DNA from: Hydrogenophaga sp.
Lineage (GTDB): Bacteria; Pseudomonadota; Gammaproteobacteria; Burkholderiales; Burkholderiaceae_C
Direction: 5' to 3'
DNA length: 64,000 nucleotides
Assembly (NCBI RefSeq): GCF_030158645.1
Contig: NZ_JAOASO010000162.1
Location: 1 to 64,000 of the forward strand
The notes below the pieces were generated by a model, which saw only the letters and a program-made list of their open reading frames with translations, made no database searches and was not told the DNA's origin. Positions 1-64,000 of this stretch are shown piece by piece (within the stretch, counting starts at the first letter, position 1; every line of letters starts with the position of its first letter). Both the position numbers and the translations under genes were made by a program.

Positions 1-1825
1 TGTTGACCTCGCCGATGCCCTGACTCTGCTCGCTGGCCGATGCGGTGATGTCGCCAATCACGCGGTTGACGCGGCCCACCGAGTCGACGATCTCCGTCAT
101 GGTGGTGCCGGCGTCCCCCACCAGGCGCGCACCGGCCTCCACCTTCTCCACGCTGGTGTCGATCAGGGTCTTGATTTCCTTGGCGGCAGCGGCGGAGCGC
201 TGCGCCAGGTTGCGCACTTCGCTGGCCACCACCGCAAAGCCGCGGCCCTGTTCACCCGCACGTGCGGCCTCCACCGCGGCATTGAGCGCGAGGATGTTGG
301 TCTGGAATGCGATGCCGTCGATCACGCCGATGATGTCGGCGATCTTCTTGCTGCTGTCGTTGATGGAGCCCATCGTCTTGACCACCTCGGCCACCACCGA
401 GCCGCCACGGCGCGCCACGTCGGCCGCACTCGATGAGAGCTGCTGAGCCGAGCTGGCCGCACCCGAGCTCTGCGACACATTGCTGGTGAGCTGTTCCATG
501 GAGGCCGCGGTCTGCTGCAGACTGCTGGCCGTTTGCTCGGTGCGGGTGCTCAGGTCTTGCGTGCCGGTGGCGATCTCGCTGGACGCGGTGGCGATCGATT
601 CCGACGAGTCTTTCACACCAGCGATCACGCGGGCGAGCGACTGGTCGGCCTTGCGCAGGTCGGCCACGAGATCGGCGAATTCGTCGCGGCTGCTGGCGGT
701 CTGCACGGTGCCCAGGTGGCCGGCGGCAATGGCCTGCGCAGCGCGTGAGGCGTGCTTCATGCTGGCGGCCATGCTGAGGTAGATGCCCACATACAGGTAC
801 ACCGAGACGAGCACACCCAGCGTGAGCACGATCAGCAGGAGGTTGCGGTTGAGTGCCGCACTGCTGCCGCGCTCGACCAGCAGCTCGTCGAGCACCACGC
901 GGTTCTGCTCCACCAGGGCCCAGGCGGCATCGATGGTCGGACCCGATGCGGTGAAAACGTCCTGCTGCGACACGGTCACCGCCTCCACGCCGGTGAAGTT
1001 TTTGCGGATGAAGCCCAGCAGTTCCTTGGAGCTGGCCTTGAGCGCGTCGAACCGTGCGCTCAAGGCTTTCTCCACCACCGGGTTGGCCAGCATCGACTGG
1101 CCCAACAAGGTTTCAACCGAGCCGAAGGTGTCGTTCAGCCGTGCGTCGGTCACTTCATAGAACACCTTGTCCTTGGGCGAGACTGCACCACGGTTCACGT
1201 TCATGGTGGCGTAGGCCGCGATGCGCACCGCGATGCCGGCGGTGGATGGTGTGTTGTTCGCCAGCGGGTAGCCGAGGTAGAAGATGTCGGCGTCGGGGTC
1301 CTGCGCCAGACCGGACTTGTTGCCCATGTCGCGCATGAAAGCGTAGAGCCGACCGTATTCCGGCGCGTGGGCCGAGAAGGCTTTCTGCGGGAACTCGGCG
1401 TCGGCGGGCAGCACGTTGATCTTGGCCTGCAGCTCCTTCCAGCCGTTCTGCAGACCTGCGAACTCCTTCGTCATGTCGAAGAAGGGCAGGGCGTCCTTGA
1501 CCTGCTGGTCGATCTTGGCGAGCTGCCGATCCACCGCGGCGGCCTGCTTCTTGAAGCCCTCCAGGGCCGCCGGGTCGCCCGGTGTGCCGGTGATGGTGAC
1601 GCGCCGGCTCTCGATCAGCACCTTGTTCCACTCGACCAGGTCGGCCATCAGTGCCACGGCGACACGTTTGGACTCGATCGCGCTCACCCGTGCGTTGAGG
1701 TACTGCGCGGCGGCCAGGCCCAGGACCAGCAACAGCAGCAGCGTGGGCACACCGGCGAGCAAAAATTTCGGGCCCAGTCGCAGGCGGGCCATCAGGGCGG
1801 AGGCGGGGGCAAAGAAGGCATTCAT
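1..1825 (-). CDS. Methyl-accepting chemotaxis protein, 3' end beyond window
   Basis: Transmembrane chemoreceptor that would relay ligand occupancy to CheA/CheW and set flagellar bias. The reading frame is open from an ATG at 1825 to the window edge, giving 608 codons so far. Membrane segments lie near residues 21-41 and 322-345, bracketing a periplasmic region of about 280 residues; a HAMP-like stretch follows, then a long helical signalling domain. The conserved hairpin tip is present ([18 protein letters not shown], coded near 240-310), followed by the [16 protein letters not shown] repeat typical of the family. No che genes are in view, so this is a stand-alone receptor. The ligand cannot be predicted from what is visible, and the C-terminal end, including any NWETF-type tether, is outside the window. 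Confidence 0.93.
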
Positions 1826-1977
1826 GGATGTTCGGGCACAAAAGGTTGTGTGACTTGCAACCGTTTGATCTGACAAGCAGGGCCAGGCGGTTGCCTCTCA
1901 AGGCAGACCCCTTGTTTGTCGGCCATTGGCGCCCGAACTGAAGCGCTGAAAAGCGCCGGAATTCCCCCCAACGTCCT

Positions 1978-2628
1978 TCAGGCGGTGTGGGCGGGGTCCG
2001 CGAAGCAGACCATGGGCAGCGCGTCTTCGAAGCCCGCGAGCGCGCCGTCGATGCTCTGGATGAAGTCGCTCGGGGGGCCCTGGCGTGCCAGCAGGCGGAA
2101 GGCCTGGTACATGATGCCGTTGGAGCTGCGCACCACCGTGTCGAACAGGTCCGTCGGAAAACCGGTGCCGGTGCGCAGCAAGGGGTTGATGCCGCCCTGA
2201 TCGAAGTCATCCAGCGCTTCGCTGTACGCGTCGTTGATCGCCAGCAGCGGCTGGACCAGACCGGCCAGGCCCGGTTCGTTCGCGAGGCGCTCCTTCAGGT
2301 CGTGCACCATGCGCCCGGTGGTGGGCAACTTGAGCGCACCGTTCACATCGAGCATGGCGTCGAATTCGCCATCGGCGGCGGCGTAGGCGTACCAGGCCGC
2401 GCGCACCATCGCGTCGTACTGCACCTGCAGCATCGCGCAGGCCGCGTTCTGTGCGCCAGTGGCAAACAGGATGCGCAGCGCATAGGCGTGCTCGATGCAC
2501 AGCTCGCAGGCAAAGGTGGTGGCCAGCGCGCGGTGGCTGTCGCTGCGCTCGGGCATGCGTTCGATGCGCTCGCCCAGTTGCAGGGCAAAGGCTTCGGACT
2601 GTTCGAGAAGGACTTGTTCGTAGTTCAT
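1978..2628 (-). CDS. Hypothetical protein, DUF5677/DUF6988-like
   Basis: A soluble 216-residue protein of unknown function. It is almost wholly helical by composition, with no signal peptide, membrane segment or cofactor motif. The pattern, with an early His/Glu-rich helix (ATTFACELCIEHAYALRILF) followed by a region resembling AMLQVQYDAMVRAAWYAYA, recalls the DUF5677/DUF6988 helical proteins common in proteobacteria; that assignment is from memory of the pattern and is tentative. It stands alone, divergent from the amidase gene and downstream of the chemoreceptor, so context gives no role. The ATG at 2628 is the only plausible start. Confidence 0.7.
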   Translation of the reverse strand: MNYEQVLLEQSEAFALQLGERIERMPERSDSHRALATTFACELCIEHAYALRILFATGAQNAACAMLQVQYDAMVRAAWYAYAAADGEFDAMLDVNGALKLPTTGRMVHDLKERLANEPGLAGLVQPLLAINDAYSEALDDFDQGGINPLLRTGTGFPTDLFDTVVRSSNGIMYQAFRLLARQGPPSDFIQSIDGALAGFEDALPMVCFADPAHTA

Positions 2629-2772
2629 GCGCGCATGGTAGCGGCCGGCGCTTTCTCCGCGAACCCCAACCCCGTTGCAGGTGTCGCTTCAGTGGCTTGC
2701 CCGGTGCCGGCTGCCCCGCAAAATACGGGTTGGACGGGCCGGCTGTTCGGCCCACTGGATGAAGGCATCAGC

Positions 2773-4056
2773 ATGCAGAAAATCGAAGACTGGTCCGCGC
2801 GCGACATCGCCGCCCGGGTGGCGCGGCGCGAACTCACCGCCGAAGCGGTGGCGCGCGCCCTGGTGGAGCGCACGCAGGCGCTGGACCCCGCCATCCTCGC
2901 CTGGCAGCACTTCGATGCCGAGCAGGTCATGGCCCAGGCGAAGGCACTGGATGGGGCCGGCGCACAAGGCCCGCTGGCCGGCGTGCCGGTGGCGGTGAAG
3001 GACTTGATCGACACCGCCGACATGCCCACCACCTACGGCTCGCCGATCTATGCCGGTCACCGCCCTGCGGTGGACGCGGCCGTGGTGGCCAGCTTGCGCG
3101 AGGCCGGCGGCGTGGTCATGGGCAAGACCGTGACCACCGAGTTCGCCACCTTCAAGCCGGGTGTCACCCGCAATCCGCGCGCCACTGCGGAGTCGCCGCG
3201 CACGCCGGGGGGATCGTCCAGCGGCTCGGCGGCGGCGGTGGCCTGCGGCATGGTGCCGCTGGCCTTCGGCACGCAGACCGCCGCTTCCATTGTCCGACCC
3301 GCAGCGTACTGCGGCGTGGTCGGCTACAAGCCCACCTTCGGCCTGCTGCCCATGGCGGGCATCAAGTCGCTCTCGCCCACGCTGGACACCGCCGGCGTGT
3401 TCGCCCGCACCGTGGACGACGCTGCGTTCTTCGTGAGCACGCTCTCGCGCATGGAGCTGGCCACGGGTCCCGTCAAGGGCTGGCGCGTCGGAATCTGCCA
3501 CACGCCGCATTGGGATCTCGCCTCGGACGACGCACGCCGCGCGTTGCAGCTGGCTGCGCGCCACTTCGACAAGCTGGGTGCCCGCGTGGTCGAGGCGGTG
3601 GTGCCCGGTGCCTGGGCGGGGCTGGCGCAGGCGCAGATGGACATCATGGGGTTCGAGGCCTGGGCCGCGTTTGCGCCCGAGCGCAACAGCCACGCCAGTC
3701 TGTTCAGCCCGGCGTTTGCCGAGGTGCTGGCCAGCGGCGCTGCCGTGAGCGGCGGCCGGTTGGCCGAGGCCCACGCACTCGCCATCCACGCCCGCGGCGA
3801 GATCGAGAACCTGCTGCAACAGGTGGACGTGTTGATCGCGCCGAGCGCCACCGGCGAAGCACCGCAGGGGCTGGACGCCACCGGCAACCCGATCTTCAGC
3901 CGCATGTGGAGCCTGCTCGGTGTGCCTTGCGTGCACGTGCCCACGGGCGTGGGCGGTCAGGGCATGCCGGTGGGTGTGACGGTGATCGGGCCGCGCTGGC
4001 GAGATGCGAAGGCGCTGAGCGCCTCGCTGGCGCTTGAAGCCGCCGTCAGGGGCTGA
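2773..4056 (+). CDS. Amidase, amidase-signature family
   Basis: Hydrolyses a carboxamide (or a similar C-N bond) in the cytoplasm; the substrate is not evident. The 427-residue protein carries the whole Ser-cisSer-Lys triad of the amidase-signature family: Lys76 in VAVKDLID, the Gly-Ser-Ser-Ser-Gly-Ser loop at 147-152, and the nucleophile Ser172 in GTQTAASIVRPAAYCG. The order and spacing are normal for GatA-like amidases, but no gatB or gatC lies nearby, so this is a catabolic amidase and not the tRNA amidotransferase. The start at ATG 2773 is chosen because a GAAGG lies about 8 bases upstream and the next residues (MQKIEDWSARDIA) match a normal N-terminus; the open frame continues further upstream without homology. 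It converges on the cupin gene with a 3-base gap. Confidence 0.9.
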   Translation: MQKIEDWSARDIAARVARRELTAEAVARALVERTQALDPAILAWQHFDAEQVMAQAKALDGAGAQGPLAGVPVAVKDLIDTADMPTTYGSPIYAGHRPAVDAAVVASLREAGGVVMGKTVTTEFATFKPGVTRNPRATAESPRTPGGSSSGSAAAVACGMVPLAFGTQTAASIVRPAAYCGVVGYKPTFGLLPMAGIKSLSPTLDTAGVFARTVDDAAFFVSTLSRMELATGPVKGWRVGICHTPHWDLASDDARRALQLAARHFDKLGARVVEAVVPGAWAGLAQAQMDIMGFEAWAAFAPERNSHASLFSPAFAEVLASGAAVSGGRLAEAHALAIHARGEIENLLQQVDVLIAPSATGEAPQGLDATGNPIFSRMWSLLGVPCVHVPTGVGGQGMPVGVTVIGPRWRDAKALSASLALEAAVRG

Positions 4057-4059
4057 GGC

Positions 4060-4560
4060 TCAGACCGCGCCGGTGGGGTGCGTGGGATCGACCCACAGCA
4101 CCTGCTCGGGCTTCTCCACCGGCGCAATGTCCAGGTTGACCGCCACCGCCTGGCCGTCGCTGCGGCACAGCACGCACTCCAGCACCTCGGTGGCGCTGGC
4201 GTTGATCTCCTGGTGTGGCACGAAGGGGGGCACGTAGATGAAATCACCCGGGCCGGCTTCGGCGGTGAATTCGAGGTGATCGCCCCAGCGCATGCGCGCA
4301 CGGCCCTTCACCACGTAAATCACGCTCTCCAGTGGTCCGTGGTGGTGGGCGCCGGTCTTGGCATCGGGGTGGATGGTCACCGTGCCGGCCCAGAGCTTCT
4401 GCGCGCCCACGCGCGCGAAGTTGATCGCGGCCTTGCGGTCCATGCCCGGGGTCGAGGGCACGTTGCCGTCGAGCTGGTTGCCCGGCACCACGCGCACGCC
4501 GTCGTGCTTCCAGGCGGGGGTGTGTTCGTGGGGATGGCTGTGGTCGTGGTGGTGTGACAT
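4060..4560 (-). CDS. Cupin-domain protein
   Basis: A 166-residue single-domain cupin, probably metal-binding. The histidine-rich N-terminus (MSHHHDHSHPHEH) precedes a beta-barrel whose two cupin motifs can be read: GAHHHGPLESVIYVVKGRAR for motif 1, and GDFIYVPPFVPHQEIN for motif 2, supplying the usual His/Glu metal ligands. Such proteins act as small isomerases, dioxygenases or sensors, and the substrate is not given by the sequence. The ATG at 4560 is preferred over one further upstream because GGAGA precedes it at proper spacing. It is divergent from the DUF2889 gene and convergent with the amidase. Confidence 0.85.
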   Translation of the reverse strand: MSHHHDHSHPHEHTPAWKHDGVRVVPGNQLDGNVPSTPGMDRKAAINFARVGAQKLWAGTVTIHPDAKTGAHHHGPLESVIYVVKGRARMRWGDHLEFTAEAGPGDFIYVPPFVPHQEINASATEVLECVLCRSDGQAVAVNLDIAPVEKPEQVLWVDPTHPTGAV

Positions 4561-4652
4561 GGCGTGTCTCCGGGGCGATGGAGGGCCCAGTGTGCCACCG
4601 CCCCGCATGCCCGAAAATCAGCGCATTGAATCGCCCCGTTGGAGAAACCGTC

Positions 4653-5213
4653 TTGCCCCTGCCCGCACCCCAGCCCCGCACCCCCATGCACACCCGCCGC
4701 GTCGAGTACCGCGGCTTTCACCGTGCCGATGGCCTGTGGGACATCGAGGGCACATTGCACGACAGCAAGCCACACGACTTCGAGATCCAGGGCGAACGCC
4801 GGTGGGCAGCCGGTGAGCCCGTGCACCACATGCACCTGCGCGTCACGGTGGACAACACCATGGTGATCCGCGAGATCGCGGTGGCCATGGATGCGCACCC
4901 GCACGGCCCCTGTCCCGAGGCCATGGCGCCCATGCAGCGCCTGGTGGGCGAGGTGCTCGGCAAGGGCTGGCGCCACACCATCCAGCGCCACCTCGGCGGC
5001 ATCCAGGGTTGCACGCATTTGCGCGAGCTGCTGTTCAATCTCGCCACCGCCGCGTTCCAGACGCGCTCGGATTCGTTCGCTGCCCCCGCCGATGGCAGCC
5101 CACCGGGGCACCTGGGCCAGTGCCTGGCCTGGGACTTCCACGGTCCAGTGGTGGAGAAGGTGTATCCGGTGTTCTTCCGCTGGCAGCCGCCGGCCGCAGC
5201 GTCCAAGCCCTGA
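4653..5213 (+). CDS. DUF2889 domain protein, TTG start
   Basis: A 186-residue DUF2889 protein of unknown function, common in Burkholderiales. The family opening is clear (HTRRVEYRGFHRADGLWDIE), as is the GPCPEAMAPMQRLVG...GCTHL block, whose conserved Cys and His residues could bind a metal. The start is proposed at a TTG at 4653: a GGAGA stands 7 bases upstream and family members begin with a short Pro-rich tail before HTRR. The first in-frame ATG, at 4686, would remove that tail and lacks a ribosome site. Some family members sit near aromatic or steroid catabolic genes; here the neighbours are unrelated. Confidence 0.8.
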   Translation: MPLPAPQPRTPMHTRRVEYRGFHRADGLWDIEGTLHDSKPHDFEIQGERRWAAGEPVHHMHLRVTVDNTMVIREIAVAMDAHPHGPCPEAMAPMQRLVGEVLGKGWRHTIQRHLGGIQGCTHLRELLFNLATAAFQTRSDSFAAPADGSPPGHLGQCLAWDFHGPVVEKVYPVFFRWQPPAAASKP

Positions 5214-5241
5214 GGCCCGGCAAGCGCGTGCAGGCGCGGCC

Positions 5242-5655
5242 TCAGCCCGGTGCTGCGCGCATGCGGATGAGGGTGGCGCTGTCGACCCACAGACGCAGGC
5301 CCAGCGAGCCCGAGCCTGCGCGGATCGGCAGCTTTCTCAGCGCCATCTCCACCGCCTCGACCTGCGGGCAGGCGGCGCAGGCCTGCACCATCCGCGTCAT
5401 GAGCCGCTCTTGCGTCTCGTAGAACCCGTCGCGCGCCAGCCGCTCCAGCTCGGCCACCAGGGGGTCGTAGTCAAAGACATGGTCCATGCCGTCCCGTTCG
5501 ATCAGCACCAGCGAGGGGTCGATCCACAAGGTGAGATCGAGCAAGTGCCGATCGGGCACGGTGTCACCCGGGCCGTAGGTGCCGATGCGGGTGTCCAGTG
5601 CGAGGTCGCGCAGTTCCACCGTGCTTCGAACGTTCACAGCCGCGCCCTCACTCAA
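5242..5655 (-). CDS. FolB-like dihydroneopterin aldolase family protein
   Basis: A 137-residue T-fold protein resembling dihydroneopterin aldolase/epimerase of folate biosynthesis. Alignment by eye to FolB finds the conserved Tyr (FDYDPLVAEL), the ETQERL helix and the catalytic Lys near the end (ALRKLPIR). The glutamate that anchors the pterin ring near the N-terminus is not obvious (TYGPGD where E. coli has VYDWEQ), so the substrate may differ from dihydroneopterin. Its ATG overlaps the stop of the downstream-coded esterase gene context by four bases (5652-5655), showing the two genes form one transcript with the FolB-like gene translated second. Folate enzyme or relative: moderately sure. 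Confidence 0.75.
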   Translation of the reverse strand: MSEGAAVNVRSTVELRDLALDTRIGTYGPGDTVPDRHLLDLTLWIDPSLVLIERDGMDHVFDYDPLVAELERLARDGFYETQERLMTRMVQACAACPQVEAVEMALRKLPIRAGSGSLGLRLWVDSATLIRMRAAPG

Positions 5656-6839
5656 TCCACCAGCGCCGCATACGCCAGGGTTCGGAACAGCGCGCGGTAA
5701 TGCTCCCGCTGGTTCGGCGCCTGCGCCAGAAAGATGCCGAAGAGGTGTTCGGCCGGATCGACGAAGAAGCTGGTGCCGCCGATGCCGCTCCAGTGGTAGG
5801 TGCCCACCGAGCCCGGCATGGGCGCCAGCCCGGCAGCCGTGCGCACCGCAAAGCCCAGACCAAAACCGTGACCGGGCGGCAACAACGATGGGTCGTTGCC
5901 GGGAATGGGCCCCAGGTGATCCGCCGTCATGAAGTCCACCGTGCGGGGGCCGAGCAGCCGCACCCCGCCGAGCTCGCCCTTGTTGAGCATGAACTGCAGG
6001 AAGCGCGCGTAGTCGGCACCGGTGGACATGAGTCCGCCGCCGCCGCTGTGCAGCGCGGGCGCCTCGCGCGGGTCGATCAGGCGCATCGGAATGCCGCCGT
6101 CGGGGTCGTGTGCAAAGGGCTCGGCGATGCGGGCGTGATCGGCCGCAGGCACCGCAAACGCGGTGTCTTTCATGCCCAGCGGCCCGAGGATGGTCTTTTC
6201 GAGGTGTTCGGCCAGCGTCTGGCCCGTGACCGCTTCAACCAGCCGGCCCAGCACATCGGTGGCGCGGCTGTAGGCCCACACGCTGCCAGGCTCGAACATC
6301 AGCGGCAGGGCCGCAAGTGCCTGGCTGAAATCGGCGTTGCTGCGGGCGCGCGAACCGATGTTGGCCTGTCGGTACATCTGCTGCACCGGCGAGTCGCCGA
6401 GGAACTCGTAGGTGAGTCCGGCGGTGTGGCGCAGCAGGTCCTGCACCGTGGCGGCGCGCTGCACGGCGCGCTGCGTCACGCCACCCGGTGTCTGCACCAG
6501 CAGTTGCTGGTTTGCAAACTCGCTCAGGTGCAGGTGCACCGGATCGGCCAGTTTGAGGCGGCCCTGTTCGATCAGCATCATCACCGCCACCGAGACGATC
6601 GGCTTGGTCATCGAGTAGATGCGGAACACCGCGTCGCGCTTCATGGGAGCGTCGTGCGCCGGGTCGAGCTTGCCGATGGATTCCATGAGGGCGATGCGGC
6701 CGTGCCGCGCCAGCACCAGCACCGCGCCGGGCAGGCGGCCACCGTCCACATCGGACTGGAACACGCTCACCAGGTGGCGCATGCGCTCGGGGCACAGGCC
6801 CAGGTCGGCCAGCTCGGCCGCAGGCAGGGGCGCGCGCAT
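5652..6839 (-). CDS. Serine hydrolase, class C beta-lactamase/EstB family
   Basis: A 395-residue member of the beta-lactamase-related hydrolases (family VIII esterases such as EstB, and class C beta-lactamases). The nucleophile motif Ser76-x-x-Lys79 is in RIYSMTKPIVSV, and a Tyr base candidate is in the WAYSRATDVLGRL motif. No signal peptide is seen, which argues for a cytoplasmic esterase and against a secreted beta-lactamase. It lies between the MetE-like gene (one base apart) and the FolB-like gene (four-base overlap), so all three look like one transcript running leftwards. The natural ester substrate is unknown. Confidence 0.87.
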   Translation of the reverse strand: MRAPLPAAELADLGLCPERMRHLVSVFQSDVDGGRLPGAVLVLARHGRIALMESIGKLDPAHDAPMKRDAVFRIYSMTKPIVSVAVMMLIEQGRLKLADPVHLHLSEFANQQLLVQTPGGVTQRAVQRAATVQDLLRHTAGLTYEFLGDSPVQQMYRQANIGSRARSNADFSQALAALPLMFEPGSVWAYSRATDVLGRLVEAVTGQTLAEHLEKTILGPLGMKDTAFAVPAADHARIAEPFAHDPDGGIPMRLIDPREAPALHSGGGGLMSTGADYARFLQFMLNKGELGGVRLLGPRTVDFMTADHLGPIPGNDPSLLPPGHGFGLGFAVRTAAGLAPMPGSVGTYHWSGIGGTSFFVDPAEHLFGIFLAQAPNQREHYRALFRTLAYAALVD

Positions 6840-6840
6840 C

Positions 6841-7863
6841 TCAGGCTCCGTAGCGTTGGCGCGCCAGCGCGGCGCCCTGTGCGAGCGCTTCGAGCTTGGC
6901 CATGGCCACTTCGCGGCTCATGGGCGCGAGACCGCAGTTGGTGCAGGCGATCAGGTGCTGTTTGGGCACGTACTTGAGCGCGAGGCCGATGGTGTCGGCC
7001 ACCTGCTCGGGCGTTTCGATCACGTCGCTGGCCACATCGATCACACCCACCATCACGTCCTTGCCTTCGAGCAGTTGCATCAGCTCGGGCGGCACGTGCG
7101 AGTGGAAACACTCCAGGCTCACCTGCTGGATGCTGCTTTTGGCGAGTGCCGGGAACACCTGCTCGTACTGGCGCCACTCTTCGCCCAGCGTCTGCTTCCA
7201 GTCCACGTTGGCCTTGATGCCGTAGCCGTAGCAGATGTGGACAGCGGTGGTGCAGGTCAGGCCGCGCGCGGCCACTTCGAGTGCGGCCACGCCCCACTCG
7301 GCGGCTTCTTTCATGTAGACGTTGAAGGCCGGTTCGTCGAACTGGATGATGTCCACACCATCGGCCTGCAGCGCCAGCGCTTCCTGGTTGAGCAGCTCGG
7401 CAAAGGCCATGGCCATCTTCACCTTGTCGCCGTAGTAGCGGTCGGCCACGGTGTCCACGATGGTCATGGGACCGGGCAGGGTGAACTTGAGTTTTTTCTT
7501 CGTGTGCTTGCGCGCGAGCTGCGCTTCAAACGCGTGCACGCGGCCTTTGAGGCGCAAGGGCGCCACCACCTGCGGCACCTGCGCGTCGTAGCGGTTGTTG
7601 CGGATGCCCATGGTCACCTTGTGTTCGAAGTCGATGCCCTCGACCTGCTCCACAAAGCCGTGCACGAAATGCTGGCGCGCCTGCTCGCCGTCACCGATCA
7701 CGTCCAGGCCCGCGTCCTCCTGCGCCTTGATCCACAGCAGCGTGGCGTCGGCCTTGGCCTGCTGCAGCTCGGGGCCCTGTGTCTTCCACTGCGGCCAGAG
7801 TTTTTCGGTTTCGGCCAGCCAGGCGGGTTTGGGCAGGCTGCCTGCGATCGCGGTGTCGAACAT
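6841..7863 (-). CDS. Core-type MetE methionine synthase homologue
   Basis: A 340-residue protein matching only the C-terminal catalytic half of cobalamin-independent methionine synthase, which transfers a methyl group to homocysteine. The zinc ligands are readable: the His and Cys of HICYGYG and the final Cys of ACTNCGLAPM, with acidic residues of the barrel between. Classical MetE is about 750 residues; the missing N-terminal half binds the polyglutamyl folate donor, so this protein should use another methyl donor or a partner, as described for the core-MetE families of Price and colleagues. No DUF1852 (MesX) partner gene is adjacent. The start at 7863 (MFDTAIAGSLPKP) follows a GGAGA; an upstream ATG at 7887 has none. 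Confidence 0.85.
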   Translation of the reverse strand: MFDTAIAGSLPKPAWLAETEKLWPQWKTQGPELQQAKADATLLWIKAQEDAGLDVIGDGEQARQHFVHGFVEQVEGIDFEHKVTMGIRNNRYDAQVPQVVAPLRLKGRVHAFEAQLARKHTKKKLKFTLPGPMTIVDTVADRYYGDKVKMAMAFAELLNQEALALQADGVDIIQFDEPAFNVYMKEAAEWGVAALEVAARGLTCTTAVHICYGYGIKANVDWKQTLGEEWRQYEQVFPALAKSSIQQVSLECFHSHVPPELMQLLEGKDVMVGVIDVASDVIETPEQVADTIGLALKYVPKQHLIACTNCGLAPMSREVAMAKLEALAQGAALARQRYGA

Positions 7864-7944
7864 GGTGTCTCCGTTTTTTGTGAACAAGCGGTGAAATCTT
7901 AATCAGACGGTCCCGTCTTTGCTGTCACAAGGGCTTGGGAGCGT

Positions 7945-8622
7945 TCAGGCCTGCGGGGCGCCGGCTTGCAGCGCGGGCGCTGCGCGCGCGAAAGCGTCGA
8001 GCTGTTCGCAGGTCGCCATGATGCGTTGCACGTGGGGAATGTCGGGCACCTCGATCTTGAAGATGCGCGTCATGACCACGAGGCTGGCCAGGCAGATGTC
8101 GGCGAAGGTGGGCGTGTGGCCGTGGCAGAAGGTGCCGGTCTCGGGCTCGCTGGCCAGGCGCTGCTCCAGCGCCTGCAGGCCGGTGCCGAACCACTGGATC
8201 TGCCAGGCGCGCCAGGCCGCTTCGTCAAAGCCACCCACGCTGGTGAGGTACTTCTTCACCCGTGGTGTGATGAGCGGATGGGTGTCGGCCGCGAGCAGGG
8301 CTGCGAGCGAGCGCACGCGGGCGCGTCCGTGTGCATCGGCCGGCAGCAAGGCGGGTGTGGGATGGGTCTCCTCGATGAATTCGAGGATGGCCAGCGACTG
8401 CGTGATGGGGGTGTGCGGCTGCCCGGGCGCGTGGTCGATCAGCGCGGGAATCGCACCCATCGGGTTGAGCCGGAGGTAGGCCTCGCTGCGTTGTTCGCCC
8501 GCTTCCAGGTTGACGTTGATCTCGTGGGGCGTCACGCCCTTGAGGTTGAACGCCACGCGCACGCGGTAGGTGGCCGAGGTGCGCCAGAAGGCGTAGAGAT
8601 CGAAGCGGGCGGTGTCCGTCAT
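7945..8622 (-). CDS. maiA: Maleylacetoacetate isomerase (zeta GST)
   Basis: A 225-residue zeta-class glutathione transferase, expected to convert maleylacetoacetate to fumarylacetoacetate in the homogentisate (Phe/Tyr) or gentisate branch, using glutathione. The N-terminal thioredoxin-fold motif is FWRTSATYRVRVAFNLKGV, in which the zeta-class Ser/Ser-x-x-x-R-V-R catalytic loop is recognisable; the C-terminal helical domain includes FGTGLQALEQRL. Fumarylacetoacetase and the dioxygenase are not in the window, so the precise pathway is inferred. It is divergent from the sorbosone dehydrogenase-like gene across 189 bases. Confidence 0.85.
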   Translation of the reverse strand: MTDTARFDLYAFWRTSATYRVRVAFNLKGVTPHEINVNLEAGEQRSEAYLRLNPMGAIPALIDHAPGQPHTPITQSLAILEFIEETHPTPALLPADAHGRARVRSLAALLAADTHPLITPRVKKYLTSVGGFDEAAWRAWQIQWFGTGLQALEQRLASEPETGTFCHGHTPTFADICLASLVVMTRIFKIEVPDIPHVQRIMATCEQLDAFARAAPALQAGAPQA

Positions 8623-8655
8623 GGTGGGTCCTGCGGGGGGTTGAAAGGGCTCGTC

Positions 8656-8673
8656 GCACTGTAGCCGCAGTGC
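8656..8673. promoter_or_regulatory. Inverted repeat between maiA and quinoprotein gene
   Basis: GCACTG, six bases, then CAGTGC, placed in the divergent spacer between the maiA-like gene and the quinoprotein gene. It could be an operator, but no regulator is coded nearby and a 6-bp arm can occur by chance. Confidence 0.25.
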
Positions 8674-8811
8674 AGCATCGAAGCCGCTTCACAGTCCGCT
8701 GCGTGACCGTTACCATGCTCACGATCGCGCAGAATGGGCGCCGGACGCAGCACGTGCCTGCCGTCTCTCGCGATACCCGTGCCCCCTCAAAAAAACTTCA
8801 GGAGACAAGAC

Positions 8812-10041
8812 ATGAAAGCTTTTCACCGCATGAGCTCGGTGGCCCTCGCCATGGGCATGGCCCTGGGCACCAGCGCCGCGCTGGCGCAGACCGCCGCGCC
8901 CGCCGCACCCCCTGCACCCGCCTGGAAACAGGGCATGCCCGAGAGCATGGCCACCTCCACGCTGGCCCCGCTCGCCGGCAAGAACACCGCCACCGCAGCG
9001 GCCGACATCCCGATCGACAAGATCAAGTTGCCACCCGGCTTCAAGGCCGAGATCTGGGCCACCGGATTGCCGGGCGGCCGTGCCATGGCCCTGGGTGACG
9101 AGGGCAAGATCTATGTGGGCACGCGCGGTCTGGGCCGTGTCTACGAGGTGAGCAACAACGGATCCGAGCGCACCGTGCGCACCGTGGTGGACAAGCTGGT
9201 GCAGCCCGCGGGTGTGGCATTCAAGGACGGCGCGCTGTACGTGATGGCCATCAACAAGGTGCTGCGATTCGACGGCATCGAGAAGAACCCGGCCGTGGCA
9301 CCGGTGGACATGACCGAGGCCTTCAAGCTCCCGACCGAACAGCACCACAACTGGAAGTACATCGCCTTCGGTCCGGACGGCAAACTCTACGTGCCCTTCG
9401 GTGCGCCGTGCAACATCTGCGCGCTGCCCACGCCCGAGTACGCGCAGATCCGCCGCTACAACCCTGACGGCTCGGGCATGGAAGTGGTGGCCACCGGTGT
9501 GCGCAACACCGTGGGGTTTGACTGGCACCCCGCCACCAAGGAACTCTGGTTCAGCAACCACGGCCGCGACTGGATGGGCGACGACACGCCCAACGACACC
9601 GTCAACCGCATGCACAAGGTGGGCCTGAACTTCGGCTTCCCTTCGTGCCACCAGGGCAACCTGCCCGACCCCGATGTGAAGAAGGACAACGCCTGCGCCG
9701 GTGTCGAACAACCCGTGGCGCTGATGGGCCCGCACGCCGCCAGCATGGGCGTGACCTTCTACACCGGCAACATGTTCCCACCCGAGTACAAGGGCGTCCT
9801 GTTCAACGCGCGCAAGGGTTCGTGGAACCGCACCAAGAAGATCGGCTACGACATCGTGATGGTCAAGGCCAGCGCCGATGGCAAGAACAGCCAGGTCGTG
9901 CCCTTCATGACCGGTTTCATGAACGAAGCCGACCAGTCGTTCTGGGGCCGTCCCGCCTACATGCTGCAGATGAAGGACGGCTCGATGCTGGTGTCCGACG
10001 AGCAGCTCGGTGCGATCTACCGCGTCTCGTACGCGAAGTAA
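8812..10041 (+). CDS. PQQ-dependent sorbosone/aldose dehydrogenase family protein
   Basis: A periplasmic six-bladed propeller quinoprotein of 409 residues, of the soluble aldose/L-sorbosone dehydrogenase type, oxidising an aldehyde or sugar and passing electrons to a cytochrome c. A Sec signal peptide ends near residue 27 (ALAQ). Family marks include LPPGFKAEIWATGLPGGRAM, HHNWKYIAFGPDGKLYV, FDWHPATKELWFSNHGRDWM and the closing SMLVSDEQLGAIYRVSY. Two Cys residues in PCNICALP may form a disulphide. The start follows AGGAGA at normal spacing. The dihaem cytochrome starts three bases after its stop, so the two are an electron-transfer pair. A paralogue with its own cytochrome lies at 35484-36761. 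The substrate is not predictable. Confidence 0.87.
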   Translation: MKAFHRMSSVALAMGMALGTSAALAQTAAPAAPPAPAWKQGMPESMATSTLAPLAGKNTATAAADIPIDKIKLPPGFKAEIWATGLPGGRAMALGDEGKIYVGTRGLGRVYEVSNNGSERTVRTVVDKLVQPAGVAFKDGALYVMAINKVLRFDGIEKNPAVAPVDMTEAFKLPTEQHHNWKYIAFGPDGKLYVPFGAPCNICALPTPEYAQIRRYNPDGSGMEVVATGVRNTVGFDWHPATKELWFSNHGRDWMGDDTPNDTVNRMHKVGLNFGFPSCHQGNLPDPDVKKDNACAGVEQPVALMGPHAASMGVTFYTGNMFPPEYKGVLFNARKGSWNRTKKIGYDIVMVKASADGKNSQVVPFMTGFMNEADQSFWGRPAYMLQMKDGSMLVSDEQLGAIYRVSYAK

Positions 10042-10044
10042 GCC

Positions 10045-10635
10045 ATGGTGAAGATGTCGCTTGCGCGGGGCGCCTCGGCAACGCTCCTCGGGCTGGTTTT
10101 CTGGGTCGGCTCGCCGGTGTGGGCGCAAGACATCTCGGCGCGGCTGATGGCCTGCGCGGCCTGCCACGGGGCGGACGGCAACTCCCAGTTGCCCAACATC
10201 CCGTCGCTCGCCGGGCAGCCCAAGGTGTTCGTTGAAAACCAGCTCGTGATCATCCGCGAGGGGCTGCGTGAGATACCGGCCATGAAGGGCTTGCTCGATG
10301 GCGTGAGCGACGCGGACATCACCGCCATGGCGGTGCACTTTGCCAAGCTGCCGGCGCGCAACGCGCCGCCACCGGGCGACCCTGCGCTCATGGCGCAAGG
10401 CAAGGCGCTGGCCGAAGGCATGCGCTGCGGCATCTGCCACCTGCCCGATTACCGCGGACGCGAACAGATGCCCCGCCTGGCCGCCCAGCGCGAGGATTAC
10501 CTGCTGTATTCGATGCTGCAGTTCAAGAACAACCAGGCCACGGGTCGCGACACCATCATGGCGGCCTCGCTCTACGGCGTGTCGGACAACGACATCAAGG
10601 CCCTGGCCCATTTCCTGGCGCGCGTGGCGCCCTGA
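10045..10635 (+). CDS. Dihaem cytochrome c (c4-like)
   Basis: A 196-residue secreted c-type cytochrome with two haem sites: Cys37-Ala-Ala-Cys40-His41 and Cys128-Gly-Ile-Cys131-His132. The pseudo-duplicated arrangement, with about 90 residues between haems, is that of cytochrome c4. A Sec signal peptide occupies roughly the first 27 residues (ending VWAQ). Methionine ligands probably sit in IPAMKG and REQMPR or a nearby segment. It is coded immediately after the quinoprotein and is presumably its electron acceptor, handing electrons to the respiratory chain. It converges with the response-regulator gene with an 8-base gap. Confidence 0.9.
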   Translation: MVKMSLARGASATLLGLVFWVGSPVWAQDISARLMACAACHGADGNSQLPNIPSLAGQPKVFVENQLVIIREGLREIPAMKGLLDGVSDADITAMAVHFAKLPARNAPPPGDPALMAQGKALAEGMRCGICHLPDYRGREQMPRLAAQREDYLLYSMLQFKNNQATGRDTIMAASLYGVSDNDIKALAHFLARVAP

Positions 10636-10643
10636 GGACGGGT

Positions 10644-11483
10644 TCAGACCGGGGCGTTTTCCCTGTCGCTCAGGGTCACCAGCAGCTGGATCACCTCGGC
10701 GCACTCCTCTTCGATGCGCGAGATGCGTTGGGACACCGCCGGTGACAGGGAATTCTGTTCGGTGTGGCGGATCGATTCCGTCTGCTCGAGGATGGCCGAC
10801 ATGCGTTCGAACAACTCCGAGGTGATGTCGTCGGCGCTCGCGTCGGCCGCTGGTTCGGTCAGCGGAGCCGCCGCCACCGGCACCGGCTGCGGCGCACGCT
10901 GCACCGTGGGTGGGGCAGGCGGCGTCTTGGGCGGTGGAGGTGGCGCATCCGCAAAGTCTCCGAAGATCTGCGTCGGTGCAAATTCGGTTTCGTGTCCTTG
11001 CCAGACGTCGCTGGTGCGTGGCCGGGCGGATTCGGTTTTGCTCGTGAAGTCTCCGTGCGGCGAAAAGCTCAGCTCGATGCTTTCCATCTCCTCGCTCAAG
11101 AGCTGGTCGACCCGGTCGCGGATGTCCTGGCGGTTGATCGGCTTGAGGAAGAAGTCCACCACGCCCAGCTCCAAAGCCTGGCGGCGGTAGCTGTCTTCGG
11201 TGTGTGAGGTCACCATGATCACCTGCGTGCCCCGCGTGTCCGGGTGGTCCAGCATGCGCTTGACGACCTCGTAACCGCTGAGGTCGGGCATGTCGACGTC
11301 GATCAGCATCAGATCGGGCCGGTGCGCATGGAGCTTTTTCAGCGCGTCTTCACCGCGCACCGAGAAATACAGCTGTGCGCAGTCCATCAGCGTGCGCGCC
11401 AGGACGTGCACCATGGTCGGATCGTCGTCCACGATCAGCACCCGGCGTCGCTCGGGCGGGGCGTTGGGGGTTGATGGGTTCAC
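10644..11483 (-). CDS. Response regulator with coiled-coil C-terminus, GTG start
   Basis: A 279-residue response regulator. The receiver domain (residues 14-130) has the acidic pocket Asp20-Asp21, phospho-acceptor Asp62 in LMLIDVDMPDLSG and Lys114 in FFLKPINR. No DNA-binding, cyclase or phosphodiesterase domain follows: instead comes a Pro/Ala-rich linker (near 175-205, including PPPPPKTPPAPP) and a terminal helical segment (SELFERMSAILEQTESIRH... RISRIEEECAEVIQLLVTL) that could dimerise or bind a partner. The start is a GTG with GGGAA upstream. It is divergent from the giant hybrid kinase, 201 bases away, and is the obvious candidate for its output. Confidence 0.82.
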   Translation of the reverse strand: MNPSTPNAPPERRRVLIVDDDPTMVHVLARTLMDCAQLYFSVRGEDALKKLHAHRPDLMLIDVDMPDLSGYEVVKRMLDHPDTRGTQVIMVTSHTEDSYRRQALELGVVDFFLKPINRQDIRDRVDQLLSEEMESIELSFSPHGDFTSKTESARPRTSDVWQGHETEFAPTQIFGDFADAPPPPPKTPPAPPTVQRAPQPVPVAAAPLTEPAADASADDITSELFERMSAILEQTESIRHTEQNSLSPAVSQRISRIEEECAEVIQLLVTLSDRENAPV

Positions 11484-11684
11484 AGCATTTCCCGTTGGTT
11501 GAAGCCTGATGTTGCGCCTTTGCCCGCCCGGGCAAAGCCGGAAAAGCGGCACACACCGCCCGCAAATCGGCGCATTGGACGGGTGATCGGTGCAACTGGG
11601 CGATCGTGCAGCCGCTTTTCCGGGGCTTGGCTGTGGGCCGTGGCAAGACACTGGAGCGTCTTGCCCCAACCGCGCCAGCACCCC

Positions 11685-17375
<5,691 letters not shown>

Positions 17376-17494
17376 GCGCCGCCCGCGCGGTGTGACGAAA
17401 CGGAACAACCCCGCGTCAGGGAAAGTCCGGGCGTGTGGGTGCTGCGCCGGCAGGCCATGATCGTGCGGCCATCCACCCTCACCAGGAGACAGCC

Positions 17495-19198
17495 ATGCCG
17501 CCCGCCACCCCGCCACAGCCGGCCCATGCCCGGGGCGCCGATGCGCCCGCCCTGCTCGAACTCACCATTGGCCAGGCGCTGGTGCAGACCGCCGAATGGT
17601 TCGGCGAGCGCGAGGCGCTGGTGGTGCCGCACCAGGGCGTGCGCTGGACCTGGAGCGAACTGCTGCACCGCACCGACGCGCTGGCCGCCGGTCTGCTGGC
17701 GCTGGGTCTGCAGCCCGGCGAGCGCGTGGGCATCTGGGCGCCCAACTGCGCCGAGTGGACGCTGATGCAGTTCGCCACGGCGCGCGCCGGACTCATCCTG
17801 GTCAACATCAACCCGGCCTACCGGGCCAGCGAACTCGCGTACGCACTCAACAAGGTGGCCTGCACCGCGCTGGTGATGGCGCCCGCGCTCAAGTCCAGCA
17901 ACTGCATCGACATCCTGCGCAGCCTCGCGCCCGAGCTCGACAGCAGCTCGCCCGGTGAGCTGGTGGCCGAGCAGCTGCCGCACCTGCGCTGGGTGCTGCG
18001 CCTGGGCGACGACCACACGCCGGGCATGCTCAACTTCAACGACGTGCCGGTGTGGGCCGGCCCCGAACACCTGAGCCAGCTGGCCAACATCGGCCCCACG
18101 CTGTCACCCACCGACCCGATCAACATCCAGTTCACCTCGGGCACCACCGGCTTTCCCAAAGGCGCCACGCTCACGCACCGCAACATCCTGAACAACGGTT
18201 ACTTCGTGGGCGAGGCAATCCGCCTCAAGCCCGATGACCGGCTGTGCATCCCGGTGCCGCTCTACCACTGCTTCGGCATGGTGATGGGCAACCTGGCCTG
18301 CCTCACCCACGGTTGCACCATGGTGTATCCCTCGGAGGCGTTCGACCCGGCCGCCGTGTTGCAGACGGTGCAGGCCGAGCGCTGCACCTCGCTCTACGGC
18401 GTGCCCACCATGTTCATCGCGGTGCTGGACCACCCGCAGTTCGCCAGCACCGACCTGGGCAGCCTGCGCACCGGCATCATGGCCGGCTCGCCGTGCCCCA
18501 TTGAAGTGATGAAGCGCGTGGCCACCACCATGCACATGCGCGAAGTGACCATCGCCTACGGCATGACCGAAACCTCACCCGTGTCCACCCAAAGCGCGGT
18601 GGACGACCCGCTGGAGCGCCGCGTGTCCACCGTGGGCCGCGTGCAGCCCCACCTGGAGGTGCAGATCGTGGACACCGACGGCCAGCGCGTGGCGCGTGGC
18701 GTGGTGGGTGAACTCTGCACGCGCGGCTATTCGGTGATGCAGGGCTACTGGGCCGACCGCGACAAGACGCGGGAAGCCATCGACGCGGAAGGCTGGATGC
18801 ACACCGGCGACCTCGCCACCATGGACGACGAGGGCTATGTGAACATCGTCGGGCGCTTGAAGGACATGGTGATCCGCGGCGGCGAGAACGTCTACCCGCG
18901 CGAGATCGAGGAGTTCTATTACCGGCACCCGAAGGTGCAGGACGTGCAGGTGGTGGGTGTGCCCGATGCGCGCTATGGCGAGGCGCTGTGCGCCTGCGTG
19001 GTGCTCAAGCCCGGGCAAAGCGCCACGGCCGAGGAATTGCAGGCGTTCGCACAGGGGCAGATGGCGCATTACAAGGTGCCGCGCTACATCGAGTTCGTGG
19101 ACGCTTTTCCCATGACCATCACCGGCAAGATCCAGAAGTTCGTGCTGCGCAAGGCGATGGTGGAGAAGCTGGGCTTGCAGGAAATTGCCACCGCCTGA
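17495..19198 (+). CDS. AMP-forming fatty acyl-CoA synthetase family protein
   Basis: A 567-residue ANL-superfamily ligase that activates a carboxylic acid to its acyl-CoA with ATP. The P-loop like motif is [17 protein letters not shown], the adenine-binding segment [13 protein letters not shown], and the C-terminal hinge and lysine motifs are [20 protein letters not shown] and [14 protein letters not shown]. The profile fits medium- to long-chain acyl-CoA synthetases of the FadD3/AtuH-like type; the substrate is uncertain. AGGAGA precedes the ATG at 17495. It begins 119 bases after the hybrid kinase and has no partner genes, so it may be singly transcribed. Confidence 0.87.
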
Positions 19199-19356
19199 GG
19201 CGCACCGCACGCGACTTGTGTGATCCATTGCCCAAAGCCTCCTTCAACCGGGGGAGATCGGGGCGATGTGGGTTACCTTGTGTGACAAACACAAGCCTGC
19301 GAGCGCCCCATGACATTGAACCCCGCCGTTTCGACACACCGCCCGGCACCGCGCCG

Positions 19357-19773
19357 ATGATCCGGCTGGCCCGGACCGAACGCGGCGAGTTTCCGGTCCG
19401 TGTGGTGGTGGGGCGCATCCTCTCGGTGGCGCCGCACCCCACGAGCGCAGCCGCACAAGCCGATGGACCGACCGGCCTGGATTGCACGCGGCTCGTCATC
19501 GAAGACGATGCCCTGGTCAGTGAGCTGACGCTGGTGCACCTGGAGCCGCTGGACATCCTGCCCCACCGCACCTTGACCATCCTCACCGGTTGTGAGGTGG
19601 ATCGGGAGTGGCCACTCTATGTGTACAGCCCGAACGACAAAAGCCACCGCCGCTTCGACCAGCACATCGGGTGGTTTCTGAGCAGCCAGGGCACCGGGCT
19701 GTTGAGCGACGCAGATCAGCGCGTGATCTGGTCGGCCATCCTGCTGCAGGTCTTGCCCGGCGGAACACGCTGA
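19357..19773 (+). CDS. Hypothetical protein
   Basis: A 138-residue soluble protein I do not recognise. It reads as a beta-rich domain with an internal segment DCTRLVIEDDALVSELTLVH and a Trp/Tyr-containing stretch EWPLYVYSPNDKSHRRFDQH. Codon use matches neighbouring genes, which argues that it is a real gene. The ATG at 19357 is the first in-frame ATG in a plausible position; no strong ribosome site is seen, so the true start may be a little upstream. It is followed by a hairpin shared with the converging katG gene. Confidence 0.55.
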   Translation: MIRLARTERGEFPVRVVVGRILSVAPHPTSAAAQADGPTGLDCTRLVIEDDALVSELTLVHLEPLDILPHRTLTILTGCEVDREWPLYVYSPNDKSHRRFDQHIGWFLSSQGTGLLSDADQRVIWSAILLQVLPGGTR

Positions 19774-19789
19774 CCGCGGTCTGCCGACG

Positions 19790-19816
19790 AAAAAAAAGGG
19801 GCCTTTCGGCCCCTTT
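19790..19816 (-). terminator. Rho-independent terminator of katG
   Basis: A perfect 9-bp stem (AAAGGGGCC, loop TTTC, GGCCCCTTT on the + strand). Read leftwards it ends in a run of eight U, directly after the katG stop, so it serves katG; read rightwards the hairpin could also halt the hypothetical gene but has no U run. Confidence 0.85.
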
Positions 19817-19834
19817 CCATCGGGTTTCACGGGA

Positions 19835-22057
<2,223 letters not shown>

Positions 22058-22059
22058 TC

Positions 22060-22088
22060 ACTGTAGTGTTTGCACCCTTATGGATCAA
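22060..22088 (-). promoter_or_regulatory. Candidate sigma-70 promoter of katG
   Basis: Read leftwards: TTGATC, 17 bases, TACAGT, with the -10 box about 35 bases before the katG ATG. Matches to consensus are moderate (four of six in each box). Confidence 0.35.
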
Positions 22089-22141
22089 CGCAATTTTGGC
22101 AATGAAAGCCATAGCGCTGGCGGGCGAGTGCCCGCGTCACC

Positions 22142-22639
22142 TCAGCGCATGTGCAGCGCAGACACCGCGGACAGGCTGTGCTGGTGGCCGCTGGTGGCGG
22201 TGCGCGTGGTCAGCGGTTGGCGCGAGGTGAGGCCGCAGAGTCGCAAGGTCTCCGGGTCTTTGGCGCCGTTGAAAAACGCTTGCAGCGCGAGGCGGAACAC
22301 CAGCTCTTCGGGTGCGGCTTCGCTGAACAGCGTCATGCACGAGAAAAACTTCAGGTCGTCGGGTGCGCCCAGGATCTGGCTGGCCGATTTCTGGGTGTGG
22401 CGCAACACGGCGGTGGTGCACTCGCGCAGGCGCGGACCGAGCACGGGGTGTTTCTGGAAGGCCCGCGCTTCGTCCAGGCATTCGAGACCGAAGAACTGGG
22501 CCCGCTGGCTGCAGCCCAGGCCGCGGTGCTGCGGGAACACGAACCAGATCCAGTGGCTTTGTTTCTGGCCCGCCTTGAGCTCGTTCAGTGCCTGGTCGTA
22601 CACCGGGGCTTGAGCATCGAGAAAGCGTTGGAGGTTCAT
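22142..22639 (-). CDS. DUF1810 family protein
   Basis: A 165-residue DUF1810 protein, a small cytoplasmic family of unknown function widespread in bacteria. The signature is plain: LQRFLDAQAPVYDQALNEL near the start, then HWIWFVFPQHRGLG and the block FQKHPVLGPRLRECTTAVL. Late in the protein comes KFFSCMTLFSEAAPEELVFR. Length is normal for the family. It stands alone between katG and the alcohol dehydrogenase operon, on the same strand, with no evident link to either. Confidence 0.88.
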   Translation of the reverse strand: MNLQRFLDAQAPVYDQALNELKAGQKQSHWIWFVFPQHRGLGCSQRAQFFGLECLDEARAFQKHPVLGPRLRECTTAVLRHTQKSASQILGAPDDLKFFSCMTLFSEAAPEELVFRLALQAFFNGAKDPETLRLCGLTSRQPLTTRTATSGHQHSLSAVSALHMR

Positions 22640-22732
22640 GTGGTGGCACGGCGCTGATGCGGAGTGCCAAAACTATCACGCACGCGTGTCACCACCCACC
22701 ACAGGTGGGGGATGCGCGAACTTGTGGCGTTG

Positions 22733-23638
22733 TCAGTCGGCCATCAAGGCCGGCAACGACAGTGTGCTGGTCACGTCGGGCTGGGCGGGGGGCAGCAGCC
22801 GCAAGCCGGCCTCGGTGGCCCAGCGCTGAAGATCGCCGCTGGTCTGGCTGCGCGTGATCACGCGGTTGGTGGCGTCGAGCAGTGCGGTCTGGCCCTGCAG
22901 CGCCACGAAGCCGAGGTTGATGCCCAGCGAGCGCTGGAAGTCGGTGAGCTGCACCGGGCTGGCGGGTTGCAGCAGACGTCGGGCGTCCACGGCGGTGCTG
23001 GTCATGAGCATGGCGTCCACACGACCGGTGTCGAGCGCAGCCCAGGCGTCTTCGCGCTGCCCCATTGACACCATGCTGGTGTGCAGGTAACCGCCCCGGT
23101 ACATGGAAATCAAGGTGCCTTCGAGCGTGCCGGCGACCGCGCCCACCTTGCGCCCGCGCAGGTCGGCGAGGGTGCGCACAGGGGCTTGCCCGGGGCGTTG
23201 CACGATGGACAGTGCCGTGCCCTGGTAAGGGCGGCTGGCCACCAGCGTGCCCAGCGGCACGAAGGGTCGGTCACGCTGTCGTTTGGCCCCGGGGTAATCG
23301 GGCGTCTTGAAGCGCTCGCGCGTGGGGGCGCCGAGGTCGCTGGCCAGCAGCGGGAAGCCGCTCACCAGATCGCAGATGCCGGCCGAGAGCAGGGCGTTGA
23401 CCTCGTGGGTCAGCATCGTCTCTTTCTCCACCTCGGATTCGAACGGCACCACGCGCAGCTCGCGTCCGAGGTCGCTGGCAATCGCCCGCGCCAGCAGCAC
23501 GTCAAAGCCGGCCACCTGGCCTTTGGTGCGGTAGGAGAGCGGCGCGTTGTCTTCGCTCATGCACACGGTCAGTGGCTCGGCGGCGTGAGCTGTGGTCGCT
23601 GCCAGGCACAGCAAAAGACCGGACAGGTAGCGGTTCAT
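22733..23638 (-). CDS. XoxJ-like periplasmic binding protein of quinoprotein operon
   Basis: A 301-residue secreted protein of the type 2 periplasmic-binding fold (SBP_bac_3-like), with a Sec signal ending ATTAHAAEP. The opening LTVCMSEDNAPLSYRTKGQV and the segment KVGAVAGTLEGTLISMYRGG are typical. In quinoprotein alcohol dehydrogenase operons a protein of this kind (XoxJ/MxaJ) binds the dehydrogenase and helps its maturation or cofactor loading instead of serving an ABC transporter, and no permease gene is present here. It starts one base after the cytochrome c gene ends. The ATG at 23638 (MNRYLSGLLL) is preferred to one at 23659, since the signal peptide then starts properly. Confidence 0.82.
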   Translation of the reverse strand: MNRYLSGLLLCLAATTAHAAEPLTVCMSEDNAPLSYRTKGQVAGFDVLLARAIASDLGRELRVVPFESEVEKETMLTHEVNALLSAGICDLVSGFPLLASDLGAPTRERFKTPDYPGAKRQRDRPFVPLGTLVASRPYQGTALSIVQRPGQAPVRTLADLRGRKVGAVAGTLEGTLISMYRGGYLHTSMVSMGQREDAWAALDTGRVDAMLMTSTAVDARRLLQPASPVQLTDFQRSLGINLGFVALQGQTALLDATNRVITRSQTSGDLQRWATEAGLRLLPPAQPDVTSTLSLPALMAD

Positions 23639-23639
23639 C

Positions 23640-23972
23640 TCAGGGTTCCTTGCCGCCACGTGAGCCCACGTAGGCCCAGAGCACTTGCACCGCCTGCATG
23701 TCCAGCGCGTCCTTGAACGAGGGCATGTTGCCCTTGCCGTTGACCACCGATTGCACGAAGCGGTCGGGCTGGTCCTGCGGGAAACGGCGCAGGTCGTAGA
23801 CGGTGGTGCCGGAGGTCACCATGTTGCGCCCGTGGCATTGCGCGCAGGTACGCTGGTATTGCTCGCGGCCTTTTTCAATGGCCGCCAGGTCGAAGGTTGG
23901 CGGTGGGTTGGTCTGTGCGTGCGCGGCCCCGATCAGGGCCGCGCCGCACAACCACATCAGCGGTTGTCGCAT
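23640..23972 (-). CDS. Cytochrome c, electron acceptor of alcohol dehydrogenase
   Basis: A 110-residue secreted monohaem cytochrome c. The haem site is Cys43-Ala-Gln-Cys46-His47, and the sixth ligand is Met83 in GKGNMPSF. A Sec signal covers roughly residues 1-20. Placed directly between the PQQ dehydrogenase (two bases upstream) and the XoxJ-like gene, it is by position the counterpart of XoxG or cytochrome c550, taking electrons from the dehydrogenase in the periplasm. It is shorter than typical XoxG proteins, close to the minimum class I fold. Confidence 0.88.
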   Translation of the reverse strand: MRQPLMWLCGAALIGAAHAQTNPPPTFDLAAIEKGREQYQRTCAQCHGRNMVTSGTTVYDLRRFPQDQPDRFVQSVVNGKGNMPSFKDALDMQAVQVLWAYVGSRGGKEP

Positions 23973-23974
23973 CT

Positions 23975-25642
23975 TCAGTTGAGTGAGAAGGTCCAGAGCG
24001 ATCCGCCGCCAGGGGTTTGCGACATGCGCTCGTCACCCAGCAGTGCCCACACGCCACCGGCGCCCGAGACCACGCTCACGTACTGCTTGCCTTTGTGTTC
24101 CCAGGTCACGGGCAGGCCGATGATGCCGGAGCCGGTCTGGAACTCCCACAGCTTCTTGCCGTTGCGCGCGTCCACCGCCATGAACTCACCCGTGGCCGCG
24201 CCGGTGAACACCAGGTTGCCGGCGGTGGACAGCGTGCCGGCCATGCTCGGCTGGCCCGGCCAGGCCATCTGCCACTTGCTCTTGCCGGTCATGGGGTCGA
24301 TGGCGCTCAGGTAACCATGTGGCTGGTCCTTGGGCATGTTCACGCCGCGGAAGTTCACACCCAGGTACCACTCGCCCTTTTTGTATTCGGGCTTGGCCAG
24401 CTGATAGGGCCAGCTGATGTTGAGGGTGTTGGCGTAGGCCAGACCTGTGGCCGGGTTCCACGACATCGGGGTCCAGTTCTTCCCGCCGAGCACGGAAGGA
24501 AAGATCTCGACGTCTTCACCGGCGCGCGCCTTCTTGTCGATCTCCGAGAGCACCGGGCGGCCGGTCTTGAGGTCGATGCGGTCGGCCCAGTTGACCTTGA
24601 CGTAGGGGTTGGCGGCGAGCAGTTCGCCGGTGGCCCGGTCGAGCACGTAGAAGAAGCCGTTGCGGTTGGCCTGGGTGAGCACCTTGCGGTCTTTGCCGCC
24701 GATCTTCATGTCCACCAGCATGCCGACTTCGGTGGCGTCGTAGTCGTAGGGATCGTTGGGCGAGAACTGGTAATGCCAGGCCAGCTCACCGGTTTTGGGC
24801 CGGATGGCCAGCACGGTGTTGATGTACAGGTTGTCGCCCAGGCGGGCGTTGGGATTCCATGGGCCGCCGTTGCCGGTGCCCCAGTACACGAGGTCGAGCT
24901 CGGGATCGTAGGCACCCGTCAGCCAGGTGGGTGCACCGCCCTTGAGGTGGGTGTCGCCGGGCCAGGTGTCACCACCCTTTTCGCCGGGGGCAGCGGTGGT
25001 GAAGAAGCGCCAGAGTTTCTTGCCCGTGGCCGGGTCCCAGGCGTCGATGAAGCCGCGCGTGCCGTACTCGCCACCGGCAATGCCGGTCAGCACCACACCG
25101 TTGGCGATCAGCGGGGCGCTCGTCATGGCCTGACCATCGAGGTAGTCGGCGGCCTTGCTCTTCCAGAGCTGCTTGCCGGTCTTGAGGTCGAGTGCGATCA
25201 CGTGGGCGTCCAGCGTGCTGCGGTAGAGCTTGCCGTCGAAGATCGCGGCGCCACGGTTCAGGATGCCGCAGCAGGCCATCTTGAAGACGTCCTGCGGCAA
25301 TTCGATCTCCTGCTTCCAGATCTGCCGGCCGGTGAGCGGATTGAGCGCCACGGTGGCGTTGTGCGTGGTGATGTACATCACCCCGTCGTGCACGATGGGC
25401 TGCGACTCCTGGCTCTGCGGGTTGTTCAGGCTGTAGGCCCAGGTGGGGGTCAGCTTGGCGGCGTTGCTGGTGTTGATCTGCTTGAGGGGGCTGTAACGCT
25501 GGTTGTTGTAGCCCATGCCGTAGGTCAGCACGTCGCCGGGTGTGAGGTTGTCCTTCTGCAGATCGGCGAGGCTTTGCGCCTGCACACCGCCCATGAGGGA
25601 GGCCATCATCAAACCGCTCATGATCTGGCGTTTCAGGTTCAT
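23975..25642 (-). CDS. PQQ alcohol dehydrogenase, probably lanthanide-dependent
   Basis: A 555-residue eight-bladed propeller quinoprotein that oxidises alcohols in the periplasm. A Sec signal precedes the propeller (cleavage near VQAQ, residue 23). The vicinal disulphide pair that caps PQQ is Cys124-Cys125 (KMACCGIL). Tryptophan-docking repeats are present. The catalytic base is Asp300 in PNDPYDYDATE; two residues on is Asp302. That extra Asp is the hallmark of lanthanide-using enzymes (XoxF, ExaF/PedH), whereas calcium enzymes have Ala, Ser or Thr there. The operon also codes a cytochrome c and a XoxJ-like protein. Ethanol-type or other alcohol preference is not settled by sequence; ExaF/PedH-like is my best guess. 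Confidence 0.9.
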   Translation of the reverse strand: MNLKRQIMSGLMMASLMGGVQAQSLADLQKDNLTPGDVLTYGMGYNNQRYSPLKQINTSNAAKLTPTWAYSLNNPQSQESQPIVHDGVMYITTHNATVALNPLTGRQIWKQEIELPQDVFKMACCGILNRGAAIFDGKLYRSTLDAHVIALDLKTGKQLWKSKAADYLDGQAMTSAPLIANGVVLTGIAGGEYGTRGFIDAWDPATGKKLWRFFTTAAPGEKGGDTWPGDTHLKGGAPTWLTGAYDPELDLVYWGTGNGGPWNPNARLGDNLYINTVLAIRPKTGELAWHYQFSPNDPYDYDATEVGMLVDMKIGGKDRKVLTQANRNGFFYVLDRATGELLAANPYVKVNWADRIDLKTGRPVLSEIDKKARAGEDVEIFPSVLGGKNWTPMSWNPATGLAYANTLNISWPYQLAKPEYKKGEWYLGVNFRGVNMPKDQPHGYLSAIDPMTGKSKWQMAWPGQPSMAGTLSTAGNLVFTGAATGEFMAVDARNGKKLWEFQTGSGIIGLPVTWEHKGKQYVSVVSGAGGVWALLGDERMSQTPGGGSLWTFSLN

Positions 25643-25753
25643 GTCGTTGTCTCCAGTGTTGTGGTCGGAAGTCGTTTGTCACCGTGGGTGAGCCTGTGCA
25701 TCGTCAACCGTTTTTCCAATGCTCACCACTTCGGGTTTTCCCACCCGGACAAG

Positions 25754-25770
25754 TGTTCTGACGTGGAACA
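25754..25770. promoter_or_regulatory. Candidate operator upstream of the alcohol dehydrogenase
   Basis: The inverted repeat TGTTC, seven bases, GAACA lies just after the regulator's stop and about 112 bases before the dehydrogenase start. Position and symmetry suit an upstream activator site, perhaps for the Fis-type regulator coded next to it. Confidence 0.35.
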
Positions 25771-25773
25771 GTT

Positions 25774-26973
25774 TCAGTGGCCGCCGCGCCACTCGCCCAG
25801 GCGGCGGTACAGCAGGCCGCGCGACACGCCCAGCTGGCGCGCCGCGCGCGAGACGTTGCCGTCGCAGGCGGCCAGCGTGGCTTCGATCAGCGCGCGGTTG
25901 GCGTGGTCCAGGGTCGGGATGGCGAGTGTGCCGGTGGCCGTGGGCAGCTCGGTTTCGGGCAAGGGCGCGGGCGGCGCTTCGATGGCGCCCGCCCGCGGGT
26001 TGTCCGTGCGCGCCTGGATCCACAGGGTGAGGCCGTTGGGGCACTGTCGAGGCTGGGCCTGCCCCCGGTGGGAGAGCGCCAGCAGGTCTTCCAGACCGAG
26101 GCCGAACAGGGCCTCGGCATCGGTGGGCCGGGCGGGCACGCGCTCGGTGCCGAGCAGGCTGGCGCCGGTCTGGTTGAGCCAGGCCACGCGGCCCTGGCCG
26201 TCCACCGCCGCCAGGCCTTCCAGTGGGGTGTGCAGCAGCGCCGGGCTCGACTGAAAGCGCAGCAACAGCAGCGCCGCCGACTGCGCTTCAAACAGGCGGT
26301 TTTCAATCGCGGTGGCGTAGAGCCGCACCATGGCAGCGGCGTCGAAGCGGAAGGCCTCGCCTTCGATGGAGAGATCCAGCACACCGGCCAGATCGCCGCG
26401 CGCATTGCGGATGGGCGCAGCCGCGCACTGCATGACCGAGACGCCGGTGAAGAAGTGCTCGGCGCCCCGCACCACGCAGGCCTCGCCGGTGCGGGTCACC
26501 ACGCTGGGCGCGGTGGTGCCCATGTGGTGCTCGTCGAGGTTGAGGCCCACGCGCGTCACGTGCGGCATGAGCCGGCCTTCGCCGCGCGCGGTGGGCGTGG
26601 CCTGGATCAGCACGCCGTCAGGGCCGGTGAGCAGGGCCTTGCACGGCGTGCCGGCCAGTGCGGCATCGAGCTGCTGGAGATCGTGGCTGGCGGCTTGCAA
26701 CAGCAGGCGGTTGCGTGCCAGCGCACTCGCGATGCGCGCCTTGGTCACCGGCTCCAGGTGGACCGGCTCGCAGGGGCGGCGGTTGGCCACGGTGCAGCGC
26801 ATCCACGACTGGATCACCAGCTCCGGGACCAGCCCCGAGGGGCGCTGGCCTTCGTCAAAAAACATCTCGCGCGCCAGCGCCACACGCTGCTCGGGCGTGG
26901 CGAAAAACAAACCGGCCGTGCGCGTTTGCGCCGACGGGCCGGATGTGGACGGGAGTTTGGAGGGATGTGGCAT
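25774..26973 (-). CDS. AcoR-like GAF/Fis regulator lacking the AAA+ domain
   Basis: A 399-residue cytoplasmic regulator. It opens like AcoR-family activators (LVPELVIQSWMRC), carries a GAF-type sensor near residues 85-215 (GLNLDEHHMGTTAPS and AAPIRNARGDLAGVLDLS), a PAS-like stretch (LLHTPLEGLAAVDGQGRVAWL), and ends in a Fis-type helix-turn-helix (EATLAACDGNVSRAARQLGVSRGLLYRRL). AcoR-like proteins normally have a central AAA+ domain of about 240 residues that remodels sigma-54 polymerase. Here neither Walker A nor GAFTGA is present and the protein is correspondingly short. It is coded just upstream of the dehydrogenase on the same strand and divergent from an acyl-CoA synthetase, so it probably controls one or both. 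Confidence 0.83.
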   Translation of the reverse strand: MPHPSKLPSTSGPSAQTRTAGLFFATPEQRVALAREMFFDEGQRPSGLVPELVIQSWMRCTVANRRPCEPVHLEPVTKARIASALARNRLLLQAASHDLQQLDAALAGTPCKALLTGPDGVLIQATPTARGEGRLMPHVTRVGLNLDEHHMGTTAPSVVTRTGEACVVRGAEHFFTGVSVMQCAAAPIRNARGDLAGVLDLSIEGEAFRFDAAAMVRLYATAIENRLFEAQSAALLLLRFQSSPALLHTPLEGLAAVDGQGRVAWLNQTGASLLGTERVPARPTDAEALFGLGLEDLLALSHRGQAQPRQCPNGLTLWIQARTDNPRAGAIEAPPAPLPETELPTATGTLAIPTLDHANRALIEATLAACDGNVSRAARQLGVSRGLLYRRLGEWRGGH

Positions 26974-27101
26974 GCGGGGTGTGGTGCGAATGTGTACCGA
27001 CGCAGCGCACCTGCGGCCTAGGGAAAGTACTGAGCGGCTGTCGCGCCCGTGCGGCGTCTACGATGGTCTGATCCCCCGCTACCCCAGATCAACGAGACAA
27101 C

Positions 27102-28823
<1,722 letters not shown>

Positions 28824-29008
28824 GTCGCGGGCACTGCGATGGTGCAGGGCACCGCGCAGCCCGATGAGCGGCGCACTGGCTGGACCAAGTGCGTCGGCTC
28901 ACCCTACTGGGGTGGGTAGCATCTGGAAACACAATTTCCTTGCCACGCCGTCAGGGTCGGGCGCCAGAGGCGCTCGCCACCGACGCCCTTTCTGGAGCAG
29001 ACCACCCC

Positions 29009-30160
29009 ATGAAATCCACCACCGCCTCCGGCATCTCGCGCCGCCGTTTCAGTGGCTTTGTTGCCGGCGTGGCTGCTCTTGGCGCGCCCAGCCTGCGTGC
29101 GCAGTCGGCCAACCGCATCCTGCTGGGCCAGTCGGCCGCCTTCACCGGCGCGGCCGCGCAACTGGGCATTCAGTTTCACGCCGGCGCCAAGCTGTTTTTT
29201 GACCAGCTCAATGGCCAGGGTGGCGTGAACAACCAACGCGTGGAAATCCTGCAGCTCGACGACGGTTACGAGCCCGACCGATGCGCGGAGAACACCAACA
29301 AGCTGATCGCCGCCGACGTGTTTGCCCTGTTCGGCTACATCGGCACGCCCACCAGTGTGGCGGCGCTGCCGCTGGCGTTCAAGTCCGAGGTGCCTTTCTT
29401 CGCCCCGTTCACCGGTGCCATGGGCCTGCGCCAGCCGTTCAACCGGCTCGCCTTCCATTTGCGCGCCTCCTACAACGACGAGACCGAGCTCATCGTGCGC
29501 CAGCTCACCAACCTGGGTCTGAAGAAGATCGCGGTGTTCCATCAGAACGACGCTTACGGCAAGGCGGGTCTTGACGGCACGCTGCTCGCGCTCAAGTCGC
29601 GCAACCTGGTGCCGGTGGCCACGGCCACGGTGGAGCGCAATTCGGTGGACGTGGCACAAGCGGTGGCCACCATCAACGCGGCCAAGCCCGACGCGGTGGT
29701 GCAGATCAGCGCTTACAAGTCGTGCGCTGCCTACATCCGCGCGGCCAAGGCGGCGGGTTACGGCGGCACCTTCTACAACGTCTCCTTCGTGGGCACGCAG
29801 GCGCTTGCCGACGAACTGGGCAAGGACGGCGCCGGTGTGGTGGTGTCGCAGGTGATGCCCACGCCGTACGCCGCTTCCAAACCGATCTCGCGCGAGTTTC
29901 AGGAAGCCATTGCCAAGGGCGGCAACAAGGTGCAGGCCAACTTCTCCAGCATGGAAGGTTTCCTGGCCGCGCGGCTCTTCACCGAAGGTCTGCGCCGCGC
30001 GGGTTCGCGCATCACGCGCGACAGCTTCATCAGCGGGCTCGAGTCGATCGGAACGACCTCCATCGGCGGGTACTCGGTGTCGCTGAGCCCGACCAACCAC
30101 GTGGCTTCGCGTTACGCCGAGCTGTCCATGCTCACGGGGGACGGACGCGTGCGCACCTGA
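29009..30160 (+). CDS. Liv-type ABC substrate-binding protein, Tat-exported
   Basis: A 383-residue type 1 periplasmic-binding protein of the branched-chain amino acid/amide class. The N-terminus has a twin-arginine signal (SRRRFSGFVAGVAALGAP). Family features include LLGQSAAFTGAAAQLGIQFH, the VEILQLDDGYEPDRCAENT segment and a central hinge with FHQNDAYGKAGLDGT. No permease or ATPase gene is adjacent, so it must work with components coded elsewhere or act as a sensor ligand-binder. It is followed by a strong terminator, so it is the last or only gene of its transcript. Confidence 0.87.
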   Translation: MKSTTASGISRRRFSGFVAGVAALGAPSLRAQSANRILLGQSAAFTGAAAQLGIQFHAGAKLFFDQLNGQGGVNNQRVEILQLDDGYEPDRCAENTNKLIAADVFALFGYIGTPTSVAALPLAFKSEVPFFAPFTGAMGLRQPFNRLAFHLRASYNDETELIVRQLTNLGLKKIAVFHQNDAYGKAGLDGTLLALKSRNLVPVATATVERNSVDVAQAVATINAAKPDAVVQISAYKSCAAYIRAAKAAGYGGTFYNVSFVGTQALADELGKDGAGVVVSQVMPTPYAASKPISREFQEAIAKGGNKVQANFSSMEGFLAARLFTEGLRRAGSRITRDSFISGLESIGTTSIGGYSVSLSPTNHVASRYAELSMLTGDGRVRT

Positions 30161-30181
30161 GCTGCCGGCCACGCAAAGACA

Positions 30182-30209
30182 AACGCCAGCTGACGCTGGC
30201 GTTTTTTTT
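30182..30209 (+). terminator. Rho-independent terminator
   Basis: Perfect 9-bp stem AACGCCAGC / GCTGGCGTT with a TGAC loop and a run of eight T, about 20 bases after the stop of the substrate-binding protein. Confidence 0.92.
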
Positions 30210-30226
30210 CGGCGGTGTTGCCCGTG

Positions 30227-30421
30227 TCAGCCCTGCTGGCAGAGGGCGTTGGGCCGCTCCCAGCCGGAGCCGTCGCGAGGCCACTCGACGAGCACACCTT
30301 CGTCGGTGTGGGCCACGACGCGGCCGTCGGTGCGGTCCAGGCTGCCTTGGTGCAGGCGGTTGACACGAACGCCGGCCTGAAAGCGGGGCGTCTGGAACAG
30401 GGTTTGGAACAACTTCAACAT
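30227..30421 (-). CDS. Small conserved-looking protein, SH3-like barrel
   Basis: A 64-residue protein of unknown function. The pattern RVNRLHQGSLDRTDGRVVAH followed by GVLVEWPRDGSGWERP suggests a small SH3-like beta-barrel, a fold used for protein or nucleic-acid contacts. The ribosome site is weak. Codon use is ordinary, and the gene fills the gap between a terminator and a non-coding stretch. I regard it as probably real but cannot name a role. Confidence 0.5.
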   Translation of the reverse strand: MLKLFQTLFQTPRFQAGVRVNRLHQGSLDRTDGRVVAHTDEGVLVEWPRDGSGWERPNALCQQG

Positions 30422-30920
30422 GGGAACTCACTAAGGGTTAACCCGTATTTTAGTGCAGAGGTGATTCAAGTGCTTGAGTCATCAGAATCGCTAATGAAGC
30501 ATCAGGGGCGCCGACCCTGGTGTCGAAGCTGGGGTCCTCCTCGCGGTGCTGATCCAGCATTCCCGGCCACCACGGGCCTTGGCTCGAACCCGACTGGGTC
30601 ACCGGTTGGTGGGTCCGGAGCCCCGTCGGCGCGCGGGCACGGCGGTGCCTGCGCTGCGTTCAGCCGGTGGTGGTCAGGGTCTGGATCAGGCAGGCACCCG
30701 GCCGCCACGGGATCGCCAATCCGCAGCCGCGCGGCCAGCGGCACCGATCGGCTGCGCCGCGCCGCAAATGTCGCCTGCGGCAGGCTCTGCGTGTGTGTGA
30801 TGGAGCGTCTGGCGATCCGCGAAAGCCTGCGCCCGCGCAGACGTCCTTTGAAGCACGGAACACACTTCGAAACACCATCAAACCCCGCGCCTCGCACCGT
30901 TAACCAAGACAATCAGCGCC
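30422..30920. other. Non-coding stretch of about 500 bases
   Basis: No convincing gene on either strand. Short open frames exist but their products are low-complexity (Arg/Pro/Ala-rich) and look like chance frames in GC-rich DNA. The left part is unusually AT-rich for the window and may hold the promoter of the 64-residue gene; the right end leads to the GAF gene. No clear hairpin, repeat or RNA gene was recognised. Confidence 0.5.
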
Positions 30921-31499
30921 ATGAAAGTCAACATCCACGATCTGGGCTACGAGCCCACCGACCTGCACGTCACCATTTCCGAGCTGATGGTGGCCACCGC
31001 CGACCAGTCCGACGACATGCTCGACCGGACCATCACCGAGGTGCTCAAGACCCTGCGCGACCGCATGAACATGGACGTCGTGTTCTGCTCCGAGTTTGTC
31101 GACGGGCGCCGCGTGTTTCGCCAGGTGGCCACCGGGGGTGCACACCAGACCGTGTCCGTGGGTGCTTTGGACGAACTCGAACAAAGCTGGTGCCAGCGCG
31201 TGGTGGACGGGCGCCTGCCGCGCTTCATGGCCGATGCCCGCGCCGACCCGGTGGCCAGTGCGCTGATGGACCAGTTGCCGTTTTCCATCGGCACCCACAT
31301 CAGCACGCCGATCGTGCTGAAGAACGGCGAGGTCTACGGCACCCTGTGCAGCTTCTCCTTCAGTCCGCAGGACAACCCGAATCCGGAAGACCTCAAGACG
31401 CTGGAGATGACGGCCAAGCTCACCGCGATGCGGCTGGACGGGCGCAACGTGATGCCCGCCCCGCGCGACGTCCCGGCCTGGGACCTCAAGCCCAAGTGA
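30921..31499 (+). CDS. GAF-domain protein
   Basis: A 192-residue single-domain protein consisting of a GAF sensor, with no output domain. The fold is evident in ISELMVATADQSDDMLDRTI at the start, the VVFCSEFVDGRRVFRQVATG strand pair and IGTHISTPIVLKNGEVYGTL near the end. GAF domains bind small ligands, nucleotides or chromophores; here the ligand is unknown and there is no Cys in the usual bilin position. The following gene, 163 bases on and in the same direction, is a PAS histidine kinase, so the two probably form a signalling pair. Confidence 0.85.
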   Translation: MKVNIHDLGYEPTDLHVTISELMVATADQSDDMLDRTITEVLKTLRDRMNMDVVFCSEFVDGRRVFRQVATGGAHQTVSVGALDELEQSWCQRVVDGRLPRFMADARADPVASALMDQLPFSIGTHISTPIVLKNGEVYGTLCSFSFSPQDNPNPEDLKTLEMTAKLTAMRLDGRNVMPAPRDVPAWDLKPK

Positions 31500-31662
31500 C
31501 CACAGACCCGTGTCCAGGCGAGGCCTCGTCCTGCAAAAAAGTCGCCCCGCCGCGCGGTCTTTTGGCCGATACTGAAACGCTGAGCCGCGTCCGCAGACCC
31601 TGCGAAGCTGGTTGGCGCGGCCGCTGATCGCCCTCCCTGTGTCCCCTCCGGAACGAGACGCC

Positions 31663-32868
31663 ATGGACAACACGACAGCCTCCCACGAACCCACCGATGG
31701 GCTCAGCACGCCCTACGATCGAGCGCCCTGTGGGCTGGTCAGCATCGACGCAGAGCTGCGTGTGGTTCACATGAACCAGACCTTGATCGGGTGGCTGGCG
31801 CTGGACCCCGCCGAGTTCACCGGCGGTCGGCCCAACAAGCCCACCGACTTCCTGAGCCTGGTGCAGCAGAACGACCCGCACCCCCGCGCCTTGCTGGGTT
31901 CGCACCTGGCGCTGCTCTCGCGCGGCGCTCACTGCGCCCCTCTGGAGATCGACATCCCTGGCCCCGGCGACCGGGTGTTCAGGGTCGAGGTGGGGATCGA
32001 ACCGGTGCTCGATGCGAAGGGCGCTTTTGCCTGCGCCAGTGCGGTGGTGCTGGACGCGACGGGGCGCAGCATGGCCGAGCGCCGGGTCGCCGAGCTCCAG
32101 CGTGAGCTCGAACAACGCGTGACCCGGCGCACCAACCAGCTGGTGGCGGCCAACAAGGACATCGACGTTTTCTCGCACAGCGTGTCGCACGACCTGCGTG
32201 CGCCCTTGCGCCACATCTCCAGTTTCGTGGCGCTCACACAGGAACGTCTGGGCCCCGGAGCGGACAGCCAGTTGCTGCAATACCAGACCTCGATCGCCAA
32301 GGCCAGCAAGCGCATGGGCCTGATGATCGAGGGCCTGCTGGAATACGCCCGCATGGGGCGCGTGTCGCTGGCGCGCCAGCAGGTGCCCCTGAGTCCGCTG
32401 GTGCATGGCGTGGTGCGGCACCTGCGGGCCGAGCATCCGGCTCGCGCGATCGAGTGGGTGATCGACGACGACCTGCCGCAGGTGCGCGGCGATGCGATTC
32501 TGCTGGCCGAGGTCTTGCGCAACCTGCTGGAGAACGCGGTGAACTTCACGCGCGCCAGGCCGGCGGCCCGCATCGAGATCGGCCAGTGGATCGACAGCAC
32601 CGGTGAGCGCGTGGTGTTCGTGCGCGACAACGGCGTGGGCTTTGACCTGGAGCACGCGCCGAACCTGTTCGCCTTGTTCCAGCGGCAGCACCACTCCATG
32701 GACTTCGAGGGCATCGGCACCGGTCTGGCCCTCGCGCAGCGCATCGTCGAGCGCCACGGCGGGCGCATCTGGTGCGACGAAGCCTCCAGCGAGGGCTGCA
32801 CTTTCGCCATCAGCCTGCCGGCGCAGGTGATCGACCCCGAGAGCGAGTTCGGTCGGCTGCCCTCCTGA
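31663..32868 (+). CDS. PAS-domain sensor histidine kinase
   Basis: A 401-residue cytoplasmic kinase with no membrane segment. A PAS domain covers about residues 17-130 (APCGLVSIDAELRVVHMNQT), a short coiled coil follows (AELQRELEQRVTRRTNQL), and the dimerisation domain has the phospho-acceptor His176 in SHSVSHDLRAPLRHISSF. The ATPase domain is complete (LRNLLENAVNFTRA, VRDNGVGFDLEHA, GIGTGLALAQRIV). The SHDLRAPLR type resembles phytochrome-class and Cph1-like kinases. The preceding GAF protein may supply the sensory input. No cognate response regulator is adjacent. Confidence 0.9.
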   Translation: MDNTTASHEPTDGLSTPYDRAPCGLVSIDAELRVVHMNQTLIGWLALDPAEFTGGRPNKPTDFLSLVQQNDPHPRALLGSHLALLSRGAHCAPLEIDIPGPGDRVFRVEVGIEPVLDAKGAFACASAVVLDATGRSMAERRVAELQRELEQRVTRRTNQLVAANKDIDVFSHSVSHDLRAPLRHISSFVALTQERLGPGADSQLLQYQTSIAKASKRMGLMIEGLLEYARMGRVSLARQQVPLSPLVHGVVRHLRAEHPARAIEWVIDDDLPQVRGDAILLAEVLRNLLENAVNFTRARPAARIEIGQWIDSTGERVVFVRDNGVGFDLEHAPNLFALFQRQHHSMDFEGIGTGLALAQRIVERHGGRIWCDEASSEGCTFAISLPAQVIDPESEFGRLPS

Positions 32869-32886
32869 GGGCCGCGCGGCCTGCGC

Positions 32887-35043
32887 TCAGAAGCGCCGCG
32901 TGAGCTCCACGCCGGCGGAAAGCGAACGGCCCAGGCCGGGTTCGAAGAAGCGGCTGTTCCCATCGTTGACGATCACCGAGCCCGCGTGCTTCCTGTCGGT
33001 GAGGTTGTCGATGCGAATGAATTCGCGCCACGTCCATGCGCCGGTGGTTTGTTCGAAGCGCGCACCGATGCTGAAGAGTGTGTGAGCCGCCGCCGCATCG
33101 CTGTTGAGGTCGTTGACGAACACGCGGCCGGTGTGACGCGCTTCGAGTGTGAACACACTGCCCGCGGCCCAACTGCCCGCGAGGTTGGGTGCCCACGCAA
33201 TCTGTGCAAACAGCTGCTGCCCTGGAATACCCGGCATCGCATTGCCGGCAGGCACCAGCACCTGGGGGTTGACGCCCGGGCACTGGGTGACGGTGCAGGT
33301 GAGGAAACTGTCCCGGTAGCGGGCTTTGATGTAGGTGTAGGCGGTGGTCAGGGTGACCGTGTCCAGGCCGTACTCCGCGGAGAGTTCAACGCCTTGGCGT
33401 TTGGTGCGTCCCGCGTTCTGGAAGGTCGAGCGGCCACCCGTGTTGTTCTGCACAACGATCTCGTTGTCGGTGCGGATGTCGAACACGGTAGCGTTCCACA
33501 GACCGGCGCCGTTGCGTCCCCGCAAGCCCACTTCGGCGCTCGTGCTGCGGGCCGCATTCAGCGCGGTGTTGAAGCCTGCGGCGCCATTGCTTTGGTAGGC
33601 CACTTCGTTGAGTGTGGGGATCTCCAGCCCTTTGCCGACATTGGCAAAGGCCTGCAATCCAGGCGAGAGTTGCCAGCGCGCGCCGATCACCGGCAACGTG
33701 GCGCCAAAACTTTTCTCGCCGCTGTCGTTGCCGTTGGCGCCTGTGATGAACCGGTCGCTGGAGGTGTAGTCGGTGTTCACGCGCCGAACGCCCGCACTCA
33801 GCGTGATTCGTTCGCTGCTCCATTCGCCTTGCACGTAAGGGTCAAGCGTGGTGGCGCGGTTGGTCTCGTCGCGGCGCAGCGCACCCTGTACGCCCAGCGT
33901 GGTGCCGACGAAGTTCTGGTAGCCCTTGCGCTCGTCGGTCTGCCGGTCAGATGCCAGGCCTGCGCTCAGGTTCACGCGGCCGCTGGCCGCCTCGCCGCTC
34001 CAGCGCCAGCGCCCGTTCCAGCCCCAGTAGCTGCGGTCGAGGTCGATGACGCCGCCCGAGCTGGTGATGCCTTGTGCGCCGGTGGGAATGGATTGGTATT
34101 GCACCACCTGGCGTGTACCGCCATAGCCCATCAGCTCGAGCTTGTGGCCCCCTCCCAGCGCTTGGTCCCACGCCAGCCCGAGCTGACTTTGTGACACCGA
34201 TTTGCGTGTGTTGAATTGCGTGGCCGAGAAGGTGGTCGCTTCATCGCTGGCTTCAAACTCGGTACGCGACAGACCCAACGGATCCAGCGCAAAGCTGCGT
34301 TGCTGGTTGAACAGGATCACGGTTCGCCCGCCGTCGTGAGCCCGCGAGAGTTTCACATTGGCGCTGGTGCGGTCGGCGGCTGACTGCGGGCGTGCGCCGT
34401 CGGTGGCGAACTTGCCCACGTCCAGCGTGTAAGACCAGCCGGGGGCTTCGGTCGTGCCGGTCTGGCCAGTGACCTGGGTCGAGAATCGCCACAGACCGTT
34501 GGCGCCCATGGCTGCGCCCACCCGCAGTTCACCAGGGCGCCCGCCGTCCTGCGTGTAGGCCAGGATGGCGCCGCCGCTGGAGGCGCCATACAGGGCCGCA
34601 AACGGCCCGCGCACGACCTCGATGCGGTCGGCGCTGCCCAGCGGGAAGTTGGCCGCCTGGCCCGAGCCGTCGGGCGCGCTGGCCGGGATGCCGTCCACAA
34701 ACAGGCGCACGCCGCGCACACCAAACGTGGAGCGCGCGCCATAGCCGCGGATGGAAACCTGCAGGTCCTGAGCGTAGTTCTCGCGGTTGCGGATCACCAG
34801 ACCCGGCACGCGCCCCAGACCCTCGGAGAGGTTGATCTGCAACTGGCCGGCGCGCAACTCGCTGCCATCGACCACGTCCACGGTGGCTGCGCCGCGCCAG
34901 CGCTGGTCGGCCGAGCCGCTGCCGGTGATGACCACCGGTGCGAGTGCACCGCCATCGGATTCCGGCGGTTGCGGGGTGGTCTGGGCGTGAAGCCACGCGG
35001 GCAGCACGGCGAGGGGGAAAAGAACCAGGGAGCGCACTTGCAT
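32887..35043 (-). CDS. pqqU: TonB-dependent receptor, PqqU (YncD)-like
   Basis: A 718-residue outer-membrane receptor: signal peptide, plug domain, then a 22-strand barrel ending in Phe (VELTRRF). It resembles E. coli YncD, now known as the PQQ importer PqqU, far beyond what general receptor homology gives. Shared stretches, by comparison from memory, include NYAQDLQ-SIRG-G-RST, VDGIPA--PDG-GQ, YQSIP near the middle, DDEIVV/NEIVVQ with GGR and NAG-T-RQG, and GSVIVN--N-R-(Y/F)EP near the end. Downstream-coded order is dehydrogenase (35484), cytochrome c (35074), then this receptor, all leftwards, so cofactor uptake next to a PQQ enzyme is coherent. PQQ as ligand is inference. Confidence 0.85.
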   Translation of the reverse strand: MQVRSLVLFPLAVLPAWLHAQTTPQPPESDGGALAPVVITGSGSADQRWRGAATVDVVDGSELRAGQLQINLSEGLGRVPGLVIRNRENYAQDLQVSIRGYGARSTFGVRGVRLFVDGIPASAPDGSGQAANFPLGSADRIEVVRGPFAALYGASSGGAILAYTQDGGRPGELRVGAAMGANGLWRFSTQVTGQTGTTEAPGWSYTLDVGKFATDGARPQSAADRTSANVKLSRAHDGGRTVILFNQQRSFALDPLGLSRTEFEASDEATTFSATQFNTRKSVSQSQLGLAWDQALGGGHKLELMGYGGTRQVVQYQSIPTGAQGITSSGGVIDLDRSYWGWNGRWRWSGEAASGRVNLSAGLASDRQTDERKGYQNFVGTTLGVQGALRRDETNRATTLDPYVQGEWSSERITLSAGVRRVNTDYTSSDRFITGANGNDSGEKSFGATLPVIGARWQLSPGLQAFANVGKGLEIPTLNEVAYQSNGAAGFNTALNAARSTSAEVGLRGRNGAGLWNATVFDIRTDNEIVVQNNTGGRSTFQNAGRTKRQGVELSAEYGLDTVTLTTAYTYIKARYRDSFLTCTVTQCPGVNPQVLVPAGNAMPGIPGQQLFAQIAWAPNLAGSWAAGSVFTLEARHTGRVFVNDLNSDAAAAHTLFSIGARFEQTTGAWTWREFIRIDNLTDRKHAGSVIVNDGNSRFFEPGLGRSLSAGVELTRRF

Positions 35044-35073
35044 GGTGTGACGGTGTTTTGGCGGTCGGGGAGG

Positions 35074-35391
35074 TCAGGGCGCTTGCACGCTGATCTGCAG
35101 CGAGGAATACCAGGCGGCGAGATCCTCGATCTCGGCGTCGGTCAGGGGTTTGGCAATCACACCCATCACCTCGTGCGCCCGCTTGCCGCTGCGGTAGTTC
35201 TTGAGTTGCTCCACGAGGTAGATGGCGGGCTGGCCGGCGAGGTGGGGTGCGTTGGGCATCATCGACATGCCGGTGGGGCCGTGGCAGACCGCGCAGGCCG
35301 CGTTGGCTTTGGCGCGGCCGACCACAGCGTCGGCGGCGTGTGTGGCGCCAACGCTCAATGCGGCGGCGGCCATCAGGATGGAAATTCGCAT
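35074..35391 (-). CDS. Small monohaem cytochrome c
   Basis: A 105-residue secreted cytochrome c with one haem site, Cys33-Ala-Val-Cys36-His37, and likely Met ligand in the SMMPNAPHLAGQ or EVMGVIAK segment. The signal peptide is residues 1-20. It lies between the sorbosone-type quinoprotein and the PqqU-like receptor and is presumably the quinoprotein's electron acceptor. It resembles one half of the dihaem protein at 10045-10635 (the PNAPHLAGQPAIYLVEQLKNYR segment matches the NIPSLAGQPKVFVENQL segment there), supporting a common origin of the two modules. Confidence 0.85.
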   Translation of the reverse strand: MRISILMAAAALSVGATHAADAVVGRAKANAACAVCHGPTGMSMMPNAPHLAGQPAIYLVEQLKNYRSGKRAHEVMGVIAKPLTDAEIEDLAAWYSSLQISVQAP

Positions 35392-35483
35392 GGGAGAGGT
35401 CCGTTCAAGCGTGAAACTGCGCAGGCGGCCCGCAAGGGCCGCCTGCGCGAGGGATCGGGACAGATCCCGGTCGGATGCCGAGA

Positions 35484-36761
35484 TCAGTTCGGCGAGTAGG
35501 TGACGCGGTAGATCGCGCCGACGTAGTCGTCGGAGATCAGCAGCGAGCCGTCTTTCATGGGCGCCACATCCACCGGGCGGCCCTTGTACACACCGTTGCT
35601 GTCCAGCCAACCTTCGGCAAACACCTCGGACTTGCCGGCCGTGCCGTTGGCGTTGAGCGGGATGAAGTTGATCAGCGCGCCGGTGGCCTGGCTGCGGTTC
35701 CACGAGCCGTGCGAGGCCACGAAGATGCCGCCCTGGTACTTGGCCGGGAATTGCTTGCCGTTGTAGAAGGTCATGCCGAGCTGGGCCTGGTGGGCCGGGA
35801 ACTCCACCTGCGGGAAGACCGCGTTCGCGGGTTCCTTCATGTCCTTGAGGTCGGGCGCTGCGGCCGTGCCTGCCACCTTGAACTTGCCGTTCCAGTACGG
35901 GTAGCCGAAGTGCTCGCCGACCTTGGTGGCGCGGTTGAGTTCACCCGGTGGCACATCGTCGCCCAGGCCGTCGGTCTGGTTGTCCGTCCACCACACCGAC
36001 TTGTCCTTGGGGTTGATGTCCATGCCGACCGAGTTGCGCATGCCGCGCGAGAACACCTCGCGCTTGGAGCCGTCGAAGGCGTTCATGCGCACGATGCCGC
36101 CAATGCCGATCTTGTCGTACAGGTCGACCTTGCCGGCGGGCTGCACGTTGTGGGGCTGGCCCAGGGTCACATAGAGCATGCCGTCGTCGGCCACACGGCA
36201 GGTGCGAGCGCCGTGGTTGAACGACTCCTCTTCCACCGGAATCAGGCCGCCCTGGGGCACCACCTCGATCACGGCCACGTCCGGGCCTTCGTAGAAGAAC
36301 TCGGCGGCGGGGAAGTTGAGCACGCGGTTGTGTTCGACCACGACGAGGAAACCGTCCTTGGTCCAGCACACGCCGTTGGGCACCTTGAAGTTGATCGACG
36401 GTGCAAAGGGCTTGACCTCGTCAGCCGTGCCGTCGCCGTTGCGGTCGGTCACGGCCCACACGCGGGTTTTGCGGGTGCCCACGAAGAGCATGTTGGTGCT
36501 GGGGGCCACCGCCATATGGCGCGCGTCGGGCACCACGGCGTAGAGCTCGATCTTGAAGCCCGGCGGCAGCTTCACGGCCTTGAGGTTGGCCCGGATCGCA
36601 TCGGCATTTTTGCCTTCTTGCGGCACAGGCGGGATGTTCAGGTCGACGCCTGAAACCTTCATCTGCTTGAGCGTGGACAGGTTGTCCTTGCCTGCCTGGG
36701 CCAGGGCGCCCGTGACCATGCCGCAGGCCATCAAGGCCAGCAACAGTTTGCTGCTTTTCAT
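35484..36761 (-). CDS. PQQ-dependent sorbosone/aldose dehydrogenase family protein
   Basis: A 425-residue periplasmic quinoprotein of the soluble aldose/L-sorbosone dehydrogenase type, paralogous to the one at 8812-10041. Signal peptide at residues 1-21 (GALAQ). Matching blocks include LPPGFKIELYAVVPDARHMA, INFKVPNGVCWTKDG, the HGARTCRVADDGMLYVTLG strand and the closing SLLISDDYVGAIYRVTYS. It lacks the Cys pair of the other copy. AGGAGA precedes the ATG. Coded upstream of a cytochrome c and a PqqU-like receptor in the same direction, it appears to head a PQQ-acquisition and oxidation module. The substrate is unknown. Confidence 0.87.
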   Translation of the reverse strand: MKSSKLLLALMACGMVTGALAQAGKDNLSTLKQMKVSGVDLNIPPVPQEGKNADAIRANLKAVKLPPGFKIELYAVVPDARHMAVAPSTNMLFVGTRKTRVWAVTDRNGDGTADEVKPFAPSINFKVPNGVCWTKDGFLVVVEHNRVLNFPAAEFFYEGPDVAVIEVVPQGGLIPVEEESFNHGARTCRVADDGMLYVTLGQPHNVQPAGKVDLYDKIGIGGIVRMNAFDGSKREVFSRGMRNSVGMDINPKDKSVWWTDNQTDGLGDDVPPGELNRATKVGEHFGYPYWNGKFKVAGTAAAPDLKDMKEPANAVFPQVEFPAHQAQLGMTFYNGKQFPAKYQGGIFVASHGSWNRSQATGALINFIPLNANGTAGKSEVFAEGWLDSNGVYKGRPVDVAPMKDGSLLISDDYVGAIYRVTYSPN

Positions 36762-36787
36762 GTTTGTCTCCTCTGTGGGTTTTGGAA

Positions 36788-36809
36788 TCCCGAAAAGATC
36801 GTTTCGGGA
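36788..36809. promoter_or_regulatory. Inverted repeat upstream of quinoprotein gene
   Basis: TCCCGAAA, six bases, TTTCGGGA: a perfect 8-bp repeat ending 27 bases before the quinoprotein start codon. It fits an operator or a leader hairpin. Confidence 0.4.
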
Positions 36810-36912
36810 AAATCATTCTGAAGGGAAACATGAAATGCAGGCAAGCCGCGCGCGCGGTGGGGGTTTTGGTGTTGCGCCGCTCAGAATGCCGGTGCGACGT
36901 GCTAACGCATGC

Positions 36913-36930
36913 CCTCGAACCCCTTCGAGG
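36913..36930 (-). terminator. Hairpin after the 2-aminobenzoate operon
   Basis: A 7-bp stem CCTCGAA / TTCGAGG with a 4-base loop, 14 bases beyond the RidA-family stop. It has no U run, so it may be a weak or factor-assisted terminator. Confidence 0.4.
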
Positions 36931-36944
36931 TGGCTGGCGGTGGT

Positions 36945-37337
36945 TCAGTCTGGCACCACCGCCGTCACTTCAATCTCGACCTTCGCCCGCGCCTCCACCA
37001 GCGCGCTCACTTCCACGCAGGTCATGGCCGGGAAGTGCTTGCCCATGACCTCGCGGTAGGCCTCGCCGAGTTCGCGCAGGCGGTTGTTGTACTCCTCCCG
37101 GTCGGTGATGTACCAGGTCATGCGCACCATGTGCTGCGGCCCGGCGTCGGCGCAGGTCAGCACGTCTCGGATGTTGAGCAGCGCTTGCCGCGTCTGTGCG
37201 ATGAAGTCGTCGCTCTCGAATTGCTGGGCGCTGTTCCAGCCGATCTGGCCGCCGACGAAGACGTGGGTGCCGCGTGCGGCGATGCCGTTGGCATAGCCCC
37301 TGGGAGTGGCCCAGCCGGGCGGTTGCAGGTGTTTCAT
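36945..37337 (-). CDS. RidA (YjgF) family protein without the catalytic arginine
   Basis: A 130-residue RidA-fold protein, last gene of the 2-aminobenzoate operon. RidA proteins are trimers that hydrolyse enamine/imine intermediates. The family core is seen (GTHVFVGGQIGWN, LLNIRDVLTCADAGPQHMVR, VEIEVTAVVPD). At the place of the conserved Arg (E. coli CVEVARLPKD) this protein has CVEVSALVEA, so the arginine needed for 2-imino acid deamination is missing and it belongs to the non-RidA Rid groups. Position suggests it handles an imine formed after reduction of the 2-aminobenzoyl-CoA product. Start at 37337 (MKHLQPPGW), not the upstream 37382. Confidence 0.85.
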   Translation of the reverse strand: MKHLQPPGWATPRGYANGIAARGTHVFVGGQIGWNSAQQFESDDFIAQTRQALLNIRDVLTCADAGPQHMVRMTWYITDREEYNNRLRELGEAYREVMGKHFPAMTCVEVSALVEARAKVEIEVTAVVPD

Positions 37338-37347
37338 CTGGGTTGTC

Positions 37348-39003
37348 TCAGTGCTGTTGGATGGCTTGCTGTCTGAGCGCAAAGCGCTGCAGCTTGCCGG
37401 TTTCGGTGCGTGGGAGCTGGGTCACAAAGACCACCTCGCGCGGGTACTTGTAGGGCGCCAGGCTGTGCTTCACGTGGTCTTGAAGCACCTTTACCTGCGC
37501 GGCGTCGGCAACCTGGCCCGGCTTGAGCACCACGAAGGCCTGCACGATCTGGCCGCGCTCCTCGTCGGGCTTGCCCACCACGCCGCACTCGGCCACGGCC
37601 GGGTGCTCCAGCAGGGCGGCTTCCACCTCGGGGCCGGCCACGTTGTAGCCGGCGGTGATGATCATGTCGTCGGTGCGGGCCTGGTAGAAAAAGTAGCCGT
37701 CGGCGTCCATGCGGAAGGCGTCACCAGGGTGGTTCCAGCCGCCTTTCACATAGTTCGTCTGGCGCTCGTCGCCCAGGTAGCGGCAACCGGTGGGGCCGAT
37801 CACGGCGAGCTTGCCCACTTCGCCCACGGGCAGCGGCTCCCCGGCGTCGTTCACGACCCGCGCCTGGTAGCCCGGCACCACCTGGCCGATGGCACCTCGG
37901 CGCACCGACTCGGGCGGCGACGAGATGAAGATGTGGAACATCTCGGTGGCGCCAATGCCGTCGAGCATTTCAAGGCCGGTGGCTTCTTTCCAGAGCTGGC
38001 GCGTGGCGTCCGGCAGACCTTCGCCAGCGCTGACGCTGATGCGCAGCTTGCCGATGCCGTGCACTTGGGCGAAGGCCGCCATCTGGCGGTAGAAGGTGGG
38101 TGCGGTGTAGCAAATGGTGGCGCCCACGCGGATCATGAGCTGCACCATGCCCTCGGGCGTGTAAGGCACCGAAGGGAAATACACCGAGGCGCCCGCCCAC
38201 ATGGGAAACACCAGCAGACCACCCAGGCCGAAGGTGAAGGCCAGCGGCGGCGAGCCCATGACGATGTCGTCAGCCGTGGCGCGCAACACGTGGCGCGGCC
38301 AGGTTTCGCAGGCGGCGAGCACGTCGCGGTGGGTGTGCACGGCGGCCTTGGGCGTGCCGGTGGTGCCGGAGGTGAAGGCGAGCAGTGCAGCGTCGGTGGC
38401 GGCGGTGGGGCAGGGCGCGCTGTGCACGCATTGGCGACGCGCCATGGCCTCTAGCGAGTTGGGTGCGTCTGCGTCGGCGGTGTTGAACACCAGCATCGCC
38501 ATGCCGGCGGTCGATGGGTCGGCGGCGAGCGCGATCTTGAGTTCGTCCTGCAGTTTCACGTCGCACAGCGCGAGCACCGGCTGCGCCTTGTCGAGGATGG
38601 CGCCCAACTCTCGGGCGCGCAGCAGTGGCATGGTGGCGACCGCGACCAGCCCGGCCTGCACCGTGGCCAGCCAGGCCAGCGCCATGGCCACCGAGTTGCC
38701 GCCGCGCAGCAGCACGCGGTTGCCTGGCACCAGGCCCAGTTCCACCGTGAAGGCGTTGGCCAAGCGGTTCACCTCAAGCTGGGCCTGCGCATAGGTCAGG
38801 GTGCGATCGTCGCTGCGAAACAGCGGACGGTCGCCGTGGCCCGCCGCGAAGGCGCGATCAAACAGCGTCTGCACGGCGTTGACCTGAGCCGGGAACTGCA
38901 GCTCGGGGCGGTCAAAGCGCAGCTCGGGCCACTGCTCGGGCGGCGGCAGGCGGTCGTGCACGAAGGGGTCGACCTGGGCGGAAGGGACGGCGATGGGTTT
39001 CAT
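37348..39003 (-). CDS. abmG: 2-aminobenzoate-CoA ligase (probable)
   Basis: A 551-residue AMP-forming aryl-CoA ligase, expected to make 2-aminobenzoyl-CoA, the first step of the aerobic hybrid anthranilate pathway described in Azoarcus evansii. Motifs: [20 protein letters not shown] (ATP loop), [15 protein letters not shown] (adenine site), [19 protein letters not shown] (hinge) and [15 protein letters not shown] (catalytic Lys). The opening [18 protein letters not shown] is typical of benzoate/aminobenzoate-CoA ligases. Its ATG overlaps the stop of the acyl-CoA dehydrogenase gene by four bases, and the monooxygenase/reductase of the same pathway heads the operon, which makes the substrate assignment likely though not certain. 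Confidence 0.82.
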
Positions 39004-40196
39004 TTCAAGGTCGCTTTTCCAAGGATCAGCAACTGCACCTCACTGGCGCCCTCGTAGATGCGCAGCGAGCGGATGTCGCGGTAGAGGCTCTCCACCTTCT
39101 GGCCCACCTGCACGCCACGCCCGCCGAACATCTGCAGTGCCATGTCGATCACGCGCTGCGCGTTCTCGGTGGCGGTGAGCTTGGCGGCGGCGGCCGCCGT
39201 GGTGTAAGCCGGTGTGCCCATGCCCTGGGTGGTGCTGCAGTCGCGCTGCCAGGCCGCGCGGTAGGTGAGCAGGGCGGCGGCGTCGACGAGGGCGCTCATC
39301 TCGCCCAGGCGGGCCTGCGTGAGCTGGAAGTCGGCCAGGGTCTGGCCGAACATCTTGCGGTGCTTGGCCTGCGCCACGGCCTCGGCCAACGCGCGGCGCG
39401 CCATGCCCAGCGCGGCGGCCGCCACCGAGGCGCGGAAGATGTCCAGCGTCTGCATGGCGAGCTTGAAACCGCCGTGCAGCGGGCCGACCATGGCGTCGCT
39501 GCCGAGCGCACAGTCGGCCAACCGCAGCGTGGCCAGCGGGTGCGGCGCCATCACGTGGATGTGTTCGCTGCTGTCCAGTCCGGGGGCTCCCGCGTCAACG
39601 ATGAAGGCGCTGATGCCGCGCGCACCGGCCTGCGGGTCGGTCTTGGCGAACACCACATAAAAGTCGGCCAGGTCGCCGTTGCTGATCCAGGTCTTGGTGC
39701 CGTTGAGCAGCCAGCCGCTGGTGGTCTGCACGGCCTGTGTGGCCATGGCCGCCACATCGGAGCCGGCGTCGGGCTCGCTGAGCGCGAAGGCCGCGATCTT
39801 CTGGCCGCTGGCCACGGCGTTGAGGTATTTCGCCTGCTGCGCCGGTGTGCCGGCGAGCGTGATCACGCCGCTGCCCAGACCCTGCATGGCGAACGCGAAG
39901 TCGGCCAGGGGCGAATGAAAGGCGAGCGTCTCGCGCAGGATCACCAGCGAGCGCGAATCCAGCGCGGGCAACTCGCCGCCGTGCGCGGCCGGCACGCAGT
40001 AGCGCAACCAGCCCGCATCACCCAGGCGCGCCACCCAGTCTTTGCACGCAGCGCGGTCGTCGCTCTCGTTCACGTCTTGCAGCGCGGCCCAGTCGGCCAG
40101 ACGCGGCGCCATGGCGCGGTGGTGCGCGTCGAAGAAGGGCAGTTCCCACTGCGATTGCGGTGGGTGCATGCCGTGGGGGTGTTCGAAGGCGACCAT
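39000..40196 (-). CDS. Acyl-CoA dehydrogenase of the 2-aminobenzoate operon
   Basis: A 398-residue FAD enzyme that would oxidise an alicyclic or ring-opened acyl-CoA in the pathway. The flavin and substrate signature is [20 protein letters not shown], with the second signature near the end ([20 protein letters not shown]). The catalytic Glu is probably in [11 protein letters not shown]. The start at ATG 40196 follows GGGAGA; the reading frame is open much further upstream into the hydratase gene, which is a shadow. It begins three bases after the hydratase stop and overlaps the ligase by four bases, so translation is coupled throughout. Confidence 0.88.
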
Positions 40197-40198
40197 GT

Positions 40199-41053
40199 TC
40201 AGTCTCCCTGGAACTCTGGGCGTTGTTTGGCCGCGAACGCTTCGTAGGCGCGCTTGAAATCCTGCGTCTGCATGCAGATGGCCTGTGCCTGCGCTTCGGC
40301 CTCGATCGCCTGGTCCAGCGTCATGGCCCACTCCTGGTGCAGCATGGTCTTGGTCATGCCGTGTGCGAAGGTGGGGCCTTGCGCGAGCTGGGCGGCGAGC
40401 TGGTGCGCGGCGGTCAGCAGCGCGGCGTTCTCGTGCAGCGCGTTGAAGAAGCCCCAGGCGTGGCCCTCTTGCGCGGTCATGGCGCGGCCGGTGAACAGCA
40501 GTTCGCTGGCGCGGCCCTGGCCGATCATGCGCGGCAGCAGCGCGCAGGCACCCATGTCGGCACCGGCGAGGCCCACGCGGGTGAACAGGAAGGCCACCGT
40601 GGCTTGGGGCGTGCCCAGGCGCAGGTCGGAAGCCAGCGCCATCATGGCGCCGGCGCCGGCGCACACGCCATCCAGCGCGGCCACGATGGGCTGCGGGCAG
40701 GCGCGCATGGCGCTCACCAGCGCACCCGTCATGCGGGTGAAGGCCAGCAGCTCGGGCATGGTCATCCGGGTGAGCGGGCCGATGATCTCGTGCACGTCAC
40801 CGCCCGAGCAGAAGTTGTCGCCCGCGCCGGTGAGCACCACGGCCTTGATGTCGGTGCTTTTCTGCAGCGCCAGGAACCAGTCGCGCAGCTCGGCGTACGA
40901 CTCGAAGGTCAGCGGGTTCTTGCGCTCGGGCCGGTTGAGTGTGACGGTGGCCACGCCGCCGTTCACGCTGAGCGCGAAGTGGCTGGGGCGGGCATCGGCC
41001 ATGGCGGTGTACTGGCCGCGCATGGGGTTGTGGTCGGGGATGGGGTGTTTCAT
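40199..41053 (-). CDS. Enoyl-CoA hydratase/isomerase family protein
   Basis: A 284-residue crotonase-fold protein that probably hydrates or cleaves a ring-derived enoyl-CoA in the 2-aminobenzoate pathway. The oxyanion-hole motif is [20 protein letters not shown], and a second is [21 protein letters not shown] glutamate candidate for catalysis is in [13 protein letters not shown]. The chosen ATG (41053) overlaps the MarR stop by four bases; an internal ATG at residue 18 ([12 protein letters not shown]) would also fit the family's usual N-terminus, so the true start is uncertain by 17 residues. Confidence 0.85.
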
Positions 41054-41544
41054 GCTTCGATGCGCTGGTTGATATCGAGTTGATGCGCTTTCACCTTGCC
41101 CAGCAGCTTGTGCAGGCTCTCCAGGTCGCGCGGGCTCAGGCCTTCAAAGGCGTCCACGATCCAGGCCTCGTGCTGGCGCGCCATCTCGGCGAAGGTGGTG
41201 CGGCCAAGATCGGTGAGCGCCACGCGAAAGGCACGGCGGTCGCCGTCGACGTCCAGCCGCTCCACCAGGCCTTCGTTGACGAGCTGGTCGGTGATGCCGG
41301 TCACGTTGCCACCGGTGACCATGAGCCGGTGAGACAGCTCCTTCATCTTCAAACCCTCGGGATGGCGCTCCAGCTGGGCCATGAGGTCGAAGCGCGGCAG
41401 CGTGGTGTCGAACTGCTCGCGCAGGCCGGCGCGCACGCGCTTTTCGATCAGCTGCGAGCAGGTCAGCAGGCGCAGCCACAGGCGCAGCTCGTGCGCGTGT
41501 TCGCTGTGGGCGCGGGCTTCAAGATCCAGCGGAGAGGTGTTCAT
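41050..41544 (-). CDS. MarR-family regulator of the 2-aminobenzoate operon
   Basis: A 164-residue winged-helix dimeric regulator. The DNA-binding helix region is [20 protein letters not shown], followed by the wing [20 protein letters not shown]. MarR proteins in aromatic-CoA operons are commonly repressors released by the CoA-thioester pathway intermediate; that role is inferred here. The gene lies inside the operon, overlapping the monooxygenase stop and the hydratase start by four bases each, so the regulator is co-transcribed and could autoregulate the whole cluster. The start at 41544 is fixed by the overlap. Confidence 0.9.
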
Positions 41545-43898
41545 GGTGTGTTCGCGTTGAGGGCTTGCTGGCGCGCGGTCTCGCGGTAGAGCTGGTCGCG
41601 CCCGCTCTCGTAGGGGTGCGGCCACCGCAGCGCACGGGTCTGCAGCTTGGCGGCTTCGTGCAGCGTCCAGGCCGGGTCGGCCAGGTGCGGGCGGGCCACG
41701 GCGCAGAGGTCGGCGCGGCCGGCGGCGATGATGCTGTTGGCGTGGTCGGCTTCTTGAATAGCTCCCACCGCCATGGTGAGGATGCCGGCCTCGTTGCGCA
41801 CGCGGTCGGCGAACGGGGTCTGGTACATGCGGCCGTAGACCGGCTTGGCCTGGCGCGTGGTCTGGCCCGAGGACACGTCGATCACGTCGCAGCCGGCGGC
41901 CTTGAACAGCCGGGCGATGGCCACCGCGTCGTCGGGTGTGTTGCCACCGGGTGCCCAGTCGTGCGCGGAGATGCGCACGCTCATGGGCCTCTCAGTCGGC
42001 CACGCGGCGCGCAGGGCGGTGAAGACCTCCAGCGGATAGCGGCAGCGGTTCTCCAGTGAACCGCCGTACTCGTCGGTGCGCAGGTTGGTCAGCGGGCAGA
42101 TGAAGGCCGAGAGCAGGTAGCCGTGGGCCGCGTGCAGTTCGAGCCAGTCGAAGCCGGCGGCGGCGGCGCGCTGCGTCGATTCGACGAAGGCCGCCATGAG
42201 TGCGTCCATGTCGGCGCGGGTCATGGCGCGGGGCACCTGGTTCTGTTCGCCATAGGGCACGGCGCTGGCCGAGATCAGGGGCCAGTTGCCGCTCTCCAGC
42301 GGTTCGTCGATGCGCTCCCACCCCAGTTGCGTGGAACCCTTGGGGCCGCTGTGGCCGAGCTGGATGCCGATATGGGCATGGCTGGCATGGGCGAAGTCCA
42401 CGATGCGCTTGAACCCGGCTTGCTGCGCGTCGTTCCACAGGCCGGGGCAGCCGGGTGTGATGCGGCCCTCGGGCGTGGGGCTGGTCATCTCCACCATCAC
42501 CAGCGCGGCACCGCCGAGCGCGCGCGCGCCCAGGTGCACCAGGTGGTAGTCGCCCACCGCACCGTCCACCGCGCTGTATTGCGCCATGGGCGAGACGACG
42601 ATGCGGTTCTTCAGCGTGAGGCCGCGCACCGTGAGCGGCAGCAGCATGGGCGGTGTGGGGTGTTTTTTTGCCGGCGTGCCGGGCTTGGCCTGTGCTTCCA
42701 GCCAGGCCTCATAGCCTTCCAGCCAGGCCGGATCGCGCAGGCGCAAATTCTCGTGGCTGATGCGCTGGCTGCGCGTGAGCAGCGAGTAGGCGAACTGCTC
42801 GACCTCCATGCCGGTGTAGCGGTCCACGTTCTCGAACCACTCGGTGGAGTTGCGCGCGGCGTTCTGGATCTTGAGCACTTCCACGCTGCGGCGCGCCTCG
42901 TAGCCCTGCAACACCTCGGCCACATCGGCGTTGGCGTGGCGCGTGAATTCGTTGGCCAGGTCGATCGCGTCTTCGAGCGCGAGCTTGGTGCCGCTGCCGA
43001 TGGAGAAGTGGGCGGTGTGGGCAGCGTCGCCCATGAGCACGACGGGTATCTGGCGACCTGCCACCTCGATTCGGTGTACCCATGTTTTGCAGATCACGCG
43101 AGGAAAGCGGATCCAGTTGGCCGAGCCGCGCAGGTGCTGCGCGTTGCTGATGAGCGCGTGGCCCTCCAGCCGCTCGGCGAACAGCTTCTCGCAAAACGCC
43201 ACGCCTTCTGCCTGCTCCATCTGGTCGATGCCGTGTGCCTTCCACACCGCTTCGGGTGTTTCCACGATGAAGGTCGAGGTCTCGCCGTCGAACTTGTAGG
43301 CGTGCGCCTGGAACCAGCCGTGCTCGGTCTGCACGAAATCGAAGGTGAAGGCGTCAAAGGTCTTCTTGGTGCCGAGCCAGACAAAGCGGCATTCGCGCGT
43401 GTCGATGTCGGGTTGGAAGGTCTCGGCGTAGCGGGTGCGGATGCGGCTGTTGAGGCCGTCGCTGGCGATCACGAGATCGGCGTTGTACTGGGCGGCTAGG
43501 GCCTGGTCGTCGGCCACGTCGGTCTCGAACACCAGATTCACACCGAGGGCGAGGCAACGGTCCTGCAGGATGTTGAGCAGCTTCTTGCGGCCGATGCCGC
43601 AGAAGCCGTGGCCGCCTGAGCGCACGCGCCCGCCCTTGTAGAAGACCTCGATGTCGTCCCAGTGGTTGAAGGCTTCGCCGATCAGCGAGGCCGACTCCGG
43701 GTCGGCCTCGCGCAGGTTGCCCAGCGTCTGGTCGGAGAGCACGACGCCCCAGCCGAAGGTGTCAAAGGGTCGGTTGCGTTCGACCACCGTCACGGTGAGC
43801 GAGGGATCGCGTCGCTTCATCAGCAGGGCGAAGTAAAGGCCGGCCGGGCCCCCGCCGATGCACAGGATGCGTTGGAGTGCCGAGTCTGGAGTGTTCAT
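41541..43898 (-). CDS. abmA: 2-aminobenzoyl-CoA monooxygenase/reductase (fusion)
   Basis: A 785-residue fusion that names the pathway. Residues 1 to about 395 form a flavin monooxygenase (FAD motif [19 protein letters not shown]; later [18 protein letters not shown]); residues from about 418 ([20 protein letters not shown]) to the end form an old-yellow-enzyme reductase with [18 protein letters not shown] and [15 protein letters not shown]. This combination is that of 2-aminobenzoyl-CoA monooxygenase/reductase and salicyloyl-CoA 5-hydroxylase fusions: it hydroxylates the ring and reduces it with NADH in one protein. The neighbouring aryl-CoA ligase and RidA-type protein favour 2-aminobenzoyl-CoA. 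First gene of the operon; the ATG at 43898 is fixed by an upstream in-frame stop. Confidence 0.88.
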
Positions 43899-43906
43899 GC
43901 CTAATT

Positions 43907-43934
43907 AGTTTAGACTTGAAATATTCAGCATCAA
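43907..43934 (-). promoter_or_regulatory. Candidate promoter/operator of the 2-aminobenzoate operon
   Basis: Read leftwards: TTGATG, 16 bases, TAAACT, the latter ending 8 bases before the monooxygenase ATG. The spacer contains TTTCAAGTCTAAACT, an imperfectly symmetric AT-rich stretch that would suit the operon's MarR protein. A start site at normal distance would fall almost on the ATG. Confidence 0.4.
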
Positions 43935-44016
43935 TCGGGTTTACCCGCATCGCCGACGTACCCCAGTCGGTATGGAGTACGCTGGTGCAACAACGAAACC
44001 CATTCAAGGAGACAAC

Positions 44017-44343
44017 ATGTCCCTGTACCGATTCAAATCCCGCGAAACCGGCGACCTGGTGATGCTGGAGCAGCACGGCAAGCGTCTCCTCGAAATTCTT
44101 GGCAAGGACCCCTCGGGCCCCGGCCTGGTGATGCACCAGCAGATGCCCGCCGCCATGCAATCGATCCGCGACGCCATCGTGACCGAAGAGGCCGATCAGA
44201 AGAAGCAGATCGAGGAAGCCGCGGCCCGCGGCGACGTGGCGCCGGTGTTCGATTCGGTGAGCCTGCGCATGCGCAGCGCGCCATTCATCGAGATGCTGGA
44301 GCGCTGCGAAAAAGCCGGGGTCGATATCGTCTGGGGGGTCTAG
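44017..44343 (+). CDS. DUF1840 family protein
   Basis: A 108-residue DUF1840 protein, a small family confined mostly to betaproteobacteria, function unknown. The opening LYRFKSRETGDLVMLEQHGK and the stretch GLVMHQQMPAAMQSIRDAI are characteristic, and the protein ends with the usual helix-forming segment MLERCEKAGVDIVWGV. AAGGAGA precedes the ATG at proper spacing. It is divergent from the 2-aminobenzoate operon across 118 bases, but there is no sign that the two are linked in function. Confidence 0.88.
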   Translation: MSLYRFKSRETGDLVMLEQHGKRLLEILGKDPSGPGLVMHQQMPAAMQSIRDAIVTEEADQKKQIEEAAARGDVAPVFDSVSLRMRSAPFIEMLERCEKAGVDIVWGV

Positions 44344-44623
44344 AAGAAGCACTCCCCGCTAGGAAAGAAGCGCCCCCCGCGCGGCTTCGCCGCTCCCCCC
44401 TCTCTCGCCTTCGGCGGGAGGGGGGCGACACCTGGGGCCGGCGGAGCCGGACCCTCGGTGTCCCTGGGGTGGGGCACGCGCGCCGGAGCGCTTGTGTGTG
44501 TCGACAGTGGGTGGCGATGCTCTGCTCCGAAGCGCGATGGCCGAACCCAGGATGCCGCGGAACCGGCTCCGCCGGGCCGCAGGCATCGCCCCCTTCAGGG
44601 GGGCGCGCGAAGCGCGGCAGGGG
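44344..44623. repeat. Palindrome-rich intergenic mosaic
   Basis: About 280 bases of short GC-rich palindromes: GCGG-CTTCG-CCGC at 44381-44393, a C-run/G-run hairpin around TCGCCTTCGGCGGGA at 44404-44418, and two inverted copies of CCGGCGGAGCCGG (44438-44450) and CCGGCTCCGCCGG (44563-44575), then a final CCCCCTTCAGGGGGGC. It resembles dispersed intergenic repeat units found in Comamonadaceae genomes and contains no gene. It may also end transcripts from both sides. Confidence 0.65.
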
Positions 44624-45616
44624 TCAGTCGACTTTTGCGCCGGACGCCTTCACCACCGGCGCCCACTTCGCAATCTCGGCTTCGATCAGCTTGCTGAATT
44701 CCTGCGGCGTGTTGCCGCTGGGGATCGCGCCCTGGCCCAGCAGGCGTTCCTTCACCGCGGGCAGACCCAGTGCCTTGGCGGTTTCCTGTTGCAGGCGGTT
44801 CACCACCTCCGGCGGCGTGCCGGCGGGCGCGAGCAGGCCGAACCAGGAGCTGGCTTCAAAGCCGGCGAGTGCGCCGGCCTCGGCCACGGTGGGGGTGTCG
44901 GGCAGGGCGCTGGAGCGCACGGCACTGGTCACGGCAAAGGCCTTCAAGCCGCCCGATTGGATGTGCGGCATGGCCGAGGGCAGGTTGTCGAACATCACGT
45001 CCACCGCACCCACCAGCAGGTCGGTGATGGCCGGGCCGGAGCCGCGGTAGGGGATGTGCGTCATGAAGATGCCGGTGCGCGACTTGAACAGCTCGCCCGC
45101 CAGGTGGATGGACGTGCCGTTGCCGCTGGAGGCCATGTTGAGTTTGCCGGGGCGGGACTTGGCGTACTTCACGAAGTCGGCCACGTTGTTGATGCCCAGT
45201 TCCTGCGCGCGCTTGGTGTTCATCACCATCACGTTGGGCACGCCGGCCACCAGCGTGATGGGGGCAAAGTCTTTCTGCGGGTCGTAGGGCAGCTTGGAGT
45301 ACAGCGACTTGTTGATGCCGTGCGTGCCCACGGTGCCCATGAGCAGGGTGTAGCCGTCGTTGGGTGACTTGGCCACCAGGTCGGCGCCGATGTTGCCGCC
45401 TGCGCCCGCGCGGTTGTCCACCACCACGGGCTGCCCCAGCACCTTGCTCAGTTCGGGCGCGAGCGTGCGCGCCAGGATGTCGGTGGTGCCGCCGGGTGCA
45501 AACGGCACCACGATGCGGATCGGTTTGCTGGGCCATGCAGCTTGCGCGGCCACCAGAGAGGGGAGGGCGGTGGCAGCGGCAGCGAGGGCAATGAGGGTGC
45601 GGCGGGAAAGCTTCAT
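44624..45616 (-). CDS. Bug-type tripartite tricarboxylate receptor
   Basis: A 330-residue periplasmic solute receptor of the Bug (TctC) family, which bind carboxylates, amides or aromatic acids. Sec signal at residues 1-25; mature start [20 protein letters not shown], with the two family loops [15 protein letters not shown] and GDLL-like [20 protein letters not shown]. No TctA/TctB membrane genes are adjacent, as is usual for the many orphan Bug proteins of Burkholderiales. It lies 133 bases after another Bug gene on the same strand, separated by a terminator hairpin, so the two are separate transcripts. The ligand cannot be named. Confidence 0.92.
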
Positions 45617-45704
45617 GGTTGTCTCCTGTTGTGGTTGTGCTGGTCAATGTAGCGGCTTCGGGCGCTGCGCAGTGCCTGTGGGCGACACACGCATGGCCCA
45701 AACA

Positions 45705-45732
45705 AATACAGCCCGCGCGGGCGGGCTGTATT
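45705..45732 (-). terminator. Terminator between the two Bug genes
   Basis: Perfect 12-bp stem AATACAGCCCGC / GCGGGCTGTATT with a GCGG loop, just beyond the stop of the upstream Bug gene. Read leftwards, the stem ends in TT and is followed by TGTTTG, a modest U-rich tail. Confidence 0.8.
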
Positions 45733-45748
45733 CAGGGTTGCGCAAGGC

Positions 45749-46732
45749 TCAGTCGGCGAACTGGCCGGCGGCGTCGATCGCGGTCTTGAGCTTGGTGATC
45801 TCGTTGGCCACAAACGCCTTGTGACCGGCGGGGGTCACGCGGTTGTCGTTCACGACGATGGCGCCCAGATCTTCCTGGCTCTTGATGAACTCGGGGTCCT
45901 TCAGGGCCACTTGCAGCGCGTCGTTGAGCTTCTTGGTCACGTCGGCTGGCGTGCCCTTCGGTGCGTACAGGCCGTGCCAGATGGTCAGGTTGAAGCCCTT
46001 CAGGCCCATTTCCTGCAGCGACGGGTAGTCCTTGAGCAGCTTGTGGTTGTCCAGGCGCTTGGCGGTCGTCACGGCGAAGGCCTTCACGCGGCCGCCCTCG
46101 ATCTGCGAGGTGGTGTTGGTGGTCTGGTCACACATCACGTCGACCTGCCCGCCGATCAGGTCGTTCATGGCCGGGCCGGTGCCGCGGTAGGCAATGGTGG
46201 TCATGGACTTGTCGAGCTTCACCGCCGATTGCCACATCAGACCGCAGATGTGCGAAGCGGAACCCAGGCCGGCGTGCGCCAGGTTGAGCTTGCCGCCGTT
46301 GGCGCGGATGTAGGCCTCGAAGTCGCGGTACGTGTTGGCGTTGAGCTTGTTGGTGCCCAGCAGCGTCATCGGCACGTCGTTGATCATGCCGAGGTACTCA
46401 AAGTCTTCGAGCGGCTTGAACTGCTGTTTGCGGTACAGGCTGGTGGTGGCGGCCATGCCGATGTGCCACACGAGCAGGGTGTAGCCGTCCGGGTTGGCGC
46501 GGGCCACCTTGGTGCCGGCGATCGTGCCACCAGCGCCGGCTGCGTTTTCCACCACGATGTTGGCGCCGCCCAGGGGCTTGCGCATGGCTTCGGCCAGACG
46601 ACGGGCCACCAGATCGGTTGGGCCGCCGGCGGCGAAGGGCACCACGAAAGTGATGGGCTTGGCCGGGAAGGCCTGAGCAAAGGCGCCGACCGAGACGGTG
46701 GCTGCCAGAGCGACGGCGAGCAGTTTTTTCAT
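45749..46732 (-). CDS. Bug-type tripartite tricarboxylate receptor
   Basis: A 327-residue Bug/TctC periplasmic receptor with a Sec signal (residues 1-19, ending GAFAQ) and mature start AFPAKPITFVVPFAAGGPTD. The second domain loop is GPAMNDLIGGQVDVMCDQTT. It shares the fold with its neighbour at 44624-45616 but differs clearly in sequence (for example LVWHIGMAATTSLYRKQ), so the pair is unlikely to be a recent duplication and may bind different solutes. No membrane subunits are coded nearby. It is followed by a good terminator. Confidence 0.92.
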   Translation of the reverse strand: MKKLLAVALAATVSVGAFAQAFPAKPITFVVPFAAGGPTDLVARRLAEAMRKPLGGANIVVENAAGAGGTIAGTKVARANPDGYTLLVWHIGMAATTSLYRKQQFKPLEDFEYLGMINDVPMTLLGTNKLNANTYRDFEAYIRANGGKLNLAHAGLGSASHICGLMWQSAVKLDKSMTTIAYRGTGPAMNDLIGGQVDVMCDQTTNTTSQIEGGRVKAFAVTTAKRLDNHKLLKDYPSLQEMGLKGFNLTIWHGLYAPKGTPADVTKKLNDALQVALKDPEFIKSQEDLGAIVVNDNRVTPAGHKAFVANEITKLKTAIDAAGQFAD

Positions 46733-46869
46733 GGGATCTCCAACGGGGGTTAAGTACCCACGATGGTATCCCCCATGCGACAGCAGGAAATCGCGGAAAT
46801 TACTTAGCCCGGTGCATGGGAAAACCCTTTGCTGCGCCGCAGCGAGAAGCGCTGGGGACGACTTCGGTA

Positions 46870-48123
46870 CTACTGGTAGCTGCGCGCGTCCTCAATGACC
46901 TTGCCGTCGTTGGGGAGGCTGCCGGGTGGCACGAGCTGCACATCGCTGCGCAGCTTTGTGACGTCGCGCACGGCCACCGCGATCAAGTCGCGCAAGCTGT
47001 CGTCTGCCTCGCTGGCCTCGACCTTCAGGCACATCTGGTCGTTGGCCATTTCACCGCTGACCACCAGGCGCGCCTTGTGCACCTGGGGGAAACGCCGCGC
47101 GATGTCGGCCACCTGGGCGGCGTGCACAAACATGCCCCGCACTTTGGTGGTCTGGTCGGCACGGCCCATCCAGCCCTTGATGCGCGGTGCGGTGCGGCCG
47201 GTCGGGCAGGTGCCCGGCAAGATGGCCGACAGATCGCCGGTACCGAAGCGGATCAGCGGGTACCCGGCGTTGAGCGTGGTCACCACCAGCTCGCCGACCT
47301 CGCCCTCGGGCACCGGGTCGCCCGTGCCCGGGCGCACGATCTCCACGATCACCCCTTCATCGAGCACCAGGCCCTGGCGCGCCTGGGTCTCGTAAGCCAC
47401 CAGCCCCAGATCGGCCGTGGCGTACGTCTGGTACACGGCCACGCCCTGCTCCTGGAACCAGGCGGTGAGGCTGGGCGGGCAGGCTTCGCCACCCACCGAC
47501 GCCTTGGTGAGGCTGCGGATGTCGGTGCCTGTCTCCTTGGCTTTTTCCAGCAGGATGCGCAGGAAGCTCGGCGTGCCGGTGTACGCGTTGGGTTGGAGGT
47601 CCACCATCGCGTCAAGCTGTTGCTCGGTCTGGCCGGTGCCGGCGGGGAACACGGTGCAACCCACGGCGTGGGCGCCCGACTCCAGGATGAAGGCGCCGGG
47701 GGTCATGTGATAGCTGAAGCTGTTGTGCACGAGTTCACCCGCGCGAAACCCCGCCGCGAACAGCGCGCGACCCGAGCGCCAGTAGTCGCGCACCGTGCCT
47801 TCGGGTTCGTAGATCGGACCCGGGCTGGCAAACACACGCGACATGGCCGGACCACGCACCAGCGCGGCAAAACCACCGAACGCATCGCCACCTTGCGCAC
47901 GCGAGGCTTTCTGGCGCTCCAGCAGCTCGCTCTTGCGTGTGACGGGCAGGCGGGCCAGCGCAGCACGGCTGCCGATGCTGGCGGCGTCCACGCCTTTGAG
48001 GATCTCGGCCAACGCCGGGCTGTGGCGCTGTGCGTGCGCGATCTGCGCAGGCAGCGCGGCCATCTGGGCCGCTTCGCGCTCGGCGGGCGCTCGGGTTTCG
48101 AGGTGGTCGAAGTGGTCGTTCAT
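46870..48123 (-). CDS. Phenylacetate-CoA ligase-like protein (PaaK family)
   Basis: A 417-residue PaaK-type AMP-forming aryl-CoA ligase. The N-terminal PaaK pattern (LARLPVTRKSELLERQK) is followed by the FSYHMTPGAFILESGAHAVG core, the adenine-site region VYQTYATADLGLVAYETQ and the C-terminal GRADQTTKVRGMFVHAAQV hinge. It is the last gene of the Liv transporter cluster. Position suggests that it activates an aromatic or related acid brought in by that transporter; whether the substrate is phenylacetate itself is open, as no paaABCDE genes are present. Confidence 0.87.
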   Translation of the reverse strand: MNDHFDHLETRAPAEREAAQMAALPAQIAHAQRHSPALAEILKGVDAASIGSRAALARLPVTRKSELLERQKASRAQGGDAFGGFAALVRGPAMSRVFASPGPIYEPEGTVRDYWRSGRALFAAGFRAGELVHNSFSYHMTPGAFILESGAHAVGCTVFPAGTGQTEQQLDAMVDLQPNAYTGTPSFLRILLEKAKETGTDIRSLTKASVGGEACPPSLTAWFQEQGVAVYQTYATADLGLVAYETQARQGLVLDEGVIVEIVRPGTGDPVPEGEVGELVVTTLNAGYPLIRFGTGDLSAILPGTCPTGRTAPRIKGWMGRADQTTKVRGMFVHAAQVADIARRFPQVHKARLVVSGEMANDQMCLKVEASEADDSLRDLIAVAVRDVTKLRSDVQLVPPGSLPNDGKVIEDARSYQ

Positions 48124-48155
48124 GGTGTTCCGGTGCGAGATGGAAAAAAGGTGGG

Positions 48156-48977
48156 TCAAGCCAGCCAGCGTTTTCTGCGCTTGTAGCTTTTCACATCCTT
48201 GAAGCTCTTGCGCTCGCCTCCACCCATGCCCAGGTAAAACTCTTTCACGTCTTCGTTGTTGCGCAGGTCGGCGGCCAGGCCATCCATCACGATGCGCCCG
48301 CTCTCCATGATGTAGCCGTAGTCCGCGTACTTCAGCGCCATGTTGGTGTTCTGCTCGGCCAGCAAGAAGGTGACTTTCTCCTTCTGGTTGAGGTCTTTGA
48401 CGATTTCGAACACCTCTTCGACGATCTGCGGCGCCAGGCCCATGGAGGGTTCGTCGAGCAGCATTACGCTGGGGTTGGTCATGAGGGCGCGGCCGATGGC
48501 GCACATCTGCTGCTCACCGCCAGAGGTGTAGGCCGCCTGGCTGGTGCGCCGGGTCTTCAGGCGGGGGAAGTAGTTGTAGACCTTCTCCAGGTTGCGCGCA
48601 ATCTCGGCCTTGTCCTTGCGGGTGTAGGAGCCGGTCATGAGGTTCTCTTCGATGGTGAGGTGGGCAAAGCAATGCCGCCCTTCCATGACCTGCACCACAC
48701 CGCGGTGCACGAGGTCGGAGGTGCTCAGGTTCTCGATGCGCTCACCCCGCAGCTCGATGCTGCCCTTGGTCACTTCGCCGCGTTCGGCCTTGAGCAGGTT
48801 GGAGATGGCGCGCAAGGTGGTCGTCTTGCCCGCGCCATTGCCACCGAGCACGGCGGCGATCTTGCCCTCGGGCACATTGAGCGAGACGCCCTTGAGCACG
48901 AGGATGACGTGGTTGTAGATGACCTCGATGCCGTTGACGTTGAGGACGTTGCTGGGGATGCTCTCTGGGGTGGTCAT
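48156..48977 (-). CDS. livF: Liv-type ABC transporter ATPase
   Basis: A 273-residue ATPase of the second (LivF) kind. Walker A is GGNGAGKTTTLRAI, the signature is SGGEQQMCAIGRALMTN, Walker B is VMLLDEPSMGLAPQ, and the switch His is in LLAEQNTNMALK. The C-terminal tail is longer and more basic than in E. coli LivF (RKSFKDVKSYKRRKRW). Start at 48977 (MTTPESIPS) with AGGACA upstream; an earlier ATG at 48998 lacks a ribosome site. It is separated from the receptor gene by overlapping hairpins that could lower its expression relative to the receptor. Confidence 0.92.
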   Translation of the reverse strand: MTTPESIPSNVLNVNGIEVIYNHVILVLKGVSLNVPEGKIAAVLGGNGAGKTTTLRAISNLLKAERGEVTKGSIELRGERIENLSTSDLVHRGVVQVMEGRHCFAHLTIEENLMTGSYTRKDKAEIARNLEKVYNYFPRLKTRRTSQAAYTSGGEQQMCAIGRALMTNPSVMLLDEPSMGLAPQIVEEVFEIVKDLNQKEKVTFLLAEQNTNMALKYADYGYIMESGRIVMDGLAADLRNNEDVKEFYLGMGGGERKSFKDVKSYKRRKRWLA

Positions 48978-48993
48978 GGGAATGTCCTGTGTG

Positions 48994-49051
48994 GCCAATT
49001 CAAAGACGTGCGCGGAGCAGGTCTTTGAATTGGCGGCTCTTGCGAGCCGCC
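48994..49051 (-). promoter_or_regulatory. Two overlapping hairpins between livK and livF
   Basis: A perfect 14-bp inverted repeat GCCAATTCAAAGAC (48994-49007) / GTCTTTGAATTGGC (49021-49034), overlapping by three bases a second hairpin GGCGGCTC / GAGCCGCC (49032-49039 and 49044-49051) with loop TTGC. In the leftward transcript the second forms first. The two cannot both form completely, so this may be an intercistronic attenuator or RNA-stabilising element. Confidence 0.7.
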
Positions 49052-49066
49052 AGGTTCAGCCCGTGA

Positions 49067-50404
49067 TCAGCTCTGGCAGTCGGCGCCGGTGCGGCGGGTC
49101 AGTTTTTTCTCGGCGGCGTACTTGTCGGCAGCAGCCTTGACCAAAGGCCGGATGATCTGTTCATCGCCCTGCAGCCAGTCGGACGTCCATTCGAACTTGC
49201 TGCCGTTCCAGGTGTGCACGCGGGCCCACGAAGCGCCCATGTGGTCCTGGCAGCTGGTGGAGATCGGGCGCATCACACCCTTGAAGCCCAGTGCGTCCAG
49301 TTTGGCCTGGGTGAGGTTCAGGTTCTCGTAACCCCAGCGGGCCTGTTCACCCGTCATGACCTTGCCCTTGCCGAAGCGTTCTTGTGCCGCACGCACGCCT
49401 TCGACCGCCAGCATGGCCGCCTGCAGACCGCGCATGTAAAGCACCTGTCCGACCTCGTCCTTCGGCCCCGTGCCATTGCCCTTGCCGTGCACCTTGGTCA
49501 GGATTTCCTTGGCGACATCCGCGTTGGGCTCGGCGCCGTGCTGCATCATGATGGCGTTGTAGCCCTTGGCGCCCGCGCCCACGTCTTTCACATCGGGCTC
49601 GGCACCGGCCCACCACACGCCGTACATCTTTTCGCGAGGGTAGCCGGTGGCCTGGGCTTCCTTCAGTGCGGTGGAGTTCATCACGCCCCAGCCCCAGTTG
49701 AGCACGTAGTCCGGGCGGTCACGGCGGATCTGCAGCCAGGTGGCCTTCTGCTCCACACCCGGGTGCGTCACCGGGAGCAAACTGAGCGTGAAACCATGCA
49801 TGGCCGCGCGTTCCTGCAGCAGCGGGATCGGTTCCTTGCCGAACGGGCTGTCGTGGTAGACCAGCGCGATCTTTTTGCCCTTGAGCTTGTCCAGACCACC
49901 CTCTTTTTTGGCGATGTGCTGGATGAGCGTGTCGGCGGCCACCCAGTAGGTGCCCGAGAGCGGGAAGTTCCACTTGAAGACGCCACCGTCCGCGGACTCG
50001 CTGCGGCCATAGCCGGCGGTGATCAGCGGGATCTTGTCGCCCGGGGCCTTTTCGGTCAGCGCGAAGGTGATGCCGGTGGACAGCGGCTGGAACACCGTGG
50101 CGCCACCGTTCTTGCCTTTGAGGCGTTCGTAGCACTCCACGCCGCGGTCGGTGGCGTAGCCGGTTTCGCACTCCTCAAACGACACCTTCACGCCGTTGAT
50201 GCCACCGCGCTCGTTGACCAGCTTGAGGTAGTCCACGTAGCCGTTGGCGAACGGCACACCGTTGGGCGCGTAGGCGCCGGTGCGGTACACCAGCACCGGG
50301 AAGAACTGTTCCTTGGCTTGCGCCATGGCACTCGGCGCCACCAGTGCGGCAGACAAGCCGGCGCAGGCGATCGACACGGACAGAACCAGATTTCGCAGCT
50401 TCAT
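49067..50404 (-). CDS. Liv-type ABC substrate-binding protein
   Basis: A 445-residue periplasmic type 1 binding protein with a Sec signal (ending AMAQAKEQ). It is longer than LivK (about 370) and belongs to the larger receptors often coded with CoA ligases: FPVLVYRTGAYAPNGVPFAN at the start, then YLKLVNERGGINGVKVSFEE. Two internal cysteines in FEECETGYATDRGVECYERL may pair. AGGAGA precedes the ATG. It sits between the permease and LivF genes. Neighbouring ligases suggest an organic acid, not a branched-chain amino acid, as the solute. Confidence 0.9.
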   Translation of the reverse strand: MKLRNLVLSVSIACAGLSAALVAPSAMAQAKEQFFPVLVYRTGAYAPNGVPFANGYVDYLKLVNERGGINGVKVSFEECETGYATDRGVECYERLKGKNGGATVFQPLSTGITFALTEKAPGDKIPLITAGYGRSESADGGVFKWNFPLSGTYWVAADTLIQHIAKKEGGLDKLKGKKIALVYHDSPFGKEPIPLLQERAAMHGFTLSLLPVTHPGVEQKATWLQIRRDRPDYVLNWGWGVMNSTALKEAQATGYPREKMYGVWWAGAEPDVKDVGAGAKGYNAIMMQHGAEPNADVAKEILTKVHGKGNGTGPKDEVGQVLYMRGLQAAMLAVEGVRAAQERFGKGKVMTGEQARWGYENLNLTQAKLDALGFKGVMRPISTSCQDHMGASWARVHTWNGSKFEWTSDWLQGDEQIIRPLVKAAADKYAAEKKLTRRTGADCQS

Positions 50405-50492
50405 TTCGTTGTCTCCTAATAAGAATCAAACACAGATCAAATCAACACTCACGATGACCCTTGGATGCCGGACGGCTTGCGCCGCTGCGGCC

Positions 50493-51569
50493 TCAGTGCG
50501 GAAAGGGCCAGAGCCGCAACTTCTGTTTGGCGATGCTCCAGAGCTTGGCCAGACCGTGGGGCTCCACGATCAGGAACCAGACGATGAGCGCGCCGAAAAC
50601 CATGAACTCGGTGTGGGACACCGCGGCGGTGGAAATCTCCACACCGAAGAGTCCGCCCACCGCAGGCAGGAACTGGTTGAGGAAAATGGGCAGAACGACG
50701 ATGAAGGCCGCGCCGAAAAAGCTGCCCATGATCGAGCCCATGCCGCCGATGATCACCATGAAGAGCAGCTGGAAGCTGCGGTCGATGGAGAAGGCGGCTG
50801 GCTCCCACGAGCCCAGGTGCACGAAGCCCCACAGGCCCCCGGCCACGCCGATGATGAAGGAGCTGACCGCGAACGCGCTCAGCTTGGCGTACATGGGGCG
50901 GATGCCGATGACGGCGGCGGCCACATCCATGTCGCGGATGGCCATCCATTCGCGTCCGATGGCCGAGCGCACCAGGTTTTTGGCCAGCAGTGCGAACACC
51001 ACCAGGAAACCCAGGCAGAAGAGGTACTTCTCCATCGGGGTGTTGATGGTCCAGCCCAGCACGGAGAGGTTGGAGACCGAGACCGAGCCCGAGGCGGTGT
51101 TGTTGGTGAACCAGCCGATGCGCAGGAACGCCCAGTCGCAGAAGAACTGCGCGGCCAGCGTGGCCACGGCCAGATAGAGGCCCTTCACGCGCAGGCTGGG
51201 AATGCCGAAGAAGATGCCCACCAGCGTGGCGAAGAAACCGCCCGAGAGCAGGGCGATGATCAGCGGCATGCCGTCGATGCGCACGTAGGTGTTGTAGGCC
51301 ATGTAGGCGCCCACGGCCATGAAGGCGCCCGAGCCCAGGCTGATCTGTCCGCAGTAGCCCACCAGGATGTTCACCCCCAGGGCGGCCAGCGCCAGGATCA
51401 GGAAGGGGATGAGGATGGCGCGGAACATGTACTCATCCACCAGCAGCGGCACGCCGATGAAGGCAAACGCGATGAAGGCCAGGATGACCCAGCGGTCCTG
51501 TGCGATCGGGAAGATCTGCTGGTCGGCGCGGTAGGAGGTCTTGAATTGACCGTTTTCACGATAGAACAT
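50493..51569 (-). CDS. livM: Liv-type ABC permease, LivM
   Basis: A 358-residue inner-membrane permease with about ten hydrophobic segments and the LivM/BPD_transp_2 pattern: LAALGVNILVGYCGQISLGS near residue 80, later GSWEPAAFSIDRSFQLLFMV and IGGMGSIMGSFFGAAFIVVL. The central coupling loop EWMAIRDMDVAAAVIGI contacts the ATPases. It begins 73 bases after the LivH gene, a gap that contains a REP-like palindrome, and ends shortly before the receptor gene. Function as a subunit of the transporter is secure, the solute is not. Confidence 0.92.
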   Translation of the reverse strand: MFYRENGQFKTSYRADQQIFPIAQDRWVILAFIAFAFIGVPLLVDEYMFRAILIPFLILALAALGVNILVGYCGQISLGSGAFMAVGAYMAYNTYVRIDGMPLIIALLSGGFFATLVGIFFGIPSLRVKGLYLAVATLAAQFFCDWAFLRIGWFTNNTASGSVSVSNLSVLGWTINTPMEKYLFCLGFLVVFALLAKNLVRSAIGREWMAIRDMDVAAAVIGIRPMYAKLSAFAVSSFIIGVAGGLWGFVHLGSWEPAAFSIDRSFQLLFMVIIGGMGSIMGSFFGAAFIVVLPIFLNQFLPAVGGLFGVEISTAAVSHTEFMVFGALIVWFLIVEPHGLAKLWSIAKQKLRLWPFPH

Positions 51570-51587
51570 GGTGTTTTCAATCAGTTG

Positions 51588-51627
51588 GGGTCAGAGCACA
51601 TTGGCTGCGCAAATCGTGATCTGACCC
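51588..51627. repeat. REP-like palindrome between livH and livM
   Basis: An imperfect inverted repeat with outer arms GGGTCAGA and TCTGACCC and partly complementary inner arms (CACATT and AATCGTG). The GGGGTCAGA/TCTGACCC ends are typical of dispersed REP-type elements in betaproteobacteria. Its place inside an operon could give partial termination or RNA processing. Confidence 0.65.
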
Positions 51628-51642
51628 ACAAGGTATTCGGAC

Positions 51643-52572
51643 TCAGACGCGGTCGATGATCTTCTCGCCGAACAGCCCTTGCGGCCTGAACAGCAGGAAC
51701 ACCAGCGCGAGCACATACGCAAACCAGATCTCGATGCCCCCGCCCACGTAGGGGCCGAGGTAGACCTCGGAGAGCTTCTCGCCCACGCCGATGATCAGCC
51801 CGCCGATGATGGCGCCGGGCACCGAGGTGAGGCCGCCCAGGATGATCACGGGCAGGGCGCGCAGGGCCACGGTGGTGAGCGAGAACTGCACGCCCAGCTT
51901 GGAGCCCCAGATGATCCCGGCCACCAGCGCGGTGATGCCGGCAACGAACCAGACAATCACCCAGATGCGGTTGAGCGGAATGCCGATGGATTGCGCGGCC
52001 TGGTGGTCGTCGGCCACCGCGCGCAGCGCCCGCCCGGTGCCGGTCTTCTGGAAGAACAGCGAGAGCACGGCCACCAGCAAGGCCGCCACACAGGCTGCGT
52101 ACACGTCTTCGAGGTTGACCAGCACACCGCCCTCAAAGATGCCCTCGAACAGGAAGATCGGGTCCTTGGGCATGCCCACGTCGATCTGGTAGATGTCGGA
52201 GCCGAAGATGGTCTGGCCCAGGCCGTCGAGGAAGTACGTGATGCCCAGCGTGGCCATGAGCAGCGTCACGCCTTCCTGGTTGACCAGGTGGCGCAGCACC
52301 AGGCGCTCGATCAGCCAGGCCAGCACGAACATGAGTGCGCCGGCCATGAGGAAGGCGATCAGGTTGCCCAGGAACTTGTCCTCGATGCCCAGCCACCCTG
52401 GCACCCAGCCCGAGAAACGCGCCATGGCCAGGGCTGCGAACAGCACCATGGCGCCCTGTGCGAAGTTGAAGACGCCCGAGGCCTTGTAGATGAGCACGAA
52501 GCCCAGCGCCACCAACGAATAGAGCATGCCGGCCATGAGACCGCCGAGAAGAGCTTCAAGAAAGAATGCCAT
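51643..52572 (-). CDS. livH: Liv-type ABC permease, LivH
   Basis: A 309-residue inner-membrane permease of eight or nine hydrophobic segments. Family marks are the opening LLGGLMAGMLYSLVALGFVL, then IYKASGVFNFAQGAMVLF, the coupling loop GRALRAVADDHQAAQSIGI and PVIILGGLTSVPGAIIGGL. It is coded 12 bases after the LivG gene and forms the membrane pore with LivM. Sequence gives no indication of solute. Confidence 0.93.
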   Translation of the reverse strand: MAFFLEALLGGLMAGMLYSLVALGFVLIYKASGVFNFAQGAMVLFAALAMARFSGWVPGWLGIEDKFLGNLIAFLMAGALMFVLAWLIERLVLRHLVNQEGVTLLMATLGITYFLDGLGQTIFGSDIYQIDVGMPKDPIFLFEGIFEGGVLVNLEDVYAACVAALLVAVLSLFFQKTGTGRALRAVADDHQAAQSIGIPLNRIWVIVWFVAGITALVAGIIWGSKLGVQFSLTTVALRALPVIILGGLTSVPGAIIGGLIIGVGEKLSEVYLGPYVGGGIEIWFAYVLALVFLLFRPQGLFGEKIIDRV

Positions 52573-52584
52573 GGTGGTTCTCGA

Positions 52585-53379
52585 TCAGTGACTGGTTCCG
52601 AGGTAGGCGCTGATCACCTCCTCGTTGTTGCGGACTTCTTCGGGCGTGCCGTCACCGATTTTTTTGCCGTAGTCCAGCACCACCACACGGTCGGAGATGT
52701 CCATCACCACGCCCATGTCGTGCTCGATCAGCACGATGGTGGTGCCGAACTCGTCGTTCACGTCCAGGATGAAGCGGCTCATGTCCTGCTTTTCTTCCAG
52801 GTTCATGCCGGCCATGGGCTCGTCGAGCAGCAGCATCTGTGGCTCCATGGCCAGTGCCCGGCCCAGGTCCACGCGTTTTTGCAGACCGTAGGGCAGGGTG
52901 CCCACCGGCGTTTTGCGGAAGGCCTGGATTTCCAGGAAGTCGATGATGTGTTCGACGAACTCGCGGTTCGCCTCTTCTTCCTTTTGCGCACCACCGATGC
53001 CGAAGGGATTGCGAAAGGCCTGTGCAAACAGGTTGCTTTTGATGCGCAGGTTGCGCCCGGTCATGATGTTGTCGATCACGCTCATGCCCTTGAACAGCGC
53101 CAGGTTCTGGAAGGTGCGCGCGATGCCCATCTCGGCCACCTGGCGGCTGTTCATGTGCTTGAAGGTCTGGCCGCGAAAGCTGATCGAGCCCTCTTGCGGC
53201 TGGTACACGCCGTTGATGCAGTTGAGCATGGAGCTCTTGCCCGCACCGTTGGGCCCGATGATGGCGCGCACCTCGTGCTGGCGCACGTTGAAGCTGATGT
53301 CGGTGAGCGCTTTCACGCCGCCGAAGCGAAGACTGATGTTGTGGACGTCGAGGATGACGTCGCCGATTTTTTTGCTCAT
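52585..53379 (-). CDS. livG: Liv-type ABC transporter ATPase, LivG
   Basis: A 264-residue ATPase of the first (LivG) kind. Walker A is GPNGAGKSSMLNCI, the signature LPYGLQKRVDLGRALA (the LivG variant of LSGGQ), Walker B QMLLLDEPMAGMNLEEK, and the switch His in VLIEHDMGVVMDISDR. A LivG-type insertion lies between Walker A and the signature (RNLRIKSNLFAQAFRNPFG). It follows the acyl-CoA ligase gene by 35 bases and precedes LivH by 12, all on one strand. Confidence 0.93.
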   Translation of the reverse strand: MSKKIGDVILDVHNISLRFGGVKALTDISFNVRQHEVRAIIGPNGAGKSSMLNCINGVYQPQEGSISFRGQTFKHMNSRQVAEMGIARTFQNLALFKGMSVIDNIMTGRNLRIKSNLFAQAFRNPFGIGGAQKEEEANREFVEHIIDFLEIQAFRKTPVGTLPYGLQKRVDLGRALAMEPQMLLLDEPMAGMNLEEKQDMSRFILDVNDEFGTTIVLIEHDMGVVMDISDRVVVLDYGKKIGDGTPEEVRNNEEVISAYLGTSH

Positions 53380-53414
53380 GGGATGGGGTTCTGGCTTCGG
53401 TTCGATCGTCGATG

Positions 53415-55361
53415 TCAGGCCGCGGCTTTCACCGGCGCAAATGTCTTGGCATCACCCAGCTTCAGCGTCGCGCTGACCGAGCCGCTGCGCCCGTCTTCGA
53501 ACTTCACCTGGGTCTCGATGTACTGCTCGGTCTTGCCGCTGTAGAGCGCGTCGACCAGCGCGGCATAACGCTCGCTGATGAAGCCCCGGCGCACCTTGTT
53601 CGTTCGGGTGAGTTCGCCATCGTCGGCGTCCAGCTCCTTGTGCAGCACGAGGAAGCGGCTGATCTGGCTGCCGGCGAGCAGCTCGTCGCGGCTCAGGTCG
53701 GCGTTGACCTTCTCCACGCAGTCGCGGATGAGTTCGTACACCTCCGGCTTCTGCGCCAGATCGGTGTAGCCGGCATAGGAAAGATTGCGCCGCTCTGCCC
53801 AGTTGCCCACGGCCTCGAAGTCGATATTGAGCATCACGCACACGCGCTCGCGCTTGTCGCCCAGTGCCACGGCTTCCTTGATGTACGAGAAGAACTTGAG
53901 CTTGTTCTCCACGTACTTGGGCGCGAACATGGCGCCATCGTGCACGCCACCCATGATGCGGCCCACGTCTTTCACGCGGTCGATGATCTTGAGGTGGCCC
54001 GAGGCATCGATGAAGCCGGCGTCGCTCGTGTGGTACCAGCCGTCGGGCGTGAGCACCTCGGCGGTGGCGCTCGGGTTTTTGTAGTAGCCCTTGAGCAGGC
54101 CGGGCGACTTCACGAGGATTTCGCCGCTCTCGCTCAGCTTGATTTCCACGCCCTCGCAGGGCACGCCCACGGTGTCGGCGCGCGCCTCGTGGTCGGGCTG
54201 CAGGCACACGAACACCGCGGTCTCGGTGGAGCCGTAGAGCTGCTTGAGGTTGATGCCGATGGAGCGGTAGAAGCTGAAGAGGTCGGGGCCGATGGCTTCA
54301 CCGGCGGTGTAGGCCACGCGCACGCGGCTCATGCCGAGGTTGTTGCGCAGCGGGCCGTAGACCAGCCAGTCACCGAGCTTGTATTTGAGGGCGTCCACCA
54401 GCCCGATGGGCTTGCCGTCCATGCGGGTGGGGCCCACGCGGCGGGCCACGTCCATGAAGTAATGGAACATGCCGCGCTTGAGCGAGCCCGCGTCTTCCAT
54501 GCGGATCATCACGCTCGTGAGCAGACCTTCGAACACGCGCGGAGGTGCGAAGTAATAGGTGGGGCCGACTTCTTTCAGATCGATGGTGACCGTGGCGCCC
54601 GACTCGGGGCAGTTCACGACGTAGCCGGCCACCAGCCACTGCGCATAGGAAAAGATGTTCTGCCCGATCCAGGCGGGCGGCATGTAGGCCAGCACCTCAT
54701 CGGCGGGGGTGAGCTTGTCGAAACGCGCGCCCACGTCGGCGCGGTTGATCAGCGTGTGGTGGGTGTGCACCACCCCCTTGGGGTTGCCGGTGGTGCCGCT
54801 GGTGAAAAACATGGCGGCCACGTCGCCGGGTTGGCACGCCGCCACCTGCTCGCGAAACAACTGCGGATGGGCCTTTGCGTGCACCTGACCGGCCGCAATG
54901 AGCTCTTCAATCCCACCCAGGCCGGGCTGGTCGTAATTGCGCAGGCCACGCGGGTCGTCGTAGTAGATGTTGGAGAGCTGCGGGCACTGCCCGCGGATTT
55001 CCAGCATCTTGTCGACCTGCTCCTGGTCTTCCACCACACAAAACCGGACGTCGGCGTTGTTGATCGGGAAAACGCATTCACCCCCCACCGCGTCCTGGTA
55101 GAGCGGGATGGGGATGGCACCGAGCGATTGCGCCGCCAGCATGGTGGCGTAGAGGCGGGGCCGGTTGGCGCCGATCACCACCATGTGTTCACCGCGGCGC
55201 AGACCGGCCTGGTGCAAACCGCACGACAGCGCTTCGACCAGCCGGGCCATGTCGGCCCAGGTGGTGGTCTGCCAGATGCCGTATTCCTTCTCGCGCATCG
55301 CCGGGGCGCCGGGGCGGCGCTGGGCGTGGTCCAGCAACAGCTGGGGGAACGTCGTTTGCAT
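53415..55361 (-). CDS. Long-chain acyl/aryl-CoA synthetase (FadD15-type)
   Basis: A 648-residue AMP-forming ligase of the long acyl-CoA synthetase type seen in FadD15 and in ligases coded with Liv transporters. Motifs: AMFFTSGTTGNPKGVVHTHH (ATP loop), LKQLYGSTETAVFVCLQPDH (adenine site), WYHTSDAGFIDASGHLKIID (motif with the ribose-binding Asp) and IMGGVHDGAMFAPKYVE. Start at 55361 follows GGAGA; the frame runs open upstream into the promoter region without homology. As first gene of the cluster it is probably co-expressed with the transporter and would trap the imported acid as a CoA ester. Confidence 0.88.
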   Translation of the reverse strand: MQTTFPQLLLDHAQRRPGAPAMREKEYGIWQTTTWADMARLVEALSCGLHQAGLRRGEHMVVIGANRPRLYATMLAAQSLGAIPIPLYQDAVGGECVFPINNADVRFCVVEDQEQVDKMLEIRGQCPQLSNIYYDDPRGLRNYDQPGLGGIEELIAAGQVHAKAHPQLFREQVAACQPGDVAAMFFTSGTTGNPKGVVHTHHTLINRADVGARFDKLTPADEVLAYMPPAWIGQNIFSYAQWLVAGYVVNCPESGATVTIDLKEVGPTYYFAPPRVFEGLLTSVMIRMEDAGSLKRGMFHYFMDVARRVGPTRMDGKPIGLVDALKYKLGDWLVYGPLRNNLGMSRVRVAYTAGEAIGPDLFSFYRSIGINLKQLYGSTETAVFVCLQPDHEARADTVGVPCEGVEIKLSESGEILVKSPGLLKGYYKNPSATAEVLTPDGWYHTSDAGFIDASGHLKIIDRVKDVGRIMGGVHDGAMFAPKYVENKLKFFSYIKEAVALGDKRERVCVMLNIDFEAVGNWAERRNLSYAGYTDLAQKPEVYELIRDCVEKVNADLSRDELLAGSQISRFLVLHKELDADDGELTRTNKVRRGFISERYAALVDALYSGKTEQYIETQVKFEDGRSGSVSATLKLGDAKTFAPVKAAA

Positions 55362-55460
55362 GTTGTGTCTCCTGGAGCCGATCGGTTCGCCGGCGTCTGA
55401 CGTGTCCCGCACAGGACACCGTTTGATGGAGGCCATCGTAGGACTTCGTTTGACGCCATG

Positions 55461-55478
55461 TTGTCCGTACGACGACAA
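55461..55478. promoter_or_regulatory. Candidate Crp/Fnr-type operator
   Basis: TTGTC, eight bases, GACAA in the divergent spacer between the ligase gene and the Crp/Fnr gene, 100 bases before the first and 55 before the second. Arm spacing differs from the classical TGTGA-N6-TCACA. Confidence 0.4.
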
Positions 55479-55533
55479 TCGCGGGTGAATCCTGTTAGGA
55501 CTTTCCCCTACAGGCTGGCGCCTGGACACCGAC

Positions 55534-56268
55534 ATGAGCCCCTTCACGCCCCACCGCTCCGGCAACGATCTGCGCGACCGCGCCCGTGCGCCCACCGAAG
55601 CCGAACTGGCCGAGATTCCCTGGCTTGAGCGGCTGTCTGCGGTGGAGCGGGCCCGGGCCGAAGACGCCCTGCTGGTGGGCGACGCCGACGCGGGCGACTT
55701 CATCTGCCGTTTCGGCCGGCCGGTGACGTACTGGTTCGGTCTGGTGGACGGCCTGCTCAAAATGAGCAACGACGATTCACAAGGCCCGGTGGTCACCTTC
55801 ACCGGTGTGGCGCCGGGCGGGTGGTTCGGCGAAGGCACCGTGCTCAAGCACGAGCAGTACCGCTACAACATCCAGGCCCTGCGCAAGAGCCGCGTGGCCG
55901 GCCTGCCGGTGGAGACGTTCGACTGGCTGCTCGACCACTCGATCGGCTTCAACCGGTTTGTGATGCACCAGCTCAACGAGCGCCTGGGTCAATTCATCGC
56001 GGCGCGCGAGATCGACCGCCTGAACAGCCCCGACCTGCGCGTGGCGCGCAACCTGGCGTCGTTGTTCCACCCCTTGCTCTCGCCCAACGTGGGTGGCGTG
56101 CTGCGCATCACCCAGCAGGAACTGGCTTATCTGGTGGGCCTGTCGCGCCAGCGCACCAACGAGGCCCTGACCACGCTGGCCGCCAAAGGCTGGATCCGCG
56201 TGGAATACGGCGGTTTGCGTGTGCTGGATCTGGCCGCGCTTCGTTCGGGTGTACTTGATGAGGGATGA
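55534..56268 (+). CDS. Crp/Fnr-family regulator
   Basis: A 244-residue regulator: a cyclic-nucleotide-binding-fold domain (residues about 30-150, with [20 protein letters not shown] where cAMP would bind) and a winged helix near the C-terminus ([20 protein letters not shown]). The phosphate-cassette region [19 protein letters not shown] lacks the Arg-Ser-Ala trio of true Crp, and there are no Fnr-type N-terminal cysteines, so the effector is something else, possibly an acyl-CoA or aromatic. It is divergent from the ligase-Liv operon and is the natural candidate to control it. Confidence 0.87.
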
Positions 56269-56275
56269 TCGACCC

Positions 56276-57478
56276 ATGACCACCGACAAACCCGCCCGCA
56301 CGCTCAAGCTCACCCCGGGCGCAGCACAGAAAAAACCCGCCGACCCGTTCGCCCCGCGGCGAGCGCCGGTGCGCCCGCCCGGGCCGGCCCGCGCCAAGAG
56401 CGTGTCGGCCTCCGCCCCCAAGCCGCCGCGTGAACCTTCGAAGCCCTACGGCGCGCAGCGAGGTGGCCCCGAAGGTGATCGCAACGAACGCCCGCGCCAC
56501 AGCGCAGACCGCCCACGCTCGGGCGCAGCCGCCGTCCCGCGCGGCGACGACCGTGGCTGGAGCGAACGCCCGGCGCCGCGCCGCGCCGACGACCGTTTTG
56601 CAGCGCCTGAGCGCCCACAGCGCAGCGCGCCAGCCGCACCGCGCCCGCCCCAGCACCGGCCCGACCTGGCCCGCGTGGGCAACGTGCGCGGCGAGATCCG
56701 CCTGAACAAACGCATGGCCGACCTCGGCCTGTGCTCGCGACGTGAGGCCGACGAATGGATCGCGCGCGGCTGGGTGATGGTCAACGGTGAACCCGCCGTG
56801 ATGGGCATGCCGGTGGCGCCCGACGCGCAGGTCGAGGTGCTGCCGCAGGCGCGCCACCAGCAGGCCGGGCAGGTCACCATCCTGCTCAACAAGCCGGTGG
56901 GCTATGTGAGTGGCCAGCCCGAAGATGGGCACGAGGCCGCGGCCACGCTGATCGGCGCGCCCAGCCAGTGGCGCGGCGACGCCAAGAACCCGGCCGATGG
57001 CCGCCGTTTTGCGCCCGAGCACACACGCGGTCTGGCCCCGGCAGGTCGACTCGACATCGACTCCACCGGCCTGCTCGTGCTCACGCAGGACGGCCGTGTG
57101 GCGCGCACGCTGATCGGCGAGAGCAGCGGCGTGGAAAAAGAATACCTGGTGCGCGTGCAGTTCGCGCCCAACGGCCCGATGGGCGCAGGGGTGATTGCCG
57201 AGAACGTGCAGGCCATCTTTCCGCCGCACCAGCTGGCCCGGCTGCGCCACGGTCTGAGCCTGGACGACCAGCCTTTGAAGCCCGCGCAGGTCGAGTGGCA
57301 GAACCCGGAGCAGTTGCGCTTTGTGCTGGTGGAGGGCAAGAAGCGCCAGATCCGCCGCATGTGCGAGCAGGTGGGCTTGCACGTGGTGGGTTTGAAGCGG
57401 GTGCGCATCGGGCAGGTGGTGCTGGGCAACCTGCCGGTGGGGCAGTGGCGGTACTTGCGGGCCGACGAGGGCTTCTGA
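56276..57478 (+). CDS. 23S rRNA pseudouridine synthase, RluF/RsuA type
   Basis: A 400-residue RNA-modifying enzyme. The first 140 residues are a disordered Arg/Pro-rich extension (for example [18 protein letters not shown]), next an S4 RNA-binding domain ([20 protein letters not shown]), then the catalytic domain with the nucleophile Asp in [18 protein letters not shown] and [20 protein letters not shown]. RluF (U2604) is the closest functional match by the S4-plus-RsuA pattern, but RsuA and RluB/E relatives cannot be excluded. The start at 56276 has GAGGG upstream; another ATG at 56258 overlaps the regulator gene. Confidence 0.87.
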
Positions 57479-57581
57479 GCCTCCAGGTTTCGCTGCGAGA
57501 CCTCGCCGGGACATCGGCGCGAATCCCGAGCAAGCCGATCTCTTTCACGCAAAAGGTGGGACACCGGGGCCACAATGCCCC

Positions 57582-58853
57582 ATGACCCGCGCCAAACCCT
57601 CCACCACCCGACAGGCCGTGCTGCGCCACCTGCGGCCCAGCGACCTTCAAGCCGCGGTTCGGCTGGCCACGCAGGCCACCACCGGCGTGATCGGCATCGC
57701 CGAGGGGGTGCACCAGTCGGTGCGCCGCAAGCTGGGCCTGTCGGCAGGCACCGAGCCCGACCGCACGGGGGGGTTCACCGGTCAGATCTACCGCGGCATC
57801 CGTGGCGTCACCGAACTGGTCGGCCATGGGCTGGACGGGGCGCTCGCCACCCTGCTGCCGCTGCTGGACGACCCCTCCACGCACCCCGAAGCCTCGCCGG
57901 GACGCGAAGCCGTGCTGGCCGCGCTCAACGGCGTGATGGGCGACCGCCTGCTGGCGCAGGACAACCCCCTGGCCCAGCGCATGGAACTGCGCCTGGCCGG
58001 ACAAGCTTTGCCGATGGAACGCCCCGCGCCCTTGCGCGAGCGGCTGGCGGGCGCCTCGCCCCACCTGCTGCTGCTGGCCCACGGCCTGTGCATGAACGAC
58101 ACGCAGTGGCTGCGCAACGGCCACGACCACGGTGCCCATCTGTCCCAGGCGCTGGGCTGCACGCCGGTTTACCTGCGCTACAACAGCGGGCTGCACACCT
58201 CCATCAATGGCCGCGAACTTGCCGGTCAGCTCGAACGCCTGGTGGTCCAGTGGCCCGCCATCGAGTCCATCACCGTGCTGGGCCACAGCATGGGCGGTTT
58301 GCTCGCGCGTGCGGCCGTGTTCTACGGCCGCCAGATGGGCCATCGCTGGCCCGCACAGCTCAAGCACCTGGTGTTTCTGGGCACGCCGCACCACGGCGCG
58401 CCGCTGGAGCGCGCGGGCCACGGGGTGGACGTGTTGCTCGCCGCCTCGCCTTTCACCTTGCCGTTCACGCGCCTGGGCATGCTGCGCAGCGCCGGCATCA
58501 CCGACCTGCGCCACGGCCATGTGCTGGACGACGACTGGCAGGGCAGGGGCCGGTTCGACTCCCCGCACGACCACCGCGTGCCGCTGCCCTTGCCCGAGGG
58601 TGTGGCCTGCTTCGCCGTGGCCGCCACGCTGGCGCCCCAGCGCGGGCTGCTGGCCGACCGCCTCACGGGCGACGGCCTGGTGCCCTTGCGCAGCGCGCTG
58701 GGTCAGCACGACGAGGCCGCGCGCCGGTTGGTGTTTGCCAAGGACAGCCAGCGCACGGTCTACCGCACCGGGCATCTGGAGCTGCTCTCCAGCCCGGTGG
58801 TGGCGCAGCAGCTGGTGCAGTGGTTGGCACCATCGGTGGTGGAAGTCGACTGA
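57582..58853 (+). CDS. PGAP1/lipase-like alpha/beta hydrolase
   Basis: A 423-residue protein. The C-terminal two thirds is an alpha/beta hydrolase: oxyanion region LLLAHGLCMNDTQWLRNG, nucleophile elbow VLGHSMGGLLARAA, then FLGTPHHGAPLERAG, and likely acid and base in LTGDGLVPLRSA and YRTGHLELLSSP. The N-terminal 130 residues are helical (LQAAVRLATQATTGVIGIAE) with no signal peptide. It belongs to the esterase/lipase proteins resembling PGAP1 or PHB-depolymerase-adjacent hydrolases; the substrate is unknown. It stands between the pseudouridine synthase and htpG genes on the same strand. Confidence 0.85.
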   Translation: MTRAKPSTTRQAVLRHLRPSDLQAAVRLATQATTGVIGIAEGVHQSVRRKLGLSAGTEPDRTGGFTGQIYRGIRGVTELVGHGLDGALATLLPLLDDPSTHPEASPGREAVLAALNGVMGDRLLAQDNPLAQRMELRLAGQALPMERPAPLRERLAGASPHLLLLAHGLCMNDTQWLRNGHDHGAHLSQALGCTPVYLRYNSGLHTSINGRELAGQLERLVVQWPAIESITVLGHSMGGLLARAAVFYGRQMGHRWPAQLKHLVFLGTPHHGAPLERAGHGVDVLLAASPFTLPFTRLGMLRSAGITDLRHGHVLDDDWQGRGRFDSPHDHRVPLPLPEGVACFAVAATLAPQRGLLADRLTGDGLVPLRSALGQHDEAARRLVFAKDSQRTVYRTGHLELLSSPVVAQQLVQWLAPSVVEVD

Positions 58854-58871
58854 GGTCCACACCCGGCGCGG

Positions 58872-58898
58872 CTTGAAATCGCCGCGCCCGCCCATAAT
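58872..58898 (+). promoter_or_regulatory. Sigma-32 heat-shock promoter of htpG
   Basis: CTTGAAA, 12 bases, CCCATAAT: seven of seven matches to the RpoH -35 and a near-perfect -10 at suitable spacing, 57 bases before the htpG ATG. Confidence 0.87.
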
Positions 58899-58954
58899 TC
58901 CGCCTCGCGACCGCCCCTCCAGGGCTTCCCCGTCTTTCTTTTTCACGAACTCCC

Positions 58955-60817
58955 ATGAGCAAACAAACCCTGTCGTTCCAGGCCGAGGTGGCGCAGCTGC
59001 TGCACCTGGTCACCCATTCGCTGTACTCCAACCCCGACATCTTTTTGCGCGAGCTGGTTTCCAACGCATCGGACGCCTGCGACAAGCTGCGGTTTGAAGG
59101 CCTGAACAACGCCGCCTTGTTTGAAGACGCGCCCAACCTCGACGTGCGCGTGGCCTTCGACACCGAGGCCCGCACCATCACCATCACCGACAACGGCATC
59201 GGCATGAGCGCGCAGGAGGCCATCGACCACCTGGGCACCATCGCCAAGAGCGGCACCAAGGATTTCATGGGCCGCCTCAGTGGCGACCAGAAACAGGACG
59301 CCCAGCTCATCGGCCAGTTCGGCGTGGGCTTCTACTCGGGCTTCATCGTGGCCGACAAGATCACGGTGGAAAGCCGCCGCGCCGGCTTGCCAGCCGCCGA
59401 GGGCGTGCGCTGGGTCAGTGGCGGCACGGGTGACTTCGAGGTGGAGACCATCGAGCGCGCCGCGCGCGGCACCAGCGTCATCCTGCACCTGCGCGAGGAT
59501 GCGGGCGACTACCTCGACCGCTGGAAGCTCAAGTCCATCATCGCCAAGTACTCCGACCACATCAGCCTGCCCATCCTGATGCAGAAAGAGGAATGGGACG
59601 CCGAGAAGAGCGCGTATGTGAAGCAGGACGAGTGGGAAGCGGTGAACTCGGCCAACGCGCTGTGGGCGCGCAGCAAGAAGGACATCAGCGACGAGCAGTA
59701 CGCCGAGTTCTACAAGAACCTGAGCTACGACACCCAGGCCCCGCTGGCCTGGAGCCACAACCGGGTCGAGGGCAGCACCGAATACACCCAGTTGCTCTTC
59801 ATTCCGGCCAAGGCGCCGCAGGACCTCTGGAACCGCGACCGCAAGGCCGGCATCAAGCTGTATGTGAAGCGCGTGTTCATCATGGACGAGGCCGAGGCGC
59901 TCATGCCGGCCTACCTGCGCTGGGTCAAGGGCGTGGTGGATTCGGCCGACCTGCCGCTCAACGTGAGCCGCGAACTGCTGCAGGAAAGCCGCGACGTGAA
60001 GGCGATCCGCGAAGGCAACACGCGCCGCGTGCTGGCCATGCTGGACGAGATGAGCAAGGACGTGGAGAAGTACACCGGCTTCTACGCCGAGTTCGGCGCG
60101 GTGCTCAAGGAAGGCCTGGGCGAAGACTTCGCCAACCGCGACAAGCTGGCCAAGCTGCTGCGTTTTGCCAGCACCGCCGGCAGCGAGCTGACCTCGCTGG
60201 CCGACTACAAGACCCGCATGAAGGACGGCCAGGCCACGATTTACTTCATCACCGCCGACAGCCTGGCCGCGGCGAAAAACAGTCCGCAGCTGGAGGTGTT
60301 CCGCAAGAAGGGCATCGAGGTGCTCCTGATGACCGACCGCGTGGACGAGTGGGCCTTGAGCTTCCTCACCGAGTTCGATGGCACGCCGCTGCAAAGCGTG
60401 GCCAAGGGCGCGGTGGATCTGGGCAGTCTGCAGGACGAGGATGAAAAGAAGGCCGCCGAAGCCGCTGCGGAAGTCTTCAAGCCGGTGCTGGAGCGCCTGA
60501 AGGACAGCCTGAAAGACAAGGCCAAGGATGTGCGTGTGACCTCGCGGCTGGTGGATTCGCCGGCCTGTCTGGTGGTGGAAGACGGTGACCTGTCCACGCA
60601 ACTGGCGCGCATGCTCAAGCAGGCCGGCCAGCCCGCGCCCGATGTCAAGCCCATCCTGGAGGTGAACGCCGAGCACGCGCTGGTGAAGAAGCTGGAGACC
60701 AGCGAACACTTCGACGACCTGGCCCACATCCTGTTTGACCAGGCGCTACTGGCGGAAGGCGGGTTGCCGGACGACCCGGCGGCTTATGTCAAGCGGGTGA
60801 ACAGCCTCTTGATTTGA
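58955..60817 (+). CDS. htpG: Hsp90 chaperone HtpG
   Basis: A 620-residue cytoplasmic Hsp90. The N-terminal GHKL ATPase is complete: [17 protein letters not shown] with the catalytic Glu, [20 protein letters not shown], and the [15 protein letters not shown] lid motif. The middle domain ([19 protein letters not shown] with the ATP-sensing Arg) and C-terminal dimerisation domain ([18 protein letters not shown]) follow at normal spacing. The protein assists folding of client proteins under stress. A clear sigma-32 promoter explains heat induction. It is followed by a separate signalling operon. Confidence 0.97.
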
Positions 60818-60930
60818 TCGAGTGACCCCCGGACGGAGGGCGGGGGGTTGGTTGACTACACTGTGCCCCGGGGGTTCTTCCAGGGACAGGGCACTGCCCC
60901 GGTTCCTCAACACAGTCAACCGGTCCTACC

Positions 60931-62337
60931 GTGTACCTTCAGCGTCCATTCGATCACGTCGTCACCTTCCGCAACAGCCAGGGCGAGAGCGCTCGCGGAA
61001 CCCTGACCAGCCTGCAGCGCCGCTCTCTGGTGATGGAGATCTACAACCCGTACTCCATCGTGCAGGTCAGCGAGGTGCTCGGCGAGCTGACCATCCGCTC
61101 CGGCGACAGCAACCTCTACAAGGGCAAGGCGGTGGTGGTGAGCCTGCTCAACACCGGGCTCATGGCGGTGGTGTCGGTGGCACTCATCGACGAGTGGTCC
61201 GACCTCAACGCGATTCGCGGCGACGTCAGCAAGGTGCATGACGAGGCCATGCGTTTTGTCGCCGATTGGGAGTCGCGCTTCAAGGTCAAACAGAGCTACC
61301 AGGTCACGATCAGCGAATTCCGCGCTTTTCTCGCCGAGACCGCCCGCTGGGCGGACCAGGCAGACATGTCATCTGTCTTGCCCCGTGAAGCAGATGGGCG
61401 ACTGCGATCCGATGTCTTCGACGAGCTTGCCGAGCCGATCATGAAGAAGGGCGCAGAGTATTTCGTCTGGCTGGAGGAAGAGGGCTCGCGCATACCGGAA
61501 GAAGATGCCGTTGCCCACCGCAACTTTGCGCAGACGGCGCTGCACCCGTTGCTGTTGCGGGCGCCTTTCGTGTACCGAACCTTTGCCAAGCCGCTGGGGT
61601 ACGCTGGCGACTACGAGATGGTCAATCAGATCCTGGCCGATCCGCGTCAGGGCAACAGCACCTATTTCCAGATCATCAACGCCTTTTTCCTGAAGGCGGC
61701 GGTCGCGCAGGCGCACCGCAACCGGATCGACATTCTGGTCGAATACCTGGGCCGCGTTGCTGCCGATGCAAAGCAGGCGGGGCGCAAGGCGCGTGTGCTC
61801 AACGTCGCCTGCGGGCCCGCAGTCGAGATTCAGCGCTTCATCGCGTCAGATCCCAACGCCGAGAGCCTGTCATTCACCCTCCTGGACTTCAGTGAGCCTA
61901 CGTTGGAATACACCCGGTCCTGCATTGAGCGCGCGGGCAAAGAGGGTGGAAAGAAGGTCGAGGTCGAGTACGTGCAGGAGTCCGTGCACCAATTGCTCAA
62001 GAGGGCGTCCAAGCGCGAGGACGGGCTGGATGAAGGTGTCTTCGATTTCGTCTACTGCGCGGGACTCTTTGACTACCTCTCCGACAAGGTCTGCTCACGG
62101 TTGCTGGAGTACTTCGTCGCGCGAACACGTCCGGGTGGCTTGGTGATGGTCACCAACGTTCATTCGTCCAATCCCCAGAAGAATGTGATGGAGCATCTCC
62201 TGGAGTGGCATCTCATTTACCGCGACGAGGCTGGCCTCGAAGCGGTGTTGCCGCCGCTGCGAGAAGAGACCCGCCTTTTCACGGACGCCACGGGCGTCAA
62301 TGTCTTTGCCGAGTTCCGCGTCCCGGGGTCGACGTGA
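60931..62337 (+). CDS. SAM methyltransferase, PhcB-like, with N-terminal PilZ-like domain
   Basis: A 468-residue protein beginning at a GTG. Residues 1-90 form a beta-rich domain resembling PilZ/YcgR-N segments (VTFRNSQGESARGTLTSLQR). A helical middle leads to a class I SAM-dependent methyltransferase domain whose motif I is VLNVACGPAVEI (residues 289-300), with LLDFSEPTLEYTRSC for the ribose-binding acid and FDFVYCAGLFDYLSD for motif IV. This C-terminal layout is that of the Ralstonia PhcB protein, which methylates a 3-hydroxy fatty acid to make a quorum-sensing signal. The next two genes are a membrane kinase and a response regulator, as in phcBSR. The ribosome site is weak. Confidence 0.8.
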   Translation: MYLQRPFDHVVTFRNSQGESARGTLTSLQRRSLVMEIYNPYSIVQVSEVLGELTIRSGDSNLYKGKAVVVSLLNTGLMAVVSVALIDEWSDLNAIRGDVSKVHDEAMRFVADWESRFKVKQSYQVTISEFRAFLAETARWADQADMSSVLPREADGRLRSDVFDELAEPIMKKGAEYFVWLEEEGSRIPEEDAVAHRNFAQTALHPLLLRAPFVYRTFAKPLGYAGDYEMVNQILADPRQGNSTYFQIINAFFLKAAVAQAHRNRIDILVEYLGRVAADAKQAGRKARVLNVACGPAVEIQRFIASDPNAESLSFTLLDFSEPTLEYTRSCIERAGKEGGKKVEVEYVQESVHQLLKRASKREDGLDEGVFDFVYCAGLFDYLSDKVCSRLLEYFVARTRPGGLVMVTNVHSSNPQKNVMEHLLEWHLIYRDEAGLEAVLPPLREETRLFTDATGVNVFAEFRVPGST

Positions 62338-63677
62338 GCGATCAATCGCCGATGAATCCACCCCAGCTGTCTCACTACCACCAGGAACTCAGCGAGTTCC
62401 GGCTTTCTTACAGCAAAGCCGGTGCGGTTGTTTCCATCGTGCTGGTGTTGATGGGCCTTGGGCTGGACTACACGCTGTATCCCGAAGCCTTCTCCACCCT
62501 GGCGCCCGCGCGCTTCGTGATTGCCGCCCTGACGCTGGCCATCCTGGCGTTGTTGCACTCCAGCAAGGGGCTGGGCTGGGTTCGCCCGCTCACGTTGGTG
62601 TGGCTCGCGCTGCCGCAGGCGATGATCGCCTGGATGATCGGGGTCACCGATGGCGTGAATTCCATTTACTTCGTCGGGTTGCATCTCGCCTTGTACGCCA
62701 CCGGTATCATCCTTCCCATTGCGTTCATCGAGAGCCTCGCCTTCGGACTGTTCACCTACGCGCTGTACGCCATTGCCTGTTACTTCCACCCCTTGGGACT
62801 GCAGGACTTCAACCGGTTTGCAGGCGTCTCGCTCTTCATTTTGTTTTCGGCCACGATCAGTTCTTTCTGTACCTACTTCAATGAGCGCGGGCGCTACAAC
62901 ATGTTCGCGCTGCAGCGGCAGGTGGCGGAGAAGAACGAAGCCTTGCTGAAGACAAACGCGGCGTTGGCCGAAGTCAAGGGCCAACTGATCCAGCGCGAAA
63001 AAATGGCCGCCATCGGCACGTTGTCCGCCGGCCTGCTGCACGAGCTCAACAACCCGGTGAACTACAGCCTGATGGCGATCGACATGGGCCTGACCTGCCC
63101 CGGCGTGGAGGTCGATCCCATGCTCAAGGAGAGCCTCGGCGATGCGCGCGAAGGCATGCAGCGCATCCAGAACATCGTCTCCGACCTCAAGACCTTTGCC
63201 TATCAGAAGCCGGGGCAGGACGCACAGCGCCCATTTTTGCTGGGCAACGCCCTGCGTTCGGCCTTGCGGCTGGCCGGCTACGAGCTCAACGGCATCGACG
63301 TGCCGGTGGAGCTGCCGCAAGACACCCATGTGCTGGGCGACGAGCCCGCCATCATCGGTGTGCTGATCAACTTGCTGAGCAACGCCGCCCATGCCCTGCA
63401 GGCGGTCAAGCGCGACCAACCGCAGATCGCGGTGACCGTGGTGCCGCTGGACCAACGCCTGCTGGTGAAGGTGCGAGACAACGGAACCGGCATTGCACCC
63501 GAGAACCTGGGTCGGGTGTTCGAGCCCTTTTTCACCACACGCGATGTGGGTGCCGGCCTCGGGCTGGGCCTGAGCGTGAGTTACGGCATCGTCCAGCGTC
63601 ACGGCGGCACCCTGGCGGTGGACAGCGAGCCGGGCGCGTGGACCGAGTTCAGTTTTGATTTGCCGAGACCACCATGA
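62334..63677 (+). CDS. Membrane histidine kinase, PhcS-like
   Basis: A 447-residue sensor kinase starting at a GTG whose bases overlap the methyltransferase stop (GTGA), so translation is coupled; an ATG at 62352 is an alternative start. Residues about 28-205 contain six hydrophobic segments (for example AGAVVSIVLVLMGLGLDYTL and YATGIILPIAFIESLAFGLF) with hardly any periplasmic part, fitting a lipid-like signal. The kinase core has His236 in GLLHELNNPVNYSLM, an N box (LLSNAAHALQAV), VRDNGTGIAPENLGRVFEPF and GLGLGLSVSYGIV. Gene order and the six-helix sensor correspond to PhcS, the receptor for the PhcB-made ester. Confidence 0.85.
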   Translation: MSDQSPMNPPQLSHYHQELSEFRLSYSKAGAVVSIVLVLMGLGLDYTLYPEAFSTLAPARFVIAALTLAILALLHSSKGLGWVRPLTLVWLALPQAMIAWMIGVTDGVNSIYFVGLHLALYATGIILPIAFIESLAFGLFTYALYAIACYFHPLGLQDFNRFAGVSLFILFSATISSFCTYFNERGRYNMFALQRQVAEKNEALLKTNAALAEVKGQLIQREKMAAIGTLSAGLLHELNNPVNYSLMAIDMGLTCPGVEVDPMLKESLGDAREGMQRIQNIVSDLKTFAYQKPGQDAQRPFLLGNALRSALRLAGYELNGIDVPVELPQDTHVLGDEPAIIGVLINLLSNAAHALQAVKRDQPQIAVTVVPLDQRLLVKVRDNGTGIAPENLGRVFEPFFTTRDVGAGLGLGLSVSYGIVQRHGGTLAVDSEPGAWTEFSFDLPRPP

Positions 63678-64000
63678 GCATGCAAGCCCCCGACGCGCAC
63701 CGGGGTCCCCGGGGACCCCACGCGATCCTGATGGTGGACGACGAGCCGCAGGCGTGCAAATGGTTTGCCCGCCTGTACGGCACGGAATTCAACGTGTTCA
63801 CCGCCGCCAGCGTGGACGAAGCGCTGATGTTGTTGCGCGAGCGCGGCCACGAAGTGGCCGTGCTGCTCACCGACTACTCGATGCCGGTGCGCGATGGCGT
63901 GGCCCTGCTCAGCGAAGTGCGGCGGCTTTATCCGCATGTGGCGCGCTTGCTGGTGTCGGCTTATGCCGACAAAGACGTGGCCATGTCGGCGGTGAATGAA
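63674..64000 (+). CDS. Response regulator, PhcR-like, 3' end beyond window
   Basis: The start of a response regulator; 109 codons are in view. The ATG overlaps the kinase stop by four bases (ATGA). The receiver domain has the acidic pair in ILMVDDEPQACKWFARL, phospho-acceptor Asp67 in VLLTDYSMPVRDGVALL, and the Ser/Ala switch segment RLLVSAYADKDVAMSA. The output domain is outside the window; PhcR and PhcQ in Ralstonia carry kinase-like or other outputs, so the rest of this gene will show whether the match holds. It is presumably phosphorylated by the preceding kinase. Confidence 0.88.
   Translation, partial: MSMQAPDAHRGPRGPHAILMVDDEPQACKWFARLYGTEFNVFTAASVDEALMLLRERGHEVAVLLTDYSMPVRDGVALLSEVRRLYPHVARLLVSAYADKDVAMSAVNE

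Follow-up and report, generated by a model that had tools for sequence, protein, structure and literature searches.

A conserved PQQ alcohol dehydrogenase unit in Hydrogenophaga with a metal site that looks built for rare-earth metals

The three-gene unit at positions 22733-25642 (minus strand) of the analysed window, a 64,000-nucleotide stretch of Hydrogenophaga sp. DNA, is probably an alcohol-inducible periplasmic oxidation module whose PQQ dehydrogenase most likely binds a lanthanide. Judged from its residues, the metal site of this enzyme looks built for rare-earth metals, and the branch to which it belongs is uncharacterised. The unit encodes a PQQ-dependent alcohol dehydrogenase of 555 aa (23975..25642), a small c-type cytochrome of 110 aa with one CxxCH (23640..23972), presumed to be the electron acceptor of the dehydrogenase, and a periplasmic family-3 solute-binding-like protein in the position of XoxJ or PedG (22733..23638), which has 301 aa when read from its ATG and 308 aa from an upstream GTG. 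The operon reported in the preliminary description was confirmed: the three reading frames are present and tightly packed, with gaps of 2 bp between the dehydrogenase and cytochrome genes and 1 bp between the cytochrome and binding-protein genes, and all three proteins open with a stretch that, judged by eye, resembles a signal peptide.

The dehydrogenase scored 641.5 bits against TIGR03075 (PQQ methanol/ethanol dehydrogenase; cut-off 480.05), which places it in that family. Its best sequence match in the PDB is PedH (6zcv, E = 7.3e-130) and the best match to its predicted fold (mean pLDDT 88.2) is also PedH (6zcw); the profile score, the PedH match and the fold together argue against a chance reading frame. 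The residues are exactly those first described, namely D300-Y301-D302 within DPYDYDATE (codons at 24737..24745, minus strand), a lanthanide-type D-x-D motif, and the adjacent pair C124-C125 (25268..25273, minus strand); W240 is present as well. In the alignment, E192, N258, D300 and D302 are in register with the metal residues of PedH and three XoxF structures, and the second Asp together with the Glu and Asn ligands assigns the enzyme to the lanthanide-type PQQ-ADH sequence class. The D302 column holds Asp in all four lanthanide references (PedH and the three XoxF) and Ser, Thr or Ala in all five calcium references, among which are the structures 1kv9, 1yiq and 1g72, which we take to be calcium enzymes; ExaA (1flg) has Ser where the window enzyme has D302. 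Since D302 aligns with the lanthanide Asp, the misalignment that the preliminary description had named as fatal to its reading was not found. Asp also occupies this position in 76 of 76 sequences of at least 49% identity, counted after removing identical or contained sequences and matches spanning 430 aa or less; these make up groups A (at least 72%) and B (49-71%), which are identity classes. In our proposal the beta-propeller holds PQQ together with what is most likely a light lanthanide, with E192, N258, D300 and D302 as the ligands, and the enzyme would oxidise a primary alcohol, and perhaps its aldehyde too, in the periplasm.

The second Asp had been put forward as the residue that divides lanthanide from calcium enzymes. 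It does split our four lanthanide references from the five calcium ones, but the membrane glucose dehydrogenase m-GDH carries D-x-D though its complexes with Ca, Mg, Zn and Sr are known, according to a 2025 survey (PMC11996626) whose authors take it as facultatively lanthanide-dependent, and the motif is therefore no proof of a lanthanide. The window enzyme could, like m-GDH, be metal-promiscuous or work mainly with Ca or Mg in the cell; its clade differs from every one of the nine references at residues 126 (Asp to Gly), 299 (Trp to Tyr or Phe) and also 405, and through the changes at 126 and 299 the surroundings of the metal site are unlike those of every reference lanthanide enzyme. Given that the second Asp occurs in each of the four lanthanide references and in none of the calcium ones, we consider this alternative unlikely. 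The remark that the dehydrogenase is shorter than known examples held true, the main gap being a loop at residue 218 in which 16 residues are missing with respect to PedH and 22 with respect to XoxF 6dam; a further ~22 residues are missing near position 535 in comparison with 6dam.

Next, we considered the conservation of the unit and of its surroundings. The order dehydrogenase-cytochrome-binding protein is kept in 28 of the 28 close loci that could be scored (another 6 of 34 being cut by contig ends). Among the distant loci, a set that includes one 33% match from outside the clade (L096) and in which 4 of 31 were cut by contig ends, 17 of 27 show the order, and in 8 of the 10 that do not the cytochrome is present and the binding protein was not found. 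Acyl-CoA ligase genes lie on both sides of the region (27102-28823 and 17435-19198), and on a Methylibium contig (L078) relatives of both ligases (76% and 68%) adjoin a dehydrogenase of group B together with a regulator (61%). These neighbours would fit a special substrate that enters acyl-CoA metabolism, with the ligases finishing the pathway. However, ligase matches appear in only 6 of 65 loci (flanks of up to 6 kb) and are close only in L078. In addition, clustering of neighbouring genes with a home-made gene caller revealed no further gene that is widely common: beyond the dehydrogenase, binding protein/cytochrome and regulator, the commonest cluster occurs in just 13 of 66 neighbourhoods, the window included. 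A dedicated acyl-CoA route thus appears improbable to us.

The trees place the enzyme neither with XoxF nor with ExaF/PedH. The first tree held 69 of 118 sequences, including 13 of 35 group A and 14 of 41 group B rows (27 of the 76); the second held 51 of 118 and deliberately left out the long-branch rows L055_5, L096_1, L110_0, L113_1, L108_2, L117_1 and L111_2, besides others. In the second tree the window enzyme falls in clade A+B (100/100), which on these sequences is probably sister to ExaA+PedH (92/91). XoxF and MxaF group elsewhere, with support of 98/91 by themselves and 100/100 when two more paralogues are included, and the window enzyme lies outside their branch in both trees, so we rejected XoxF membership. 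Membership in ExaF/PedH (type 2b) was also rejected, as PedH pairs with the paralogue from the window's genome (L002) and then with ExaA, apart from clade A+B. PedH remains the best sequence and fold match, sharing the D-x-D, the Glu, the Asn and the Cys pair; at 41% identity (fold alignment) it belongs to a separate clade, and the window enzyme differs from it by the absent 16-residue loop at 218 and by G126, Y299 and N405, a comparison that rests on PedH and not on ExaF. A literature search of limited depth found no biochemical data on clade A+B.

The partner proteins also stand apart from the known systems. The cytochrome matches Pfam Cytochrome_CBB3 and, among PDB entries, matches best to the cytochrome domain of quinohemoprotein ADH-IIG. 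It scored 13.8 bits against TIGR03872, the XoxG/MoxG cytochrome cL model (cut-off 147.8), and 42.5 bits against TIGR04494, the PedF cytochrome c550 model (cut-off 122), and we rejected both a MoxG identity, for which TIGR03872 was the one model used, and a PedF identity. The third protein had been called XoxJ-like. Its position and broad fold agree with this (it matches Pfam SBP_bac_3), but it scored only 18.5 bits against TIGR03871 (cut-off 212.15) and 15.7 bits against TIGR03870 (cut-off 258.1), in a profile search whose top matches were amino-acid binders XoxJ 6onp ranked 48th of 96, and 6onp was absent among the best 50 of 1715 fold matches; a XoxJ/MxaJ identity was therefore discarded. 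The set of three genes had been read as a sign of a lanthanide enzyme, which was not borne out, because according to one report (PMC12997753) the calcium enzyme PedE is accompanied by PedF and PedG in the same order of dehydrogenase, cytochrome c and periplasmic binding protein. The same text describes PedG as a structural relative of XoxJ despite low identity, and the likeness of our binding protein to PedG is by description only. A similar arrangement is that of Mdh2-Mdh2J-Mdh2G in Methyloversatilis universalis FAM5, where a published description (PMC5023235) gives a PQQ-ADH with adjacent binding protein and cytochrome; going by locus tags the binding protein precedes the cytochrome there, unlike in the window, and the likeness is one of gene arrangement alone. 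That the unit represents a genuine XoxF methanol dehydrogenase together with its XoxG and XoxJ in a hidden methylotroph is very improbable: the gene kinds are alike and the D-x-D is shared, with 38% identity to XoxF 6dam (fold alignment), but XoxF/MxaF branch separately, the cytochrome and binding protein fall below the Mox cut-offs, and the formaldehyde-activating enzyme (Fae) was not found in the 92.8%-complete genome. Returning to the periplasmic alcohol-oxidation module, electrons would pass from the dehydrogenase to the neighbouring-gene cytochrome c and on to the respiratory chain, and the third protein, which among family-3 binding proteins branches apart from XoxJ/MxaJ/PedG, probably helps PQQ or metal loading or maturation, as proposed for those proteins.

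The absence of Fae from the genome at this completeness fits a non-methylotroph and led us to reject methylotrophy through this enzyme. PqqE and PqqB exceed their curated cut-offs in the same genome, and the only other PQQ-ADH detected there is PedH-like, Asp-type and located 5.6 kb from pqqE. As this second enzyme is also Asp-type, the bacterium may be a non-methylotroph that needs rare earths for its PQQ-linked oxidation of alcohols. According to PMC11996626, biochemically confirmed lanthanide enzymes are limited to methanol dehydrogenases and type 2b ADHs, and many other PQQ families only bear the motif, which the survey, following Keltjens types 1-9, finds in 14 of 17 PQQ-DH families across most or all of their members. 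Clade A+B lies outside both confirmed families and offers a clean test case: its partner genes are constant, an operator is predicted, and it is represented in named strains, among them Hydrogenophaga pseudoflava NBRC 102511 and two of Limnohabitans. An orthologue in H. pseudoflava (L036) is 89% identical to that of the window. We tentatively suggest, somewhat on the doubtful side, a third lineage of lanthanide-dependent PQQ-ADHs, distinct from XoxF and type 2b, with a dedicated cytochrome, a non-XoxJ helper, an AAA+-less regulator that senses alcohol rather than lanthanides, and a genome in which neither detected PQQ-ADH has a calcium-type site. New here are the conserved order of the trio, the link between palindrome and regulator, and the second Asp-type PQQ-ADH near pqqE.

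Finally, we studied the regulator encoded upstream (25774..26973, minus strand) and the palindrome TGTTCCACGTCAGAACA (25754..25770, minus strand), a predicted operator lying between it and the dehydrogenase gene. In the 399 aa of the regulator, Pfam finds only GAF and the Fis-type HTH_8 and no AAA+ domain; its N-terminal part resembles DhaR. A sigma-54 activator of the DhaR/AcoR class was rejected as the central AAA+ domain was not found, and a literature search for AcoR-type control of PQQ-ADH gave nothing usable. The regulator probably senses an alcohol or its product and would act at the palindrome. Of the loci with an adjacent, close regulator, 12 of 12 carry TGTTC-N7-GAACA upstream of the dehydrogenase, against 0 of 8 whose regulator is distant; this is a post hoc comparison among mutually related loci (L095, a partial gene, excluded), since the groups were drawn after motif and regulator identities had been seen. 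The motif occurred in 2 of 17,000 shuffled upstreams, which preserved base make-up only, and in 1 (L055) of 14 other upstreams without a regulator match upstream of the dehydrogenase; in three of these 14, L051, L054 and L058, a 45-51% regulator lies downstream of the trio and no palindrome precedes the dehydrogenase. The whole genome contains 4 sites (reversed-pattern control, 0), and chance predicts ~3.5 for 10 fixed bases in 3.7 Mb at even composition, fewer if GC-rich; our argument is thus limited to the site before the dehydrogenase. As a separate observation made without a control, the loci with a distant regulator show a second palindrome.

We aligned the window's dehydrogenase (555 aa) with nine PDB sequences taken from HMMER output and 108 other related sequences. 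At position 302, the second Asp of D300-Y301-D302, PedH and three XoxF sequences (6oc5, 6dam, 4mae) also have Asp, and the other five references, ExaA 1flg, ADH-IIB 1kv9, ADH-IIG 1yiq, MxaF 4tqo and MxaF 1g72, have Ser, Thr or Ala; the remaining metal ligands align with E192, N258 and D300. The preliminary description had staked its metal assignment on D302 falling inside rather than outside the lanthanide-type column, and this is where the alignment places it. We take 1kv9, 1yiq and 1g72 to be calcium enzymes. The titles of 6oc5 and 6dam call them lanthanide-dependent, and for 6zcw (PedH), 4mae, 1flg and 4tqo the lanthanide or calcium label is stated in the available portion of PMC10409515. 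The ligand list that we used agrees with the SolV numbering (C104, C105, E172, N256, D299, D301) in the accessible text of PMC8561711. The finding is real and the lanthanide assignment is sound as a prediction from sequence.

D302 was present in all 76 sequences of group A (at least 72% identity to the window dehydrogenase; n = 35, window included) and group B (49-71%; n = 41), and 33 more distant sequences held D (27), S (3), T (2) or N (1) at this position. In a first tree the sampled rows of both groups (13 from A, 14 from B) formed one clade with an SH-aLRT of 100. A second tree, with bootstrap, gave this clade 100/100, ExaA and PedH with their kin 100/100, and XoxF/MxaF 98/91 alone and 100/100 together with two further paralogues; A+B probably has ExaA+PedH as its sister group (92/91). 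The clade is marked by G126 instead of the Asp after the Cys pair, Tyr or Phe instead of the Trp before D300, and N405, each found in 76/76 members and 0/9 references; among the 33 distant sequences G126 occurred in two, N405 in one and Tyr/Phe at 299 in none. An AlphaFold model of the dehydrogenase (36 sequences; mean pLDDT 88.2) had PedH 6zcw as its first Foldseek match (TM 0.91, 41% identity), and the alignment traced the shorter length of the protein mainly to a loop at residue 218. According to the part of PMC11996626 consulted, earlier predictions of lanthanide-type PQQ-ADHs already span many families, and A+B may be one of the Keltjens types; a partial literature search found no description of the clade, though one may exist. 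Its interest lies in a position outside both proven families, a fixed non-canonical partner set and a predicted operator.

The dehydrogenase gene (25642-23975, minus strand) matches TIGR03075, the methanol/ethanol family of PQQ-dependent dehydrogenases, with 641.5 bits (cut-off 480.05). Genes for a small one-haem cytochrome c (23972-23640) and a family-3 periplasmic binding-like protein (23638-22733) follow on the same strand after gaps of 2 and 1 bp. A scan of genome contigs yielded 65 loci, 34 close and 31 more distant, in which the trio matches lay on one strand. The gene order was kept in all 28 close loci with enough contig (6 of 34 were cut) and in 17 of 27 distant ones (4 of 31 cut), so the three-gene unit is real and conserved. 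Close copies (at least 86%) occurred in 11 of 67 genomes of the genus, not all of which are complete, which makes the unit an accessory trait. Two genomes of this genus gave match coordinates and scores identical to those of Hydrogenophaga pseudoflava NBRC 102511 and CZa25-1, so that the window probably comes from the genus of H. pseudoflava. Of 398 genomes sampled from the phylum, 9 match at 1e-150 or better.

The binding protein had been called XoxJ-like. It occupies the position of XoxJ and may share its function, but its membership did not hold: it scored 15.7 bits against the MoxJ model (cut-off 258.1) and 18.5 against that of the quinoprotein-associated binding protein (cut-off 212.15). 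In a search with a profile of 36 binding proteins, XoxJ 6onp ranked 48 of 96 (2.7e-7), below amino-acid binders and MltF. Amino-acid binders were also the top fold matches of its AlphaFold model (pLDDT 92.3), and XoxJ was absent from the best 50 of 1715. By these tests the protein falls outside XoxJ. The cytochrome had its best PDB match in the cytochrome domain of the quinohemoprotein ADH-IIG (1yiq, 1.7e-7); it scored 13.8 bits as MoxG (cut-off 147.8) and 42.5 as PedF (cut-off 122).

The likeness of the trio to the xoxF set had been read as favouring lanthanides, a reading that fails because calcium-dependent PedE is likewise followed by a cytochrome (PedF) and a binding protein (PedG), the latter termed a structural relative of XoxJ, in the available text of PMC12997753. 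Mdh2 of Methyloversatilis is similarly adjoined by Mdh2J and Mdh2G (PMC5023235, as seen in part). The one feature informative about the metal is the D-x-D column. PMC11996626, in the portion available, points out that membrane glucose dehydrogenase has D-x-D though it is known with other metals; its authors hold that enzyme to be facultatively lanthanide-dependent.

Just upstream of the dehydrogenase lies a 399-aa regulator gene (25774-26973, minus strand) with GAF and Fis-type HTH domains. No AAA+ domain was found in this DhaR-like protein, so it is presumably sigma-54-independent. Its sensory part resembles that of DhaR, which would make an organic inducer likelier than a lanthanide. Between the two genes we found a palindrome, TGTTCCACGTCAGAACA (25754-25770), a predicted operator. 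With regulator groups drawn after the fact, TGTTC-N7-GAACA stood no more than 300 bp before the dehydrogenase gene in the window and in 11/11 relatives whose adjacent regulator is 44-58% identical. It was present in 0/8 loci where the regulator is 32-36% identical and in 1/14 other loci; three of these 14 carry a 45-51% regulator downstream and lack the site. Shuffled upstream regions contained it in 2 of 17,000 cases, and the window's genome has four sites in total. This distribution points to a dedicated local regulator. A second candidate palindrome, GGTGTTGCAC-N-GTGCAACACC or a shorter form, was found in 5/8 distant-regulator loci (L043, L047, L048, L050 and L088). The adjacent regulator there has only 32-34% identity to that of the window, a pattern that would fit a joint change of operator and regulator.

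Two acyl-CoA ligase genes (27102-28823 and 17435-19198) flank the region. On a Methylibium contig (L078, 4739-8174) relatives of the ligases (76% and 68%) adjoin a dehydrogenase of group B and a 61% identical regulator, a possible clue to what becomes of the oxidised product. Downstream of the operon lies a catalase-peroxidase-like gene (19835-22024, Pfam peroxidase), and a similar ORF adjoins the copy of the unit in another genome (G114). The window also encodes a very large hybrid sensor kinase (11499-17375; 1958 aa if counted from the first start listed) with CHASE, several PAS, HisKA and HATPase domains, three receiver and two Hpt stretches.

The window's genome (3.7 Mb, 92.8% complete) yielded two PQQ-ADHs with the window query, and no Fae was found in it. 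The second PQQ-ADH (L002, contig C88) is PedH-like, with an Asp-type motif (DGWDYDGVNE), and groups with PedH in the tree. PqqE (527 bits, cut-off 381) is encoded 5.6 kb away from it; PqqB (395 bits, cut-off 245) is nearby, as is a quinoprotein relay metallohydrolase (411 bits, cut-off 300). The stretch of C88 at about 4.4-20 kb contains the PedH-like PQQ-ADH, pqqE and pqqB, the gene for a small cytochrome c and that for the quinoprotein relay zinc metallohydrolase, and a sigma-54-activator-like gene lies at the end of the contig.
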